Assembly: GCF_014195655.1 (NCBI RefSeq)
Contig: NZ_JACICD010000005.1
Coordinates: 1-64,000, forward strand
Origin: Ancylobacter tetraedralis
GTDB lineage: Bacteria; Pseudomonadota; Alphaproteobacteria; Rhizobiales; Xanthobacteraceae
Length of the DNA: 64,000 nucleotides
Direction: 5' to 3'
Position 1 is the first letter of the stretch, and each line of letters starts with the position of its first letter. Under the pieces are notes generated by a model that saw nothing but the letters and a program-made list of their open reading frames with translations, was not told the origin of the DNA and did no database searches. Shown one piece after another: positions 1 through 64,000 of this stretch. The position numbers were made by a program, and so were the translations under genes.

Positions 1-105
<105 letters not shown>

Positions 106-145
106 ACGCGCTACGACGATGGAGCGCGCGCCCCCCTCACCCCAG

Positions 146-168
146 CCCTCTCCCCCTCGGGGAGAGGG
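146..168 (-). terminator. Hairpin downstream of the PotB-like permease
   Basis: A perfect 10-bp inverted repeat (CCCTCTCCCC/GGGGAGAGGG, 3-nt loop) sits 29 bases past the stop of the permease gene. It has no clear T tract on the minus strand. Hairpins of this kind are common intergenic repeats in alphaproteobacteria and may act as terminators or mRNA-stabilising stems. Confidence 0.4.
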
Positions 169-196
169 AGCATGTCCTTCTCCCTCGCAGCCTCCC

Positions 197-1144
197 TCAC
201 AGCGCATCGAACGCCCCCGTCTTCTTGGCGAGGGTCAGGAACAGCGCCATGACGAGGATCGGCACCAGCGAGAAGGCGGCCGCCAGCGGGATGTTCCCGG
301 CCGTGCCCTGCTGCATGTAGACCGCCTGCCCCAGCACCAGCGCCGAGGTGCCGATGATCTGCGGCACGATGTAATCGCCCAGCGTCAGCGAGAAGGTGAA
401 GATCGCCCCCGCCACCACGCCGGGCATGGCGAGCGGCAGGATCACCGTGCGGAACACCAGCCCGGGCGCGGCACCCAGATCCCCCGCCGCCTCGATGAGA
501 TGGGCCGGCACCCGCTCCAGCGCCGCCTGCAGGGGCAGGATCATGAAGGGCAGCCAGAGATAGGTGAAGGTCAGCACCATCCCGGTATAGGAGACCGAGA
601 GCGAGGGCCCTCCGACCACCGGCAGCGCAAGCCACGCCTCCAGCGCGCCCGCGAGGCCGAGCCGTCCGGCGAACCAGCCGATCGCCCCTTCCTTGGCCAG
701 CAGCAGCTTCCAGCCATAGACCTTGACGAGGTAGCTCGACCAGAGCGGCATCATCACCGCGAGGTAGAACGCCGCCTTGGCCCGTGGCCCGGCATAGCGG
801 GCGGCATAATAGGCGATGGGAAAGGCCAGCAGGACGCAGAGCAGCGTGACCGCGCCCGCCACGGCGACGGTGCGCAGCACGATGTCGAAATTGGCCGGGC
901 GGAACAGTTCGAGCAGCGTCGCCGTCGTCGGCTCGCGAATGAGCGTGCCGGCGAACTCGTCGACCGAGAAGATCGACTGGCCGAGGAAAACGAACAGGCT
1001 GCCGAGATAGACGATGCCGAGCCAGAGCAGCGGCGGCACGAGGAGAAGCAGCGCCAGCAGCTTCGCCCGGCGCACCAGGAGGTCGGACAGGCGGCGCAGC
1101 CGGCCCTCGCGCGGCGGGGCGAGTTCGAGAGTGGCGAGGCTCAT
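197..1144 (-). CDS. ABC transporter permease, PotB-like (polyamine/2-aminoethylphosphonate class)
   Basis: A 315-residue inner-membrane permease. A first membrane segment at about residues 30-55 is followed by about five more. The late cytoplasmic loop (EAAGDLGAAPGLVFRTVILP, about residues 218-237) is the EAA motif that docks on the ATPase. Size and the early 'YLGSLFVFLGQSIF' region fit the PotB/HisMQ-type family of the spermidine/putrescine importers. It is co-directional with the ATPase (1314-2354) and binding protein (2599-3762). The partner PotC-type permease would lie to the left and is not in the window. Substrate specificity cannot be read from the permease; polyamine or another small cation is a family-level inference. 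Confidence 0.88.
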   Translation of the reverse strand: MSLATLELAPPREGRLRRLSDLLVRRAKLLALLLLVPPLLWLGIVYLGSLFVFLGQSIFSVDEFAGTLIREPTTATLLELFRPANFDIVLRTVAVAGAVTLLCVLLAFPIAYYAARYAGPRAKAAFYLAVMMPLWSSYLVKVYGWKLLLAKEGAIGWFAGRLGLAGALEAWLALPVVGGPSLSVSYTGMVLTFTYLWLPFMILPLQAALERVPAHLIEAAGDLGAAPGLVFRTVILPLAMPGVVAGAIFTFSLTLGDYIVPQIIGTSALVLGQAVYMQQGTAGNIPLAAAFSLVPILVMALFLTLAKKTGAFDAL

Positions 1145-1313
1145 GCCGGAACCCTCCCCGCCGTCCGGTCAGAGGCCGCCATCCCGGCCGTCGCGACGCG
1201 TCGCGACGGGATCGCCCGCGACCCGGCACGCCTTCGCCGGCCCACGATCACGGATCGCGTCGCCGACGCGCCCGGAATGACGACGCCTGAGGAAAGACGG
1301 ACGATGGAAGCTC

Positions 1314-2354
1314 TCATCCCTCGTCCTCCATCGGGTGGAGCGCGGCGCGGGGAATGGCGAGCCGCACCGCCTCCCCCACCGTCGCCGAGCTGGCACTGGC
1401 CGGCACCGCGGCGACCAGCTGGAGACCGGCGGATGCGCGCACTGCCACCCGGCGAACCGGCCCCTGATAGGACACGTCCTCGACGATGCCCTCGACCACG
1501 GCCGCTCCCGTCGGCGCCGGCGCCCCGCCGGCCAGCAGCAGGATCTTCTCCGGCCGCAGGCTCGAGGGCCGCTCCGCCCCGCCAAGTGCCGCCGCCTGCG
1601 CCGCACCCAGCACATTGGCCGAGCCGACGAAGCGCGCCACGAAGCGCGTGGCCGGGCGCTCATAGACCTCCTCGGGAGGCCCCACCTGCACGATCCGCCC
1701 TTCGTTGAACACGGCGACGCGGTCCGCCATGGACAGCGCCTCGCCCTGGTCGTGGGTGACGAACACGAAGGTGAGGCCGAGCGCCCGCTGCAGGCTCTTC
1801 AGCTCCACCTGCATCTCCTCGCGCAGCTTGAGGTCCAGCGCGCCGAGCGGCTCGTCCAGCAGCAGCACCTTGGGCCGCACCACCAGCGCGCGGGCCAGCG
1901 CGACGCGCTGGCGCTGGCCGCCGGAGAGCTGGGCGGGTCGGCGCGCCGCCAGCCCCGCCAGCTTCACCATGGCGAGCGCCTCGCGCGCCAGCCGGTCGCG
2001 CTCCGCCCGCCCCACGCCGCGCACGCGCAGGCCGTAAGCCACATTGTCGCCGACCGAGAGGTGCGGAAACAGCGCGTAGTCCTGGAACACGGTGTTCACC
2101 GCGCGCCGATAGGGCGGCAGGCCTTCCACGCTCTCACCGAAAATCGCGATATGGCCGGCATCGGGCTGCTCGAAGCCGGCAATGAGGCGCAGGCACGTCG
2201 TCTTGCCCGAGCCGGAGGGTCCGAGCATGGCAAAGAACTCGCCGGGCGCGATGGACAGGTCCACCCCATCGACGGCCCGCACCGCCCCGAAATGCCGGGT
2301 CACGCCGGCAAAGCGGACGGCGGAGATGACGGGCGCGGGGGTGGAGGAGGGCAT
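1314..2354 (-). CDS. ABC transporter ATP-binding protein, PotA-like
   Basis: A 346-residue nucleotide-binding subunit that energises uptake. It shows Walker A GPSGSGKT (about residue 45), the signature LSGGQRQRV (about 143), Walker B VLLLDEPLGALD and the switch histidine in FVTHDQGEA. The C-terminal ~100 residues resemble the TOBE domain of PotA/UgpC-type ATPases. It lies in a run with the binding protein upstream and the permease downstream, with a 169-base gap before the permease. Family assignment is firm; the transported substrate is inferred from the binding protein. Confidence 0.92.
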   Translation of the reverse strand: MPSSTPAPVISAVRFAGVTRHFGAVRAVDGVDLSIAPGEFFAMLGPSGSGKTTCLRLIAGFEQPDAGHIAIFGESVEGLPPYRRAVNTVFQDYALFPHLSVGDNVAYGLRVRGVGRAERDRLAREALAMVKLAGLAARRPAQLSGGQRQRVALARALVVRPKVLLLDEPLGALDLKLREEMQVELKSLQRALGLTFVFVTHDQGEALSMADRVAVFNEGRIVQVGPPEEVYERPATRFVARFVGSANVLGAAQAAALGGAERPSSLRPEKILLLAGGAPAPTGAAVVEGIVEDVSYQGPVRRVAVRASAGLQLVAAVPASASSATVGEAVRLAIPRAALHPMEDEG

Positions 2355-2410
2355 GAAACGGCAATCCGAGGATTAGTCAGCGAAGGGATAAGGACGCTGC
2401 GCGGATTCGT

Positions 2411-2523
2411 GCGCTGGGTCCCGGATCGGCGCTGCGCTCTGCGCAGCTTGTCCGGGAAACAGCGTGACGTCGTGTCCCGGACCAGCGACGCCAACGGCGG
2501 AGCGCCGATCCGGGACCCAGCGC
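2411..2523. repeat. 113-bp element bounded by a perfect 23-bp inverted repeat
   Basis: Bases 2411-2433 and 2501-2523 are exact reverse complements (core GTCCCGGATCGGCGCT). The ~67-base centre holds further related half-motifs (GTCCGGGAAAC, GTCCCGGACC). It lies between the transporter ATPase and its binding-protein gene. Shorter relatives of the GTCCCGGATC motif occur near 5367, 11491 and 19445, suggesting a dispersed REP-like family. It may also act as a partial terminator that lets the binding protein be made in excess. Confidence 0.7.
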
Positions 2524-2598
2524 AAAGCTGCGCCGCAGGCGCCCTCACCCCACCCCTCTCCCGCTGGCGGTAGTGGGAACCCGTGGCGCGGGGCGCGG

Positions 2599-3762
2599 CT
2601 ATCGCCCGCCGAGCACGGCGATGTAATCCGACACCCAGCGGTAATAGGGCACGCAGCCGGCGGCTTGGGTGGCGCATTTGGCCACCGGGGTGCGCCAGAA
2701 CTTGATCTTCTCGAACTCCTCGGCGCCGTTGGTCTTGCAGCCATCGGCCCCGAGCAGCTCATTGCCCTTGCACGCCGCGGGAACCGAGGGCACCGAGCCG
2801 AACCAGGCCGCGAGGTCACCCTGCACCTTGGGCGAGAGCGAATGCTCCATCCACATATAGGCGCAGTTCGGGTTCTTGGCGTCGACATGCATCATGGTGC
2901 TGTCGGCCCAGCCGGTGGCACCTTCGCTGGGAATGGTCGAGGCGATCGGCTTCTTCTGGCTGACCAGCAGGTTGACCTGAAACGGCCAGGAGGACGAGGC
3001 GACCACGCCCTCATTGGTGAAGTCGTCCACCTGGATCATCGCGTCGTGCCAGTAGCGCTGCACGATCTTGCGCTGGCCGCGCAGCAGGTCGAGCGCCGCC
3101 TTGTACTGCTCCTCGGTCAACTCATAGGGATCCTTGATGCCGAGTTCGGGCTTGTGCGCCATCAGATAGAGCGCGGCGTCGGCGATGTAGATCGGCCCGT
3201 CGAAGGCCTGCACCCGCCCCTTGTTGGACTTGCCGTCCGGCAGGGTCTGCTCCTCGAACACCACGTTCCAGCTCTTGGGCGCCACGCCCTTGAAGGCCTC
3301 GGTATTGTACATCAGCACATTGGAGCCCCACTGGTAGGGCACGCCGTAATTCACGCCGTTCACCGTGTGCCAGGGCGCGTTCTGCAGGCGGTCGTCGACG
3401 GTCTCCCAGCTCGGGATCAGCTTGGTGTTGATGGGCGCGACCTTCTTGCCGGCGATGAGGCGCAGCGAGGCGTCGCCGGAGGCGGTGACGAGGTCGAAGC
3501 CGCCCTCGTTCATCAGCGCCACCATCTCGTCCGAGGTGCCAGCGGTCTTCACATTGACCTTGCAGCCGGTCTTCTTCTCGAAATCGGAGACCCAGTCATA
3601 GGCCTTGTCGGTCTCGCCGCGTTCGATATAGCCGGGCCAGGCGACGATATCGACCTGCCCCTCGCCCGGGCCGATCGCGGTCATCTCCGCGGCGAGCGCG
3701 GGCTGGAGGGTGAGCGAGGCGCAGGCGACCAGCGCCGGCAGATGCAGATAGCGGCTGTGCAT
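2599..3762 (-). CDS. ABC transporter substrate-binding protein, PotD/PotF-like
   Basis: A 387-residue periplasmic binding protein. The start at 3762 is chosen because it gives a normal signal peptide (MHSRYLHLPALVACASL..LAAEM, cleavage near residue 24) preceded by AGAGGGA; the frame stays open 45 codons further upstream but without a signal. The mature N-terminus 'VDIVAWPGYIERG' and the repeated Trp/Tyr pattern are typical of PotD-type folds. The four cysteines near the C-terminus could form disulfides. It is first in the run with the ATPase and PotB-like permease, so it defines the specificity of the importer; a polyamine or related compound is the family-level inference. Confidence 0.87.
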   Translation of the reverse strand: MHSRYLHLPALVACASLTLQPALAAEMTAIGPGEGQVDIVAWPGYIERGETDKAYDWVSDFEKKTGCKVNVKTAGTSDEMVALMNEGGFDLVTASGDASLRLIAGKKVAPINTKLIPSWETVDDRLQNAPWHTVNGVNYGVPYQWGSNVLMYNTEAFKGVAPKSWNVVFEEQTLPDGKSNKGRVQAFDGPIYIADAALYLMAHKPELGIKDPYELTEEQYKAALDLLRGQRKIVQRYWHDAMIQVDDFTNEGVVASSSWPFQVNLLVSQKKPIASTIPSEGATGWADSTMMHVDAKNPNCAYMWMEHSLSPKVQGDLAAWFGSVPSVPAACKGNELLGADGCKTNGAEEFEKIKFWRTPVAKCATQAAGCVPYYRWVSDYIAVLGGR

Positions 3763-3971
3763 GTTCTGTCCCTCTGTTCTGCGGGCGCTTTCGGCCCTTT
3801 GAAAACGAGTGTGCCGCTGCGTCCGGTATCGCGCCACACCAAAGATCAGAAGCGAGCCATCGGAAAAAGCGATGAGTAAAAGATCAGCGTCTCGCACCGC
3901 GAAATGTCGGTTGATTATACCACCAAAAGTAGCATCCTCAGGCTTGAACTACCTTTCGCAGGGAAGCGACC

Positions 3972-4349
3972 ATGTCTTTCGAGCGCCAGATCCATATCCA
4001 GATCGACGACATGGCCGCCGTCCGTATCACCGCCGCGTTCACCGAAAGCGACCGCCAACCCGATGATTTCTCGATAACCGTGCGCGATGTGCGCGGGTAC
4101 GAGCCGGCTTATGTGGCGCGGTGGACGCTCCAGCAGGTGGACGGCACCTTCACCCTCGTTCCCGCGATGGGGATCGGTACGGGATTGTGCCTTGCCGGCT
4201 GCTTCGCCGATGTGGTCACCGGCGACCTGGTCGGCTGCCTGGCCGCGGCGCGCAGCCGCGCCGACGCGCGGGCCTGCATCTCCCAGCATGGCTTCGGGCA
4301 AGCCTTGAAGTCGCTGGCCTGCGTGCTCGGATGCCTCGGCATCGTTTGA
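3972..4349 (+). CDS. Hypothetical 125-residue protein, Cys-containing C-terminal half
   Basis: No family recognised. The reading frame has the strong GC third-position bias of its neighbours, and the ATG is preceded by AGGGAAG, so it is probably real. The N-terminal 60 residues are polar ('MSFERQIHIQIDDM'). The C-terminal half is hydrophobic and small-residue-rich with six cysteines between about residues 74 and 122. No signal peptide is visible. It ends one base from the convergent LysR gene. Upstream DNA (3763-3971) is locally AT-rich and probably holds its promoter and that of the transporter. Confidence 0.6.
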   Translation: MSFERQIHIQIDDMAAVRITAAFTESDRQPDDFSITVRDVRGYEPAYVARWTLQQVDGTFTLVPAMGIGTGLCLAGCFADVVTGDLVGCLAAARSRADARACISQHGFGQALKSLACVLGCLGIV

Positions 4350-4350
4350 C

Positions 4351-5262
4351 TCACCGCCCCCGTCCGCCATGCCGGGTCGCGGCGACGGAGACGAAGCCGG
4401 CCGCGGCCGGGGATAGCGGCGAGCCGCGCCGCCAGGCGGTCGCCACCTCCACCGCCGGCACGTCGTCGATCAATGTGCGGGCCTCGATCTTGTCGCCTTC
4501 CAGCGACCACGGCCGATAGGTCAGGTCCGGCAGCACGGCGACGCCCGCCCCGGTCGCCACCAGCGAGCGCACCGCCTCCACCGAGCGAGTGCGGAACGCC
4601 ACGGGCGGGCGGATGCCGAGCCGGCGCCAGACGATCTCGGAGGCCTCGGCAATCTCGTCAATGGTGAGCAGCACATGCGGCTCGCCCGAGAGATTGGTGA
4701 GGCTCACCCGCTCCTCGGCGAGCGCGGGATGGCCGAGCGGCAACCATACGCGATAGGGCGAGACCTCCACCGCCTCGGTCTGCAGCGCCGCCGAGCGCCG
4801 CCCCGGCGGCAGCACCATCACCGCCACGTCGAGTTCGCCGCCGACCAGCAGGTGCTCCAGATAATCCGCCGCGTCCTCCACCGCCTCCACGGCGACGCCG
4901 GGAAAGGCGCGGCGGAAGCGGGCCATGAGGTCGGAATAGATGTAGCCGGCGACCAGCGGCGTCACCCCGACCGAGAGCCGGCCGGTCAGCGCCGTCGCCT
5001 CGGTGCCGGTCAGCGCACGGCGGGCATCGGCGACATCGGACAGGATCTTGCGCGCGTGGCGCAGGAAATGATGACCCTTGAGGGTGAGGTCGACCCCGCG
5101 CGCATGCCGCTCCAGCAGCTGGAAGCCGAGATCGAGTTCCAGCTGGCGCAGCGCCTCGGTCACGGTCGATTGCGAGATGGACAGCGTCTGCGCCGCCGAG
5201 GACACCGAGCCATTCTCGGCGACGGCCACGAAATACTGAAGCTGGCGGAGCGAGAAGGCCAT
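4351..5262 (-). CDS. LysR-family transcriptional regulator
   Basis: A 303-residue regulator. The N-terminal winged helix-turn-helix (residues 4-62; 'AAQTLSISQSTVTEALRQLE') is followed by a linker helix and a periplasmic-binding-protein-like effector domain (about 90-295). The strong start is ATG at 5262. LysR proteins usually control a divergent neighbour, but here the region to the right (5263-5428) leads into the end of a co-directional flavoprotein gene, so no target is evident. The convergent small gene ends one base away. Confidence 0.92.
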   Translation of the reverse strand: MAFSLRQLQYFVAVAENGSVSSAAQTLSISQSTVTEALRQLELDLGFQLLERHARGVDLTLKGHHFLRHARKILSDVADARRALTGTEATALTGRLSVGVTPLVAGYIYSDLMARFRRAFPGVAVEAVEDAADYLEHLLVGGELDVAVMVLPPGRRSAALQTEAVEVSPYRVWLPLGHPALAEERVSLTNLSGEPHVLLTIDEIAEASEIVWRRLGIRPPVAFRTRSVEAVRSLVATGAGVAVLPDLTYRPWSLEGDKIEARTLIDDVPAVEVATAWRRGSPLSPAAAGFVSVAATRHGGRGR

Positions 5263-5366
5263 CGGGAGATCCGTGATGAGACGGGTTTTCCGATGATAGC
5301 ACGAGCGAGGACGCCGGCGAGGGCTTGGCGGCGGCTACGCCTGCCAGCGCGAACCTTTCCGCCGTG

Positions 5367-5406
5367 TCCCGGCCCAGCGGGGCGAAGCCGGAGCGCCGAG
5401 CCGGGA
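5367..5406. repeat. Short REP-like palindrome
   Basis: TCCCGGC (5367-5373) and GCCGGGA (5400-5406) form a 7-bp stem around a GC-rich loop in the 166-base space between the LysR gene and the flavoprotein. The surrounding bases resemble the longer element at 2411-2523. Confidence 0.45.
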
Positions 5407-5428
5407 AACGCGGTGGCCTGCGGGGGCC

Positions 5429-6676
5429 CTATCGTCCCAGCAGGCTCTTCAGCTCGAAGCTCTCGTCGCCCGCCTGCTCGGGGGTGAGAACAGGTGTGCC
5501 GGCGAGAAGGCGGCGGCCGAGCATGTGGTCGGCCGGGCGGTTGACGCTCTCGATCGCCGTCAGCACACCGTCGCGGAAGCGGAACACCGAGAAGCGCCGC
5601 GTGGCCGGATCGCCGCGCAGCACGGCGCTGTCGGTCGGCCCGGCGAGACCCACCATCTGCAGCTTGAGGTCGCCCTGGTCGCTCCAGAACCACGGCACCG
5701 CCTCGAACGGCGCCGACTTGCCGGTGAGCCGCGCGGCGAGGCAGCGCGCCTGGTCCACCGCGTTCTGCACCGATTCCAGCCGCACCATTGCGGGTTCATC
5801 TTGGCCGCCGGCGAAACGGCTGGGATAGGCCACCGCGTCGCCCAGCGCCGAGATCGCGGGGTCGCGGGTGGCGAGATGATCGTCGACCACGATGCCGTTC
5901 GCCACCTCGAGCCCCGCCTCGGCCGCGAGTTCCACATTCGGCACCACGCCGATGCCGACCAGCACGAAATCGGCCTTGTGCACCACGCCGTCCGTCGTCT
6001 TCACGCCGGTGACGCGGCCGTCCACGCCCTCCAGCCCGACGACGCCGGCCCCCAGCAGCAGGGTCGTGCCCATGTCGCGATGCGCCTGCGCGAAGAAGGC
6101 GGACATTTCCGGCGACACGGCGCGCCCCAGCGGGCGGGCGGCGGCCTCGATCACCGTCACCTCGTGCCCGAGCGCGCGCGCGACGGCGGCGAATTCCAGC
6201 CCGATGAAGCCGGCGCCGATCACCACGACATGGCGCGCGCACGCCAGCGTCGCCTTCAGCGCGTCGGCATCCGCGCGGGTGCGCAGGTAATAGACGCCCG
6301 AAAGTTCCCGTCCCGGCACGGGGAGCGGGCGGTTGCGCGCGCCGGTGGCAAGGATGAGATGGGCGTAGCCAAGGCGCGCCCCGCCTTCCAGCATGAGGTG
6401 CCGGGTGGCGCGGTCGATGCCGGTGGCGCGCGCCTCGATGAGCTCGATGCGGTGGTCGGCATAGAAGGCGGCGGGGCGCAGTTCGATCTGCTCGATGCCG
6501 GCATCGCCCTTCATATAGGCCTTGGAGAGCGGCGGGCGCTGATAGGGCAGGCCCGGCTCGTCGCCCACCAGCGTCAGCGGCCCGGTGAAGCCGGCTTCGC
6601 GCAGCGAGGCGGCGGCCTGAAAGCCCCCCTGGCCCGCGCCGAGAATGACGATACGCTCTTCCGCTCTCTCGTTCAT
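5429..6676 (-). CDS. FAD-dependent ferredoxin/rubredoxin reductase-type oxidoreductase
   Basis: A 415-residue flavoprotein that would pass electrons from NAD(P)H to a small iron-sulfur protein. The start at 6676 gives MNERAEERIVILGAG, placing the FAD-binding GxGxxG (GAGQGG) at about residue 13; upstream codons are non-homologous. A second dinucleotide fold (VVIGAGFIGLE, about 150) binds NAD(P)H. The ATG motif (ILATGARN) and GDA motif (ALGDAVAYP) are present, as is a C-terminal reductase domain ('PWFWSDQGDLKLQ'). It sits 19 bases after the acyltransferase gene. Its electron-accepting partner is not adjacent; the Rieske oxygenase at 48.7-49.7 kb is one conceivable client, but that is speculation. 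Confidence 0.9.
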   Translation of the reverse strand: MNERAEERIVILGAGQGGFQAAASLREAGFTGPLTLVGDEPGLPYQRPPLSKAYMKGDAGIEQIELRPAAFYADHRIELIEARATGIDRATRHLMLEGGARLGYAHLILATGARNRPLPVPGRELSGVYYLRTRADADALKATLACARHVVVIGAGFIGLEFAAVARALGHEVTVIEAAARPLGRAVSPEMSAFFAQAHRDMGTTLLLGAGVVGLEGVDGRVTGVKTTDGVVHKADFVLVGIGVVPNVELAAEAGLEVANGIVVDDHLATRDPAISALGDAVAYPSRFAGGQDEPAMVRLESVQNAVDQARCLAARLTGKSAPFEAVPWFWSDQGDLKLQMVGLAGPTDSAVLRGDPATRRFSVFRFRDGVLTAIESVNRPADHMLGRRLLAGTPVLTPEQAGDESFELKSLLGR

Positions 6677-6695
6677 GCCGTCCTCGGGTTCCTGC

Positions 6696-7418
6696 TCACG
6701 ACGCCCTGCGGGCCTTGGCGACCAGCCGGTCGCGCTCGTCATAGATCGCCTCGCGGATGCGCGCCATGAACTCGGCATCCGGCAGGCCGGGTGGGATGGG
6801 GCGCAGGAAGGAGACGTTGATGGTGCCGGGGCGGATGAGGAAGCTCTTGGCCAGCCAGAACAGGCCGGCATTGTGCACCATCGGCACGACCGGCACGCCC
6901 AGCGCCTTGTAGAGCAACAGCACGCCGCGATGAAATTCCGCCCGCTGGTCCACCGGCTGGCGCGTACCCTCGGGGAAGATGAGCAGGCTGCGCCCTTCCG
7001 CCACCGCGGCGCGGCCCTCGCGGAACATCTTCTTCATCGCCGCCCCGCCCCCCGCGCGGTCGATGGCGATCATCGGCGAATGCCGGAGGAACCAGCCGAA
7101 CACCGGGATGCGGTACAGCTCCTCCTTCAGCACGATGGCGACGTCCGGCACCAGCGTGGCGGCGGCGATGGTCTCGAAGGTGGACTGGTGGTTGGCGACA
7201 TAAAGCGCGGCCCCCGCCGGCCGGTTGCCCTCGCCCATGGTGCGGCAGGCCACGCCCACGAGGCGCAGCAGCGCCAGCACCCCGCCAGCCCACATCCGCG
7301 AGAAACGACGCGTCGCCCTCGGCTCCTTGCGCAGCGCGTAATAGGGGATCGTCAGCGCCAGCAGCGCCGTCCACAGGACCAGCAGGAAGAGGAAGAGGGA
7401 GGAGCGCAGGCGGGACAT
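6696..7418 (-). CDS. plsC: 1-acyl-sn-glycerol-3-phosphate acyltransferase (PlsC family)
   Basis: A 240-residue membrane-associated acyltransferase that would make phosphatidic acid from lysophosphatidic acid. An N-terminal membrane segment (residues 7-26) precedes the catalytic block NHQSTFE (76-82; an H-x4-E form of the usual H-x4-D), the AIDR block (about 118) and the FPEGTR substrate-binding block (about 149). Size is normal for PlsC. It is transcribed leftwards into the flavoprotein gene 19 bases away. Genomes of this group carry several paralogues, so its exact acyl specificity is open. Confidence 0.88.
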   Translation of the reverse strand: MSRLRSSLFLFLLVLWTALLALTIPYYALRKEPRATRRFSRMWAGGVLALLRLVGVACRTMGEGNRPAGAALYVANHQSTFETIAAATLVPDVAIVLKEELYRIPVFGWFLRHSPMIAIDRAGGGAAMKKMFREGRAAVAEGRSLLIFPEGTRQPVDQRAEFHRGVLLLYKALGVPVVPMVHNAGLFWLAKSFLIRPGTINVSFLRPIPPGLPDAEFMARIREAIYDERDRLVAKARRAS

Positions 7419-7563
7419 CGGGGCGTGGATCTGGGAGCAGCGGAGAACAGGGGCGAGACAGTGGGGAGGATCTAGCAGATCCGCGCGCGCTCAGGGAGAG
7501 CCCGCCAAAGGAGAGCCCGCCAATGCCCGACAGCGGGCCGCGAACCCCTGAGCGGCGGCACGC

Positions 7564-9297
7564 TCAGCCGCTGCGCCCCGGCGAGCCCTGCGGCTCCAGC
7601 AGGGCGAAATGATCGACATCGAACATGCCGAAATCGGTGATCTTGAGGTGCGGGATCACCGGCAGCGGCAGGAAGGCGACCTGCAGGAAGGGCTCCGCCA
7701 GCACCACGCCCAGCGCCTTCGCCGCCGCGCGCAGCGGGATCAGCGCGTCATGCACCTCCTCGAAACTGCCGGTGGACATCAGGCCGGCGACGGGCAGCGC
7801 CAGTTCCGCCGTTACCTTGCCGCCCTCGGCGACGACGAAGCCGCCCTTCAGCTCGATCAGCCGATTGACCGCCACCGCCATGTCGGCGTCGTCGGCGCCG
7901 ACCACGCAGATATTGTGACTGTCATGGCCGACCGAGGAGGCGATGGCGCCGCGCTTCATGCCGAACCCGTGCACGAAGCCGCGCCCGATATTGCGGTTCT
8001 TGCCGTGGCGCGCGACCACGCAGACCTTCACCGCGTCCTTGTCGAGATCCACCCGCTTCTCGCCATCGACGATCGCGAGGTCCAACGCGACGTCCTCGGT
8101 GATGATGCGGCCGGGCACCACGCCCATCACCCGCGTCGCGCTCGACGTGGCGGGGATGCGGAAGTCCGACGCCGCGACCGGTTCGGCCTTCATCGATTCC
8201 AGCCCCACCGGCGCGATGGCGGTGCGCGTGGCGAAGAGTTCCTCTGTGACCAGCCGCCCGGCCGAAATGACATGGCGGACCGAGCAGGCCTCGAGATTGT
8301 CGAGCAGCACGATATCCGCCCGCCGGCCGGGCGCCACCAGCCCGCGATCGGTGAGCCCGAAGGCGTTCGCCGCCGACCAGCTGGCCACGCGATAGACATG
8401 ATGCAGCGGCGCGCCATGGGCGATCGCGGTGCGGATCATGAAATCGAGATGACCTTCCTCGGCGATGTCGAGCGGGTTGCGGTCGTCCGTGCAGAAGGCG
8501 AGGAAGGCGGAGGTGTCGGGCGTGATCAGCGGGATCAGCGCGTGCAGGTCCTTGGAGACCGAGCCCTCGCGGATCAGCACGGTCATGCCCTTCATCAGCT
8601 TCTCGCGCGCCTCGGGCAGCGTCGTCGCCTCGTGCTCGGTGCGGATGCCGGCGCTGATGTAGCCGTTGAGGTCGCGCCCGACGAGCAAGGGCGCGTGGCC
8701 ATCGATATGCCCGTCGGAGAAGGCTTCGAGCTTCTCGAGGCAGCCCTCGTCCTTGAACAGCACGCCGGGAAAATTCATGAACTCGGCAAGGCCGATCCCG
8801 GAGGGGTGGCCACGCAAGGCGACGAGGTCGGCCGCGCTCAGCTCGGCCCCGGAGGTCTCGAACGCGGTGGCCGGCACGCAGGAAGAGAGCTGCACGCGCA
8901 GGTCCATGATGGTCTGCTCGGCGCAGCGCTGAAAATACGCGATGCCCTCCGCGCCCAGCACATTGGCGATCTCGTGAGGGTCGCAGATCGCCGTGGTCAC
9001 GCCATGCGGCAGCACGCAGCGGTCGAATTCCAGCGGGGTGACGAGCGAGGATTCGACATGCAGATGCGTGTCGATGAAGCCCGGCACGGCGAACAGCCCC
9101 GTGCCGTCGATTTCGCGCGCGCCCTCATAGCGACCATAGGTGCCGACGATGCGCGGACCCACCATGGCGATATCGGTCTCGGTGATCGTGCCGGTGATCA
9201 CATCGAGCAGCTTCACGTTCTTGACGACGAGGTCCGCCGCGGCGACGCCGCGCCCCGCGTCGATGTAGCGGCCGAGGGTCTCAGCGTCGATGGTCAT
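7564..9297 (-). CDS. ade: Adenine deaminase
   Basis: A 577-residue metal-dependent amidohydrolase that converts adenine to hypoxanthine for purine salvage. It shows the metal-binding DTHLHVESS motif (about residues 76-84), [10 protein letters not shown], and the C-terminal adenine-deaminase domain including VGHDSHN. Length matches bacterial Ade. The gene stands alone on the minus strand between the acyltransferase and a bestrophin-like gene, with no visible purine regulatory motif. Confidence 0.94.
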
Positions 9298-9373
9298 GGC
9301 GAAACTCCGGTGAGGCGCGGGCGCGCCCTTTATGGCAGGCGGACGGGCCGCGCCGCCACCCCCAATTTCCCGC

Positions 9374-10252
9374 TCACAGCAGCACCCCGTCCACCGGACG
9401 CGGCAGGTCGGGCAGGTTGGTTTCGCCCAGGGCTTCGCGCAGGTTGATCTCGATCATGCCGGCGATGGCGCCGATCGGCACGGCGCTGGAATGCAGGCTG
9501 AACGGCTCTTCCATCTCGTCGCCCAGCGCGTCGAGGCCGAAGAACGTGTAGGCGACGAGCCCGGCCACGATGGGCGTTCCCCAGCCGATCACATCGGCAA
9601 AGCCGAAGGGCAGCAGGAAGCAGAAGATGTGCGCCGTGCGGTGCAGCAGCAGCGTGTAGCCGAACGGCACCGGCGTGGTGCGGATGCGCTCGCAGGCCGC
9701 GGCGGCGTGGCACAGCTCTTTCAGCGAGCCGTCCAGAATGGAAAATTCGATATCCGAAACCAGCCCGCCAGCGCGGGCCACCGCCAGCCGCATGCCGGCC
9801 TCGCGCAGCCGCGCATCGGCGGGAAAGCGCCATTGCGAGACGGGCGCCACGCCGCGCAGCAGATCGACCAGTTCGCGGACATAGGCGATCACCGCCTCGA
9901 TGAGGCCGCGCCGCAGCGCGTGCCCCGCCTCCCCGCGCGCCTCCAGGACGAGGCTCTGCCGGGCGAGGTCGCGCGCCGCCGCCACCATCGCGCCCCATTG
10001 CTTGCGCGCTTCCCACCAGCGATCGTAGCAGGCGCTGTTGCGGAAGGCGAGAAACACCGAAAGCGCGATGCCGACCAGCGAGAACGGCGTGCCGTCGAGC
10101 GTGGGCACCAGCCCCGGGCGCCACGCATGGCCGCCCACCACGGCCGCGGACAGCACCATGACGAACAGGCATTGCGGCCATACCCGCCGGATCACCGAGC
10201 CCTTGAGGGTGAAAAACAGTTCGAGATAGCTCGGGCGTTCGCGGACGATCAT
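9374..10252 (-). CDS. Bestrophin-family membrane channel (UPF0187/YneE-like)
   Basis: A 292-residue membrane protein. The N-terminal '[17 protein letters not shown]' followed by a membrane helix, the '[20 protein letters not shown]' segment and the 'DPLGDEME'-like '[11 protein letters not shown]' near residue 240 are family signatures. Bacterial bestrophin homologues form pentameric ion channels, described as cation-selective in the characterised cases. The ATG at 10252 opens directly into the conserved region. Its neighbours give no functional context. Confidence 0.85.
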
Positions 10253-10415
10253 GCCGGCACCGGATCGGGATGTCCCGCGCGGTGGGCGGCGCCGAGCGGG
10301 GACGGGAGCGCGATCCTAGACCATTCGCCACGCCTCCGGCGTCGCGAACGCACGCCGGACCGACCCGCGCCGGGCGCATGACGACCCGCGCGGATCCGAT
10401 GCCGGCGGGACCGGC

Positions 10416-11375
10416 TCACGCCGTCGCCGCGCTCGCGGCATCGAGGCGGGCCATGTCGGCCGGCGCCAGCGTCAGCGACGCCGCGGCGAACAGGTCGGCC
10501 AGCTGCTCGACGCGGGAGGCGCTGGCGATCGGCGCGGTGAGGCTCGGCCGCGCCATGATCCAGGCCAGCGCGACCTGGGCCGGGCTGGCGCCGTGCGCCG
10601 CCGCCACCTCGTCCAGCGCGGCGAGGATGCGCAGGCCGCGTGGGTTGAGATAGGTCTTCACCACATCCTCGCCGCGCACGCTGGCGGCGGCGTCCGCGGG
10701 CGTGCGGTATTTGCCGGTGAGGAAACCGGCGGCGAGCGCGTAATAGGCGACGACGCCCAGCCCGTTGCGCTGGCAGATCGGCTCGATCTCGGCCTCATAG
10801 CCCTCGCGGGCATAGAGGTTATATTCCGGCTGGACCACCTCGTAGCGTGGCAGGCCCTCGCGCGCCGAAACCGCGAGCGCATCGAACAGACGCGAGGCGG
10901 TCAGGTTGGACGCACCGATGAGGCGCACCTTGCCGGCCTTGATCAGCTCGTCATAGGTCGCGAGCACGTCCTCGAACGGCGTTTCCGGGTCGTCCCAGTG
11001 CGAGAAATACAGGTCGACATAATCGGTCTGCAAACGCTTCAGCGACGCCTCGATGGCGGTGCGGACATAATCGGGCTTCAGGCAGCGCTTGCCGAGGCCC
11101 ATGTCGCTGCCGACCTTGGTGGCAAGCACGATCTTCTCGCGATTGCCGCGCGCCTTCATCCATTTGCCGATGATGGTCTCGGATTCGCCGCCCTGATTCC
11201 CGCTCGCCCAGCGCGAATAGACGTCCGCCGTGTCGATGAAGGTGAACCCCGCCTCGAACAGCCCGTCGAGCAGGCGCAAGGAGGTGGCCTCGTCGGCGGT
11301 CCAGCCGAAGACATTGCCCCCGAAACAGAGCGGCGGGACCAGGATATCGGAGCTGCCAAGGCGGCGAAGTTCCAT
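10416..11375 (-). CDS. Aldo/keto reductase (YghZ/AKR11-12-like)
   Basis: A 319-residue NADPH-dependent oxidoreductase of TIM-barrel fold. Catalytic residues are visible as Asp and Tyr in DTADVYS (about 48-54), Lys in LATKVG and His in YFSHWDDP. The C-terminal 'IMARPSLTAPIASASRVEQL' region binds the cofactor phosphate. The substrate is unknown. It is a single gene; 169 bases with a GTCCCGGATC-type repeat separate it from the DeoR regulator. Confidence 0.9.
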   Translation of the reverse strand: MELRRLGSSDILVPPLCFGGNVFGWTADEATSLRLLDGLFEAGFTFIDTADVYSRWASGNQGGESETIIGKWMKARGNREKIVLATKVGSDMGLGKRCLKPDYVRTAIEASLKRLQTDYVDLYFSHWDDPETPFEDVLATYDELIKAGKVRLIGASNLTASRLFDALAVSAREGLPRYEVVQPEYNLYAREGYEAEIEPICQRNGLGVVAYYALAAGFLTGKYRTPADAAASVRGEDVVKTYLNPRGLRILAALDEVAAAHGASPAQVALAWIMARPSLTAPIASASRVEQLADLFAAASLTLAPADMARLDAASAATA

Positions 11376-11544
11376 GCGTCATTCCTCCGGCTTCATGCGC
11401 AGCAGTCCGTGATGCGCAAGAGCGACTCTATGCCAGCGCGCGACGGCGGCCAGCCACCCTTCAGTTGAAACGTCGTGTGTGTCGATCGCGTGTCCCGGAT
11501 CGACGTCAGCCCTCCGGGGAGCCCCGGGGCCCAGCGCATCACGA

Positions 11545-12330
11545 TCAGAAACCATCCTCGTCGCGATTGCCGACCTCGATCAGTTCCACCGCGTGGCGCT
11601 GGCACACCTCGCGCAGCGAGGGCGAGGAGACGACGTCGGTGACAAAAGTGTCGACCTCCTGCATCGCGCCGATGCGCACCGGCGCCGAGCGCTCCAGCTT
11701 GGAGCGGTCGGCCACCAGGATGACCTGGCGGGCATTGTCGATGATGGCGCGGGCGACCTGCACCTCCCGATAATCGAAGTCCAGCAGCGTGCCATCCTCC
11801 TCGATCGCCGACGCGCCGATGACGGCATAGTCGACGCGGAACTGCCGCACGAAATCGACCGCCGCCGAGCCGATCACCGCCCCGTCGGCATGGCGCACCG
11901 GCCCGCCGGCCATGATCAGCTCGATCTTGGGGTGGCGATAGAGCAGCGTCGCGACATTGAGATTGTTGGTGATGACCAGCAGATCCTCGTGGTCGCCGAG
12001 CGCGCGGGCCACCTCCTCGGTGGTGGTGCCGATATTGATGAACAGCGACGCGCGGTTCGGAACCATGGCGGCCGCCGCCTCGGCGATGGCGCGCTTGGCG
12101 CCCTGCGCCATGGCCCGGCGCGCCTCATAGGCGACATTCTCCACGCCCGATGCCACCACCGCCCCGCCATGCACGCGCGACATGAGCCGGCGCACGCACA
12201 GGTCGTTCAGGTCCTTGCGGATGGTCTGGGGCGAGACTTCGAAACGCGTGGCGAGATCCTCCACGCTCACGCGCCCCTGCGCGCGCGCCAGCACCAGAAT
12301 GTCCTGCTGGCGTGAGGATATGGCGTTCAT
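11545..12330 (-). CDS. DeoR/GlpR-family transcriptional regulator
   Basis: A 261-residue sugar-metabolism-type repressor. The N-terminal helix-turn-helix (residues 6-57, 'VEDLATRFEVSPQTIRKDLN') precedes a DeoR-C phosphosugar-sensing domain with 'INIGTTTEEVARAL' and 'ITNNLNVA'. The sequence looks closest to GlpR (glycerol-3-phosphate) regulators, but no glp genes are in the window. It starts 95 bases after the end of the bio-operon ligase gene in the same direction. Confidence 0.9.
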   Translation of the reverse strand: MNAISSRQQDILVLARAQGRVSVEDLATRFEVSPQTIRKDLNDLCVRRLMSRVHGGAVVASGVENVAYEARRAMAQGAKRAIAEAAAAMVPNRASLFINIGTTTEEVARALGDHEDLLVITNNLNVATLLYRHPKIELIMAGGPVRHADGAVIGSAAVDFVRQFRVDYAVIGASAIEEDGTLLDFDYREVQVARAIIDNARQVILVADRSKLERSAPVRIGAMQEVDTFVTDVVSSPSLREVCQRHAVELIEVGNRDEDGF

Positions 12331-12425
12331 CCCGTGGCCCGTTCCTGCCCCCGCGCCGGCGGGACGTCCGAGAGAATGATTCTGTCACAATCCTGCACAA
12401 TGGCGGGGCGAGCGCAAATCATCGC

Positions 12426-13856
12426 TTAGCTGCGCTGCAGCATGGATGCCGGCGCCAGCAGGGCCTCCACACGGCGTTGCAGCGCCGGCAGATCGACCTT
12501 GCCGCCGGAGGTGCGCGGCCAGTCCTCCAGCGCGAGAAAGCGGCGCGGCAGCTTCGCCGCCGGCAGGTGGCGGCGCGCATGGGCCCGCAGCACCGCCTCT
12601 CCTGTCGCGCCCGGACCGCGCAGCACCGCGACCAGCTCGACCCCGCGCAGCGGGTCCGGCAGGCCCAGCACGACGGCCTCCTCGATGCCGGGCGCGAGCG
12701 CCAGCACGGCCTCGACCTCCTCGGGATAGACGTTCATGCCGGCCGTCACCAGCATGCGCCGCTCGCGGCCCGCCAGGGTGAGATAGCCCGCCGCGTCGAG
12801 CCGGCCGTGATCGCCGATGGTGAGGAACTCGCCCTCGCGTCGTGTCTCCGCCCCGCCCCCGCAGGCATAGGCGTCGAACAGCATCATGCTCGCCACCCAG
12901 ATCGCCCCCGTCTCCCCGGCCGGCAGGTCCCTGCCCGCGCCGTCGCGAATGGCGATGACGACCCCGGGTGCCGCCCGCCCCACCGAGCCGGGCGGGGGGG
13001 TCTCGCCGGGGCGAACCAGCGTGATGAAACTCATTTCGGAGGCGCCGTAGAACTCGGCGATGCCGGCGTGCGGAAACACCGCCGCCACCGCCGCGCGCGT
13101 CTCCGGCCGCCATTTGGCACCGCTGATCAGGATGCGGCGCACCGTGGGGCAGGTCAGTCCCTCGGCCGCCGCCACCTTGGTGAGCATCTGCAGCTGCGTC
13201 GGCGTGGCATAGAGCGCGGTAACCTCATGCCGGGCGATGAGCTCGAGCGCCCGGAGCGGGAGAAACTGCCGCAGCATCACGGCAGTCGCACCGATATGCA
13301 GCGCATGCACCACGCCATAGAGGTGCAGCGAGGCGGACAGCCCGCCGGGCGCCAGGATCACGTCCCCGCCGGAGAGGCCGAACACCTCCTCGCTCACCGC
13401 GAAGCTGTCGATCCAGGAACGGTGCGATCGCCGGTAGCCCTTCGGCACACCGGTGGAGCCCGAGGTGAAGCCGACATAGAAGGGCTGGTCCGGCGATACC
13501 TCGGCCACCGGCTCGGGCACAGCATCCGCGGCATCGCCCTCGGCCAGCGCGAGCGGAGAGCCGAGCGCGCCATCGATGCTCGCGCGATAGGTGGCGGGCC
13601 AGGACGGATCATAGACCAGCGCGGCCCGCCCGCCGGTCGCGCAGGCAAAGAAGGCGGCGACCAGATCGGGCGAATTGCCCATGCCGAGCGCGACATCCTC
13701 TCCCGGCGCCACACGGCTGGCGATCCGGCCGCGCCAGCGCGCCACATGCGCGGAGAAGGCGGCACGGGTGACCATCTCCTCGCCGCAGATGAGCGCCGGG
13801 CGGGTCGGGTCTTCCTGCGCGAGCGTGTCGAGCCGGTCGCCGATGCGGCGCGCCAC
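12426..13856 (-). CDS. AMP-binding acyl-CoA/acid ligase in the biotin-transport operon
   Basis: A 476-residue adenylate-forming enzyme. It has the ATP-binding loop YVGFTSGSTGVPKG (about 127-140), the A5-type YGASEM, the A8 hinge 'GMNVYPEEVE' and the catalytic lysine in RTSGGKVDLP near the C-terminus, so it should be active. It starts at GTG four bases after the bioY stop, so it is the fourth gene of the bioMNY transcript. The acid substrate cannot be read from sequence. The link to biotin suggests activation of a dicarboxylic or fatty acid related to biotin metabolism, but this is inference; a general short/medium-chain acyl-CoA ligase is equally possible. Confidence 0.88.
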   Translation of the reverse strand: MARRIGDRLDTLAQEDPTRPALICGEEMVTRAAFSAHVARWRGRIASRVAPGEDVALGMGNSPDLVAAFFACATGGRAALVYDPSWPATYRASIDGALGSPLALAEGDAADAVPEPVAEVSPDQPFYVGFTSGSTGVPKGYRRSHRSWIDSFAVSEEVFGLSGGDVILAPGGLSASLHLYGVVHALHIGATAVMLRQFLPLRALELIARHEVTALYATPTQLQMLTKVAAAEGLTCPTVRRILISGAKWRPETRAAVAAVFPHAGIAEFYGASEMSFITLVRPGETPPPGSVGRAAPGVVIAIRDGAGRDLPAGETGAIWVASMMLFDAYACGGGAETRREGEFLTIGDHGRLDAAGYLTLAGRERRMLVTAGMNVYPEEVEAVLALAPGIEEAVVLGLPDPLRGVELVAVLRGPGATGEAVLRAHARRHLPAAKLPRRFLALEDWPRTSGGKVDLPALQRRVEALLAPASMLQRS

Positions 13857-13860
13857 GGCG

Positions 13861-14418
13861 TCAGCGGGCGCGCGAGAGCAGCGCCTCGGGCAGGCCGCGC
13901 GCCACCGTCTGCGCGATCAACGCGGTGAGCACCGCCTTGATGGCATCGCCGGGAATGAAGATGAGGCAGGCCTTGGTGGCGTCGAGCAGCGACAGCTGGG
14001 TCTTCAACGCCATGCCGGCAATGCCGAAAGCATACATGACGAGGATCCCGCCGACCGCCGCGGCCACCAGCGCCGCCGGAAACACCGGCGCCTTGCGCAA
14101 AACCTGCATGATCCAGCCCGCGACAAAGGCCGCCGCGATGAAGCCGAACAGGAAGCCGACCGACGGCCCGAAGAACACGCCCAGCCCGCCGCGCCCGCCG
14201 GCCAGGATCGGCGCGCCGAGCGCGACCACGAACAGCATCAGCACCATGGCCAGCGCGCCGCGCCAGGCGCCGAGCATGACCCCCGCCAGCATCGCCCCCA
14301 TGCTCTGGGCGGTGATGGGCACGCCGGCCGCGAAAGGAATGTCGAATCGCGGCAACAGCCCGAGCACCGCGAAAATGGCGGCATAGAGGGCGACCTGCAC
14401 AAGCGAGCGGTCCTTCAT
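13861..14418 (-). CDS. bioY: Biotin ECF transporter S component
   Basis: A 185-residue membrane protein with about six hydrophobic segments. It matches BioY, which binds biotin in the membrane: 'VPITAQSMGAMLAG' near residue 33 and 'GPSVGFLFGF' near 84 are hallmark segments. The start at 14418 overlaps the bioN stop (ATGA), indicating translational coupling. With bioM and bioN it makes a complete energised biotin importer. Confidence 0.95.
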   Translation of the reverse strand: MKDRSLVQVALYAAIFAVLGLLPRFDIPFAAGVPITAQSMGAMLAGVMLGAWRGALAMVLMLFVVALGAPILAGGRGGLGVFFGPSVGFLFGFIAAAFVAGWIMQVLRKAPVFPAALVAAAVGGILVMYAFGIAGMALKTQLSLLDATKACLIFIPGDAIKAVLTALIAQTVARGLPEALLSRAR

Positions 14419-15026
14419 CGGCGGGTTCCTCCGGGTGCGCCGCCCCGCGCGGCCAGCGCCTCGGCGGTATGATGCGACAATCTCAGCGTCTGGATACAGA
14501 AAGGCGCCAGCAGGCGCCAGCCGCCGCGCCGGCCGGCGCGCGCACGGTAGCTTTCGCCCAGCGCCTCCCACAGCGCGAACAGCAGCGGCACGAAGCGGAT
14601 CATCATCGCCACCGCCAGCGCCACCGCGCGCGGCGACACGCCGACAAGGCGCAGCGGGCTCAGGATCGGCTCCACCGCATCCATCATGTCGTCCATGCGG
14701 GTGGTCATCGTCACCGCATTGGCGAGCAGCACCATCGCGAGCAGCCGCGCCAGCACCGCGAGGCCGAAGACGATGTCGCCGTTCCACGCATGGAAGGCGA
14801 GCAGGATGGCGAAGATCGGCCACATCGGCCGCACCAGCGCGACCTGCCGCAGCGCGGCACGCCCGAGCGCGACATAGAGCGCCAGCGTGACGGCCAGCAG
14901 ACCCGCCATCACGGGCAGCGAATCGAACGGCCCCGCCGCGAGGCTGAGCAGCGCCAGCGCCAGCAGCTTGCCGCCCGCCGGGAGGCCGTGCAGCCACGTG
15001 CGCTCGGGCAGATAGAGCGAGATCAT
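14415..15026 (-). CDS. bioN: Biotin ECF transporter T component
   Basis: A 203-residue energy-coupling membrane subunit. The 'RTWLHGLPAGGKLLALALLS' N-terminus and the late Ala-Arg-Gly signature (EALAARGGAPG) typical of EcfT/BioN proteins are present. It overlaps bioM upstream and bioY downstream by ATGA junctions. It couples ATP hydrolysis by BioM to BioY. Confidence 0.93.
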   Translation of the reverse strand: MISLYLPERTWLHGLPAGGKLLALALLSLAAGPFDSLPVMAGLLAVTLALYVALGRAALRQVALVRPMWPIFAILLAFHAWNGDIVFGLAVLARLLAMVLLANAVTMTTRMDDMMDAVEPILSPLRLVGVSPRAVALAVAMMIRFVPLLFALWEALGESYRARAGRRGGWRLLAPFCIQTLRLSHHTAEALAARGGAPGGTRR

Positions 15027-15721
15027 GCCAGCGTCTCCGCGAAGGCGCGATAGGCGGCGATCACCTCGGCCGGCGGACCGTCGCCGCGCACCCGCCCCTC
15101 GTGCAGCCAGACCACGCGCTCATAGGTGGCGAAGGCGTCGAGTTCATGGGCGATCAGCAGCACCTGCTGCGGCAGCGTCGCGATCAGCGCCTCCAGCCGG
15201 CGGCGGGTGGGCAGGTCGAGGCTGGAAAAGGGCTCGTCGAACACCAGAACCGCGGGCTCCATGACCAGCACGGCGATGATGCAGAGGAACTGCTTCTCGC
15301 CTTCCGAGAGCGCATGCACCGGCCGCTCCGCCCAGTGCGCGCGGCCAAAGCGGGCGAGTGCCGGCACCGCCTCGCGCCGGGCCTCTCGGCGGGGGTGGCC
15401 GGCCTGCTCCAGGCTGAAGGCGATTTCCTCGGCGACGGTGGGAAAGATGATCTGGTGATCGGGGTTCTGGAAGATGAAGCCGACCGTGCGCGGCAACTGC
15501 TCGCCCGCCTCGCTCGCATCGATCCCATGCACGACCACGCGACCCTCGTCGGTCGCCAGAAGCCCGTTCAGCAGCCGCACCAGCGAGGACTTGCCCGAGC
15601 CGTTGGTGCCGATCAGGCCGATCCGGCGTTCGCACAGCGCGAGCGACAGCCCGTCGAGCACCCGCCGTCCGCCGCGAACGAGGGTGACGTTGTCGAGCAG
15701 GATGGACGAAGCGTTCGGCAC
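15023..15721 (-). CDS. bioM: Biotin ECF transporter A component (ATPase)
   Basis: A 232-residue ATPase. It has Walker A GTNGSGKS (about 38-45), Q-loop IFQNPDHQIIFPTV typical of ECF ATPases, signature LSEGEKQFL and Walker B VLVFDEPFSSLD. It starts with GTG at 15721 and has a weak ribosome site. It is the promoter-proximal gene of bioM-bioN-bioY-ligase. I looked for a BioR-type site (TTATnnATAA) in 15722-15838 and saw none. Confidence 0.93.
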   Translation of the reverse strand: MPNASSILLDNVTLVRGGRRVLDGLSLALCERRIGLIGTNGSGKSSLVRLLNGLLATDEGRVVVHGIDASEAGEQLPRTVGFIFQNPDHQIIFPTVAEEIAFSLEQAGHPRREARREAVPALARFGRAHWAERPVHALSEGEKQFLCIIAVLVMEPAVLVFDEPFSSLDLPTRRRLEALIATLPQQVLLIAHELDAFATYERVVWLHEGRVRGDGPPAEVIAAYRAFAETLA

Positions 15722-15838
15722 AGGCGGGGTCCGGCGGCAGATGACGGTGAAACGGTCGGGCGGCGATGCGTCGCCGTACCGCTGCTTATTGGCGCCGGAA
15801 TGCCGTCCTGTCGATACGGCGATGGTCAGGTTCCCCGC

Positions 15839-16450
15839 TCACCCGACCGCATCGGCGCGTGCCGCCCCGCCCCGCAGGGTCGCCAGCGTGAACCGGCGGA
15901 AGCGTGCGAAGGCCGCCGGCGCATCGCCGGCGCGGGCCCGGATGACCGCGCCCTCATAGGCGTCGATCACATAAGCGGCCGCCTCCCGCGGGTCGAGCGC
16001 GCCATCGGCCTCGCCGGCCTGCTGGGCCTCGGCGATGACGGCGGCGAGATCGCCCTCCCATGCGGCAAACACCTCGCCCAGCTGGCCGCGCAGTTCCGCG
16101 CCAAGCCCCGGCGCGGCCAGCGCCAGCACGCCATAGAGACACCCCGCCACGCCCTCTTCCGACATGGTCTCCCGTTCGAGATGCTCAAGATGGCGCTCCA
16201 GCCGGATCATCGGGCTCAAGCCCGCATCCGCGAACAGTGCCTGCCGGATCTGCCGATAATGGTCGGCATAGGCGGCGAGAACCGCGCCGGCGAACGCCTC
16301 CTTGCTCGCGAAGAAATGGTAGAAGGAGCCCTTCGGCACGGCGACCGAGGCCAAAAGCGGGCCGATGCCGGTGCCCTCATAGCCCTGCTCCAGCATCGCC
16401 TTGCGGCCCGCCGCGACAATCCTGTCGCGCGTGGGGATTTTGGCTTCCAT
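15839..16450 (-). CDS. TetR-family repressor divergent from an EamA exporter
   Basis: A 203-residue regulator. The N-terminal helix-turn-helix spans residues 8-55 ('VAVPKGSFYHFFASKEAFA'), and the C-terminal helical ligand domain is of the AcrR/YcdC type. It is divergent from the EamA gene (16512), with a near-palindromic site covering its own start region at 16453-16469. It probably represses both genes and releases them on binding a small molecule. Confidence 0.9.
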   Translation of the reverse strand: MEAKIPTRDRIVAAGRKAMLEQGYEGTGIGPLLASVAVPKGSFYHFFASKEAFAGAVLAAYADHYRQIRQALFADAGLSPMIRLERHLEHLERETMSEEGVAGCLYGVLALAAPGLGAELRGQLGEVFAAWEGDLAAVIAEAQQAGEADGALDPREAAAYVIDAYEGAVIRARAGDAPAAFARFRRFTLATLRGGAARADAVG

Positions 16451-16452
16451 AA

Positions 16453-16469
16453 CTAGACGACCGGTCTAC
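16453..16469. promoter_or_regulatory. Candidate TetR operator
   Basis: TAGAC (16454-16458) and GTCTA (16464-16468) are inverted around a 5-base centre, just upstream of the tetR start and 43 bases before the EamA start. Such TAGACnnnnnGTCTA-like sites are common for this TetR subgroup. Binding has not been shown. Confidence 0.55.
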
Positions 16470-16511
16470 TATGATCTAATCATCGATGGATCCGAACACA
16501 GCGAGGCAGCC

Positions 16512-17393
16512 ATGTCCACCGTTCATGCGCGCTCCTTAGGGCTCGCCACCGTGCTCCTCGCCACGCTGCTGTTCAGCCTGGTGGGCCTGCTGGTGCGCAT
16601 GGCGGGCCTCGATTCCGGGTCCATCGTGCTCTGGCGCTCGCTTTTCGGCGCGCTGGCCCTCGGGCTGATCTGGCGGGTCTGGGGCCGCGACAGGGTGGGT
16701 GCCCTGCGCAGGGTCTGTTCGAAGGCCGGCCTCGTCACCGTCGCTCTCGCGGTGGGCGGCAACATCGCCTATATCGCCGCCCTCAAGCTCACCTCGGTGG
16801 CGACGGTGATGACCGTCTATGCCTCCCTGCCCTTCGTCACCGCCGCCATGGGCTTCCTCGCGCTGGGCGAGCCACTGAGCCGGCGTTTCGCCGCGGCGGC
16901 CGCGCTGGCGGCGATCGGCATCGTCATCACGGCGGGCGCGGCGATCTCGGCCGGCGACATCGCGGGCATCGTCGTTTCGTTCGTGATGACGGCGAGTTGG
17001 GCCGGGCTGCTGGTGCAGGCCAAGAAGCACGCCGCGCTCGACCTGACGCTGGTCAGCCTGCTGTCGTCGCTCGGCGCGATGATCCTCGTCCTGCCCCTCG
17101 TGCCCCTGAGCCTGCCCTCGCTCGATTCCCTGCTGGTCTGCGCCCTTCTGGGCGTGCTGACCTCGGGCCTTGCCACGGTGCTCGCACTGGTCGGCGGACG
17201 GCATATAGGCTCGGGCGAAACCGGGCTGCTGATGCTGCTGGACGTCGTGCTGGCGCCGCTCTGGGTATGGCTGGCCTTCGGGGAGACGGTCACGCCGCCC
17301 GTGCTCCTCGGCGGCGCGCTGGTCGTCGCGGCGGTGGCCGGTTATCTCGTCAGCGGCACCGCGCGCCGCCCCGCGAGATGCACGGCCCCATAG
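16512..17393 (+). CDS. EamA/DMT-family exporter
   Basis: A 293-residue integral membrane protein with ten predicted helices in two EamA repeats (residues about 8-140 and 150-285). The start at 16512 directly opens the first helix (MSTVHARSLGLATVLLATLL); earlier in-frame codons overlap the tetR start. Substrates of this superfamily range from amino acids to drugs; the paired TetR suggests inducible efflux. Confidence 0.87.
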   Translation: MSTVHARSLGLATVLLATLLFSLVGLLVRMAGLDSGSIVLWRSLFGALALGLIWRVWGRDRVGALRRVCSKAGLVTVALAVGGNIAYIAALKLTSVATVMTVYASLPFVTAAMGFLALGEPLSRRFAAAAALAAIGIVITAGAAISAGDIAGIVVSFVMTASWAGLLVQAKKHAALDLTLVSLLSSLGAMILVLPLVPLSLPSLDSLLVCALLGVLTSGLATVLALVGGRHIGSGETGLLMLLDVVLAPLWVWLAFGETVTPPVLLGGALVVAAVAGYLVSGTARRPARCTAP

Positions 17394-17414
17394 GCGGGCC
17401 GCAGAGCGTCCTTC

Positions 17415-18251
17415 TCACAGCATTTCCAGCGCGCGCTTGCGGCTTGGCGGCGGAAAGGCGGCGTCAAGCGCGGCGAGATCGTCGGCATCGAGGCGGATAT
17501 CCCGGGCGCGCGCGTTCTCGCGCATATGCTCTGGATCGGACGCTTTCGGGATGGCGATGTTGCCGGGCTTGCGCAGCACCCAGGCCAGCGCGATCTGGAA
17601 CGGCTTGGCGCCGTGCTTGGCGGCAATATCGCCCAGTACGCCGCGCGTCTTGATGCGGCCCTGCTCGATCGGGCTATAGGCCATGAGCGGCATGTCGTGC
17701 TGCCCCAGCCACGGCAGCAGATCGAATTCCGGCCCGCGCCGGGTGAGGTTGTAGAGCACCTGGTTGGTGGCGCAGCCCTCCCCGCCCGGGGTCTCGGACA
17801 ACTCGACCATGTCGTCGGTGTCGAAATTCGACACGCCCCAATGGCCGATCTTGCCCTGTCTCCTGAGCTGCTCGAATCCGGCAAGGGTCTCGGCCAGCGG
17901 CACGCCGCCCCGCCAGTGCAGCAGATAAAGATCCAGATGGTCGGTCTTCAGCCGCTTCAGGCTACGCTCGCAGGCGGCCACGACGCCCGCGCGGCTGGCA
18001 TTGTGCGGATAGACCTTGCTGACGAGGAACACCTTGTCGCGCAGGCCGGCCAGCGCCTCGCCGAGAAAGCTCTCGCAGGCGCCCTCGCCATACATTTCGG
18101 CGGTGTCGACGAGGGTCAGGCCCAGCTCGATGCCGAGGCGGACCGATTCGGTCTCCGCCTTCCGCGCGCCGGCGCGCTCGCCCATCATCCAGGTGCCTAT
18201 GCCGAGCGCGGGAACGCGCGTCCCGCCGGGAAGAACCACGCTGCTCATCAT
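17415..18251 (-). CDS. Aldo/keto reductase (DkgA-like)
   Basis: A 278-residue NADPH-dependent reductase. The catalytic tetrad is visible: Asp and Tyr in LVDTAEMYGEG (about 48-58), Lys in LVSKVYPHN and His in YLLHWRGG. Two methionine codons open the frame (18251 and 18248). Convergent with the EamA gene, 21 bases apart. Likely acts on reactive carbonyls such as 2,5-diketogluconate or methylglyoxal; specificity unproven. Confidence 0.9.
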   Translation of the reverse strand: MMSSVVLPGGTRVPALGIGTWMMGERAGARKAETESVRLGIELGLTLVDTAEMYGEGACESFLGEALAGLRDKVFLVSKVYPHNASRAGVVAACERSLKRLKTDHLDLYLLHWRGGVPLAETLAGFEQLRRQGKIGHWGVSNFDTDDMVELSETPGGEGCATNQVLYNLTRRGPEFDLLPWLGQHDMPLMAYSPIEQGRIKTRGVLGDIAAKHGAKPFQIALAWVLRKPGNIAIPKASDPEHMRENARARDIRLDADDLAALDAAFPPPSRKRALEML

Positions 18252-18352
18252 CCGACCTCCCTTTCACACATCCTGCGCAGTGCCATTGCCGCGCGCGCCG
18301 CGCAAGCATGCTATCAAGTGCGCCGCAGGAAGTCCCCGCGCCGTGGAGCCCG

Positions 18353-19351
18353 ATGACCCCGTCCCCCGGACCCGACGCATCGCACAGTTCCGAGCCCGGC
18401 CTCGCCATCGGCCTGTCCGCCGTCATCGTCGCGGTGACGGGGGATGATCCGAAGGTGCTGGCCATCCGCCACGCCAATGGCCGCGAGGGGCTGCCCTCCG
18501 GCCCGCTGGAGCGCGGCCACCGCACGCTGGAAATGGGGCTGCGCTCCTGGGTGGAACGGCAGACGCTGCAGGAACTCGGCTATGTCGAGCAGCTCTACAC
18601 GTTCGGCGATCGCGACCGGGGCGAGGATGGCGCGCGCGCCCTCTCGCTCGCCTATCTCGCTTTGGTGCGCGAGGCGCGGCCGGCGGGCGACGCCGACGCC
18701 GCCTGGCAGAGCTGGTACCGCTATTTTCCCTGGGAAGACTGGCGCGAGGGTCGCCCCGCCGTGCTCGACCGGCTGGAGCCGGGCCTGCGCGCCTGGGCCG
18801 CCGCCGCTGTCAATCCGCGCATGGCGGAAACGCGCGCCCAGCGCGTGAGGCTGTGCTTCGGCAGCGCGGCGGGCGGGCAGGAAGCGGGCTGGAATGAGAC
18901 CGGCTGGAACGAGGAGCGCGTGCTGGAGCGCTACGAACTGCTCTATGAGGCGGGGCTGGTGGCCGAGGCCCTGCGCGAGCGTGGCGCAGCCCGCACCGCC
19001 GGCACGCCGTCCGGCATCGAAATGCGCGAGGATCACCGGCGCATGCTGGCGCTCGCCATTGCCCGATTGCGCGGCAAGATCAAGTATCGGCCGGTGGTAT
19101 TCGAGTTGATGCCGCCCAGCTTCACCCTGCTGCAATTGCAGCGCACCGTGGAGGCGCTGTCGGGCGGCCGCCTGCACAAGCAGAATTTCCGCCGGCTGGT
19201 GGAGCAGCAGCGCCTCGTCGAGGAAACCGGCGAGACCACCAGCGAGACCGGCGGGCGCCCGGCCCGCCTCGTGCGCTTCCGCCGCGAGGTGCTGCTGGAG
19301 CGCCCCGCACCCGGCGTGCGGCTGCCCGGCAGCCATGGGCGCCGGGGATAG
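18353..19351 (+). CDS. Degenerate-NUDIX plus winged-helix regulator, NadQ/NrtR-like
   Basis: A 332-residue protein. The N-terminal ~150 residues have a NUDIX-like fold, but the NUDIX box reads RQTLQELGY where active enzymes have RExxEExG, so hydrolysis is unlikely. The C-terminal part ('MPPSFTLLQLQRTVEALSGG', 'KQNFRRLV') matches the winged-helix DNA-binding domain that NUDIX-related regulators such as NrtR and NadQ use to control NAD biosynthesis. The start at 18353 follows GTGGAG. No nad genes are nearby, so the target is elsewhere or different. Divergent from the aldo/keto reductase. Confidence 0.7.
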   Translation: MTPSPGPDASHSSEPGLAIGLSAVIVAVTGDDPKVLAIRHANGREGLPSGPLERGHRTLEMGLRSWVERQTLQELGYVEQLYTFGDRDRGEDGARALSLAYLALVREARPAGDADAAWQSWYRYFPWEDWREGRPAVLDRLEPGLRAWAAAAVNPRMAETRAQRVRLCFGSAAGGQEAGWNETGWNEERVLERYELLYEAGLVAEALRERGAARTAGTPSGIEMREDHRRMLALAIARLRGKIKYRPVVFELMPPSFTLLQLQRTVEALSGGRLHKQNFRRLVEQQRLVEETGETTSETGGRPARLVRFRREVLLERPAPGVRLPGSHGRRG

Positions 19352-19382
19352 GCCGGATTCTTCCGGCAACGGCTGCCGGTAG

Positions 19383-19411
19383 GCCGCTCGTCCGTTTCTC
19401 GGACAAGCGGC
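19383..19411. terminator. Bidirectional hairpin after the NUDIX-type regulator
   Basis: GCCGCT-c-GTCCG and CGGAC-a-AGCGGC form a stem with a single mismatch and a 5-base loop, 31 bases past the regulator stop and before the convergent pepF gene. No strong T tract, so termination is probable rather than certain. Confidence 0.5.
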
Positions 19412-19444
19412 ACCGCGCCGTGGAGAGCCGAGCGCGCCCCCGCG

Positions 19445-19474
19445 ATCCCGGATCGGCCTGTGGCCGTCCGGGAT
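19445..19474. repeat. REP-like palindrome (ATCCCGGA/TCCGGGAT)
   Basis: An 8-bp outer stem (19445-19452 with 19467-19474) extends through CGGCC/GGCCG with one bulge. It carries the same CCCGGATCGG core as the 2411-2523 element and is followed by GACGAA, as in related intergenic repeats of this group. Lies between two convergent genes. Confidence 0.55.
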
Positions 19475-19518
19475 GACGAATGGGGAGGAGGGCGCGCCGA
19501 CGCCTACCCTTCCGGCGC

Positions 19519-21363
19519 CTAATCCTCCATCGCCTCCAGCTCGGCGATCATCCGCTCGATCAGGCCGAGGCCCGTCTGCCAGAAGGCCGGATCGCGCGCA
19601 TCGAGCCCGAACGGCTTGAGCAACTCCGAATGATGCTTGGTGCCGCCCGCCGCCAGCATGGCGAGGTAGCGCTCGGCGAAGCCTTCATTGGCATTCTCGT
19701 AGACCGCATAGAGCGAGTTCACCAGGCAGTCGCCGAACGCGTAGGCATAGACATAGAATGGCGAATGGATGAAGTGGCCGATATAGACCCAGTAATTCTC
19801 ATAGCCGGGGCCGAGATGAATGGCCTCGCCAAGGCTCTCGCCCTGAACTTCCAGCCAGATCTGGCTGATGCGCTCGGCGGTCAGCTCGCCATTGCGGCGT
19901 TCGGTGTGGATGCGGCGCTCGAAGGTGTAGAAGGCGATCTGCCGCACGACCGTGTTGATCATGTCCTCCACCTTCGAGGCGAGCATCGCCTTGCGCGCCT
20001 TGGCATCGGGCGCGGCCGCCAGCAGGCGCTGGAAGGTGAGCATCTCGCCGAACACCGAGGCCGTCTCCGCCAGGGTGAGCGGGGTCGGCGCCATCAGCGC
20101 GCCATTCGGGGCGGCGAGCACCTGATGCACGCCGTGGCCCAGTTCATGGGCGAGCGTCATCACGTCGCGCGGCTTGCCCATGTAATTGAGCAGCACATAG
20201 GGATGCGCCGAGGGCACGGTGGGGTGCGCGAAGGCGCCCGACGCCTTGCCGGGGCGCACGCCGGCATCGATCCAGCTCTTGTCGAAGAAATCGCCGGCAA
20301 TGGTCGCCATGCGCGGGGAGAAGGACGAATAGGCGCCCAGCACCGTGTCGCGCGCCTCGTCCCAGCCGATCGTGCGGGTCTCGACCTCCGGCAGCGGCGC
20401 GTTGCGGTCCCAGTATTCCAGCTTGTCCTTGCCGAACCACTTGGCCTTCAGCTTGTAATAGCGGTGCGCGAGCCGCGGATAGGCCTCGTGCACCGAGGAC
20501 ACCAGCGCATCCACCACCGACCGCTCGACGCGATTGGCGAGGTGGCGGGAATCGGCAATGTCCTGGAAGCCGCGCCAGCGGTCGGAAATTTCCTTGTCCT
20601 TGGCCAGCGTGTTGGTGACGAGCGTGAACAGCCTGGCGTTCTCGTTGAACACCTTGGCAAGCGCCTCCGCGCCCGCCCGGCGCTTCTCCTCCTGCGATTC
20701 CGCGAGGAAGTTCAGCGTCTGCTCCAGCGGCAGCTTCTCGCCCTCGACCTCGAAGCGCAGGCCGGCAATGGTCTCGTCGAACAGGCGATTCCACGCCCCC
20801 CGCGCGGTGACGCCCTTCTCGTGGAACAGCTGCTCGATGCGGTCGTCGAGCTGATAGGGCTTCTCGGCCCGCACATCCTCGATCCACGGCCGGTACCGGC
20901 CGAAGGCGGGGTCACCCAGCGCCGCTTCCATTCCGGCGTCGTCGAGCCGGTTCAGTTCGAGCGAGAAGAACAGCAGGTGGGTGGAGGCGTCGGTCAGCTT
21001 CTCCTGCACGTCGCCGTAGAATTTGGCGCGCACCGGATCGGTGGTATCTCCGGAATAGACCAGGCCCGCATAGGAATAGAGCCGGCCCAGCCGATCCTCG
21101 ATCGCCTCGTAGCGCGCGACGATATCCGCGAACTGGCCTCCCGCGTCGGCAGCCTCGAGAATGCCGGCAAGCTTGCCCTTGTAGGCTTCCTCGAAAGCCG
21201 CGGTCTCCGCGGCTGCGCGTTCGAGATCGGCGGAAAGTTCGGGCGAATCGAGCCCGGGATAGAGATCGCTGAGGTCCCACTGGGGCAGCTTGCCGAGAGC
21301 GGTGGCGGCTGCGGAATCAGGCGAGCGGGTGGCGAAGGCGTTCAGATCGAAACGGCGCAGCAT
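19519..21363 (-). CDS. pepF: Oligoendopeptidase F (M3 family)
   Basis: A 614-residue zinc metallopeptidase that degrades oligopeptides in the cytoplasm. The zinc motif HELGHGVHQ is at about residue 400, and the M3 family C-terminal glutamate region is present. The start at 21363 is chosen because GGAG lies 6 bases upstream and the protein begins MLRRFDLNAF. The gene is divergent from the histidine-phosphatase-like gene at 21542. Confidence 0.92.
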   Translation of the reverse strand: MLRRFDLNAFATRSPDSAAATALGKLPQWDLSDLYPGLDSPELSADLERAAAETAAFEEAYKGKLAGILEAADAGGQFADIVARYEAIEDRLGRLYSYAGLVYSGDTTDPVRAKFYGDVQEKLTDASTHLLFFSLELNRLDDAGMEAALGDPAFGRYRPWIEDVRAEKPYQLDDRIEQLFHEKGVTARGAWNRLFDETIAGLRFEVEGEKLPLEQTLNFLAESQEEKRRAGAEALAKVFNENARLFTLVTNTLAKDKEISDRWRGFQDIADSRHLANRVERSVVDALVSSVHEAYPRLAHRYYKLKAKWFGKDKLEYWDRNAPLPEVETRTIGWDEARDTVLGAYSSFSPRMATIAGDFFDKSWIDAGVRPGKASGAFAHPTVPSAHPYVLLNYMGKPRDVMTLAHELGHGVHQVLAAPNGALMAPTPLTLAETASVFGEMLTFQRLLAAAPDAKARKAMLASKVEDMINTVVRQIAFYTFERRIHTERRNGELTAERISQIWLEVQGESLGEAIHLGPGYENYWVYIGHFIHSPFYVYAYAFGDCLVNSLYAVYENANEGFAERYLAMLAAGGTKHHSELLKPFGLDARDPAFWQTGLGLIERMIAELEAMED

Positions 21364-21541
21364 GATCACTCCGGCGGGGAAACGTTCCTCTTGTCCTGAA
21401 TATCGTGTGTACCGGCGCGCTATCAACCACGCGGGCGTCATTCATTATCGCCGTCCCGCCGCCGTCCCACGCCTCGCCGCGCTTGCCGGCACCCACGGGT
21501 ATCTGCATGCTGTCGCCCGGGACAGGGCATTGGGGGCACAC

Positions 21542-22270
21542 ATGGCGCCGAAGCTGGCTGGAATCTTCGTTGCAATCGTCGTTGCAATCGTCACTGCGCT
21601 TGGCAGCGCGCAGGCGGCGCCTCAGCGCATCATCATCGTTCGCCACGGCGAGAAGCAGGCGCCGCTCACCCTGTGCAGCATCGGCAAGGAGCGCGCGCGA
21701 GCGCTGGCGGCGCAATATCTCAGCCCCACCAGCGACATGAGCCTGCTGAAGGGCGTGAAGCCCGCCGCCATCCTCGCCATCACGCTGCACACGCTGGAAA
21801 CCGCCCGCCCGGTCGCGGCGGCGTGGGACATGGCGATCGCCACCAATTCCCTGATGCTCATGCCCATTCGCAACACGCCCTACTTCAACGGACTGATCAA
21901 TGTGCAGAACCGCAAGGTGGTGCGCGACCTCATGGAGAACCCGCGCTGGCATGGACAGACGGTGGTCATGGTGTGGGAGCATTTCCACATTGCCAGCGCG
22001 GCGCTGGAAAAGGAATTCGCCGGCCAGCAGGTGACGCTGCGCCAGCTGCTGAACCTCGACAAGGTGAAGGGCGTGCCGGGCGGCGTTCCCGAGACCTGGC
22101 CGAACGACAACTATAATTTCTTCTGGATACTGGACTATGACAGCGTGAACGCAACGATCCCGGCCAAATTTACCGTCATACGTCAGTTTTTCGCGCCACC
22201 CTTCGCGAACCTGCCTTCAAACGACTGGGGAGCGCCGGAGGTGCTGCCGGCGGGGACCGGCTGCACCTGA
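21542..22270 (+). CDS. Secreted histidine-phosphatase-like protein
   Basis: A 242-residue protein. The start at 21542 gives a signal peptide (MAPKLAGIFVAIVVAIVTAL..SAQA, cleavage near 25). The mature protein opens with RIIIVRHGEK, the RHG motif of the phosphoglycerate-mutase/histidine-phosphatase superfamily, in which the histidine is the phospho-acceptor. A later Trp-Glu-His (VWEHFHI) can supply the second catalytic histidine. It should act in the periplasm on an unknown phosphoester. Confidence 0.72.
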   Translation: MAPKLAGIFVAIVVAIVTALGSAQAAPQRIIIVRHGEKQAPLTLCSIGKERARALAAQYLSPTSDMSLLKGVKPAAILAITLHTLETARPVAAAWDMAIATNSLMLMPIRNTPYFNGLINVQNRKVVRDLMENPRWHGQTVVMVWEHFHIASAALEKEFAGQQVTLRQLLNLDKVKGVPGGVPETWPNDNYNFFWILDYDSVNATIPAKFTVIRQFFAPPFANLPSNDWGAPEVLPAGTGCT

Positions 22271-22280
22271 GGCACTCTCA

Positions 22281-22300
22281 CGTTTCGACATGGCGAAACG
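22281..22300. terminator. Short hairpin between convergent genes
   Basis: CGTTTCG and CGAAACG pair around a 6-base loop, 10 bases after the phosphatase stop and 28 before the end of the opposing small gene. A weak terminator candidate without a clear T tract. Confidence 0.35.
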
Positions 22301-22328
22301 AAGCTCTGCTCGGTATGGCTCCCCCGCG

Positions 22329-22601
22329 TCAGTCGAAGGTGCGCTTCACCTTCTGGCCGGGCGAGTTATAGCCTTGGAAAAGCGGCGCGAAGATCGGCTC
22401 GAACAGGCCGTTGCGGCGGTTGTCGCGCACCTGCTGGCGACGCACCTTCTCGCGGCCCAGCACGTCTTTCTGCTCTTCGCTGCCGATCGTCGGCAGCGGC
22501 CGGGTCGAGGTGGACGTGGCGTGCGCCGGCAGGGCGGCCGCCACGACGAAGGACGCGGCAATCGCGACGGTCGCGGTGACACCGAAAGTTTTCGATAACA
22601 T
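22329..22601 (-). CDS. Small secreted protein, 90 residues
   Basis: No family recognised. The start at 22601 follows GGGAGACGG and gives a signal peptide (MLSKTFGVTATVAIAASFVV..PAHA). The mature ~60 residues are basic and polar ('EKVRRQQVRDNRRNGLFEPIF') and end KVKRTFD. An upstream ATG at 22634 in frame would add 11 residues. Probably periplasmic or surface-exposed. Confidence 0.6.
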   Translation of the reverse strand: MLSKTFGVTATVAIAASFVVAAALPAHATSTSTRPLPTIGSEEQKDVLGREKVRRQQVRDNRRNGLFEPIFAPLFQGYNSPGQKVKRTFD

Positions 22602-22818
22602 TTCCGTCTCCCGTTTAAGTTGAACTGAAGTCATAACGCCGCCCTCGCGTCCAAAGTTCCCCAGACCGCTGCGCCAGTCCCCGGCAAGGCTGTACGCCTG
22701 CCCTCGCAAGCGTCGGGCTCCGCCGAGGACCGCCCTAGCTCCGCCGGGCGCCCGGCGGCCACGCCTTGCGGAAACGTCATCCGTGGGAACTTGCGGGCGG
22801 CTGGAGCATTGAACCGGC

Positions 22819-23088
22819 ATGTCCCATGCGTCGCCGCCCGCTTTCACTCCGCCCGCGCTCATTCCCCCGCTGCGCCTGCGCACGGAAGATGGCGTGGCCT
22901 ATGTCGGCTCGCTCGACGAGGCTCTCGCCTTCGCGCTGACCCACACGCTGCCGAAGGGCGATTATGAGGGGCTGATCCGTCGCCTTGAGGTTGCGCGCGA
23001 AAGGGAAGACGTCATCGAGGCCGGCAATGCGTTCCGCTGGTGGGCGCAATCGAACGGAATTCTCGTCGAGAACGGCACCGCGGGCTGA
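22819..23088 (+). CDS. Hypothetical 89-residue protein
   Basis: A small soluble protein with Pro-rich N-terminus and an acidic helical body ('LDEALAFALTHTLPKGDYEG', 'REREDVIEAGNAFRWW'). GC third-position use fits a real gene. I do not recognise the family or infer a role. Divergent from the small secreted protein gene. Confidence 0.6.
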   Translation: MSHASPPAFTPPALIPPLRLRTEDGVAYVGSLDEALAFALTHTLPKGDYEGLIRRLEVAREREDVIEAGNAFRWWAQSNGILVENGTAG

Positions 23089-23496
23089 TCGGCGGGCACA
23101 GTCCCACGCCGCACGCTCGATTGGCCGCGCGCCGTATCTGAAACGCACGCCTTGGCCCGGAGAAACCCAGGGCCCGGAGAAACCGAGCCGGCCCGTCGCC
23201 GCCGACCGAAGGCGCGCGCTTGGGCGGCTGCGGCGGGCGTCGCGTGCGCGTGTGATCGTGGCGTCCCGGCTCCACGCCGGCACCTTGCCGAAACCCCATC
23301 ACCATCTTGTTACCTGTCGATGGATCCGTGCGCGCCCCGCCGCGACCATCCTCACCGGCACGTATTTCGGAAATGAACGAATTGTGCGAGAAAATGACGA
23401 GAAATCATTTCGACCCTTGAGACGCATGAGTTACGGCCGAATGCTTCTGGATACCGTCGAACATCGCGTTGCGGCGCGGGTTTCAGGTTGGCCGAC
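23089..23496. other. Intergenic stretch without gene
   Basis: About 400 bases between the 89-residue protein and the GGDEF-EAL gene. The left half is GC-rich; the right part (23350-23480) is AT-richer and probably holds the promoter of the GGDEF-EAL gene. No repeat or RNA structure stood out. Confidence 0.5.
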
Positions 23497-25017
23497 ATGA
23501 AGCCAGCTGTCCGAGACATCCTTGTTCTCGGCGTCATCGGAGTTTGCGCCTATGGTCTGGGGCTCTATTTCGATCTTCATGAAGCGCTGCATGCGGCTTT
23601 CGAGCGCAGCGAAGGCTGGCAGGCCGACGAGCTGATCCTGGCCATCCAGATCTCGGCGCTGTGTGGCTTCGGCTATGGCGTGATGCGCCTCAAGGATCTG
23701 CACGCAGAGGTCGCACGGCGCGGCGCGGCCGAGGCCAAGGCGGAGTATCTCGCCTTCCATGATCTCCTGACCAATCTGCCCAACCGCCACTTCGTCGAGC
23801 AGCGTCTGCCCACGCTCTGCCGGTCGCGTCGATTGAGTTCGGTGTTCCTTATCGACCTCGACAATTTCAAGCGGGTGAACGACGTCGCCGGGCATCGCGG
23901 CGGCGACGCGACGCTGCAGACCATCGCCGAACGCCTGAGCGCGGTGCTCCCACTGGCTGTCATCGCCCGAATGGGCGGCGACGAATTCCTCCTCTCCCTC
24001 CCGCTCGACCGGCCTGAGGAAGCGCAAACCTTCGCCGAGACGATCCGCGAGACGATCGACCGGCCTGTCTCTTTCAACGGCATGACGCTGCACGTGACCG
24101 CCTGCATCGGCTTCACCACGCTGACGGCCACCGGGGACATCAAGGATGCCGTCACCAGCGCGGACCTTGCCATGCACGAGGCCAAGCGCAACGGCCCTGC
24201 CAGTTGCTGCGCCTACACGCCCGAACTGCGGCGGGCACTTGCGGCCCGGCTGGCGACCGAAAGCTGCCTCCGCGAGGCCGTGGCCGCCGACCGGATCGAC
24301 GTGCACTTCCAACCGCTGGTGCGCCTCACCGATGGCGGCATTCACGGCTTCGAGGCGCTGGCGCGCTGGAGGCTGGAGGATGGCTCCAGCGTGCCGCCGG
24401 ATGTGTTCATCCCGATCGCCGAGGAAGCCGGCCTGATCAGCGATCTCTCGACGCACCTACTGCGCCGAGCCTGCAAGACCGCGCTGGCCTGGCCGAGCGG
24501 CCTGATCCTCGCCTTCAACATTTCGCCGCTGCAACTGGTCGACATCCTGCTGCCGGAACGTATTCTTGCCGTGCTCGCCGAGACCGGCTTTCCCGCGCAT
24601 CGGCTATCGGTGGAAATCACCGAATCGGGGTTCGCGGCCGATCTGGAACGGGCGCTGGACATTATCGGCCGGCTTCGTGAAGCGGGCGTGCGCATTGCCA
24701 TCGACGATTTTGGCACCGGCTATTCCAGCCTGTCGCAACTCGCCAATTTCCCCGTCGACAAGCTCAAGATCGACCGCCAGTTCATCGCCAACTTCCTCAC
24801 CAGCGACAAGCAGATGAAGATCGTCCGCGCCATCGTGCAGATCGGCCTGGGGCTAGGGATCGCGACACTCGCCGAAGGGGTGGAAACCGAGGAGGAGCAC
24901 CGCCGCCTGCGCGCGCTCGGCTGCCAGCTCGGACAGGGTTACCTCTTCGCCGCACCCATGCCGGCCGACGAGGTGGCGACCTATCTCGCGGGACTGTCCG
25001 ATCCGGGCGCGCCGTAG
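23497..25017 (+). CDS. Membrane GGDEF-EAL protein (cyclic-di-GMP turnover)
   Basis: A 506-residue protein from ATG 23497; a TTG nine bases earlier is an alternative start. Two N-terminal membrane segments (about residues 5-24 and 44-62) precede a GGDEF domain (about 80-240) with an intact RMGGDEF motif but no RxxD inhibitory site, and an EAL domain (about 255-500). The EAL part keeps FEALARW, FNISP, VEITES, AIDDFGTG, LKIDRQF and GQGYLF, so phosphodiesterase activity is expected. Both activities may be present; which dominates cannot be told from sequence. Confidence 0.93.
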   Translation: MKPAVRDILVLGVIGVCAYGLGLYFDLHEALHAAFERSEGWQADELILAIQISALCGFGYGVMRLKDLHAEVARRGAAEAKAEYLAFHDLLTNLPNRHFVEQRLPTLCRSRRLSSVFLIDLDNFKRVNDVAGHRGGDATLQTIAERLSAVLPLAVIARMGGDEFLLSLPLDRPEEAQTFAETIRETIDRPVSFNGMTLHVTACIGFTTLTATGDIKDAVTSADLAMHEAKRNGPASCCAYTPELRRALAARLATESCLREAVAADRIDVHFQPLVRLTDGGIHGFEALARWRLEDGSSVPPDVFIPIAEEAGLISDLSTHLLRRACKTALAWPSGLILAFNISPLQLVDILLPERILAVLAETGFPAHRLSVEITESGFAADLERALDIIGRLREAGVRIAIDDFGTGYSSLSQLANFPVDKLKIDRQFIANFLTSDKQMKIVRAIVQIGLGLGIATLAEGVETEEEHRRLRALGCQLGQGYLFAAPMPADEVATYLAGLSDPGAP

Positions 25018-25391
25018 CGGGCGGCGTCGAAGCCGTGGCATTCGGCGCGAGACGTTCCGAGAAGAGACGTTCCGACGGGAGACCCGCTGTCGGGAGACCG
25101 GCTGTCGGGTCACGGTCGGGCGCAATGCCCCACAGGCACGCGGCCGCCCTCCCCGGCCGATAGAGTTGCAAGCAAAGCCGAGCCGATTGCCTGTCGCGCA
25201 ACGAAAAGCGCGTCGGAGCCTGACCTGGAACGCGCGGGAAGACCGCCATCCCGATCGCGCCGGAGGCAGAGAATGGCCAGACCCCGGGATACCGTTGCGA
25301 TCCCGCGCATGGCCTGCGGCCATTTCAGGATGACGCTGGCGAAAGAGTTTCCCGACGGGCTCCCGGAGACAGACACTTGCCCCAGCCAAAC

Positions 25392-25421
25392 AGAAGGGCC
25401 GCTCCATGGAGCGGCCCTTCT
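25392..25421. terminator. 30-base perfect palindrome, likely terminator
   Basis: AGAAGGGCCGCTCC is followed directly by its exact reverse complement after ATGG at the centre, giving a strong hairpin. It lies 75 bases beyond the end of the minus-strand outer-membrane gene and 375 bases after the GGDEF-EAL gene. The rest of 25018-25495 shows no gene; repeated GGGAGAC(G) and TGTCGGG words occur at 25075-25110. Confidence 0.65.
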
Positions 25422-25495
25422 TCACAAACGGATGTGGATGATCGCTCTGCCTACCCCCTGCGATCGACGCCGAAGGCCGGGTGCCGGACCTGTTT

Positions 25496-26275
25496 TCAGA
25501 ACTTGTAGTTCACGCCGGCCCGGACAACGCTGAACGCGGTGTCCAGCGTGACGCCGCCGACTATGACCGGGTCGGTGACGCTGTAGACGACCTGGCTGCC
25601 GAGATCGACATAGAGATATTCCGCGCGAAGGGTCCAGTTATCAGTCAATGCGTACTCGGCGCCACCGCCCACGGTCCAGCCCCACTGCGTCTGCGAGGTG
25701 CCCTGCGTGGTTGCCATGGTGTAGCCCGTGAGCGAGCCGGACACCGCGACATCCGTGTTGACCGAGCCATAGGCGACGCCGCCCGTGCCGTAGACCAACA
25801 GGCGATCCCAGGCATAGCCCAGACGCGCGCGCACCGTTCCGAACCACTCGACCTTGCTGCCGATGCTGTATTGCGTGCCGCCAATGGCCACCAGAGAGCT
25901 GAGCGGGCCGTAGAACAGGTTGCTGCCGCCGGCGCTGTCGCTAAGGTCGGCCCACTGGAAGTCGGCCTCGGCGCCGATCACCCAATTATTGTCGAACTGA
26001 TAGTTATAGCCAATCTGGGCGCCACCGGTGATGCCATCGGGACTGAGCGAGGCCGAGTCGCCATAGTAAAGCGACATTGCCGACACGCTGTAAGAATAGT
26101 CCATGTCGCCCCAAGCATAACCCAGATTGCCGCCGACATAGAAGCCGGTCCAGCTGAAACTCGGAATGACGATAACGGGCTCGGCCTTTACCGGCATGGG
26201 CATGTCGGCGGCCTGGACGCTCCCGGCCATCATCATGCTTCCCGCAACGAGCACGGCACAGCTCAGCTTGTTCAT
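25496..26275 (-). CDS. Outer-membrane beta-barrel protein (RopB/Omp25-like)
   Basis: A 259-residue barrel protein. The start at 26275 follows GGGGGAA and gives a signal peptide ending VQAADMP. The mature N-terminus 'SFSWTGFYVGGNLGYAWG' is the hallmark of this alphaproteobacterial porin-like family, strands alternate through the body, and the C-terminus VRAGVNYKF ends in the aromatic residue used for outer-membrane insertion. The local GC content is lower than its neighbours, as usual for abundant surface proteins. Likely structural. Confidence 0.9.
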   Translation of the reverse strand: MNKLSCAVLVAGSMMMAGSVQAADMPMPVKAEPVIVIPSFSWTGFYVGGNLGYAWGDMDYSYSVSAMSLYYGDSASLSPDGITGGAQIGYNYQFDNNWVIGAEADFQWADLSDSAGGSNLFYGPLSSLVAIGGTQYSIGSKVEWFGTVRARLGYAWDRLLVYGTGGVAYGSVNTDVAVSGSLTGYTMATTQGTSQTQWGWTVGGGAEYALTDNWTLRAEYLYVDLGSQVVYSVTDPVIVGGVTLDTAFSVVRAGVNYKF

Positions 26276-26873
26276 GACATTCCCCCGCCTCTGGACTGCC
26301 TCCATGAATATCGATCAAACCACGACACGACTAGTGCAGAATCGCAACACAGGGTTGCCGTATTGAGTTATCGCGAGTCTTCACTCTTTTCTCGCAAGTA
26401 TCCCGCTGCCGTACAACGAAGCGATTTGCTCGATAGCGGTATCAAGATATAGAATAACTCTGCGTCATGGGCGCGATATGCGGCTCTGCGCGACGGAACC
26501 GGTCGCCCGCGCCATAAGGAAATCCGCGATGCGCGAGCGGCATGGCCGACGCGCGGAACCGGCCGGGGCGCGGGCGGGGACAGTTCTCGACGGAGGCCGG
26601 CGGGGAGTGCTCTTTATGGCATATTGACGCCGCCTTTATGCAGCTGTTATCCATCTGTATAACAATCGCTCGACGTATTGCCGCGCAGCGCTGGCAACCG
26701 GCGAGGCGACGGTGGAGGCAGCTTATGTCCGCGCGCGAAGCCCGGGAGATGGCGCCACGGCCCCGATGCCGGACGCAACGGGTTCGCGGATGGGACAGGG
26801 TCGGCACGCCCGGCGCCTGCAACGCCACATCCGCTTCCCGCGGCCTGCCCCGATCCGTCGCGTGGCGCGCGAC
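26276..26873. other. Intergenic stretch with promoter-like AT-rich segments
   Basis: About 600 bases between divergent genes. 26300-26460 is AT-rich and should carry the outer-membrane gene promoter. A TGTTAT-N8-ATAACA inverted repeat occurs at 26645-26664. An in-frame extension upstream of the TetR gene exists from 26712, but it has low-complexity, non-homologous sequence, so I leave it non-coding. Confidence 0.5.
26645..26664. promoter_or_regulatory. Candidate operator TGTTAT-N8-ATAACA
   Basis: Perfect 6-base inverted arms with an 8-base spacer lie about 210 bases before the TetR gene, inside a locally AT-rich segment that could be its promoter. Auto-regulation is inferred from position only. 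Confidence 0.35.
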
Positions 26874-27515
26874 ATGAGCCGGCGCAATTTTCATCGCTGC
26901 ACCGAGGCCGAGCGTCGACACGACCTGATCGAGGCGACGCTGGACTGCATCTCCGAGGCCGGCCTGCCGGGCGCCACCGTCCGCCAGATCGCCATCAAGG
27001 CCGGCGTGACGGCGGGGCTGATCCGCCACTATTTCGATTCCAAGGAGATGATCCTCCAGGAAGCCTACAAGGTGGTGATCGCGCGGCTGACCGAGCGTGC
27101 CAAGCTGGTCAGCGGCACGCCCGAGGAGCGCCTGCGCGCCTTTATCCTCATCAATCTCACCGAGCCGGTCGCCAACAGCCGCAGCCTCTCGCTATGGGCG
27201 TCCTTCATCAGCCGGGTCGGCGTCGATCCCGCGCTGGCCGCCATCCACCAGGAAGGCTATCTCAGCTTCCGCCTGTCGCTGGAGGGCCTGCTGGGCGACT
27301 TTCTCGCCGCCCGGGGCGAGGCCCCCGACCCCGCACGCCAGCGCGCGCTGGCCATCGCGATCAGCGGGCTGCTCGACGGCCTGTGGCTGGAGGGATGCCT
27401 GGCGGGCGAACTTTTCGAGGAGAGCGAGCTCATCGCGATCGCCTTTTCCTCGATCGAAGCGCTGATCGGCCACCCGATCGGCGCGCCGAGCGCGATAGAG
27501 CAGGACGGGGAGTAG
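26874..27515 (+). CDS. TetR-family regulator, BetI-like
   Basis: A 213-residue regulator. Helix-turn-helix at residues 13-58 ('GATVRQIAIKAGVTAGLIRHYFDSKEMI') and the C-terminal domain resemble BetI, which controls betaine synthesis genes. The start at 26874 gives MSRRNFHRCTEAERR. It precedes the aminotransferase by five bases, so the two are co-transcribed and it probably controls that gene. Confidence 0.87.
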   Translation: MSRRNFHRCTEAERRHDLIEATLDCISEAGLPGATVRQIAIKAGVTAGLIRHYFDSKEMILQEAYKVVIARLTERAKLVSGTPEERLRAFILINLTEPVANSRSLSLWASFISRVGVDPALAAIHQEGYLSFRLSLEGLLGDFLAARGEAPDPARQRALAIAISGLLDGLWLEGCLAGELFEESELIAIAFSSIEALIGHPIGAPSAIEQDGE

Positions 27516-27520
27516 ACACG

Positions 27521-28711
27521 ATGCATTACGCATCCATCACGGACAGGCTCGCCAGCCTCGGCTCCGAGAAATGGGCCGTTCACATGGAGGCCCGCCGCCG
27601 CCGGGAACTCGGCGAGCCGATCATCGAGCTGACCATCGGCGAGCCGGACCTGCCGCCGCACGCGGCGCTGATCACGGAAGCCATCCGCTCCATGAATGCC
27701 GGGCGCCACCGCTACTCCAACGGGCGCGGCGAACAGACGGTGATCGACGCGCTGGTGCGCAAATATGCGCGCCGCCGTCCCGGCGTGACCGGCGACAACG
27801 TGCTGTGCTTTCCCGGCACGCAGACCGCGCTCTTCGCCGTCATGCTCGGCCTTGTCGAGACCGGCGACGCCGTGCTGGTCGGCGATCCGCTCTACGCCAC
27901 CTATGAAGGCGTGATCCGCGCCACCGGCGCCGATTATGTCACCGTGCCGCTACGCCCGGAACACGGCTTCCACCTGCAGGCGGCCGATCTGGAACGGGCA
28001 ATCACGCCACAATGCCGCGTGCTGCTGCTCAACACGCCGCACAACCCGACCGGGGCCGTGCTGACGGCGCAGGAGATCGCCGCCATCGGCGAGGTCTGCC
28101 GCCGGCACGACCTGTGGATCGTCAGCGACGAGGTCTATGAGGAACTGATCTTCGACGGCGCCTTCGCCTCGCCCTTCGACGATCCCGCGCTGGCCGAACG
28201 CACCATCGTGTGCTCGTCCATCTCCAAGTCGCATGCCGCCCCCGGCTTTCGCAGCGGCTGGGCCATCGGCCCGGCGGAATTCGCCAGCCGCCTGCTCGCG
28301 GTGTCCGAGACGATGCTGTTCGGTGGCCAGCCCTTCATCGCCGACATGACCGCCTATGCGCTCGACACTTCGCTCGACACTTCGGCGCAGATGCGCAGCG
28401 CCTACAAGCGGCGCGCCGACCTGATCACCGCCAGCCTCGCCGGCGCGCCGGGGCTGGAGCCCATGCCGCCGGAAGCGGGGATGTTCATCCTGGTGGATGT
28501 GAGCGGCACCGGCATGAGCGGGGAGGCCTTCGCCTGGACCCTGCTCAATGAGGAGCAGGTCGCCGTCATGCCCGGCCACGCCTTCGGCGCCGGGGCCGGC
28601 AATTTCGTGCGCATCAGCCTCACCGTGCCGGACGACAAGATCGAGGAAGCGTGCCGCCGCATGGTCGCCGTGGCGGCGCGCAGCCGGCTTCGCGAGGCCA
28701 AAAGAGCCTGA
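27521..28711 (+). CDS. Class I/II pyridoxal-phosphate aminotransferase
   Basis: A 396-residue fold-type I aminotransferase. The PLP lysine is in SSISKSHAAPGFRSGW (about residue 237), the cofactor-binding NTPHNPTGAV and the SDEVYEEL motif are intact, and the carboxylate-binding Arg lies near the end. It follows the BetI-like regulator directly with GGGGAG as ribosome site. The amino donor and acceptor are unknown; aspartate/aromatic or alanine-type are typical of the group. Confidence 0.92.
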   Translation: MHYASITDRLASLGSEKWAVHMEARRRRELGEPIIELTIGEPDLPPHAALITEAIRSMNAGRHRYSNGRGEQTVIDALVRKYARRRPGVTGDNVLCFPGTQTALFAVMLGLVETGDAVLVGDPLYATYEGVIRATGADYVTVPLRPEHGFHLQAADLERAITPQCRVLLLNTPHNPTGAVLTAQEIAAIGEVCRRHDLWIVSDEVYEELIFDGAFASPFDDPALAERTIVCSSISKSHAAPGFRSGWAIGPAEFASRLLAVSETMLFGGQPFIADMTAYALDTSLDTSAQMRSAYKRRADLITASLAGAPGLEPMPPEAGMFILVDVSGTGMSGEAFAWTLLNEEQVAVMPGHAFGAGAGNFVRISLTVPDDKIEEACRRMVAVAARSRLREAKRA

Positions 28712-28729
28712 GCGAACAATCCGCCGGCG

Positions 28730-28765
28730 GCGAGGGATGCCGATCGCGGGAGCGGCATCCCTCGC
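28730..28765. terminator. Strong hairpin between convergent genes
   Basis: GCGAGGGATGCCG pairs perfectly with CGGCATCCCTCGC (13 bp, 10-base loop). It starts 18 bases past the aminotransferase stop and ends 30 bases from the convergent TetR stop, so it can serve both. Confidence 0.7.
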
Positions 28766-28795
28766 CTCAGCTATCTTCGCCTCAGCCATCCTGCC

Positions 28796-29443
28796 TCAAC
28801 CATGCGCACCGAGGCGCAGGCCCTTCACCCAGTTGCGGCACAGCTGCACACCCTCCTCCGGCCGGAAGGAAGAGGGGTTCAGGCACCAGGCGAGCCACAG
28901 CCCGTCGAGCAGCGCGGTGAAGGCGATGGCGGCGAGGCGCACATTGCCGATGGCGAACTCCTCGCTGGCGGCGAGGTCGCCGAGCAGGCGCTCGACCGCC
29001 GCGACATAATCCGAATACTCGCCCTGCTGGGAGGCGCTCATGCGCGGCGAGTGCAGCACCAGCCCCCAGAACACCACCCACACGCCCAGCACGTCGCGGT
29101 CGAACAGCACGGGCGAGAACGACGCCTCGATGAAGGCATCGAGCCGCTTCTGCGGGGTGGGCTCGGCCGCCGCCACGGCGTCCATCAGCGCCTGCAGCAA
29201 GCTCCCCGACATGATGTCGAAGGCATAGGCGACCAGTTCGCTGATCTCGCCGAAATGATGCGTGACCAGTCCCTGCGTCACGCCCGCCTCGGCGGCGATC
29301 TGGCGGACCGAAACGCCCGCATTGCCGTGCTTGAGGATGCAGCGCAGCGCCGCCTCGCCCAGCTGGCGGCGCCGATCCTCCGGCGCCTGCCGGCGGAAAC
29401 GCGCCCGCTCCTTCCTCTCGCCACCTGCGTTCACGCCCGCCAT
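28796..29443 (-). CDS. TetR-family regulator divergent from the TMADH-like gene
   Basis: A TetR regulator of about 215 residues from ATG 29443; ATG at 29458 or 29527 would give 220 or 243 residues, but the extra sequence looks non-conserved. The helix-turn-helix 'VSVRQIAAEAGVTQGLVTHHF' and BetI-type C-terminal domain are clear. It faces the 29662-38767 gene run across an AT-rich gap with inverted ATTATAAG half-sites, so it probably controls that run. Confidence 0.85.
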   Translation of the reverse strand: MAGVNAGGERKERARFRRQAPEDRRRQLGEAALRCILKHGNAGVSVRQIAAEAGVTQGLVTHHFGEISELVAYAFDIMSGSLLQALMDAVAAAEPTPQKRLDAFIEASFSPVLFDRDVLGVWVVFWGLVLHSPRMSASQQGEYSDYVAAVERLLGDLAASEEFAIGNVRLAAIAFTALLDGLWLAWCLNPSSFRPEEGVQLCRNWVKGLRLGAHG

Positions 29444-29536
29444 GCCTCGCCGCCTCATGCCATTGACGGCCACTCTGGCCCGGCAGCACGAGGCGCGCAA
29501 GAGGGACGCAAGCAGACCAGTATCCATAAGTCATTG

Positions 29537-29577
29537 ATTATAAGTGATCTTTCTTTGTTGTTATACGATCTTATAAT
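29537..29577. promoter_or_regulatory. Inverted ATTATAAG half-sites in the divergent promoter
   Basis: ATTATAAG (29537-29544) and CTTATAAT (29570-29577) are exact reverse complements 25 bases apart in the only strongly AT-rich DNA nearby. They could be operator half-sites for the divergent TetR regulator or simply promoter elements. Confidence 0.45.
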
Positions 29578-29661
29578 TTCTCTTGCGCGCGCCATGCCGC
29601 CATGCCTATCCTTTCAACCAATGACCCGCCCTCGATGGCGGGCGGGGAACGGGGTTGAGCC

Positions 29662-31764
29662 ATGGCGCGGGATTCTCGCTACGACGTGCTGTTTGAACCG
29701 GTGCGCATCGGCCCGGTGACGGCGCCGAACCGCTTCTACCAGGTGCCCCACGCGAGCGGCATGACCAACGCGCTGCCGCGCGTGCGTGCCGCCTTCCGCG
29801 AGACCAAGGCCGAGGGCGGCTGGGGCGTGGTGTGCACCGGCGCCTGCTCGATCGACGAGAGTTCCGACGACGCGCCGCTGCCTTTCGCCACGCTGTGGGA
29901 CCGCAACGACATCCATGCCCACGCGCTGACCACCGAGGCCGCGCACCGCCACGGCGCGCTGGCCGGCGTCGAGCTCTGGCACGGCGGCGCCTCGGTGATG
30001 AACCGTTCCAGCCGCCTGCCGCCGCTCTCGCCCTCCGGCATTCCCTGGATGGCGACGCATGTCGGCTTCATGGGCAACCTGCGCCCCAGGACCATGGACA
30101 GGGCCGACATTCGCGAGGTGCTGCGCTGGCAGGCCGAGGGCGCGCGCAAGGCCCGCACCGCCGGCTTCGACATCGTCTATGTTTATGCCGGCATGGGCTA
30201 TCTCGGTTACGAGTTCCTGCTGCCGGAATACAACCACCGCACGGATGAATATGGCGGCCCGATCGAAAACCGGGTGCGCTTCGTGCGCGAGATGCTCGAC
30301 GTCACGCGCGACGCTGTCGGTAAGGATTGCGGCGTGGCGCTGCGCGTCAGCCTGGAGGAATTGCGCGGCCGGCCGGGCCGGCACCACCCCTCCGAGGCGC
30401 ATGAGCTTGTGGCGCAGCTATCCGACCATGCCGACCTGTTCGACGTGAAGATGGATTCGAGCCCCACCGACTGCTCGCCCTCGCGTTTTTCCGGCGAAGG
30501 CAGCCACGAGCCGGTGATCGACTTCGTGAAGACGCTGACCGACAAGCCGGTGGTGGGCGTCGGACGCTTCACCTCGCCGGACATGATGGTGTCGCAGATC
30601 CGCCGCGGCGTGCTCGATTTCATCGGCGGCGCGCGCCCCTCGATCGCCGACCCGTTCCTGCCGAACAAGATCCGGGAAGGCCGGATCGAGGAGATCCGCG
30701 AATGCATCGGCTGCAACATCTGCATCTCCAGCTGGCATGACGGCGTGCCCGTGCGCTGCACGCAGAACCCGACCGCCGGCGAGGAATGGCGCCGCGGCTG
30801 GCACCCCGAGCGTGTCGCGCCCGCCACGCGGCCGGGCAAGGTGCTGGTGGTGGGCGGCGGCCCGGCGGGGTTGGAATGCGCGCTCACCAGCGCGCGCCAG
30901 GGCCATGAGGTGACGATCGTCGACGCCGGCACCAGCTGGGGCGGCCGGCTCACCTTCGAGAAGACGCTGCCGGGCCTCGCCGCCTGGAACCGTGTCGCCG
31001 ACTATCGGCTCGGACGGCTCAATGACATGCCCAATGTCTCGCTCTATCTCGATAGCCGGCTCGGCGTCGACGACATCATCGAATTCGCGCCCGACCACCT
31101 CGTTCTCGCCACCGGCGCGCGCTGGACCCGCTCGCTCTATTCCTCGATGGAGATTCCGGTCGGGAAACTGGAGCATGAAAATGTCTTCACGCCCGACGAC
31201 ATCGCCGCCGGCCGGCTGCCGGAAGGGCCGACGCTCGTGTTCGACTTCGACAATTACTATTATGGCGGGGTGCTGACCGAGCATCTGGCCAGCCGGGGTA
31301 TCGAAGTCGCCTATGTTACCCCCGCCGGGCAGGCCTCGGCCTGGACCATCATGACCAACGAACTGCCGCTGGTGCACCGGGCGCTGGCCCGTCGCAACGT
31401 CCCCGTGACGACGCTGCACCGGCTGAAGGACTTTGACGGCGACACCGCGACGCTGGCGCATCTGTTCACCGGCGAGGAGACGAAGGTGGCCTGCCGCGCG
31501 GTGCTGATCGTCGGCCTGCGTGCGCCGCGCACGGAGCTGGAGGAGGCGATCGCGGCACGGCGCGGCGAGATCGATGCCGCCGGCATCCGCAGTCTGGTCA
31601 CCATCGGCGACGCGCTGGCGCCCGGTGCCATCGCCCATGCGGTGCATAGCGGCCATCTGGCCGCGCGCGAACTCGGCCGGAGCGGCAGCCGCGCCCATTA
31701 TCTGCGCGACACGCCGATCACCGACCGCGAACCGGCATTCGATCGGGCGGAAGCCGCCGAATAG
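29662..31764 (+). CDS. Trimethylamine-dehydrogenase-like flavin/4Fe-4S oxidoreductase
   Basis: A 700-residue protein with three parts: FMN-binding TIM barrel (1-340), 4Fe-4S site CIGCNICISSW..VRC (Cys348, 351, 354, 366), and NAD/ADP-binding folds with VVGGGPAG at 396-403. The order and long motifs (NRFYQVPH, TQNPTAGEEWRRGWHPE) match the trimethylamine/dimethylamine dehydrogenase family and its DgcA-type demethylase relatives. The residue expected to be the flavin-linked cysteine is Ala31, and the catalytic-histidine position is Met178, so it is not a true TMA dehydrogenase. An oxidative demethylase or enoate reductase-type activity on another N-methyl compound is my inference. First gene of the plus-strand run with an MFS transporter 10 bases downstream. 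Confidence 0.86.
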   Translation: MARDSRYDVLFEPVRIGPVTAPNRFYQVPHASGMTNALPRVRAAFRETKAEGGWGVVCTGACSIDESSDDAPLPFATLWDRNDIHAHALTTEAAHRHGALAGVELWHGGASVMNRSSRLPPLSPSGIPWMATHVGFMGNLRPRTMDRADIREVLRWQAEGARKARTAGFDIVYVYAGMGYLGYEFLLPEYNHRTDEYGGPIENRVRFVREMLDVTRDAVGKDCGVALRVSLEELRGRPGRHHPSEAHELVAQLSDHADLFDVKMDSSPTDCSPSRFSGEGSHEPVIDFVKTLTDKPVVGVGRFTSPDMMVSQIRRGVLDFIGGARPSIADPFLPNKIREGRIEEIRECIGCNICISSWHDGVPVRCTQNPTAGEEWRRGWHPERVAPATRPGKVLVVGGGPAGLECALTSARQGHEVTIVDAGTSWGGRLTFEKTLPGLAAWNRVADYRLGRLNDMPNVSLYLDSRLGVDDIIEFAPDHLVLATGARWTRSLYSSMEIPVGKLEHENVFTPDDIAAGRLPEGPTLVFDFDNYYYGGVLTEHLASRGIEVAYVTPAGQASAWTIMTNELPLVHRALARRNVPVTTLHRLKDFDGDTATLAHLFTGEETKVACRAVLIVGLRAPRTELEEAIAARRGEIDAAGIRSLVTIGDALAPGAIAHAVHSGHLAARELGRSGSRAHYLRDTPITDREPAFDRAEAAE

Positions 31765-31774
31765 GGGGAGTGCC

Positions 31775-33076
31775 ATGACCGTAGCTCCCGCCGCCACGCC
31801 GCCGCCCCCTCCGCCTGCCGGTCCTCCCTCCGGCATGTCGCGCTTCTCCATCGCCTCGCCACTGGCCGGCGGCGCGTTTCACGCCATGGGCTCGGGCCTC
31901 TTCCACACTATATTGCCTCTTCGGCTGGTGGCGTACGGCCATGGCGCGGATGCGGTCGGCCTTGTGGTCGGCGCGGAAGGCGCGGGCTTCCTGCTGGGAT
32001 GCATCGGCTCGGTCCGGCTGATCCGCTCAGTCGGCGAAGTCCGTGCCTATGCCGCGCTGTCGGCGAGTTCGGCCGTGCTCATCCTCTCGCTGGGCACGCA
32101 GCCCCCGCTCCTCGCCTTCATGGCGATACAGGCGGTAGTCGGCTTCTCCAATGCCGGCCAGTCGGTGGTCATCGAGAGCTGGATGAATGCCATGGTGCCG
32201 AACCGCAGCCGCGGCCGGATGCTCACGCTCTATGTGGTGCTGCTCGGGCTGTTCTACGGGCTCGGCCAGTTGCTGGCGACCGACATCGATCCGGCCGGGC
32301 TGCCGCTGCTCATGCTGACGGCGGCGTTCTACCTCGCGGCCATCGTGCCGGTGACGGCGATCTGGGTCGGCGAGCCGCAGTTGCACGTGCCAATGGGCAT
32401 CCGGCTGTTCCACACCTTCAGGGTCTCGCCCATCGGCGCGCTGGCCTGCCTGATCACCGGCCTGATCTCCTCCACCTTCTCCTCCATCGGCCCGCTTTAC
32501 GGGCTGGACATGAATTTCCCGCAGAAGACCATCGTGCTCCTGATGGCCGCCACCCAGCTCGGTGCGCTGTTCCTGCAATTCCCGCTCGGCTACCTCTCCG
32601 ACCGCACCGATCGCGGCGTGATGATGCTGTGGCTGGCCATCGCGCTGGCGCTGCTGTGCGCGAGCTTCCTGCTGGTGGACGGAACCACGCCGATCTGGGT
32701 GTTCCTCATTCTGTTTTCGGTTTTCGGCGGCATTTCCGAGATCTTCTATCCGCTCGGCGTCGCCCATGCCAACGACGCCGCCGAGCCCGGCGAATTCGTG
32801 CCGCTCTCGTCGAACCTGCTGCTCATCTGGGCCTTTGGCGGCATGGTCGGGCCGGCCGTGGTGACGATGGGGATGCCGGCTTTCGGCTCGGCGATCTTCT
32901 TCGTCTACGCGCTCGCCATCGCCGTCCTGTTCGCCGCCCTCACCGCCTGGCTGCGCTATGGCCGGCCGCCGGCGAAAGCGCGCGAGCAGTTCGTGGCGTA
33001 TCCGCAAACATCGCCGATTGTCTACGAATGGGGCCCCCACGACCCGCCGGACGAGACCGGCAACGGCCGGACGTGA
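31775..33076 (+). CDS. MFS transporter
   Basis: A 433-residue transporter with about 12 membrane helices. The start at 31775 follows AGGGGGAG and gives a Pro-rich cytoplasmic N-terminus. The inter-repeat 'PLGYLSDRTDRGVMM' is the MFS signature loop. It is 10 bases downstream of the TMADH-like gene, so it probably moves that enzyme's substrate or product. YcaD-type family membership is likely. Confidence 0.88.
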   Translation: MTVAPAATPPPPPPAGPPSGMSRFSIASPLAGGAFHAMGSGLFHTILPLRLVAYGHGADAVGLVVGAEGAGFLLGCIGSVRLIRSVGEVRAYAALSASSAVLILSLGTQPPLLAFMAIQAVVGFSNAGQSVVIESWMNAMVPNRSRGRMLTLYVVLLGLFYGLGQLLATDIDPAGLPLLMLTAAFYLAAIVPVTAIWVGEPQLHVPMGIRLFHTFRVSPIGALACLITGLISSTFSSIGPLYGLDMNFPQKTIVLLMAATQLGALFLQFPLGYLSDRTDRGVMMLWLAIALALLCASFLLVDGTTPIWVFLILFSVFGGISEIFYPLGVAHANDAAEPGEFVPLSSNLLLIWAFGGMVGPAVVTMGMPAFGSAIFFVYALAIAVLFAALTAWLRYGRPPAKAREQFVAYPQTSPIVYEWGPHDPPDETGNGRT

Positions 33077-33255
33077 CGCCCCGCATTGCCTGCCGTGCCG
33101 CATAACGCGCCCATCGCGTGACGTGCCTTCCGCGTGACCTGTATCCCGCGCAAGAGCCCCCGGTGGGCGGTGCGGCGGGCTGCGGATTTCCTGTCCACCG
33201 ACACGCTGCGCCCCGGAAAAGGGCCAGCCTCGTCCCGCCGTGGAGGTCCTGGTCC

Positions 33256-34200
33256 ATGCCTGGCTTCATCCTTCGCCGAACCGCAATCGCGCTCGCCATC
33301 CTGCTCCTGGTGGCGCTGCTGCTCTTCGCGATGATGCACATGATTCCGGGCGACCCCACCGTGGTGGCGCTCGGCCCGCGCTCCACGCCGGAAATGCGCG
33401 AGGCCTTCCGCGCCATGATGGGGCTCGACCGGCCGGTGCTGGATCAGCTCGGCCTGCTGCTCGTGCGCCTCGCGCAGGGCGACCTGGGACTGGACGTGTG
33501 GAGCCGCCGCCCGGTGCTGACCATGGTGCTGGAAGTGCTGCCCTACACAGTGGCGCTGGCACTGGCGAGCTTCGTCTGGGCGCTGGCGCTCGGCCTCGTG
33601 CTCGGCTGCGTCGCCGTGGTGCATCACGGCAAATGGGGTGACTGGCTGATCGGCGCCGTCTCGGTCTCCTTCGTCGCCGTGCCCTCCTTCGTCGTCGCGC
33701 TCTATTCGCTCTTGATCTTCGCGGTCTGGCTCAACTGGCTGCCGGCCATCGGGGCCGGCGAGCCGGGAGATATCGGCGCCCAGCTGCGCGCGCTGATCCT
33801 GCCCTCCTTCGCCGTCGGGCTCGGCTGGGTCGGGTATATCTCGCGGCTGGTGCGGGCCGCCATGATCGAGGCGATGAGCGAGGATTACGTGCGCACGCTG
33901 CGCGCCTATGGCGTGGGCGAAGGCCGCATCATCTATCGCTATGCGCTGAAGCAGGCCCTGCTCGCCATCCTCTCCGTGATCGCCATCGGCTTCGGCAGCC
34001 TGCTCACCGGATCGATCTTCGCCGAAATCGTGTTCACCCGCCCCGGCCTCGGCAAGATGACCTATGACGCGGTGATCTCGCGCAACTTCCCCCTCGTCAT
34101 GGGCACCGTGCTGGTGACCTCGGCGCTCTACGTCACCTGCATGATCCTCGCCGATGTCGTCAGCGCCTGGCTCGACCCGCGCGTGCGGAGCGCGATCTGA
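33256..34200 (+). CDS. Peptide/opine ABC transporter permease 1 (DppB-type)
   Basis: A 314-residue permease. N-terminal helix, 'MMHMIPGDPTVVALG' and the ATPase-docking loop 'EDYVRTLRAYGVGEGRIIYRYALK' are hallmarks of the DppB/OppB family. The start at 33256 follows TGGAGG. It opens a tight run of permease-permease-ATPase-ATPase-binding protein, 179 bases after the MFS gene. Confidence 0.9.
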   Translation: MPGFILRRTAIALAILLLVALLLFAMMHMIPGDPTVVALGPRSTPEMREAFRAMMGLDRPVLDQLGLLLVRLAQGDLGLDVWSRRPVLTMVLEVLPYTVALALASFVWALALGLVLGCVAVVHHGKWGDWLIGAVSVSFVAVPSFVVALYSLLIFAVWLNWLPAIGAGEPGDIGAQLRALILPSFAVGLGWVGYISRLVRAAMIEAMSEDYVRTLRAYGVGEGRIIYRYALKQALLAILSVIAIGFGSLLTGSIFAEIVFTRPGLGKMTYDAVISRNFPLVMGTVLVTSALYVTCMILADVVSAWLDPRVRSAI

Positions 34201-34202
34201 CC

Positions 34203-35126
34203 ATGGCGATGCTGACCGACACGGCGACGCCGGACACCCCGACCGAGGCCGCCGGCTCGCACGAGCCGCGCGCTCTCGCGCGGTTCGCCACAACCCTTGC
34301 ACACATCCTGTCGACGCCGCTCGGCGCCATCGGCCTCCTTCTCGCGATGCTGATCGTGCTCACCGCGCTGCTGGCGCCGTTGATCGCGCCCTATGACCCC
34401 ACCGCGATCAACGTGAAGGATCGCCTGGCCGATCCCTCGCTCACCCATCTGCTCGGCACCGATCAGCTGGGCCGCGACCTGTTCTCGCGGGTCATTCTCG
34501 GCACGCGCACGGCGATGACGGTGGCGCTCACCGCGCTGGCCACCGCGCTGGCACTGGCGCTGCCGCTCGGGCTCGTCGCCGGCTATGGCCCGCGCTGGCT
34601 GGACGGGCCGATGGTGCTCCTGTTCGACAGCATCAGCTCGCTGCCGATGATCATGCTGGGCCTTGCCGTGGTGGTGCTGATCGGGCCGGGCGTGCCGACC
34701 GTCATCCTGGTGATCGTGCTCTACTCGGTGCCGTCCTATGCCCGTCTGGTGCGCACGCAGACGCTCAGCCTCAAGTCGCGCGATTTCATCAAGGCGGAGC
34801 AGGCGATGGATGCCGGCACGGCGCGCATCCTGTTCCGCCACCTGCTGCCGAACGTCATCGGCCCGCTGCTGATCCTCGCCTGCCTCGACATTTCCACCGT
34901 CATCACGCTGGAGGCGGGCCTCTCCTTCCTCGGTCTCGGGGTGAAGCCGCAGATCCCGAGCTGGGGCAACATCCTCAGCGACGGTTTCGCGGTGATCCGC
35001 AAGAGCGCCGTGCCTGTCGTGGCGGGAGGCGTGCCGCTGGTCCTCGCCACGCTCGGCTTCACCTTCTTCGGCGAGGCGCTGCGCGATGCGCTCGACCCCA
35101 GGCTCGCACGGGAGCGCCGCCCATGA
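34203..35126 (+). CDS. Peptide/opine ABC transporter permease 2 (DppC-type)
   Basis: A 307-residue permease. It shows 'LLGTDQLGRDLFSRVILGTR' typical of DppC/OppC, the docking loop 'SRDFIKAEQAMDAGTARIL' and 'GLSFLGLGVKPQIPSWG'. It starts two bases after permease 1 and overlaps the first ATPase gene by ATGA. Confidence 0.92.
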   Translation: MAMLTDTATPDTPTEAAGSHEPRALARFATTLAHILSTPLGAIGLLLAMLIVLTALLAPLIAPYDPTAINVKDRLADPSLTHLLGTDQLGRDLFSRVILGTRTAMTVALTALATALALALPLGLVAGYGPRWLDGPMVLLFDSISSLPMIMLGLAVVVLIGPGVPTVILVIVLYSVPSYARLVRTQTLSLKSRDFIKAEQAMDAGTARILFRHLLPNVIGPLLILACLDISTVITLEAGLSFLGLGVKPQIPSWGNILSDGFAVIRKSAVPVVAGGVPLVLATLGFTFFGEALRDALDPRLARERRP

Positions 35127-36157
35127 AACCGCCATCGCTTGAACCGCCCTCCGCCGAGCCTCCCTTGCCTGCGCCGGTGCTCGACATGCGCCATGTTTCG
35201 GTGTCCTACGGCGCCCATGTTCCCGCCGTTCTCGGCGTCGACCTCACGATCCGCCCGCGCGAGATCGTCGGCATCATCGGCGAGAGCGGCTCGGGCAAGT
35301 CCACGCTCGCCCATTCCGTGCTCGGCCTGCTGCCGAAGACCGCCCGGATGAGCGGCACGCGGTTCAACCTCGCCGGCACCGACATTCTCAAAGCCGACCG
35401 CACGGCGCTCGCCGCCCTGCGCGGTCCCGCGGCGGCGATGATCTTCCAGAACCCGATGACCGCCTTCAGTCCCATTCACACGCTGGGGCGCCAGCTCACC
35501 GATCTGCTCTGGCGCGATCGCGACCCGTCCGGCGCGCAGAAGCGGGCGCGCATCGTGGCCGCGCTGGCGGAGGTCGGCATTCCCGATCCGGTCGGGCGGC
35601 TGGATGCCTTTCCCTTCCAGCTCTCGGGCGGCATGCTGCAGCGCGTGGCGATCGCCGCCGCCCTCTTGATGCAGCCGGCGCTGCTGATCGCCGACGAGCC
35701 GACCACCGCGCTCGACGTGACCATGGAAGCGCAGATCCTCCATCTCATGCGCTCCCTGCGCGAACGGGCCGGCGTGTCGATCCTGATCATCTCGCATCAC
35801 CTCGGTGTCATCGCCGAGATCTGCGACCGCGTCGCGGTGATGTATGCCGGGCGGATCGTGGAAGAGGGAACCGTGGAAGCGATCTTCCGCGCTCCCCGCC
35901 ATCCCTATACGCAGGCCCTGTTCGCCTGCGAGCCCGCGCTGGTACCCACCGGCATGCGCCGCCTCCCGGTCATTGCCGGCGAGGTACCCCGCCCCGGCGC
36001 CAGCCTCTGCGACTTCGCCTCGCGCTGCGCCGTCAAGGCCGCGCGCTGCGTTGAACAGGCGCCACCCTGGACACGCTCCGGCGAGTTCCCGGGGCATCAT
36101 GTCCGCTGCCACGGGAGCGCGCTGTCGGGGAGCCCACCTTCGGGGCGCACGCCATGA
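35123..36157 (+). CDS. Peptide/opine ABC transporter ATPase 1 (DppD-type)
   Basis: A 344-residue ATPase with Walker A GESGSGKS (about 54), signature LSGGMLQRV, Walker B LLIADEPTTALD and the C-terminal PHPYTQALFACEP plus a Cys-containing tail found in DppD/OppD proteins. A Pro-rich N-terminal extension of about 18 residues precedes the domain. ATGA overlaps couple it to both neighbours. Confidence 0.92.
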   Translation: MKPPSLEPPSAEPPLPAPVLDMRHVSVSYGAHVPAVLGVDLTIRPREIVGIIGESGSGKSTLAHSVLGLLPKTARMSGTRFNLAGTDILKADRTALAALRGPAAAMIFQNPMTAFSPIHTLGRQLTDLLWRDRDPSGAQKRARIVAALAEVGIPDPVGRLDAFPFQLSGGMLQRVAIAAALLMQPALLIADEPTTALDVTMEAQILHLMRSLRERAGVSILIISHHLGVIAEICDRVAVMYAGRIVEEGTVEAIFRAPRHPYTQALFACEPALVPTGMRRLPVIAGEVPRPGASLCDFASRCAVKAARCVEQAPPWTRSGEFPGHHVRCHGSALSGSPPSGRTP

Positions 36158-37167
36158 GGGAGCAGCCACCCCTCATCGAGGCCGACAGGCTCTCGGTCGA
36201 CGTGCCGGGGCGCGGGCTGCCGTTCCTGCGCCGCGCGCCGCTGTCGATCCTCGCCGAGGTCTCGCTCACCGTCCGCCCCGGCGAGATTGTCTGCCTGATC
36301 GGCGAGAGCGGCTCGGGCAAGACCACGTTCGGCCGTGCGCTGCTCGGCCTCGTCCGGCCCTCTTCCGGCCGAATCGAGGTCGACGGCGTGCCCTTGCCGG
36401 ATTTCTCCGCCCGCAGCTTCCGGGCGCTGCGCCGGCAGGCGGCCCTGCTGTTTCAGGATCCGGTGAGTTCGTTCAACCCGCGCCAGCGCATCGGCGCGAT
36501 GATGGCGGAGCCTCGCGCCATCGCCGGGGTGGGCTCCACGCGGCTGGCCGATATCGTCGCGCTGGCCGGGCAGGTCGGGCTATCCGAGCGCTTCCTCGCA
36601 CGCTTCCCCCATGCGCTGAGCGGCGGGCAGGCGCGGCGCGCGGCGGTGGCGCGGGCGCTCTCGGTGACACCGAGGCTGATCGTCGCCGACGAGCCGACCG
36701 CCGGGCTGGACGTCTCGGTGCAGGGCGGGGTGCTCAACCTGTTCCTCGACATACGCGAGCAGCACGACACCGCGTTCCTGCTCATCACCCACAACCTCTC
36801 GGTGGTGCGCCACATCGCCGACCGCATCGTCATTCTCTATCTCGGCCGGGTGGTGGAAAGCGGGCGCGCGGACGATGTGCTGCGCGCGCCCCGGCATCCC
36901 TACACGCGCGCGCTGCTCGATTCCGAGCCGGTGCCGGACCCGACCCGGCGGCGGGCCGAGCCGCCGGTGATCGGCGAGGTCCCCAGCATCGCCCGGCGCC
37001 CGGCCGGCTGCGAGTTCCACACACGCTGCCCTCGCGCCCAGCCCAGATGCAGGAGCGAGGCGCCGGTTCTGGCCGACGAGGCGGGCGGGCGCCAGGTGGC
37101 ATGTCACTTTCCGCTACCCGGGGCGGTCAGCATCCCCGCACCGGGCCGGCGGATGGCCAAGTCCTGA
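36154..37167 (+). CDS. Peptide/opine ABC transporter ATPase 2 (DppF-type)
   Basis: A 337-residue ATPase with Walker A GESGSGKT (about 51), signature LSGGQARRA and Walker B LIVADEPTAGLD. The C-terminal 'PHPYTRALLDSEP' and paired cysteines (HTRCPRAQPRCRSEAP) are typical. The QARRA variant of the signature (usually QxQRV) is a small deviation. Starts inside the end of ATPase 1. Confidence 0.9.
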   Translation: MREQPPLIEADRLSVDVPGRGLPFLRRAPLSILAEVSLTVRPGEIVCLIGESGSGKTTFGRALLGLVRPSSGRIEVDGVPLPDFSARSFRALRRQAALLFQDPVSSFNPRQRIGAMMAEPRAIAGVGSTRLADIVALAGQVGLSERFLARFPHALSGGQARRAAVARALSVTPRLIVADEPTAGLDVSVQGGVLNLFLDIREQHDTAFLLITHNLSVVRHIADRIVILYLGRVVESGRADDVLRAPRHPYTRALLDSEPVPDPTRRRAEPPVIGEVPSIARRPAGCEFHTRCPRAQPRCRSEAPVLADEAGGRQVACHFPLPGAVSIPAPGRRMAKS

Positions 37168-37210
37168 CAGTGCCGACACAACGCGTCAAAAACACAGAGG
37201 GAAGACCAGC

Positions 37211-38767
37211 ATGCTCCACCTTTCCGTCAACCGGCGGCGCTTCCTCACGGGCGCGGCCGCCGGCGCCGCCGCGCTCTCGCTGCGGCCCGGCCTGTCCTAT
37301 GCCGTTGAGGGCGACACGCTGTTCGTCCGCGCCGCCTCCGATATCGAGATCCTCGATCCGGCCTTCCAGAACGGCCTGCTGGAGGAGGAGATCGGGCGCT
37401 GCCTGTTCGTCTCGCTCAACCGGCTGGACGACATGCGCACGGGCGTGCACCTGCGCCCCTATGCGGCGCGCAGCCTCAACCAGACCTCGCCGACCGAAAT
37501 CGCCTTCGAGCTGAACGACTGGCTGGTGTGGACCGGCGATTTCGGCCCGGTAACGGCCGAAGACGTGAAATATTCCTTCGAGCGCGTCGCCAACCCGGCC
37601 AATGGCTCGGCCTGGGCCTATGCGTTCGACGCGCTCCGGGAGGTGGAAGTCACCGGCACGCGCACCGGCATCATCCATCTGAAAGCCCCGTCGGCGCCAT
37701 TCCCGGCGACCTCGCTGCCCTATTACATGGGACACATCGTCTGCAAGAAGGCGGTGGAGGCCGCGGGCGGCAAGTTCACCACGGAGGTTCCCGCCAGCGC
37801 CGGCCCCTATCTGATCGACAAATGGGTGCCCAAGCAGAGCGTGGCGCTCACGCTCAACCCCGCCTGGAAGGGCGAGCCGCCGGCGTTCCCGCGCGTGCAG
37901 TTCCAGATCATCACCGATGACGAGGCGGCCGCCCTCGCCTATGAATCCAGGGCGACCCACTATTCCCGCATCAGCCTCAACACGCTGTCGATCTACAAGG
38001 ACAAGCTGCCCGAGCGCACGACGCTGATCCAGCACAGCGGCAACCGCTTCGCCTGGATCGCCATCAACATCAACAACCCCAAGCTGGCCGACCCGAAGGT
38101 GCGGCGCGCCATCCAGTACGCGATCGATGTCGGCCAGATCATGGACGGTTCCTATTCCGGCCTTGCCGCGCCCGCCACCGGGGTGGTGCCGCCAGCGCTG
38201 ATCGGCCATCGCGAGGCCATTCTCTATCCCACCGACGCCGCCAAGTCGCAGGCGCTACTGGCGGAGGCCGGCGTTTCCGGGCTCAGCCTCGAACTGGCGG
38301 CGATGAACGACAAGACCAGCCAGCTGACCTGCCAGATCATCCAGGCGCTGCTCGGCTCGGTGGGCATCACGGTCGATATCAAGCCCTATGACGAGGGCGT
38401 CTACTGGACGCTCGGCGACAAGAGCGCCGGCGATACGTGGAAGACCCTCGATCTGGTGCTGATGAACTTCGCCGGCGGTGTCGACCCCTCCGAGAACCTC
38501 ACCTGGTTCCGGCCCAAGCAGATCGGCATCTACAACTGGTCGCAGTTCGACAGCCCGGAATTCGAGGCGCTCTACAATGAGGGCATGGCGCAGACCGACC
38601 CGGACAAGCGCGGCGCCATCTACCGCAAGATGCAGGACCTGATGGAGGAATCCGGCGGCTTCGTCTTCATTACCCACGAGACCTTCGCGGCGGTGGCGCG
38701 GCAGGGGCTGGAGCCCTGCATCCTCGCCGACGGCTATGTCGACGTGACGCGCTTCCGCAAGGACTGA
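37211..38767 (+). CDS. Peptide/opine ABC transporter substrate-binding protein (family 5), Tat-type signal
   Basis: A 518-residue binding protein of the SBP_bac_5 family. The N-terminus has a twin-arginine motif (NRRRFLTGAAAG), so export may be folded via Tat. 'SDIEILDPAFQN' and the final Trp-rich lobes fit the family. It comes last in the operon, opposite to the usual first position. Specificity is unknown; linked TMADH-like and MFS genes hint at a modified amine or amino acid. Ribosome site GAGGGAAG. Confidence 0.9.
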   Translation: MLHLSVNRRRFLTGAAAGAAALSLRPGLSYAVEGDTLFVRAASDIEILDPAFQNGLLEEEIGRCLFVSLNRLDDMRTGVHLRPYAARSLNQTSPTEIAFELNDWLVWTGDFGPVTAEDVKYSFERVANPANGSAWAYAFDALREVEVTGTRTGIIHLKAPSAPFPATSLPYYMGHIVCKKAVEAAGGKFTTEVPASAGPYLIDKWVPKQSVALTLNPAWKGEPPAFPRVQFQIITDDEAAALAYESRATHYSRISLNTLSIYKDKLPERTTLIQHSGNRFAWIAININNPKLADPKVRRAIQYAIDVGQIMDGSYSGLAAPATGVVPPALIGHREAILYPTDAAKSQALLAEAGVSGLSLELAAMNDKTSQLTCQIIQALLGSVGITVDIKPYDEGVYWTLGDKSAGDTWKTLDLVLMNFAGGVDPSENLTWFRPKQIGIYNWSQFDSPEFEALYNEGMAQTDPDKRGAIYRKMQDLMEESGGFVFITHETFAAVARQGLEPCILADGYVDVTRFRKD

Positions 38768-38828
38768 GGCGGCGGCGACCGCGCGGGCGAACAGGCCGGT
38801 CCGGGGTGCTCCCGGATCGGCCGCGACG

Positions 38829-40844
38829 TCATCCGTGATCGCGCGCGATCCAGCGCTCGCCGGTGCGCTCGAACACCGTTTCGCGGCCCTCGCGGGCGGT
38901 GAGCTGCCAGCTGAGGTGAAACCGCGTGGCGTCACAGGTGAGCCGGACGCGGGAGCGCGTCTCCACATCCGCTTCGCCGCTGACGAAACCCATCTCCCAG
39001 CCGGTCTCCAGCGCGGCCGAGAGCGGATCGCCGCCGGCGATCTCCATCCGGTCCACCGCGCGGGCGGCGGTGACGATCTGCCGGTCGGGGAGACCGACGC
39101 GCCCGAAATCGCTGGTCAGCACCAGCGTCTCGCGGCCCGAGCCGACATTGATGGCCATCTCGCGCCGGTGCTGCTCCGGCACGATCTCCACGGTCTCGAC
39201 CGGCGGGGAAATCTCCACCGGCGGAAAGGCCGGCGACACCTCCCCCGGCACGGGCGTGCGCACCGGCAGGGACAGCGTCGCGCTGCCGGCCGCGAGCCGG
39301 ATCACCGGCGGCTCCGGCGAGGGCCACAGGATCGGCCACAGCCCGGTCGACAGCACCAGCCGCAGCCGATGCGTGGGAGCAAAGCGCCGGCCGACATGGT
39401 TGAGCGCGATCCGCGCGGTGAAATCCTCCCCCTGCGTCAGGGCCTGCGGCTCGGCGCTGCCCGCGCGATGCGCAAGATTGAGGCATCCCCAGGTGACGAG
39501 GGTCGAGGTGCCGTCGGGCGCGACATCGCAGATCTTCGCGACCAGCTGGGCCAGGGCGACATTGCAGCGCCCGCGCAACTCCACCACCGGCGCCCCCAGC
39601 ATATCGAACGATGCGTCGAGCGGCTCGGTATCGAAGCTCAGGCCGAGACCGTCGTCGCGCCGCTGGTCGAGCGCCATGTCGGGCACCGTGCCGCCATAGC
39701 CGCCATAACGGCCGAAGGCCTGCGTCGTCGTCACCGGCGACGCGATCACCAGTTCGCCACCCGGACGGGCGTCGGGCGCGAGCGCTCCCGCGTTGAGACG
39801 CAGCACCTGTGCCGCGATGTTCGGCGAGGGCCAGCCGGGCTCCGCGACCCAGCGCCCGGGGTGCTCGGGATAGAAGGGCGCCGGCGCGTGCGGCTCGGTG
39901 ATCCAGGCGGTATAGGCGGGCTCGTCCATGATGCCGGTATCGACGCCGCAGAGCCAGTGCCGCCACCAGCGGATCGCCTCCTGCAGATAGCCGATTCCCG
40001 GCCCCGGCGCGCCGAGAAAGGGATAGGCATGCGTCCACGGGCCGACCAGCCCCTTTCGCGGGCCAGACAGGCCTTCGAGCAGCCGCGGCACCGCATTGGA
40101 ATAGGTGTCGTCCCAGCCGCTGATCGCATAGACCGGGACCCTGATGCGGGAAAAATCCTCGCAGACCGAGCCGCGCCGCCAGTAATCGTCGCGACGCGGG
40201 TGCTGAAGCCAGCGCTCGGACCAGCAGGTCGAGGCCTCCAGCCGCTCCCGCCACATCGCCCGCCAGCGTTCTCCGACGATCTGCGGATCCGGCGGAAGGG
40301 CTCCAAGGGCGAGCATGAAGGACGACCACATGGCGTCCTCCGTCAGCAGGCAGCCGCCGGCATAGTGCACGTCATCGGCATAGCGGTCATCCGAGCAGCA
40401 CAGGGCGATGATCGCCTTCAAGGCCGGCGGCTGGCGCGCGGCGACCTGCAGCGCGTTGAAGCCGCCCCAGGAAATCCCGGTCATGCCGACCGCGCCGCTC
40501 GACCAGGGCTGCGCCGCCAGCCAGGCGATGATGTCCTCGGCATCGTCGAATTCGAGCTCGGTATATTCGTCGGTGAGCACGCCCTCGCTGTCGCCGGAGC
40601 CGCGAATGTCGACCCGGCAGCAGGCGAAGCCGTGCCCGGCGACATAGGGGTGCATCTTGGCGTCACGAAACACCGTGCCGTCGCGCCGGCGATAGGGGAT
40701 GAGTTCCAGGATCGCCGGCACCGGGTTCTCGCCGGCATCGGCGGGAAGCCACAGCGTCACCGCCAGCCGCACGCCGTCCCGCATGGGGATGAAGACCGGA
40801 TCGAGACACGTTACCGCGCGCGGAAAGCGGTCAACGACGGACAT
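38829..40844 (-). CDS. CocE/NonD-type alpha/beta hydrolase
   Basis: A 671-residue hydrolase. The nucleophile is the Ser of GISWGGF (about residue 140), with Asp in ISGWDD and His in PWTHAYP completing the triad; the C-terminal ~230 residues form the jelly-roll of the X-Pro dipeptidyl-peptidase/cocaine-esterase family. It may cleave an ester, amide or N-acyl bond. It sits between the two transporter systems and convergent with the binding-protein gene, so its partner is unclear. Confidence 0.88.
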   Translation of the reverse strand: MSVVDRFPRAVTCLDPVFIPMRDGVRLAVTLWLPADAGENPVPAILELIPYRRRDGTVFRDAKMHPYVAGHGFACCRVDIRGSGDSEGVLTDEYTELEFDDAEDIIAWLAAQPWSSGAVGMTGISWGGFNALQVAARQPPALKAIIALCCSDDRYADDVHYAGGCLLTEDAMWSSFMLALGALPPDPQIVGERWRAMWRERLEASTCWSERWLQHPRRDDYWRRGSVCEDFSRIRVPVYAISGWDDTYSNAVPRLLEGLSGPRKGLVGPWTHAYPFLGAPGPGIGYLQEAIRWWRHWLCGVDTGIMDEPAYTAWITEPHAPAPFYPEHPGRWVAEPGWPSPNIAAQVLRLNAGALAPDARPGGELVIASPVTTTQAFGRYGGYGGTVPDMALDQRRDDGLGLSFDTEPLDASFDMLGAPVVELRGRCNVALAQLVAKICDVAPDGTSTLVTWGCLNLAHRAGSAEPQALTQGEDFTARIALNHVGRRFAPTHRLRLVLSTGLWPILWPSPEPPVIRLAAGSATLSLPVRTPVPGEVSPAFPPVEISPPVETVEIVPEQHRREMAINVGSGRETLVLTSDFGRVGLPDRQIVTAARAVDRMEIAGGDPLSAALETGWEMGFVSGEADVETRSRVRLTCDATRFHLSWQLTAREGRETVFERTGERWIARDHG

Positions 40845-41201
40845 GAGGGCGGCACTCCTGGGCTGCGGCCCGCGGGCGGAACGCCGGCCGACGGCAATGG
40901 ACGGGGTTCAGGCGGCCGCCCCCGCTGGCCATCGGCCAGGGTCGGCGGCAGAAGCCGGCGAGGGACATCGTGGCGGGTGGCAAGCACAGGGGAGGATCGC
41001 CTTCGCCAGCCTGACGACAGCGAAGGCGATCATCGCCCGACGCCGCGCATAGCCAGCGCGCTCCTTGGGCGGCCTCGTCGCGATATAACTGAGCCGGCTA
41101 CAACCATGTCGGCCGCACCGCCACCGCCGGCGGATTGCCGGCATGGGTGCCCCCGATGCCGGCATGTCCGGTTATGGCAGGGAGCGGCGCGGCGCGCCGG
41201 C
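40845..41201. other. Intergenic stretch with TGCCGGCATG repeats
   Basis: About 360 bases upstream of the hydrolase and downstream of the aldolase-like gene. TGCCGGCATG occurs twice in 41133-41168. It probably carries the hydrolase promoter near 40990-41090; no gene or structured RNA seen. Confidence 0.4.
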
Positions 41202-41987
41202 TCAGCTCTCGAAATCGGGGGCCACGTCGCGGATCAGCCGCACGAAGGCGTTCCATTCGGGATCGTTCAGCCCGCTTTCGGCGTGCAGCGAATCCCAGCT
41301 CTCCGTCTGGCGGGCGGTGAGCTCGGCGATCTCGGCCGTCGGCAGTCGCAGCGCACGCCCGGTGGACAGCGCCGCCAGCTGCGCCTGGCAGGCGCGCTCC
41401 AGATAGTACATCAGGATGAACGCCTCGCCGACCGTGCGCCCGCAGGTCATCAGCCCGTGATTGCGCAGGATCATCGCGTTCTTGGTGCCGAGGTCGGCCA
41501 CCAGCCGGTCGCGCTCGGACATGTCCAGCGCGATGCCCTCATAGGCGTGATAGGCGACGCGATCATAGAATTGCAGCGCCCACTGGTTGAGCGGCAGCAG
41601 CCCCTCCTCCATGCAGGAGACCGCGACGCCGGCCACGGTGTGAGTGTGCAGCACGCAGGCCGCATCGGGACGGGCCGCGTGCACCGCCGAATGGATGGTG
41701 AAGCCGGCGGCGTTGATGCCATGGCCCAGCGGGTCGTCGACGATGCTGCCGTCAATGTCGACCGTGACCAGTTCCGATGCCTTCACCTCGTTGAAGCGCA
41801 AGCCGTAGGAATTGAGCAGGAACAGCTCGCGCCCGTGCATCGCCGCCGCCTGGGGCGCCTTGGCGGAAATATGCGTGAAGATGCTGTCGTCCATCCTGAA
41901 ATGGGCGATCAATCGATAGGCCGCCGCCAGATCGATGCGCTCCTTCGAAAGATTGCGGTTGTCTGCCTGAGCGGCCAGCACACCCAT
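41202..41987 (-). CDS. Class II aldolase/adducin-family protein
   Basis: A 261-residue protein. The start at 41987 follows GGGAG. The zinc-binding histidines are visible in 'CVLHTHTVAG' and 'ILRNHGLMTCG', as in L-fuculose-phosphate aldolase and adducin-like relatives. 'HISAK' near residue 40 matches the phosphate-binding HxSxR-type region with Lys. It is the last gene of the Rieske-to-transporter run, 150 bases after the second permease, and may cleave or epimerise a catabolic intermediate. Confidence 0.85.
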   Translation of the reverse strand: MGVLAAQADNRNLSKERIDLAAAYRLIAHFRMDDSIFTHISAKAPQAAAMHGRELFLLNSYGLRFNEVKASELVTVDIDGSIVDDPLGHGINAAGFTIHSAVHAARPDAACVLHTHTVAGVAVSCMEEGLLPLNQWALQFYDRVAYHAYEGIALDMSERDRLVADLGTKNAMILRNHGLMTCGRTVGEAFILMYYLERACQAQLAALSTGRALRLPTAEIAELTARQTESWDSLHAESGLNDPEWNAFVRLIRDVAPDFES

Positions 41988-42137
41988 GTCGAACTCCCTG
42001 CGATGGTCTTGTGTTTCACGGTTCGCGACGCGCACCCGCGCGGGCGCCGCCCTCTGGAGGTCACGTGCTCGAACGTCATGCTCAAACGTCTCTTGCCTGC
42101 GGGAGCGCCCTCCTCGGCGCTCCCCGTTCCGTCCGGA

Positions 42138-43001
42138 TCAATGCGCGTCGGCAATCACCAGCGCATTGGCGGGGATTTCCTCAAGCTCGGCCTGGCGCCG
42201 TGCCGCCGCGGCCCGCGCCACTTCGCGCCGGCGCATGATCTCGTAGCCCACAGCGCCGACAATGGTCAGCGTGATCAGGATCACGCCCAGCGCGTTGACC
42301 GCCGGAGTGAGGCCGGTGCGGACCTTGGAGGCGATGTAGATGGTCAGCGTGATGTCCGTGCCGCGAGTGAACAGCGTGGTATTGTAGTTCTCGAAGGACT
42401 GGAAGAACGCCAGCACCCCGCCCGCTACCAGCGAACTGCGCAGATAGGGCAGCAGGATCTTGCGGAACACCTGCGGATGCGAGGCGCCGAGATCGAGCGC
42501 CGCCTCCTCCTGGCTGCGGTCGAGGCGCTGCAGCCGCGCCAGCACCATCAGCATGATATAGGCGGTGATGAAGCTCGACTGGCCGATCACCGCCAGGTGC
42601 AGGCCGCCCTTCACGCCCAGCCGATCCCAGAACACCAGCGTCGAGATGCCGATGATCACGCCCGGCGTCAGCAGCGGCGAGACCATCACCGCGTAGACGA
42701 AGGTGCGGGCCTGCCGGTGCAGGTTGTCCAGCACCATGGCGGCGGCAGTGCCGAGCGGCACCGATACCAACACCACCGCCACGCCCACGATGAGCGAATT
42801 GACCAGGCCTTCCCACATCTGCGGGTCGTTGAAGAGGGCGTCGAACCACTTCGTCGTCGTGCCGAGCCACGGCGTTACGGTCGGGAAGCGGCTGGAATTG
42901 AAGGTCGCGATGACCATCACCCCGAGCGGCGCCAGCAGGAAGAAGAAGAACAGCACCAGATAGGCACGGATGAGGATGTCGCTGCCGGTCAGTTTCCGCA
43001 T
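42138..43001 (-). CDS. ABC transporter permease, PotC-like
   Basis: A 287-residue permease with about six helices. The docking loop 'EAALDLGASHPQVFRKILLP' is clear. The start at 43001 (MRKLTGSDILIRAYLV) removes a non-homologous upstream extension. It follows the PotB-like permease by 10 bases. A charged, Ala/Arg-rich C-terminal tail of about 35 residues is longer than usual. Confidence 0.9.
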   Translation of the reverse strand: MRKLTGSDILIRAYLVLFFFFLLAPLGVMVIATFNSSRFPTVTPWLGTTTKWFDALFNDPQMWEGLVNSLIVGVAVVLVSVPLGTAAAMVLDNLHRQARTFVYAVMVSPLLTPGVIIGISTLVFWDRLGVKGGLHLAVIGQSSFITAYIMLMVLARLQRLDRSQEEAALDLGASHPQVFRKILLPYLRSSLVAGGVLAFFQSFENYNTTLFTRGTDITLTIYIASKVRTGLTPAVNALGVILITLTIVGAVGYEIMRRREVARAAAARRQAELEEIPANALVIADAH

Positions 43002-43011
43002 CGACCCGCCC

Positions 43012-43920
43012 TCACTTCGCGATGTCGGTGAGGCCGACGCGGAAGATCCGCATGACCGACAGGATGAACACGACGCAGAGGCCGAGCAGGATGAAGGCAT
43101 AGGCCGAGCCGCGCGGCCAGTCCTGGCCCTCGAAGAACCAGATGTAGATGGTCTCGGTGAACCAGCGCGTGCCGGGCGAACCCAGCACGGCCGGCACGAT
43201 ATAGCTCGACGCCGCCAGCACGAACACCATGATCGAGCCGACCGCGATCCCCGGCTTGGCGTGGGGAATGACGATGCGGCGATGGATCTGCCATTCCGGG
43301 GCGCCGAGATCGCGCGCCGCCTCCACCTGGCTGATGTCGAGCGTCTCGATGGCGTTGATCAGCGGGAACATCATGAACAGAATGAAGGCATAGGTCATCC
43401 CGATCAGCACGCCGCCCGAGCCCGACAGCCAGCGATACGGCTTGTCAAGCAGCCCCATCCCCAGCAGCGCGCTGTTGAGCGGGCCGTTATAGGCCAGGAT
43501 GATGTACCAGGCGAAGGTGCGCAGGATCTCGTTGATCCAGAACGGGATGATGAGCAGCAGGATGAGCAGGCCGACCTGCTCGGGCTTGGCCGCCTTGGCG
43601 AGATGCCAGGCCACGGGATAGCACACGACCAGCGAGATGAAGGTGACGAGTGTCGACCCCCAGATGGTGCGCAGGAACACCCGGAAATCATCCGGCAGTT
43701 CGCCGTTCAGCAGGTCGATTCCGGAGAACAGCGAGGCATAATTGGAGAGCGTGTAGACGTCGTCCGGGCCGCCCTGCTGCATCATGGGCAGATTGGGGTG
43801 GAACGAATATTCCGCCATGACCAGATAGGGCAGCACCACCATCATCAGGACCCAGATGGCGGTCGCGGCGATCAGCAGCGTGGCGAGCAGCGCGCCGTAG
43901 CGGTGATAGAGTTGCACCAT
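43012..43920 (-). CDS. ABC transporter permease, PotB-like
   Basis: A 302-residue permease with six predicted helices and the docking loop 'EAARDLGAPEWQIHRRIVIP'. It lies five bases after the ATPase. Together with the PotC-like protein it forms the membrane channel of the importer in this catabolic cluster. Confidence 0.92.
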   Translation of the reverse strand: MVQLYHRYGALLATLLIAATAIWVLMMVVLPYLVMAEYSFHPNLPMMQQGGPDDVYTLSNYASLFSGIDLLNGELPDDFRVFLRTIWGSTLVTFISLVVCYPVAWHLAKAAKPEQVGLLILLLIIPFWINEILRTFAWYIILAYNGPLNSALLGMGLLDKPYRWLSGSGGVLIGMTYAFILFMMFPLINAIETLDISQVEAARDLGAPEWQIHRRIVIPHAKPGIAVGSIMVFVLAASSYIVPAVLGSPGTRWFTETIYIWFFEGQDWPRGSAYAFILLGLCVVFILSVMRIFRVGLTDIAK

Positions 43921-43925
43921 GCCGG

Positions 43926-45020
43926 TCAGGCTCCGTTGGCCGCCAGGACCAGCGCGTCCTGCGGAGCAAAACCCACGGTGAAGATACGGTCGCCAACAAG
44001 ATCGGTGAGCGACCCGTCATTGGAAATGTGCATCGACAGCGGCTTGGCGCCGTCCGGCTGCTTCAGGTGGACATTGGCGAAGGCGCCCTCGAAATCGATA
44101 TGGTCAACCGAGCGCGACAGCACGTTGGGATTTTCCGGCGTCGGACCGGCCACCGTGAGCGGCTTCAGCCGCTCGGGCCGCACCAGCATCACCACCTGCG
44201 TGCCGACGCGGATGCCGCGCGGATTGCGCCCGACGAAGCGCCCCGCGCCGGTCTCCACCACCGCCTGGCCACCCGCCACCTCGGTGATGCGGCCGGTGAA
44301 CACGTTGTTCTCGCCGACGAAGCCGGCGACGAAGGCGGTGGCCGGCTCGTTATAGATCTCGGAGGGCGGCCCCACCTGCTCCAGCTGGCCGCGCGACATG
44401 ACGCCGACGCGGTCGGACATGGTGAGCGCCTCGCCCTGATCATGGGTGATGTAGATGAAGGTCAGGCCGGTGCGGCGCTGGATGGCGCGCAGTTCGGCCC
44501 GCATGTGCTGGCGCAGCTTCAGGTCGAGCGCGGAGAGCGGCTCGTCCAGCAGCATCACCTGAGGCTCCACCGCCAGCGCGCGCGCAATGGCCACGCGCTG
44601 CTTCATGCCGCCCGACAATTCGTCGACCCGCTTGTCGGCGGCGTCGGGCAAGGCGACCAGTTCGAGCAGTTCCTCGGCCCGGCGCCGGCGCACGGCCTTG
44701 TCGACGCCGCGCATTTCCAGGCCGAAGGCGATGTTGTCGGCCACCGACATCATCGGGAACAGCGCGAGATTCTGGAAGATCAGCGCCGTCGGCCGCTTGT
44801 TCGGGCCGTTGCCCTTCATGTCCTCGCCGCCGATCAGGATGCGTCCCTCAGTCGGGTTCATGAACCCCGAGATCATGCGCAGGATCGTCGTCTTTCCGCA
44901 GCCCGACGGGCCGAGGAAGGAGAAGAACTCACCCGCCTTGATGTCCAGAGACACATTATTGACGGCGACATAGCTGGCGAACCGCATCGTCACGCGGTCG
45001 AGTGAAACGTCCCGGCTCAT
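43926..45020 (-). CDS. ABC transporter ATP-binding protein, PotA-like
   Basis: A 364-residue ATPase. The start at 45020 (MSRDVSLDRVTMRF) is chosen over upstream non-homologous codons. Walker A GPSGCGKT (about 37), signature LSGGMKQRV, Walker B VMLLDEPLSALD and switch ITHDQGEAL are intact, and the C-terminal TOBE domain is present. A paralogue of the ATPase at 1314-2354, but in a different operon. Confidence 0.94.
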   Translation of the reverse strand: MSRDVSLDRVTMRFASYVAVNNVSLDIKAGEFFSFLGPSGCGKTTILRMISGFMNPTEGRILIGGEDMKGNGPNKRPTALIFQNLALFPMMSVADNIAFGLEMRGVDKAVRRRRAEELLELVALPDAADKRVDELSGGMKQRVAIARALAVEPQVMLLDEPLSALDLKLRQHMRAELRAIQRRTGLTFIYITHDQGEALTMSDRVGVMSRGQLEQVGPPSEIYNEPATAFVAGFVGENNVFTGRITEVAGGQAVVETGAGRFVGRNPRGIRVGTQVVMLVRPERLKPLTVAGPTPENPNVLSRSVDHIDFEGAFANVHLKQPDGAKPLSMHISNDGSLTDLVGDRIFTVGFAPQDALVLAANGA

Positions 45021-45079
45021 CGGCACTCCCAGCGCTGGGAACCGGTCGACCGTCGATCGGCCGACCGGCTCTGCGTCAA

Positions 45080-46225
45080 TCAGGCGGACATGAACTTCTT
45101 GGCGTATTCGGTGCGCCGCGTGACGAACCACGAGGCCTGGCCGGGCTGCCACCACAGCTTCTTGAGCGCGTCGCCGGGATAGGCCGCCTTCAGGAAGGCC
45201 TTTTGCGAAGCATCCGCCAGTTCAACCGCGCCCTTGGCGCAGGGGTTGGAGCCGAACGCCTTGGCCCACAGCGCCGAGCCTTCGGGCGAGTTGACCCACG
45301 ATACCCAGGCATAGGCCTGGTCGAGATTCTTCGCGCCCTTGAGCAGCACGAAGTTCTGCAGCCACGACATGGCGCCTTCGGCCGGGGCGAGATAGGCGAC
45401 CGGGAACTTCTCGGCCTGGAGCGCCGCCGCCGAGGTATCCCAGCAATGGCCGATGACGCAGCCATTGGTGCGGAAGGCACCCTGCGCTTCGTTCTCGTTG
45501 GACCAGAACTGCGCGACATTGGCGCGCTTGGGGGCAAGGAACTTCAGGATGGCGTCGTAATTCGCCACCATCTTGGATTCGTCCTTGTACGAATCCAGGA
45601 ACTTGTGCGGCAGTTTGCCTTCGGCATCGAGCGCGCGCCCGGCCGCCACGAGGCCGGAATGGCCGCGCAGGGTCAACTTGCCGGCATAGGCATTGTCGAA
45701 CAGGTCCATGAGCTTGGCCTTGCCATACTCAAGCTTCACGTCGTCCGTATTGAAGGTCAGCGCCTCGGTGCCCCACACGGAAGGCAGGGAGATGCGCTTG
45801 CCCCCCATCGAGGTCATCTCGCCGGCCATGCCTTCGAGGAAAGCCGGCTCGATGCCCGCGGCATTGGCCTTCTTCTCGTCCCAGGGCTGGAGGAAGTCGT
45901 TGTCGGTCCAGCTCGCCAGACGGTCGGCGGTCGGCTCGCTGATGTCGAAGGCGCCATTGGTGGCCGCGCCGGTCTTGGCCTGGGCGACGAACTCGTCCTG
46001 GCTGCCGAGGCCGGTGAACTTGACCTTGATGCCGGTCTTCTTCTCGAATTCGGCGAACACGGCCGGGAACTGGTCGTAGCCGGCCCAGCCGAGGAAGTTC
46101 AGCTCGCCCGAAGAGGCGAGCGCGCTCTTCACGAAAGCGGGGGCGGCGACCAGCGCCGCGCCCGCGGCGGCGGTTCCCTTGAGCAGGCTGCGCCGGGTCA
46201 GTCCGGAAGTGGAAATGCGCGACAT
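45080..46225 (-). CDS. ABC transporter substrate-binding protein (PotD-like), Tat-type signal
   Basis: A 381-residue binding protein. The N-terminus TRRSLLKGTAAAGAAL is a twin-arginine signal. The mature start 'GELNFLGWAGYDQFPAVFAEF' and domain pattern fit PotD/PotF-type proteins. It precedes ATPase and permeases and follows the FAD oxidoreductase. Polyamine or another cationic nitrogen compound is the family-level guess. Confidence 0.9.
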   Translation of the reverse strand: MSRISTSGLTRRSLLKGTAAAGAALVAAPAFVKSALASSGELNFLGWAGYDQFPAVFAEFEKKTGIKVKFTGLGSQDEFVAQAKTGAATNGAFDISEPTADRLASWTDNDFLQPWDEKKANAAGIEPAFLEGMAGEMTSMGGKRISLPSVWGTEALTFNTDDVKLEYGKAKLMDLFDNAYAGKLTLRGHSGLVAAGRALDAEGKLPHKFLDSYKDESKMVANYDAILKFLAPKRANVAQFWSNENEAQGAFRTNGCVIGHCWDTSAAALQAEKFPVAYLAPAEGAMSWLQNFVLLKGAKNLDQAYAWVSWVNSPEGSALWAKAFGSNPCAKGAVELADASQKAFLKAAYPGDALKKLWWQPGQASWFVTRRTEYAKKFMSA

Positions 46226-46335
46226 CGTGTTTTCCCTCTGTGGAGTTTCTGCCTGCGGTAGTTTCGACGTTCAGCGAACCGAGGTCGTCTCTCCGTCTGT
46301 TCGTTTGTGACGCACGGTGCCGGCAGTGCCGGTTG

Positions 46336-47967
46336 TCATGCGATTTTCTTGCCAAGATCCTTCAGGATTTCGCGCGCCGCATTATGGCCGGGGATGCCGG
46401 ACACCCCGCCACCCGGATGCATCGACGAGCCGCAGATATAAAGGGAGGCGATCGGCGTGCGGTAATCAGCATAGCCTGATATCGGCCGCTGGAAGAAGAG
46501 CTGATCGGGCGATAGTTCGCCGTGGAAGATATGGCCCTGTGGAAGGTTGACCACCCGCTCGATATCGGGAGCGACCAGCAGCTGCGCCTCGATCACGTCG
46601 TTACGGAAGCCCGGCGCGAAACGTTCGATGGCCTTGAAGACGGTGTCCTTGAAATTGTCCTTCTCGGTCGCCCAGTCGCCCCCCTTGAGCGTGTAGGGCG
46701 CATGGCCGCCGAACAGGTTCACCACATGCTTGCCGGGCGGCGCCAGCGTGTCGTCGACGATGGTCGGCACGACCGGCGTGATGAAGGGCTCGCTCGAATA
46801 CCAGCCATATTTCGCCGCGTCATAGGCGCGCTCGAGATAGTCGATGTCCGGGGCGATGTGCATGTAGGTTGGATAGGAGAACGAACCGATGGCGCCCTCG
46901 CGCTTGACCCGCTCGAGGATCTTGTATTGCGGCGGGCGCTCGCAGGCGATGTTCATCTTGAACGCGGTGCCCATGGTCCGGTAGCCCTTGATCTCGCGCA
47001 CGACCTCGTCGGGCAGATTTTCCGCGCCGACGAGGTCGAGATAAAGATGGGGGGCTGACGCATTCGAGGCAAAAATCTTGGCGCGGTAGGTCCGCCCGTC
47101 GGCGGTCGCCACTTCGGTGGCGCGCCCGTTGCGGGTGCGGATTTCCTTCACCTCCGCCCCGGTGATGATCTCGACGCCGAGCGAGGTGACGGACGACGCC
47201 AGTGCCTGGGTGATGGATCCCATGCCGCCCTTGATGAAACCCCAGCCGCCGGCGCCCTCATGCTCGCCCATCACATGGTGCATGATGACATAGGCCGAGC
47301 CCGGCGATTTCGGCCCGGCAAAGGTGCCGATGGACGCATAATAGGCCAGCACCGCCATTACGCGTTCATCTTCGAACCATTCGCGCAGGAAGTCGTAGGC
47401 CGACATGGAAAGCATGTCGACGATGCGATACATCTTGCGGCCGACCTTGCGGTACTTCCACAGGAGCTTGCTGGCATCCCTGAAGGTCTTCCAGTCCCGC
47501 CGCGCGGGATCGATCGGCGTTTCCCACAGCACCTGCCGGACGATGCGGGTCGCCTCCTGCAGATAGGCGTCGAAGGCGGGATAGATCTCCGCGTCGTGCT
47601 TGGAGAAGCGGGCGAAGGACGCCTGCGTCTTCGCCATATTGTCGGAGAAGGTGATGTAGTTGTCGCTGTCATCGACGGGCGACACCATGTCCGAGCAGGG
47701 CAGCACCACGAGCCCGTGCTTCTTCAGCTCGAAATCGCGGATGACGCGCGGGTGCAGCAGGCTCATCAGATAGGAGAAGATCGAGGCACGGAAGCCCGGC
47801 GCGATTTCCTCCGTCACCGCCGCGCCGCCGACGACGCCGCGCCGTTCCAGCACGGCCACCTTGAGCCCGGCGCGGGCGAGATAGCCGGCGCAGACCAGGC
47901 CATTATGGCCGCCACCAATGATAACGGCATCGAAATCGCGCGCGAGCGCGTTCGGAACCACGGACAT
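46336..47967 (-). CDS. NAD(P)/FAD-dependent oxidoreductase, phytoene-desaturase-like
   Basis: A 543-residue flavoprotein. N-terminal GGGHNG FAD motif (VIIGGGHNGLVCAGYLARAG, residues 15-34) followed by ERRGVVGGAA, and C-terminal 'HPGGGVSGIPGHNAAREIL', mark the carotenoid-desaturase/PYROXD2-like amine-oxidase superfamily. In this setting a role in oxidising a C-N bond of the imported compound is plausible, but family members act on varied substrates. Confidence 0.88.
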   Translation of the reverse strand: MSVVPNALARDFDAVIIGGGHNGLVCAGYLARAGLKVAVLERRGVVGGAAVTEEIAPGFRASIFSYLMSLLHPRVIRDFELKKHGLVVLPCSDMVSPVDDSDNYITFSDNMAKTQASFARFSKHDAEIYPAFDAYLQEATRIVRQVLWETPIDPARRDWKTFRDASKLLWKYRKVGRKMYRIVDMLSMSAYDFLREWFEDERVMAVLAYYASIGTFAGPKSPGSAYVIMHHVMGEHEGAGGWGFIKGGMGSITQALASSVTSLGVEIITGAEVKEIRTRNGRATEVATADGRTYRAKIFASNASAPHLYLDLVGAENLPDEVVREIKGYRTMGTAFKMNIACERPPQYKILERVKREGAIGSFSYPTYMHIAPDIDYLERAYDAAKYGWYSSEPFITPVVPTIVDDTLAPPGKHVVNLFGGHAPYTLKGGDWATEKDNFKDTVFKAIERFAPGFRNDVIEAQLLVAPDIERVVNLPQGHIFHGELSPDQLFFQRPISGYADYRTPIASLYICGSSMHPGGGVSGIPGHNAAREILKDLGKKIA

Positions 47968-47988
47968 GGTTTCACCATCGAGAAAGAC

Positions 47989-48016
47989 GAAATTACAGGA
48001 GAAGCGGCGGAATTTC
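47989..48016. promoter_or_regulatory. GAAATT-N16-AATTTC inverted repeat
   Basis: GAAATT (47989-47994) and AATTTC (48011-48016) lie between the regulator stop and the FAD oxidoreductase start. The half-site resembles the GAAATTTC palindrome at 49797-49808, so both may be sites for the XRE-cupin regulator. Chance occurrence is possible. Confidence 0.3.
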
Positions 48017-48026
48017 TACACGATTG

Positions 48027-48644
48027 CTAGTAGGAAGGCGGCGTGATCGCCCAGATCACCACCGTCTCCTGGGTCGAGATATTGCGGTATTTGTGGGGAC
48101 GCACGGAAGCAAAGCCGAAGCTGTCGCCCGTGTTCAGCAGGTGCGTGACGCCGTCGACGGTGAGTTCCAGGGAGCCGGCCATGACATAGCCGGCTTCCTC
48201 GCCGATATGCGTATAGGCTTCGCTGCCGACACTGGCACCGGGCGCGAGACGGCAGAGCAGAAGCTCGAGCTGGCCGTCCAGCGAGGGCGACAGCAATTCG
48301 TCGACGATGCCCCCGCCATAATCCAGCGTCTTGCGATGCCCGCGCCGGACGGTGATGCCGTCCGCCGCCGGCTCGACAGGCCCTTCCTCGCGGAAGAACC
48401 AGCCGATCGAGACGCCGAGCGCCGTGGCGATCAGGTGGATGGCCTTGACCGAGGGTTCGGACAGCCCGCGCTCCACCTGGCTGAGCAGGCCCACGGACAG
48501 GCCCGTCTGCTCGGCGAGCGCGGTCAGCGTCATGCCCTTGTCGTGCCGCAGCACACGGATCGCATTACCCAGCCGCGCGCTGATCAAATCGGCCTTCTTC
48601 GGCGAAACCGACGAATCCTCGACCGTCGCGGCGCTGCGACTCAT
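48027..48644 (-). CDS. XRE-cupin transcriptional regulator
   Basis: A 205-residue regulator. The helix-turn-helix spans residues 22-75 ('LAEQTGLSVGLLSQVERGL') and the cupin sensing domain covers about 115-200 (PGASVGSEAYTHIGEEAGYV). Such proteins, for example PuuR, regulate polyamine and amine catabolism. It starts nine bases after the Rieske gene, so it is embedded in the operon it probably controls. Confidence 0.9.
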   Translation of the reverse strand: MSRSAATVEDSSVSPKKADLISARLGNAIRVLRHDKGMTLTALAEQTGLSVGLLSQVERGLSEPSVKAIHLIATALGVSIGWFFREEGPVEPAADGITVRRGHRKTLDYGGGIVDELLSPSLDGQLELLLCRLAPGASVGSEAYTHIGEEAGYVMAGSLELTVDGVTHLLNTGDSFGFASVRPHKYRNISTQETVVIWAITPPSY

Positions 48645-48653
48645 CCTGCGTCC

Positions 48654-49718
48654 TCACTCTGCCGCCGCGGCGATCGGTCCATCGAACCGAAGCGCATCCT
48701 CGCACATGCGATCGAAGGCGATCACCGCATATTCCTCGGACTTCGATAGCGGGGCCCGCGGGAAGACGCCACCATTAATATTCTTCTGTACCTTGGTGAT
48801 CACTTCCAGATCTTCCGTGATGATCTGGGCTGACCAGTCCGCCGTCTTCTGGTTTTCTTCGGCCTTCTCGGGCGAGATGTCCTCGAAGAAATACCAGTTG
48901 ATATGCTTGAGCTTGCCGGGGCCGAGCGGCTCGACCGTGGCGATCGAGGAGCCCCAGTCGTAGAGGTTCAGCATCAGGAAGGGGAAGCGGTAGAGATAGC
49001 AGCCCTGCGTGTCGTCCATCGAACGGCCGGGCGCCTGCAGGTGGAAGTATTTCTGCTCGGGAAAGACGTTGATCTCATAACGATCAATGTCGAGCGTCGC
49101 ACAGAGGCCCGGATGCATCGCCCGGCAATGATAGCATTCGAGGTAGTTTTCGCCGTAGATCTTCCAGTCGACGTCGACGACACGCTCTTTCTTGTTGAAA
49201 TAGTGCTGCCGCTCCAACGGGAAAGGCGCGGCGAGATCGACCACCGGGCCGAGCCATTCGACCAGCGAGGGACCGCCTCGGTCCAGGCGCACGAAAACGA
49301 GGCCGCGCCACTCCTCGCAATCGGCCGCGATCAGCCCCCATTCCGAGGCGTCGAACTTGGTTTCCGTGCCGAAATTCACCGCCTTGAAAAGGCGCCCGTC
49401 CCGGCGATAGCTCCAGCTGTGATAGGGGCAGACGATCAGTCCGCCGCAGGAGCCGGTCTCGCCCGACACGAGCTGGGCGGCGCGGTGGCGACACAGATTG
49501 TGAAAGGCCCGCACCTTGCCGTCATCGCCGCGGATGGCGAAGATGCCATGGCCCGAGAGCTCTCCGGTCACATAGTCGCCGGGGTTCGGGATGCGCTCGG
49601 ACCACGAGAACAGTAGCCAGTTCTTCGCAAAGATCTGTTTGCGCTCGGCCTCGAAGCGGGCGGGATCGCGATAGGCGGATGCGGGAAGGGACCATTCGGC
49701 GTCATTGCCAAGTATCAT
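48654..49718 (-). CDS. Rieske non-heme iron oxygenase alpha subunit
   Basis: A 354-residue oxygenase. Rieske ligands are Cys76, His78, Cys97 and His100 (18 residues between the two pairs). The catalytic iron ligands are His197 and His202 in NYLECYHCRAMHPG, with an Asp in the later ITEDLEV segment. This alpha-only, short form resembles demethylases and monooxygenases that act on quaternary or methylated amines (glycine betaine, stachydrine, carnitine type) as well as some aromatic oxygenases. No reductase gene is adjacent. First gene of the leftward run; divergent from the ThDP decarboxylase. Confidence 0.87.
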   Translation of the reverse strand: MILGNDAEWSLPASAYRDPARFEAERKQIFAKNWLLFSWSERIPNPGDYVTGELSGHGIFAIRGDDGKVRAFHNLCRHRAAQLVSGETGSCGGLIVCPYHSWSYRRDGRLFKAVNFGTETKFDASEWGLIAADCEEWRGLVFVRLDRGGPSLVEWLGPVVDLAAPFPLERQHYFNKKERVVDVDWKIYGENYLECYHCRAMHPGLCATLDIDRYEINVFPEQKYFHLQAPGRSMDDTQGCYLYRFPFLMLNLYDWGSSIATVEPLGPGKLKHINWYFFEDISPEKAEENQKTADWSAQIITEDLEVITKVQKNINGGVFPRAPLSKSEEYAVIAFDRMCEDALRFDGPIAAAAE

Positions 49719-49796
49719 CTTAATTCCCCGGCTGGATTGTTGTTATCTTCATGCTAGTGAAAATGGGACGTGTTGCAAGGTGGTTTTTTTTGAGAT

Positions 49797-49808
49797 ATGA
49801 AATTTCAT
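49797..49808. promoter_or_regulatory. Perfect 12-base palindrome ATGAAATTTCAT
   Basis: Lies in the 268-base divergent promoter region, about 79 bases before the Rieske gene and 179 before the decarboxylase gene. Surroundings are AT-rich (TTTTTTTTGAGAT just to the left). A candidate operator for the XRE-cupin regulator. Confidence 0.45.
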
Positions 49809-49986
49809 GTCGACGGCCCGCATCCCTCGGCCGCATGGCCCTTGCGCCTGCCGTTGGAAGTCGAGGCCTCCTGATAAGATCGCGCATTTCTCGCGAGAAT
49901 ACTGTCGATGACCTCTCCAGTCGCGACACTAACCATCCCATCGAACAGGAGTTTCACTCCTGCGCGACCCATCAGGTTGTCTCTTC

Positions 49987-51612
49987 ATGAAAAGCGCAGG
50001 CATCTATCTGTCGCAGCTGCTCGAGATCTACGGCGTCGACACCGTTTTCGGCATTCCGGGCGTTCACACGGTTGAACTGTATCGCGGGCTGGCGGGCAGC
50101 TCCATCCGGCATGTGACGCCGCGTCATGAGCAGGGCGCCGGCTTCATGGCGGATGGATACGCCCGCGTGACCGGGCGCCCGGGCGTGTGCTTCATCATCA
50201 CCGGCCCGGGAATGACCAATATCCTCACCGCCATGGGGCAGGCCTATGGCGATTCCGTCGCCATGCTGGTCATTTCCACGGTCAACGCGCATGGCCGGAT
50301 GGGCTCGGGCGAAGGCTGGCTGCATGAATTGCCCCAGCAGCAGGCGCTGGTCTCCGGCGTCTGCGCCTTCAGCCGCACCCTCCACACGGTCGAGGAAATC
50401 GCCCCGGCGCTCGCCCAGGCCTTCGCCGTGTTCGGTGGCGAGCGGCCGCGCCCGGTGCATCTCGAATTGCCGATCGACGTGATGCTGGCCTCGGCGGACC
50501 ACCTGCCGCTGCCCGCCGCGGTCAGCCGGCTCGCCCGGCCCTCGCCCAATGCCGCGTCGCTCGATGAGGCGGCGCGCTGGCTCACCGCCGCGCGGACGCC
50601 GCTCATTCTGGCGGGTGGTGGCGCGGCGCGGGCGGCCGTGGAGGTGCGCGCGCTGGCCGAACGGATCGATGCCCCCGTGGCGATGACGATCAATGCGCGT
50701 GGCATCCTGCCGCCGGAACACCCCCTCGGCGTTCATCTCACCGCCAGCCTGCGCGCCACACGCGAACTCATCGCCGAGGCGGACGTGGTGCTGGCGCTCG
50801 GCACGGAATTCGGCTCCACCGATTACGATTTCAATGTCGATGGCGGCTTCGCCATTCCCGGCCAGCTTATCCGCGTCGACATCGACCCGCGCCAGATCAT
50901 GCGCACCATTCTGCCGCAGCTCGGCATTGTCGGCGATGCCGGGGCGGCGGCCCGCGCGCTGGCGGCGCTCATTCCGCCCCGCCCGCGCGGAGCCGGCGCG
51001 GCCCGCGCCGAGGCGGTGAAAGCTCGCTACATCAGGGACATCGCGCCCGACATGCGCGGCGATCTCCTTCTGCTCGACACGGTGCGCGAGGCCCTGCCCG
51101 GCGCCATCATCGTCGGCGACTCCACGCAGCTGGTCTATGCCGGCAACATCGCCTTCGTGGCGGAGACGCCCTCCAGCTGGTTCAACTCGGCCACCGGCTA
51201 CGGCACGCTGGGCTATGGCCTGCCGGCGGGCATCGGCGCCAAGATCGCCGCGCCCGACCGCCCGGTCGTCGTGCTCTCCGGCGATGGCGGCCTGCAATTC
51301 ACCCTTGCCGAACTCGCCAGCGCCGTGGAAGCGCAGGCGCCGATCATCCTGCTGCTGCACGACAATGGCGGCTATGGCGAGATCAAGTTCTATATGACCG
51401 CGGCGCAGGTCGCCCCGCTCGGCGTCGATCTCGTCAATCCGGACTTCCTCGCCGTGGGCGCCGCCTTCGGCTGGGCGGCGCAGCGGATCCACGATCCCGA
51501 CCACCTGGCGCCGGCCCTGCTGGCGGCGGCGGCCCGCACGCGCCCGACGCTGATCCTGTTCGGCGACGACCTCCGGCAGATCGCCCGGGAGCGCGCGCCC
51601 GCGTCCGGATAG
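49987..51612 (+). CDS. ThDP-dependent decarboxylase/acetolactate-synthase-like (candidate 5-guanidino-2-oxopentanoate decarboxylase)
   Basis: A 541-residue thiamine-diphosphate enzyme. N-terminal 'YGVDTVFGIPGVHTVELYRGL' and the catalytic Glu in RHEQGAGFMADG; ThDP-binding GDGGLQFTLAEL..NNG-type motif (GDGG..HDNGGYGEI) near residues 435-465. Sequences of this length and N-terminus are often annotated as 2-keto-arginine (AruI) decarboxylase, which fits an amine/guanidine cluster, but I recognise this only by resemblance. It is divergent from the Rieske gene and 104 bases upstream of the Fae homologue. Confidence 0.84.
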   Translation: MKSAGIYLSQLLEIYGVDTVFGIPGVHTVELYRGLAGSSIRHVTPRHEQGAGFMADGYARVTGRPGVCFIITGPGMTNILTAMGQAYGDSVAMLVISTVNAHGRMGSGEGWLHELPQQQALVSGVCAFSRTLHTVEEIAPALAQAFAVFGGERPRPVHLELPIDVMLASADHLPLPAAVSRLARPSPNAASLDEAARWLTAARTPLILAGGGAARAAVEVRALAERIDAPVAMTINARGILPPEHPLGVHLTASLRATRELIAEADVVLALGTEFGSTDYDFNVDGGFAIPGQLIRVDIDPRQIMRTILPQLGIVGDAGAAARALAALIPPRPRGAGAARAEAVKARYIRDIAPDMRGDLLLLDTVREALPGAIIVGDSTQLVYAGNIAFVAETPSSWFNSATGYGTLGYGLPAGIGAKIAAPDRPVVVLSGDGGLQFTLAELASAVEAQAPIILLLHDNGGYGEIKFYMTAAQVAPLGVDLVNPDFLAVGAAFGWAAQRIHDPDHLAPALLAAAARTRPTLILFGDDLRQIARERAPASG

Positions 51613-51716
51613 ACGCCGGCGCCCCCCACCCCTCGCCACAGCCGCCCCTCTCCCCCGGTCGCCGCGCCCGGGTCGATGACGGCTGCCCTTCTCACGACCC
51701 GAAATGGAGACTGTCC

Positions 51717-52253
51717 ATGTCCAAATTTGTATTCCGCACCGGCGAAGCCACCGTCCTCGCGGCCAAGGGCCAGTACACCGACGCGATGCCCGAAATCCTG
51801 ATCGGCTCGGTCGACGGCCCGGTCGGCGTCGGCTTTGCCAGCATGCTCGGCCAGGTGCAGGGCCACACGCGCATGTTCGTCATCCGCGATCTCAACCAGC
51901 TGGTGCGGCCGGCCACCATCATGACGACCAAGGCCACCATCGAATCGGCGGCCTATGTCGGCCTGCTCGGCGGTGTGGTTCAGGGCGCGCTGGGCGATGC
52001 CATCGTCGATTCGCTGGCCGAGGGCGTGTTCCCCGGCGACGCGACCGAAGAGCTGTGCATGATCGCCACCGTGTGGCTCGATCCGCGCTGCGCCACCCAT
52101 GCCGAGCTCGACAAGCGCGACCTCTACCGCACCAACTATGAGGCGATGAAGCTCGCCATCAGCCGAGCAATGCGGGGCGAGCCCACGCGCGAGCAGCTCA
52201 TCGCCAATCGCCAGACCATCCAGCACTACGCTCTGAAGGGCGTGCTCGGCTGA
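51717..52253 (+). CDS. Formaldehyde-activating enzyme (Fae) homologue lacking the N-terminal catalytic histidine
   Basis: A 178-residue protein clearly of the Fae family: RTGEATV at the start, 'RPATIMTTKATI', 'SLAEGVFPGDATEEL' and 'TNYEAMKLAISRAMRGEP' align with Fae, which condenses formaldehyde with tetrahydromethanopterin. The catalytic His of Fae lies in an AHIDLIIG segment; here the same position reads AMPEILIG, and no histidine occurs before residue 49. It may therefore bind formaldehyde or a pterin without catalysis, or catalyse a different reaction. Position after the ThDP gene and opposite a possible demethylase fits a formaldehyde-related role. Ribosome site TGGAGA. Confidence 0.85.
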   Translation: MSKFVFRTGEATVLAAKGQYTDAMPEILIGSVDGPVGVGFASMLGQVQGHTRMFVIRDLNQLVRPATIMTTKATIESAAYVGLLGGVVQGALGDAIVDSLAEGVFPGDATEELCMIATVWLDPRCATHAELDKRDLYRTNYEAMKLAISRAMRGEPTREQLIANRQTIQHYALKGVLG

Positions 52254-52272
52254 GCGGAACGCGCGTTCAGGC

Positions 52273-52306
52273 TCTCCCCTCCCGCGAGCCATTGCACCGG
52301 AGGGGA
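52273..52306 (+). terminator. Hairpin after the Fae homologue
   Basis: CTCCCCTCC pairs with GGAGGGGAG (9 bp, 16-base loop), 20 bases past the stop. It precedes a stronger hairpin at 52328. Confidence 0.45.
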
Positions 52307-52327
52307 GGCCCCGCAACCCCCTGAGGC

Positions 52328-52361
52328 AAACAGGGCCCGGCGATACGCGAGGGCCCTGTTT
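52328..52361. terminator. Bidirectional terminator hairpin
   Basis: AAACAGGGCCC and GGGCCCTGTTT form a perfect 11-bp stem with a 12-base loop. The stem itself supplies A/T runs on each side, so it can terminate both the Fae gene (+) and the small secreted-protein gene (-). Confidence 0.7.
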
Positions 52362-52417
52362 GATTCGATACGCCATCCGCTGCCGATGACGCGACAAAGG
52401 CAAAGGACGCGGCCGTG

Positions 52418-52708
52418 CTACGGCGCCATGATCTGCGGCACGCCGCAATTGGGCGGCACGCAATCAGGCAGCTTGATGTCGGCCGCCTTGCCTTCCGGCG
52501 GCGGGCCCGGCAGCGGCACCAGTTCCCCGGTCAAGGGTTGAGGTCCATCCGGGCCGGGACTGAGATTGTCCGAGTTGCCCGGCTGCGGCGGAGGCGGATT
52601 GATGATGCTGTTCAGCGGCGGGTTCGCCTCCTGGGCCAGCGCCGGCAGGCCCAGCGCTGCAAACAGCAGCGCGACGGCTAAACAGGTAGCAGAAACGATC
52701 ATCTTCAT
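52418..52708 (-). CDS. Secreted proline-rich small protein, 96 residues
   Basis: The start at 52708 follows GGGGGA and gives a signal peptide (MKMIVSATCLAVALLFAALGLPALA). The mature ~70 residues are Pro-rich (NPPPPQPG, GPPPEG) with two cysteines near the end (DCVPPNCG). Family not recognised. Convergent with the Fae homologue. Confidence 0.6.
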   Translation of the reverse strand: MKMIVSATCLAVALLFAALGLPALAQEANPPLNSIINPPPPQPGNSDNLSPGPDGPQPLTGELVPLPGPPPEGKAADIKLPDCVPPNCGVPQIMAP

Positions 52709-52814
52709 TGCGAGTCCCCCCGGCACGAGCCCGCGAGGACATTATCACCGGCAATGCCTGTGAAGAAGCCGCACCGGTGAAGAGGAAACTGCGCACACGT
52801 ATGTTCTTGAGATT

Positions 52815-53123
52815 TCACTGCCTTCGGAAGCGCCAGGGAACGGGTCCAAGCGCCATTTCGAAATCTGCGTGCCAGCCGGCACGTCTACGAGCCTGTCCGG
52901 CTGGATCGTGCTCTTCGGTCTCGTTCGAAGCCCTCGCGCTCCGCCATTTCGGTTCCAAACTGGACACGCCGATTGCCGCCGGTTTCCCGCCTTGGGCAGC
53001 CGAAGAAAGCGCTCTCAGCAAGTCAGCCTTCGATCCCATGATGCGAATCTCGTCGTCGGCGACCTCGACGCGCTGCGCCAGCGCGCGTAGGTTAAAGGGC
53101 GCATCAAATCCATGGCACGGGTT
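52815..53123 (-). pseudogene. C-terminal remnant of a serine recombinase
   Basis: The frame encodes 'FNLRALAQRVEVADDEIRIM' and GSKADLLRALSSAA, followed by VSSLEPKWRSAR: the typical C-terminus of large serine recombinases in this group (RVEV..IRI.GSK.DLL.. PKWR). No catalytic domain remains, because the XRE regulator gene begins directly upstream (its TGA at 53124 is in the same frame). The tail then runs on as non-conserved sequence to 52815. A decayed integrase end. Confidence 0.7.
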
Positions 53124-53954
53124 TCACTTATCGAGTTGGGCGATCAGCGATCGCACCCGGTCGGCGTCCGCGCTGGATGCGGGATTGTAGATCACCATGC
53201 CGAGTTCGGGGCGGCCATCGACGGCGAAGGCTGAGAATTCCAGCACCAACAGGCCGACCTCGGGATGGTGAAGGCGCTTCAGCCCTTCGTGATGCGCCGC
53301 GATCTCGTTGTCGCGCCATAGCCTCTCAAACGCGGCACTCGTTCGAGAGAGGTCCTCCACCAGCTGCGTGATCTCCGCGGTGGCGCCGGCGCGCGCCACG
53401 TCAGCGCGGAATGACCCCACGACATACCGCGCGACGCTCTCCCAATCCTCTTGTATGGCGCGGATTCGCGAATTGCCGAACATGAGCCGGAGGATATTGC
53501 GTTGTTCGCGGGGAAGCTGGCCGTAGTCCGTCAGCACGGCCGCTGCCGCCCGATTCCAGGCGACCACATCCCACGTCGCCGTCTTGATGAAGGCTGGACT
53601 GGTGTCGAGTGCATCCAGCACGCGTTGCAGCCTCGGTGTCACGCCGTCGACCGGCTTGTAGCGCACCTCCGGCGGGCGGCCGAGTCCGAGCATGAAGAGA
53701 TGTTCGCGTTCGGGCTCTGTCAGCATCAGGCCCTTCGCAATACGATCGAGCACATCGGCGGACGGCGTGCCGCCGCGCCCTTGCTCAAGCCACGTGTACC
53801 AGGTTGGGCTGATGTTCGCGCGCTGCGCGACCTCCTCTCGACGCAGTCCCGCCGTTCGGCGGCGACCGCCGGTGAACCCGAATGCGGCAGGGTCGAGCCG
53901 GGTGCGGCGATCTCGCAGATAGAGGCCGAGCGAATTGCCGATATCCGACACCAT
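53124..53954 (-). CDS. XRE-family regulator with MmyB-like ligand domain
   Basis: A 276-residue regulator. Helix-turn-helix at about 30-75 ('VAQRANISPTWYTWLEQGRG') and the MmyB-like domain (about 100-270) with 'WDVVAWNRAA' and 'YNPASSADADRVRSL'. It is divergent from the SDR gene with 99 bases between, a common arrangement in which it represses the reductase. Both lie between recombinase remnants, so may be acquired. Confidence 0.9.
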   Translation of the reverse strand: MVSDIGNSLGLYLRDRRTRLDPAAFGFTGGRRRTAGLRREEVAQRANISPTWYTWLEQGRGGTPSADVLDRIAKGLMLTEPEREHLFMLGLGRPPEVRYKPVDGVTPRLQRVLDALDTSPAFIKTATWDVVAWNRAAAAVLTDYGQLPREQRNILRLMFGNSRIRAIQEDWESVARYVVGSFRADVARAGATAEITQLVEDLSRTSAAFERLWRDNEIAAHHEGLKRLHHPEVGLLVLEFSAFAVDGRPELGMVIYNPASSADADRVRSLIAQLDK

Positions 53955-54053
53955 GAGTATCCTGTTGATGTTTATACCCTGATAAGGTCACTACTTTAAT
54001 AGGAAATCACATAGGTCCACTTGGCTGGTCGAACAACCAGAAAGGTGTTTCCG

Positions 54054-54956
54054 ATGCGTGTCTTCCTGACTGGCGCGACCGGCTTTATCGGCTCGCGGAT
54101 CGTGCCCGAACTCATCTCCGCCGGCCATCAGGTTCTTGGCCTGACCCGCTCGGACGAAGGTGCTGCGACGCTCGCCCGGGCCGGCGTCGAGGCGTACCGC
54201 GGGACCCTGGAGGATCCCGAGACCCTGGCGCGGGGTGCGGCGGAAGCCGACGCAGTCATTCACACGGCCTTCGACCACGACTTCACAAGGTTTCTCGCGA
54301 ACTGCGAGAAGGACCGACGCGTGATCGAGGCGATTGGCGCCGCCCTTTCTGGAACGGGCAAGCCGTTCCTGGTCACGTCCGGCGTCGGAATGGGGAGTGA
54401 GGCCCCGGGTCAGATCGCGATCGAGCAGCGGTTCGATCGCGACAATCCGAATCCGCGAAGGTTGTCCGAACTGGCCGGCGAAGCGGTGGCGGCGAAGGGC
54501 GTGAGCGTTGTCGTTGTCCGCCTTCCGCAGGTCCACGACACGGAGAAACAGGGCCTGATTACGCCGATGATCGAGATCGCCCGCGCCCGCGGGGTCGCGG
54601 CCTATGTAGGTGAAGGCAAGGAGCGCTGGTCCGCAGCCCATGTCACCGACGTCGCTCGACTGTTCCGCCTGGCGCTCGAGCGGCATGAGCCTGGCGCGCG
54701 CTACAATGCGGTCGCCGAGGAGGGAGTTTCCGTTCGCCAGATCGCCGAGACGGTGGGACGAGGCCTTGGTCTTCCCGTGCGCTCTCTGTCGCCAGAGGAG
54801 GTGGCGGAGCACTATGGGCCGCTTGCGCACTTCGCCACTCTCGACATGCCGGCGTCGAGCGAATGGACACGCAGGACGCTGGGTTGGGAGCCGACCGGCC
54901 CTAGCCTCCTCTCCGACCTGCAGCACATGAATTACAGTGCGGCAGGAACGCACTGA
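54054..54956 (+). CDS. NAD(P)-dependent epimerase/SDR-family protein
   Basis: A 300-residue extended short-chain-dehydrogenase-like protein. The start at 54054 opens with MRVFLTGATGFIGSRIV, the TGxxGxxG cofactor motif. The usual YxxxK active site is altered (RRLSELAGEAV region), so it may be an atypical SDR with binding rather than standard dehydrogenase chemistry. Divergent from the XRE regulator. Confidence 0.85.
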   Translation: MRVFLTGATGFIGSRIVPELISAGHQVLGLTRSDEGAATLARAGVEAYRGTLEDPETLARGAAEADAVIHTAFDHDFTRFLANCEKDRRVIEAIGAALSGTGKPFLVTSGVGMGSEAPGQIAIEQRFDRDNPNPRRLSELAGEAVAAKGVSVVVVRLPQVHDTEKQGLITPMIEIARARGVAAYVGEGKERWSAAHVTDVARLFRLALERHEPGARYNAVAEEGVSVRQIAETVGRGLGLPVRSLSPEEVAEHYGPLAHFATLDMPASSEWTRRTLGWEPTGPSLLSDLQHMNYSAAGTH

Positions 54957-55171
54957 ATAATGGCGACGCGGCATCCAGTCGGTGTCGGCGTCGCCCCTTG
55001 ATCCGCGGAGGGTTTCGTCTCGGAAGGGGTTCTTTGCTAGAAGTCGGCGGTACTTTTCCAAGATGCCGGCATTGACGGCGCCGGCAGGAATTTCGCCCAG
55101 GAACGGCGATTGGTCCCGATAGATAGCGGAGCCCGCTTTCGATTGACTACGAGTGATCCGTTCGGGCGCGG
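54957..55171. other. Unassigned DNA upstream of the IS66 remnant
   Basis: About 215 bases with no intact gene. The minus strand has an open stretch (GEIPAGAVNAGILEKYRRLL) that could be decayed coding sequence of a mobile element, but I do not recognise it. Confidence 0.35.
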
Positions 55172-55534
55172 ATGCATCGTCAGCCAGAAGAGCAAGCTGC
55201 CGAGGCGATCCGCTACGCTCTCTCACGCTGGCAGGGCCTCTCCCGCTTCCTCGACGATGGCCGCGTCGAAATCGACTCCAACGTGGTCGAGCGCGCGATC
55301 CGGCCGATCGCGCTCAATCGCAGGAATGCGCTCTTCGCCGGATCGGACGGCGGCGGCGGCGAGCGCTGAGCCGTCATCGCCTCTCTCGTGGAGACCTGCA
55401 GGCTCAACGCCGTCGATCCCCAAGCCCATCTCGCCCAGGTCATCGCGCGCACCGTCGCCGCCCATCTGCAAAGCCGGATCGACGATCTGCTGCCCTCGGC
55501 CTCCGCAGCCCAGCCGCTCAAGGCCATGGCCTGA
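55172..55534 (+). pseudogene. IS66-family transposase C-terminal remnant with in-frame stop
   Basis: About 120 residues of an IS66 TnpC C-terminus: 'AEAIRYALSRWQGLSRFLDD', 'IDSNVVERAIRPIALNRRNA', GSDGGGGER. A TGA at 55367-55369 sits where ERWAVIAS is expected (Trp to stop). The frame then continues AVIASLVETCRLN to the natural TGA at 55532. The ~400 N-terminal residues are missing. Just after the stop, GAAAACAGCGGTTAG resembles an IS66 end. The element is dead. Confidence 0.85.
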
Positions 55535-55554
55535 AAACAGCGGTTAGGGGGGCA

Positions 55555-55784
55555 TCCGCGAGCCGGCTTGATGCGGACAAGCTTGCCCGCTTTGGGCAGA
55601 TCATGCGCTCAAACATCAGCGGGGCGAGGTGCGCTTCCGCAAAGCCTATCTTCGCTCGCGGATCGACGCCGTCGAACTGGACCAGCGCGTCGCGCCCATC
55701 CACGGATCAAGGACGGTGCTGGAGCGAGCCGGACTCGCCGACCAAGCCACCCATCCGGGTGTCCGCGGTTTTGTACGGAAGTGA
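55555..55784 (+). pseudogene. C-terminal remnant of a serine recombinase, frameshifted
   Basis: 'SRLDADKLARFGQIMRSNI' is followed by a one-base insertion near 55625, after which the frame reads EVRFRKAYLRSRIDAVELD..IHGSRTVLERAGLADQ..VRGFVRK and stops at 55782. This is the standard recombinase C-terminus. It begins right at the presumed IS66 end, so the IS probably interrupted the recombinase gene before both decayed. Confidence 0.75.
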
Positions 55785-56011
55785 CGCGGCAGGCGGGAAT
55801 CGCGCACTGATTCGGTTGCCCACGGGCGGAAATGCCGATGCCGCGCGATCGGCAGGATGGCGCCATCCCGCCCCCGTGTCGCCATATCCGACAAAGCCGC
55901 GTCCTCGCACCCGCCATGCGCCAAGGATGGGGCAAGACTTCGCGGCCAAACGCGATACCGGCGCACCGGCGCCTGGTGGATCGGCGTGAGGAGGTAGAGG
56001 GCCTTTGGGAA

Positions 56012-56086
56012 TGGTGGGCGCGACAGGGATTGAACCTGTGACCCCCTCGATGTCAACGAGGTGCTCTCCCGCTGAGCTACGCGCCC
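56012..56086 (-). tRNA. tRNA-Val (anticodon GAC)
   Basis: Read on the minus strand, the acceptor GGGCGCG pairs with CGCGCCC, discriminator A and an encoded CCA (56012-56014) follow. The D arm has TAGCTCAGCGGGAGAGCA, the anticodon stem CCTCG/CGAGG encloses TTGACAT (anticodon GAC) and the T arm has GGTTCAATCC. The recombinase remnants lie on its 3' side, as expected for an old integration site. Confidence 0.96.
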
Positions 56087-56180
56087 ATTCCGTGGTCTCT
56101 TGCGAGCGGGATTTCCCTATATCCATAACCCCGTCGCGGCGCAAGCGGTCCTCGGCGACTCGATGGCCGCCGTGGATAAC

Positions 56181-56540
56181 TCATGCCGCGAGCATCTTGC
56201 CCACCTCGTTGACGAGGTCGCGCAGGTGGAACGGCTTGGACAGCACCTTGGCATCCTTCGGCGCCTGATTGCCGGCATTGAGCGCGACCGCGGCAAAGCC
56301 GGTGATGAACATCACCTTGATGTCGGGGTCGAGCTCGGTCGCCTTGCGCGCCAGCTCGATCCCGTCCATTTCCGGCATGACGATATCGGTCAGCAGCAAT
56401 TCGAACGGCTCCTCGCGGAGCCGATCATAGGCCGAGCGGCCATTGTCGAACGAGACGACCTCATAGCCCGCGTTCTCCAGCGCCTTCACGAGGAACCGGC
56501 GCATGTCGTGGTCGTCCTCGGCGAGCAGGATCTTCAGCAT
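56181..56540 (-). CDS. cpdR: Response regulator CpdR
   Basis: A 119-residue single-domain receiver. The start at 56540 gives MLKILLAEDDHDMRRFL. The phospho-acceptor Asp is in LLLTDIVMPEMDG, Thr in FITGF and Lys in LSKPFH. The sequence and the terminal Ala-Ala match CpdR, which when unphosphorylated directs ClpXP to degrade CtrA and other substrates at the cell pole in alphaproteobacteria. Unphosphorylated-state control comes from the CckA-ChpT relay. Confidence 0.94.
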   Translation of the reverse strand: MLKILLAEDDHDMRRFLVKALENAGYEVVSFDNGRSAYDRLREEPFELLLTDIVMPEMDGIELARKATELDPDIKVMFITGFAAVALNAGNQAPKDAKVLSKPFHLRDLVNEVGKMLAA

Positions 56541-57028
56541 CCCTTGCACCCTGATTCCCCGGGGCCCCTCCCCCGTCGACCGGCAGTGCCGGTTCAACAG
56601 GAAAGCGCCCTGACTTCAATGAACTGAGCGGAGACGAGCCGTCCGGATCGCTTTCATCCGGCGCGGGTCACGCCCAGGCGACGGGAGCCGGCGAACCGGT
56701 GCACGTCGACACATTCCCAACCGGTACTCCCGCGGCTGTTAGCACATCGTGAATCCGGGCCGGATCGGGGCGGCAAATCCCGCATTCGGCCTCCACGCCC
56801 GTGCATCTGTGGCTTCGTCCCCACACACCTCGCGCTGGCGCACGCTCATCGCGTGGGGCATGCGGCCCGCGTTCACATGTTTGCAAAGGCACGTCCGCCG
56901 GCGAGTTGAGCGTTTCCGCCGGGAAAAGCTCATGTTAGACAGGCCGATCAGTTCAATGCCTCGGGTCGCGGTGTCGCATCGCCGGCACGCCCGGGATGCA
57001 CGGCAGGCGGGCGGGTCGAAGGGGCATG
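56541..57028. other. Intergenic region between cpdR and the amidohydrolase gene
   Basis: About 490 bases separating divergent genes. ACCGGCAGTGCCGGT at 56580-56594 is a short palindrome. No TTAA-N7-TTAA (CtrA) site is evident. No gene seen. Confidence 0.4.
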
Positions 57029-57913
57029 ATGGCCGTCATAGCGGACACGATCGACCCGGCATTCGAGGTCGTGCAGCCGAGCCAGCCGACGGCCCTGCCC
57101 TTTCTGTTCAATTCTCCCCATAGCGGGGTGGTCTATCCGCGCAGCTTCGTGGAACAGGCCCGGCTCAAGCTGCCCATGCTGCGCCGCTCGGAGGACACGC
57201 TGGTCGACGCGCTGTTCCGGGACGTGACCGGATTCGGCATGACTTTCATGCGCGCGCATTTTCCGCGCTGCTATCTCGACGTGAATCGCGAGCCTTATGA
57301 GTTGGACCCCCGCATGTTCGAGGGCCGTCTGCCGGCCTATGCCAATACGCGCTCGATGCGGGTTTCAGGTGGGCTCGGCACCATTGCCCGGATTGTCGGC
57401 GAGGCGCAGGAAATCTACGGCCGGCGCATCCCGGTGGACGAGGCGATCCATCGCATCGAGACCCTGTACAAGCCCTATCACCGCACGCTGCGCCAGCTCA
57501 TGGCGCAGATGCAGCGCCAGTTCGGCGTGGCCGTGCTGGTGGATTGCCATTCCATGCCCTCCAGCTTCCAGCAAGAGCGCTCGCGCATCGATTTCGTGAT
57601 CGGCGATCGCTACGGCACCAGTTGCGCCACCATCATCACCGATGTGATGGAGACCGAGCTGCGTCGGCGCGGCTATTCCGTGGTGCGCAACAAGCCCTAT
57701 GCCGGCGGCTTCATCACCGAGCATTACGGCAATCCCACCTCGGGCATGCATGCCATCCAGATCGAGATCAATCGCTCGCTTTATATGCATGAGCCTAGCT
57801 ATCAGGCGTCTGCTGCCTTCGATGATGTTCGTCGCGACCTGCTCGACATGGCGGTATCGCTGACGAAAATCGCCCAGATCGAGCTCGCCGGCATCCGCAC
57901 CGCAGCGGAATGA
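57029..57913 (+). CDS. N-formylglutamate amidohydrolase-family protein
   Basis: A 294-residue metal-dependent amidohydrolase. The start at 57029 is preferred over 57026 because AAGGGG is four bases upstream. 'FNSPHSGVVYP', 'VDALFRDV', 'DVNREPYELDP' and 'LVDCHSMPS' are the family's metal-binding and substrate motifs. The enzyme in histidine degradation hydrolyses N-formylglutamate; the specific substrate is not proven, and no hut genes are adjacent. Confidence 0.9.
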   Translation: MAVIADTIDPAFEVVQPSQPTALPFLFNSPHSGVVYPRSFVEQARLKLPMLRRSEDTLVDALFRDVTGFGMTFMRAHFPRCYLDVNREPYELDPRMFEGRLPAYANTRSMRVSGGLGTIARIVGEAQEIYGRRIPVDEAIHRIETLYKPYHRTLRQLMAQMQRQFGVAVLVDCHSMPSSFQQERSRIDFVIGDRYGTSCATIITDVMETELRRRGYSVVRNKPYAGGFITEHYGNPTSGMHAIQIEINRSLYMHEPSYQASAAFDDVRRDLLDMAVSLTKIAQIELAGIRTAAE

Positions 57914-58192
57914 CCAATCATCTCAAGACGATAGCTCGATCCTGACGAAAATTTTATCGGGTGATGCAAAAGGCCGCATAAGAGCCTTGCATTTTGGACA
58001 TGAGACCTATACCAATTCTGCACGCTCGGTTCCGGAGCGCCATCCCCCTCCCTTGTCGAGGCCGACGCCGCGAAGTGCGGAGGGGATAGGTTGACCCGGA
58101 AAGCCGGATGCCCTCTTGGGTCTCGGGACGCCAAGCGAGGACTGCCCTAAAGAACGGCTCTAGCCGTCTCGGGTAACGTCTCGCCCCGATAC
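57914..58192. other. Region downstream of the amidohydrolase gene
   Basis: About 280 bases without gene. A possible weak terminator (AAGGC..GCCTT followed by GCATTTT) is near 57966-57992, and a short palindrome ACGGCTCTAGCCGT lies at 58154-58167. Confidence 0.35.
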
Positions 58193-58292
58193 AAAAGAAA
58201 GAGGCCGCTCACGCAAGGCGGGAGCGGCCCAAGTCTAGGGAGGAAACGCCCAAGGAGGGCTGTACGGAGCGACGCCAATCGCTGCGTACGAG
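58193..58292 (-). ncRNA. Alpha-r8/suhB (MmgR)-like small RNA, copy A
   Basis: Read on the minus strand: -35 CTTGAT (58326-58321), 16-base spacer, -10 TACATC (58304-58299). The 5' hairpin has arms from GTACGCAGCGA and TCGCTCCGTAC around the loop TTGGCG. Next comes the core TTTCCTCCCT (58246-58237), then the terminator stem GGCCGCTC/GAGCGGCC (arms at 58222-58229 and 58203-58210) and TCTTTCTTTT. The order hairpin, single-stranded UUUCCUCCCU, Rho-independent terminator is that described for alpha-r8/suhB RNAs of Hyphomicrobiales, which act on mRNA ribosome sites via the CU-rich core. About 100 nt. Confidence 0.8.
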
Positions 58293-58756
58293 AAGCAAGA
58301 TGTAGGTGCATTGCGGAATAATCAAGGCGAACAGCCGATTTTCTGGCATACCAGATACACCTTCCACCCCGTTGTGGCATTAATGTCGCGAAAGGGGTAA
58401 CAGAGAACCGCTCACCGCACCCGATTGACGCCCGACGCATGCCGGCAAGGCATGGCTCACGCGCCTCACTGGCTTGAGCCCTGCCCTCCTGAGCGCGCGT
58501 CGGGTTTGTTTTTGCCGGAATCCCCCCCGCGCATCGCCCGCCCCTCCCTCGCTGGATGACCCTATCTCGCCGGAGGGCGGCCGCGGACGCGTGCGACATT
58601 CGCCGCCAGCCCGTCGGAATAGGCGCGCGCAGCGGCGGCGCTCGCGAAGGCACGCGGCCATGCCGTCGGGCCGGCAAGCGGTGACTGACGCAGCCACGGC
58701 GGGAACTGAGGGGAATGGATGGCCCGGATCGGAGCGTCCGGGGGCGCCGCCTGCGC
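58293..58756. other. Spacer between sRNA copies A and B
   Basis: About 460 bases holding the promoter of copy A at its left end. The remainder is GC-rich with no supported gene; open frames on both strands lack homology I recognise. Confidence 0.4.
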
Positions 58757-58824
58757 GTTGGGCAGGCCAGAAAAGAAAGAGGCCGCTCACGTTGGGCAGG
58801 CCAGAAAAGAAAGAGGCCGCTCAC
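58757..58824. repeat. 34-bp exact tandem duplication in the sRNA-B terminator
   Basis: The unit starting GTTGGGCAGGCCAGAAAAG and ending GGCCGCTCAC occurs twice, at 58757-58790 and 58791-58824. It repeats the 3' half of the terminator stem and its T tract (minus strand), giving copy B a second T tract. Confidence 0.9.
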
Positions 58825-58904
58825 GTTGCCGGAGCGGCCCAAGTCTAGGGAGGAAACGCCCAAGGAGGGCGGCAGAACGGCAACGCCAATCACCGTACTG
58901 CACT
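58804..58904 (-). ncRNA. Alpha-r8/suhB (MmgR)-like small RNA, copy B
   Basis: Minus-strand reading: -35 TTGTCT (58940-58935), 17-base spacer, -10 TATATA (58917-58912). The 5' hairpin arms ACGGTGA and TTGCCGT enclose TTGGCG, extended by GCAG/CTGC. Core TTTCCTCCCT at 58856-58847. Terminator stem arms at 58832-58839 and 58815-58822, then TCTTTCTTTT. Identical in core and terminator to copy C, with a different 5' stem. Confidence 0.8.
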
Positions 58905-59147
58905 GCAGCAATATATACCCCTGCGCCGCACAACAGACAAGAGCCAAAGCGAAAGAAACGAAACCAAAAAGCCGGGATCAACGTGCGAATGTCGAAATTC
59001 GCGCCCTCGACGCGCCTCGACGCTTGATCCATATCAGATCGCGATGACGGACGGATCACGGTCCGGACCGCGCCGGCGGCGCACAGGTCCTCATGCCGGC
59101 AGGCTCACGCAGCCGGTGGATCAAAGCGTTGATTTTCAGAGGGTTAT

Positions 59148-59247
59148 AAAAAGAAAGGGGCCGCTCACGTTGCCGGAGCGGCCCAAGTCTAGGGAGGAAA
59201 CGCCCAAGGAGGGCGGCGGAAGGGCAACGCCAATCACCCTGCCGCGC
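59148..59247 (-). ncRNA. Alpha-r8/suhB (MmgR)-like small RNA, copy C
   Basis: Minus-strand reading: -35 TTGCAC (59283-59278) and -10 CATATT/TATTAT around 59253-59260. The 5' hairpin arms AGGGTGA and TTGCCCT enclose TTGGCG. Core TTTCCTCCCT at 59200-59191. Terminator arms 59176-59183 and 59159-59166, followed by CCTTTCTTTTT. It is divergent from the HisN/SuhB-family gene; the Rfam name suhB comes from the motif's position near such genes. Confidence 0.8.
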
Positions 59248-59583
59248 TGGAAATAATATGGCAGCTTCACTTCCCGAGTGCAACAGCGGGCAGTGCCCAA
59301 TCCTTGATCCTGCCAGAATAGCAGCCATGCGCTGAACGCAGGCCGCCGCAGCCCGTCCCGGTGCGCAGAGGCGTGCCGGGCGCAGGGCTGGCCCTGCATG
59401 GCGCCCCGCGTGCCGGTCGCCGCGAATGCCTCGTTCGGAGGCCCGCCCGCTTTTGCGGCGATGGCGTCGCGCGGCCGGTCCCGCTGCCGCCAGCGTGTCA
59501 TTGCCGAGCGGCGCGCCGGTCGATATGCGTGTGCTGCGGACGGCTTTGGCCGGCGCGCGCAGACCAGCATGGAGTGGGCGGCT
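59248..59583. other. Upstream region shared by sRNA C and the phosphatase gene
   Basis: About 335 bases. The left 40 bases are the promoter of sRNA C on the minus strand. The rest is GC-rich leader of the phosphatase gene; an in-frame open extension to 59398 exists but looks non-homologous. Confidence 0.45.
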
Positions 59584-60369
59584 ATGGGTGCGGTGGATTT
59601 CGAGAACTTCGTGCACGAACTGGCCAGCGTGTCGGGCCAGGCCATCCTCCCCTTCTTCCGCACCGCGCTCGGCGTGGAAGACAAGAGCCGGGGCGCGGTG
59701 TTCGATCCCGTCACCGCCGCCGACCGCGCCGCCGAACAGGCCATGCGCACGCTGATCCGCCGTACCTTTCCCAGCCACGGCGTGCGCGGCGAGGAATTCG
59801 CCGACGAGAGCCCCGACGCCGATTACGTCTGGGTGCTGGATCCGATCGACGGCACCAAGTCCTTCATCGCCGGCATGCCGGCCTGGGGCACGCTGATCGG
59901 CCTCACGCATGAGGATCACCCGGTTTATGGCATGATGCATCAACCCTTCATCGGAGAGCGCTTCTACGGCGATGGCGCGCAGGCCCGCTATCGCGGCCCG
60001 GCCGGCGACCGGCGTCTCGGCGTGCGGGCCTGCCCGGCGCTGGAGGAGGCCGTGCTCATGACCACCAGCCCGCTTCTGATGGGCGAGGCGGACCGCGCCC
60101 TTTATGTCGAGGTCGAGAAGCGCGCGCGCCTGCCGCGCTATGGCGGCGACTGCTATGCCTATTGCATGGTCGCCGCCGGCCATGTCGATCTCGTCATCGA
60201 GACCAATCTCAACGAATACGACATCCTGCCGCTGATCCCGATCGTCGAAGGCGCGGGCGGCCTCGTCACCAATTGGGAAGGCACCGGCGATCTCTCGGGC
60301 GGCCGGGTCATCGCCGCCGGCGACCGGCGCGTGTTGGAGGCCGCGCTGAAGGTGCTGCAGGGAGGCTGA
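59584..60369 (+). CDS. hisN: Inositol-monophosphatase-family phosphatase, histidinol-phosphatase-like
   Basis: A 261-residue metal-dependent phosphatase. The start at 59584 has GGAG nine bases upstream; ATG 59569 is an alternative. Motifs EEFADE (about 70), WVLDPIDGTKSF (about 86) and 'YGGDCYAYCMVAAGHVDLVI' are the lithium-sensitive phosphatase signature; 'GTKSFIAGMPAWGTLI' is typical of the HisN branch that dephosphorylates histidinol phosphate. SuhB/inositol or fructose-bisphosphate activity remains possible. Confidence 0.87.
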   Translation: MGAVDFENFVHELASVSGQAILPFFRTALGVEDKSRGAVFDPVTAADRAAEQAMRTLIRRTFPSHGVRGEEFADESPDADYVWVLDPIDGTKSFIAGMPAWGTLIGLTHEDHPVYGMMHQPFIGERFYGDGAQARYRGPAGDRRLGVRACPALEEAVLMTTSPLLMGEADRALYVEVEKRARLPRYGGDCYAYCMVAAGHVDLVIETNLNEYDILPLIPIVEGAGGLVTNWEGTGDLSGGRVIAAGDRRVLEAALKVLQGG

Positions 60370-60393
60370 GCCCCCTCGCCCACCGGCAATAGG

Positions 60394-61335
60394 TCAGGCG
60401 TCGCTGCCGGGAATGAAGGCATCGAAGGCGGCGAAGAGCGGCTCGCGGAAAATATCGCGCTCCTGCAGCAATTCGTGCCGCGCGCCGGGAATCACGATGT
60501 GCGAACCGGCAATCAGCCGCATCGCAAAACGCTCGATCGCCGGTGTCGAGACGATGCGGTCGTCGCCGGCGGCAATGATCAGCAGCGGTTGGCGGATGGC
60601 TCGCGCCGTCGCGGGATCGTTGAAGCGCTCCATCAGTTCGAAGGCGCTCGCCATCCAGCCAATGGTGGGCGGGCCGACATCGAGCTGGGGCTGCTCCAGC
60701 GTGATGGTCAGGTTGCGGGCGAAGCGCGCGGGGTCGGAGGTGAGTCGGTTGCCCTCGAAATGCAGTTCGCTGAGGCGCTTCACCTTGCCGGTCGGCACAT
60801 AGGCCCGCGACAGGCCGATGCCGTTCAGCACGCGCGCAAGCCGGCGCGCCGCCACATCATGCTTGAGGAGCGACAATTCCAGCATCGGCGCGGTGAGGAA
60901 CATACGGTCGAACAGCCGCTCGCCGAGCCGCGCGGATTCGAGCAGGATCGCGGCGCCCATGGAATGGGCGAGCGCATAATAGGGCGGCGGGCACTCCGGC
61001 AGCACCACCTCGCGCATGAAGGCTTCCAGATCGAGCTGGTAATCGGCGAAGTCGCCGACATGGCCCTTCATGGCGTTGCGTAGCAGGCGATCCGAGCCAC
61101 CCTGCCCGCGCCAGTCCGGCATCGCCACCGAAAAGCCGCGCCGCAGGAGATCGCGCGCCGTCTCGTAATATTTCTCGATCTTCTCGGTGCGCCCGTGGAA
61201 GACGCAGACCGTGCCGCGGCTCGCCCCTTCCGGCCGCCAGCGGGCAAAGCGCAGCCCGAGGTCGTCCTCGGTTCTGAAGACGCCGCTTTCCGCGCCCTCG
61301 GGAACCGGATTGTCCTTGGTGCTGAACAGCGTCAT
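60394..61335 (-). CDS. Alpha/beta hydrolase, lysophospholipase-like
   Basis: A 313-residue serine hydrolase. The nucleophile is in ALAHSMGAAI (about residue 128), with Asp in IAAGDDRIVS and His in IPGARHELLQ. 'FHGRTEKIEKYYETARDL' at the N-terminus is typical of the monoacylglycerol lipase/lysophospholipase L2 group. No signal peptide. Convergent with the phosphatase gene, 24 bases apart. Confidence 0.88.
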   Translation of the reverse strand: MTLFSTKDNPVPEGAESGVFRTEDDLGLRFARWRPEGASRGTVCVFHGRTEKIEKYYETARDLLRRGFSVAMPDWRGQGGSDRLLRNAMKGHVGDFADYQLDLEAFMREVVLPECPPPYYALAHSMGAAILLESARLGERLFDRMFLTAPMLELSLLKHDVAARRLARVLNGIGLSRAYVPTGKVKRLSELHFEGNRLTSDPARFARNLTITLEQPQLDVGPPTIGWMASAFELMERFNDPATARAIRQPLLIIAAGDDRIVSTPAIERFAMRLIAGSHIVIPGARHELLQERDIFREPLFAAFDAFIPGSDA

Positions 61336-61447
61336 CCGTGCGGCATCTTTCAGTCTGCGCGTGGGCTCGGAGGCCTTACACCGGAGCCGATGCGCTTCAC
61401 AAGGCGCACGGGCGCTTATGTCCCGCGCGCCGGACAGTAAGCGCGGC

Positions 61448-61882
61448 TCAATAGCGCTGGTCGCCGAAGCCGATCACCTTCATGCCGTTAATGGCCCCCG
61501 ACAGGGCATCGACGATCACCTGAACCCGCTCGCCGCGCGGTCCGTTCGCCTCCAGCACCAGCGTCGGCCCCCGGCGGCGCACCACCGAGACATTGTTGAA
61601 CCCGCGCGCGGTAAGCATGCGGATCGCCGCGCCGTCGTCGACCGGGCCACCCCCGCCCCCGCGCGGCGGCGGCACCTCATAGGGCGCATAGGCGCCCGGC
61701 GCGGGACCGTAGGGACCGGGCGCAGGTCCATAGGCGCCCGGTGGCGGGGCCGTCTGCGCACGCGCCATTCCCCCGCCCGGAACGCCGGCCAGGATCGCAA
61801 CCACGGCCCCGGCCGCGGCTGCGGCCACGCCCAGGGCAACCCGCCTTGCAGAGATGCGCGAGACCACGCTGTCGCACTCCAC
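61448..61882 (-). CDS. Secreted Pro/Gly/Tyr-rich protein with PepSY-like C-terminus
   Basis: About 144 residues from GTG 61882; a GTG at 61867 with GGAG upstream is an alternative start. A signal segment (VALGVAAAAAGAVVAIL..ARAQ) precedes a repetitive PAPGPYGPAPGAYAPY stretch and a globular ~60-residue domain (AAIRMLTARGFNNVSVV... VQVIVDALSGAINGMKVI). The C-terminal domain has the pattern of PepSY-type modules and matches that of the 62763-63770 protein. Function unknown. Confidence 0.7.
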   Translation of the reverse strand: MECDSVVSRISARRVALGVAAAAAGAVVAILAGVPGGGMARAQTAPPPGAYGPAPGPYGPAPGAYAPYEVPPPRGGGGGPVDDGAAIRMLTARGFNNVSVVRRRGPTLVLEANGPRGERVQVIVDALSGAINGMKVIGFGDQRY

Positions 61883-62004
61883 GCGCTTGGGGAACGTACA
61901 GCCCCCTCCCTATACCGCCGGCACTGAATAGCGCCCGATCCGCCTGTTCATCTGCCGTTCATGTTGGCGATCGTCGCGGAGGCAATGATTGCGCGGGCGC
62001 CCCT

Positions 62005-62032
62005 CTTGCGCGCCTGCGCGGCCTTCCTATCT
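62005..62032 (+). promoter_or_regulatory. Heat-shock (RpoH-type) promoter of the small heat-shock gene
   Basis: CTTG (62005-62008) and CCTATCT (62026-62032), with a 17-base spacer, match the alphaproteobacterial sigma-32 consensus (CTTG..CCTATnT). Transcription would start near 62038, just before the first leader hairpin. Confidence 0.7.
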
Positions 62033-62038
62033 CGAACC

Positions 62039-62126
62039 TGTACCGGCCCTGAGGCGGTACATCCAACGGGTTCGGCTCAGACGAGAGGACCCGCCCCTGC
62101 ATGTCGCTTTGAACTGAGGATATGCC
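62039..62126 (+). promoter_or_regulatory. ROSE-like RNA thermometer
   Basis: Leader of the Hsp20 gene. Hairpin 1: TGTACCG (62039-62045)/CGGTACA (62055-62061). Hairpin 2: CGGGT (62067-62071)/ACCCG (62089-62093). Hairpin 3: ATGTCGCT (62101-62108) pairs with AGGATAT (62117-62123) leaving the G of TCGCT bulged, which hides the AGGA ribosome site. The TCGCT/AGGA pairing is the ROSE hallmark (UYGCU). Opening on heating would allow translation. Confidence 0.78.
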
Positions 62127-62609
62127 ATGCGTACGTTCGACTTTTCCCCCCTCCACCGTTCCACCGTCGGCTTCGACCGGCTGTTCTCGCTGCTCGACCA
62201 AGTCGGCAACGTGGATACCGGCACGACCTATCCGCCCTACAATATCGAGCGGACGGGCGAGAATGCCTATCGCATCACCGTCGCGGTCGCCGGCTTCACC
62301 GATCAGGATCTCGATCTCGAGGTGAAGGAGAATACCTTGTCCATCCGCGGCGAGCGGCGACCCGACGTCTCCGCCAAGGGCGGCGAGGTGCTCTATCAGG
62401 GCATCGCCGCGCGCGCCTTCGAGCGCCGCTTCCAGCTTGCCGACCATGTGGAAGTACGAGGCGCCAGCCTTGCCAACGGCCTGCTGCATGTCGATCTCGT
62501 GCGCGAGATTCCCGAGGCGATGAAGCCCCGGTCGATTCCGATCACGGTCGGCGTTTCCGCTCCCCGCGCGATCGAGGCCAAAACGGCCGCGGCGAAAGCG
62601 GCAGCCTAG
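62127..62609 (+). CDS. Small heat-shock protein (Hsp20/IbpA family)
   Basis: A 160-residue ATP-independent chaperone that holds unfolding proteins. The alpha-crystallin domain spans about 35-135 ('YNIERTGENAYRITVAVAGF', 'LSIRGERRPD', 'NGLLHVDLVREIPEAMKPR'). The Ala/Lys-rich tail is the flexible C-terminus. Controlled by the preceding RpoH-type promoter and ROSE-like leader. Confidence 0.95.
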   Translation: MRTFDFSPLHRSTVGFDRLFSLLDQVGNVDTGTTYPPYNIERTGENAYRITVAVAGFTDQDLDLEVKENTLSIRGERRPDVSAKGGEVLYQGIAARAFERRFQLADHVEVRGASLANGLLHVDLVREIPEAMKPRSIPITVGVSAPRAIEAKTAAAKAAA

Positions 62610-62762
62610 CATTGACGCTCCAGCCGCGGCGAAAGCGGCGGCCGGCCGGGCATCGACGCTGCCGACCTGTCGCCCGCGGTCACCTCGCCTCCGCACGAGC
62701 GGGGCATGTCGAGGGCGACCATCCACACGGCGTCCCGGGAAACCGGGGCGCCTTTTCCGGTT

Positions 62763-63770
62763 TCACGGAGCCAGGACAGGCGTACCGGGCGGAGCGGTGT
62801 CCTGCGGCGCCGTCTCCGTGGCCGCCGTGCCCCGCACCACCACCGAGGCCGTGCCGGCAGAAGGCTGACCGCCACCCGTCCCGGTTCCCACACCCGTCTT
62901 GCTGGTCGTTGCCGTGGGCCCAGCGGCAGCGGGGGCCGGCGTCGCGCCAGTGCCCGGCGGCACGGCAACGCCCGGAATGACCCGCACGCCTCCTGCCGGC
63001 GCCACCGCATCCTCCGCGGGCTTGGAAGCCTCCTGTTTGCCCGCCTCCTGCTTTGCCGCCTCGGGCGGGGAACCGGGGGGCGCTGAAGCGGGCAGCGATT
63101 GAGCGGAAGGCGGCGCGGAAGGCGGCGACGGATCCGGCGCGATGACCGGCGTCGCCGGCGCGACGGACGGCTCGATGGGCGCCGAGGCGGGAACGGTGGC
63201 GACCTCCGGCGGCCGGGCCGGGGGGCGTGGCACGGCGCGCGGCACGTTCGCGACCGGCGGCGCGGAAACGGCCGGTGGGGGGGCATAGCGGCGCTCATCC
63301 GGCGCGGGGCCGAGCGGCCGCATCGCCAGGATCTGGCCGGAGCCGATATCGATGCGCACGCGCTGCCGGGTTCCACGGGGGTCGGTGGCATCGACCACAT
63401 AGGTGGGACCATCGGCGCGCACACGCCCGATCGCCCGCATGCCCATGGAGCGCAGCATCGGCTCGACATCCTGCGGCGGCAGCCCCCCCCGCGACCCGTA
63501 AGCCGGCGGCGGGCCATAGATCGGCGGGGGACCGTAGACTGGCGGAGGGCCGTAAACAGGTGGGGGGCCGGGATAATAGCCGGGCGGCGGGCCATCGTAG
63601 CGATCGACATAGACACCGCCGAAGGGCCGGAAATAGACCTGCGCGCCGGCGGGCGACACGGCCAGCCCGGCCATTCCCGCGGCCAGCGGCAGCAACAGGG
63701 CACAAGGCAGGCGCCGCACCCGCCGCGACCGGCGGAAGATCGCGATGGCAGACGAAAGGACTGGCTTCAT
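62763..63770 (-). CDS. Secreted Pro-rich protein with PepSY-like domain
   Basis: A 335-residue protein from ATG 63770. A signal peptide (cleavage near SPAGAQ) is followed by a tandem YGPPPVYGPPPVYGPPPIYG tract, a domain 'VEPMLRSMGMRAIGRVRADG' through 'RVRIDIGSGQILAM' that parallels the C-terminus of the 61448-61882 protein, and a long low-complexity Pro/Ala/Thr tail. Probably envelope-located; function unknown. Confidence 0.72.
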   Translation of the reverse strand: MKPVLSSAIAIFRRSRRVRRLPCALLLPLAAGMAGLAVSPAGAQVYFRPFGGVYVDRYDGPPPGYYPGPPPVYGPPPVYGPPPIYGPPPAYGSRGGLPPQDVEPMLRSMGMRAIGRVRADGPTYVVDATDPRGTRQRVRIDIGSGQILAMRPLGPAPDERRYAPPPAVSAPPVANVPRAVPRPPARPPEVATVPASAPIEPSVAPATPVIAPDPSPPSAPPSAQSLPASAPPGSPPEAAKQEAGKQEASKPAEDAVAPAGGVRVIPGVAVPPGTGATPAPAAAGPTATTSKTGVGTGTGGGQPSAGTASVVVRGTAATETAPQDTAPPGTPVLAP

Positions 63771-64000
63771 GGGCAGCGTCCAGGCTGAATCGTTCCGAAA
63801 GGTCATTGAAGGCAGCGAATGCGGCGCGGGCGAGACCGCGGCTCCGGCCGGCACTCCCCGCCGGGACACCCGCCGATCCGGCGCCGCGCGGCGCCCGCCC
63901 GGCGCGGCACTGTGCCTCAATTACGCCCAATCCAGACAGCGCCGGCCGGGCAATGGCGTTGCGCCAACGGGCATATCCCCTTAACGTTCATTGCGCCGGG
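63771..64000. other. Right edge, no gene
   Basis: 230 bases upstream of the Pro-rich protein gene. GC-rich with no supported gene; it should contain that gene's promoter. Confidence 0.4.

Follow-up and report, generated by a model that had tools for sequence, protein, structure and literature searches.

The window analysed here is a 64 kb stretch of the genome of Ancylobacter tetraedralis. It contains three short units on the minus strand, situated between a gene for an N-formylglutamate amidohydrolase (FGase) and a gene of the inositol-monophosphatase family. The first-pass annotation had taken these units for three alpha-r8/suhB small RNA genes, and this was borne out, as the covariance model RF00519 (suhB/MmgR, alpha-r8; 77 positions, curated cut-off 41 bits) matched all three above the cut-off, with E-values of 3.4e-11 to 9.4e-10 for a search space of the whole window. 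The same three matches were returned when the search was confined to positions 57900-59600. The genes are arranged as follows:

56996..57913, plus strand: FGase, N-formylglutamate amidohydrolase gene (PF05013, E 2.8e-72)
58187..58267, minus strand: alpha-r8 copy C, RF00519 match of 59.6 bits, adjoining the FGase gene
58800..58877, minus strand: alpha-r8 copy B, RF00519 match of 64.2 bits
59143..59221, minus strand: alpha-r8 copy A, RF00519 match of 65.3 bits, farthest from the FGase gene
59398..60369, plus strand: inositol-monophosphatase-family gene on the other flank (PF00459, E 3.6e-49; start codon uncertain)

The common sequence noted at first was also recovered, in the form of a 43-nt unit containing GCCCTCCTTGGGCG and TTTCCTCCCT that is present three times with 98-100% identity. 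The three units are, with virtual certainty, members of the alpha-r8 family (MmgR/SisA type). The usual, not universal, linkage of alpha-r8 to an FGase gene is present here with the PF05013 neighbour, the protein of which has its best matches in A. moscoviensis, A. koreensis and others (78-83% identity). A search for further copies with RF00519 gave no fourth alpha-r8 over the cut-off in the rest of the genome (5.03 Mb, 29 contigs). The one sub-threshold match (33 bits, G000:C4:457820-457901) was rejected as a fourth copy, having TGTTCCCCTCTGG where the core should be. This place (L004 1501-1582, minus strand) holds a separate sRNA-like element, GGCTGTTCCCCTCTGGAAGG followed by a terminator, which was found in at least 24 of 30 genomes of the genus with Rfam matches that were all sub-threshold; it possibly represents an undescribed sRNA family.

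The triplet was found in the syntenic region of all 30 genus genomes, with exactly three core matches in each when up to 4 substitutions in the core pattern were allowed, and the 21-nt core had the same sequence in 89 of the 90 copies. The distance between A and B was 324-383 bases and that between B and C 342-2354 bases. Window positions 58390-58760, between B and C, were mostly without a blastn match in the relatives tested; given this and the range of B-C distances, the stretch may be an insertion site. Counting weak matches, each of the 30 genomes had 3 to 8 RF00519 matches, and a few carried extra dispersed alpha-r8 copies. Dispersed, more divergent alpha-r8-like copies in genus genomes (L198-L201) have a common, different upstream sequence ending in GGCGGTGACGTGC. 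In the family, RF00519 was over the cut-off in 147 of 149 sampled genomes. At 80 named FGase loci, two of which were too short to judge copy number, the number of copies within 3 kb downstream was one at 59, two at 8, three at 9 and none at 2, and every copy faced the FGase gene. The nine three-copy loci comprised seven of the Ancylobacter group (one of these records being labelled Bosea sp. 117), Xanthobacter tagetidis and an uncultured Rhizobiales bacterium.

Transcription of the copies, on the minus strand, would yield RNAs some 95-105 nt long, in which a 5' hairpin with a constant AUUGGCGU loop is followed by a small GCCC/GGGC hairpin, an unpaired UUUCCUCCCU and a terminator. The three predicted RNAs folded better than shuffled sequences (z -4.4, -3.4 and -3.3), and all of these elements appeared in each of the three predicted folds, in which the core, 5'-UUUCCUCCCU-3', is identical and remains open downstream of the weak hairpin. 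Their positions are:

59216..59245, minus strand: 5' hairpin of copy A, loop AUUGGCGU
59191..59200, minus strand: core TTTCCTCCCT of copy A
59157..59184, minus strand: terminator stem-loop of copy A, followed by a T-rich tail (model alignment and fold)
58872..58898, minus strand: 5' hairpin of copy B
58847..58856, minus strand: core TTTCCTCCCT of copy B
58814..58840, minus strand: terminator stem-loop of copy B (model alignment and fold)
58262..58289, minus strand: 5' hairpin of copy C
58237..58246, minus strand: core TTTCCTCCCT of copy C
58202..58230, minus strand: terminator stem-loop of copy C (model alignment and fold)

A simple terminator scan with its own loop limits listed none of the three terminators; the stem-loop and T-rich tail of a rho-independent terminator were found in the model alignment and in the folds. 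Positions 58756-58823 of the window form a perfect 34-bp tandem duplication, the end of which is part of the copy B terminator; it was not seen in the nearest relative (L144). None of the three 5' hairpins is covered by the Rfam model. The hairpin loop was invariant in 90/90 genus copies, likewise when written as ATTGGCGT, and was carried on stem arms that vary (47 distinct arm pairs). Pairing over stem positions 1-10 amounted to 87%; when the arms were re-dealt 1000 times it averaged 70% and never exceeded 74.5%. Within copy A and within copy B none of the 1000 re-dealings reached the observed pairing, and covariation thus supports the hairpin in these two copies. Within copy C the observed value was reached by 179 of 1000, the stem of this copy being uninformative because it hardly varies.

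Each copy had been proposed to possess its own promoter. A strict E. coli-type scan called no promoter for any of the three, which speaks against this part of the proposal; in its favour is a copy-specific conservation of the upstream regions across the genus, from the alignment of which the following putative promoters were derived:

59255..59283, minus strand: putative promoter A, TTGCAC, 17 nt, CATATT
58912..58940, minus strand: putative promoter B, TTGTCT, 17 nt, TATATA
58297..58325, minus strand: putative promoter C, TTGATT, 17 nt, CATCTT

A palindromic motif lies in or near these regions. Excerpts of PMC12542648 give the PhaR motif of Sinorhizobium meliloti as YGCRNYGCR and report that the mmgR promoter of this species holds the motif and is bound by PhaR in EMSA, the site being marked as efficiently bound in Table 3 of that paper. 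When 80 nt upstream of each copy were scanned, YGCRNYGCR was present at 84 of the 90 genus copies (A 26/30, B 30/30, C 28/30; the exact motif was absent from 4/30 A and 2/30 C copies), compared with shuffle means of 3.0-3.8 per 30, 0-8 for control palindromes and 16% of random 87-nt windows of the genus loci. Outside the genus it was found at 36/38 and 76/81 copies, the 38 coming from the 30 best-scoring family loci and hence not being a random set. One of six control palindromes was raised too (8/30 B; 15/38; 34/81 at named loci), probably because it reads the same sites in another register. The sites in A. tetraedralis are:

59243..59251, minus strand: degenerate PhaR-like site of copy A, TCCAGCGCG, differing from the motif at one position
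58922..58930, minus strand: PhaR-like site of copy B, upstream position, TGCGGCGCA, exact YGCRNYGCR
58899..58907, minus strand: PhaR-like site of copy B, downstream position, TGCAGTGCA, exact, 23 bp from the upstream site
58307..58315, minus strand: PhaR-like site of copy C, CGCAATGCA, exact YGCRNYGCR, within the -35/-10 spacer

The position of the site depends on the copy. In copy A it was downstream in 26/30 and upstream in 0/30 genomes, the A. tetraedralis site with its mismatch lying outside those 26; in copy C it was upstream in 28/30 and downstream in 0/30; and in copy B it was upstream in 12/30, downstream in 25/30 and at both positions in 7/30. The vacant operator position of A and that of C scored at background level. 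Where a site occupies the A/B position, it extends into the base of the transcribed 5' stem, and a constraint on the RNA could explain part of its conservation. Pairs of sites 19-22 bp apart were found in 0/30 A, 5/30 B and 0/30 C copies of Ancylobacter. Among copies from outside the genus that lack the loop core TTGGCG, 73 of 99 distinct ones had such a pair, nearly always spaced by 20 or 21 bp, compared with 3 of 15 that have this loop and with 0.3-1.5% of random windows of the same loci. The A. tetraedralis genome has one PhaR gene, on the same contig beyond the window, and three phasin-family matches, two phasin upstream regions carrying the PhaR motif. Control of at least two of the copies by PhaR is likely. 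The expectation that the copies differ in expression gained indirect support from the copy-specific promoters in 30 genomes and the copy-dependent PhaR-like operators.

The core very probably pairs with ribosome sites. Its exact complement AGGGAGGAAA occurs at 5 places in A. tetraedralis, three of which are the copies themselves; the other two are a place without a credible gene and the ribosome site AGGGAGGAAAGACATG of a nitrate/sulfonate-type solute-binding protein, NMT1-like in Pfam. The looser GGGAGGAA before ATG gave 27 matches in this genome, reduced to 21 ORFs after one duplicate, four short ORFs and one at a contig end were dropped. Uptake components made up 8 of these 21 (one of the eight, L225, falling below Pfam's own cut-off), compared with 2 of 19 ORFs behind AAGGAGA (p 0.069). 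In the genus, AGGGAGGAAA before ATG gave 75 matches in 28 of the 30 genomes, corresponding to 71 distinct sites, of which 70 were translated and 66 kept after 4 ORFs shorter than 55 aa had been dropped; the A. tetraedralis solute-binding-protein site itself was left out of this set. Among the families listed, the commonest 25 of 71, uptake components stood behind 20 of the 66 sites (18 solute-binding proteins, one TctB and one ABC ATPase). This compares with 2/30 for pooled control ribosome sites (Fisher p 0.0097), a test weakened by small, unequal controls and by homologues within the set of 66, which do not count as independent ORFs. The first control, AAAGGAGA, had 6 sites and was left out of the comparison; for the second, AAGGAGA, the first-listed 30 of 74 sites were used and 11 ORFs shorter than 55 aa were dropped; and the third, AGAGAGGAGA, had 14 sites, of which 3 short ORFs were dropped and 9 of the remaining 11 scanned (the other two, L316 and L320, both begin like L309). 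The excess of uptake genes fits the situation in Caulobacter, where SisA represses mRNAs of TonB-dependent receptors via the same core. Given the identical core, a regulon common to the three copies is plausible. An Hfq gene is present in the A. tetraedralis genome. Phasin mRNAs were considered as possible direct targets; their ribosome sites are not exact core complements. In four genomes (L288, L303, L323, L352) a gene for a Rieske/molybdopterin oxidoreductase, arsenite-oxidase-like, has the exact complement of the core ahead of its start.

A search for a sponge RNA found the exact 10-mer complement of the core at no RNA-like locus in the genome. The plus-strand stretch 58013-58186, which is non-coding, lies between the FGase gene and copy C and aligned in 28/28 relatives tested, drew attention by a GA-rich segment with apparent complementarity to the core; the stretch folds only weakly (z -1.6). 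As a sponge it was rejected, because its duplexes with the core had a mean of -12.9 kcal/mol versus -12.6 for shuffled sequences, 19 of 30 being better than their own shuffle mean. The stretch holds a 20-nt motif, AATTCTGCACGCTCGGTTCC, that was present in 30/30 genus genomes with at most 3 changes and in none of the scanned copy-bearing loci outside the genus.

The best explanation overall, to which we give a reasonable degree of confidence, is that the three RNAs are Hfq-assisted ribosome-site blockers under PhaR control, with the operators shared out among the copies. According to this model the core would pair, most likely with Hfq, with ribosome-binding sites of the form (A)GGGAGGAA(A) and block translation, with nutrient-uptake genes as the preferred target class. 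The storage regulator PhaR (AniA) would repress the alpha-r8 promoters and leave the DNA once polyhydroxybutyrate accumulates. Before duplication, the single gene probably carried a pair of PhaR operators spaced by two helical turns, and this pair would have been divided among the duplicates, copy A keeping the downstream operator, copy C the upstream one and copy B either or both. As a consequence of the split, the three copies would differ in their response and yet produce one and the same active RNA. That the partition amounts to a real subfunctionalisation is close to an even question, leaning slightly towards doubt. More tentative still is the general proposal that a PhaR operator pair two turns apart makes the alpha-r8 RNAs of Rhizobiales sensors of carbon storage, and that the triplication in Ancylobacter splits the pair while gene conversion keeps the RNA alike.

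If redundant copies were kept only for the greater amount of RNA, the differences between their promoters would be drift. The near-constancy of the core would agree with this, as would the terminators, which are more alike within a genome (distance 0.175) than in permuted genomes (0.218; 0/300 permutations), as gene conversion would give. However, terminators of one copy class across genomes are alike as well (0.160) and the other within-genome signals are slight (stems 9/300; promoters 0/300 with a small effect), so that a strong claim of concerted evolution was dropped and a partial one retained. The dosage explanation is also at odds with the promoters, which have a mean distance of 0.287 for the same copy across genomes versus 0.502 for different copies within a genome, with the putative promoter C, the most conserved of the three and nearly invariant including its spacer, and with the sharply copy-specific position of the operators; we consider it fairly unlikely. 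The view that the units are inactive remnants of recombination could point to the tandem duplication reaching into the copy B terminator, and is hardly credible when three copies with core, hairpins and promoter regions are intact in 30/30 genomes.

The upstream palindrome might serve another regulator such as NtrC, as mmgR is described in excerpts of PMC7143759 as both activated by NtrC and repressed by AniA. This is unlikely, since the motif equals the published PhaR motif that was examined by EMSA on mmgR (PMC12542648, excerpts), and two phasin genes of A. tetraedralis have the identical motif in their upstream regions. It is also conceivable that the main working site is the AUUGGCGU loop, for example by binding a protein or acting as a second seed, and not the CU-rich core. 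The loop is invariant in the genus on a changing stem and its TTGGCG recurs in 17 of 119 copies from elsewhere, but the other 102 are without it and still keep the core, and the seed tested in Caulobacter is the core (PMC12559287, excerpts), which makes this reading quite improbable.

The RNA is of a known kind. Multicopy alpha-r8 RNAs, some of them adjacent, were reported in 2005 by Corbino et al. (PMC1273637, excerpts), and with several and adjacent copies already in print the triplet arrangement is less surprising; compared with the suhB element of that study, the present case differs by a tandem triplet in fixed order across a genus and by a 5' hairpin with an invariant loop. MmgR of S. 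meliloti, whose link to PHB and control by AniA and NtrC are published (PMC7143759 and PMC12542648, excerpts), resembles the Ancylobacter copies in its RF00519 match and in the PhaR/AniA-type motif of its promoter. It differs in being present as one copy, as opposed to three in tandem, and a two-site promoter is split among copies here. In Caulobacter crescentus, SisA-D are studied siblings that share one core and have differing promoters, and SisA, which represses nutrient-receptor (TonB-dependent) mRNAs at the ribosome site, is likewise encoded downstream of an FGase gene. In contrast, excerpts of PMC12559287 place SisB-D elsewhere in the genome with no common upstream motif, whereas the Ancylobacter copies stand side by side and most have a common PhaR-like motif. 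No counterpart of the C. crescentus sponge CrfA was found in the narrow search made here (exact 10-mer complement and the 58013-58186 stretch). In the open-licence literature searched we found no report of paired PhaR sites in alpha-r8 promoters or of their division among copies, and none of Ancylobacter sRNAs.

The arrangement is unusual and testable. It is an open question why bacteria maintain sets of near-identical sRNAs, and 30 genomes in which the order is constant, the active sequence is shared and the promoters differ in a definite feature make redundancy, dosage and divided labour separable by experiment. The findings also connect the published control of mmgR by PhaR with alpha-r8 genes in many further Rhizobiales, and mRNAs of uptake proteins are suggested as alpha-r8 targets in Ancylobacter. 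Should the proposed split of the operators hold true, the triplet would offer a clean natural example of a small RNA whose regulation has been subfunctionalised, with a storage signal setting the level at which the uptake machinery is translated.
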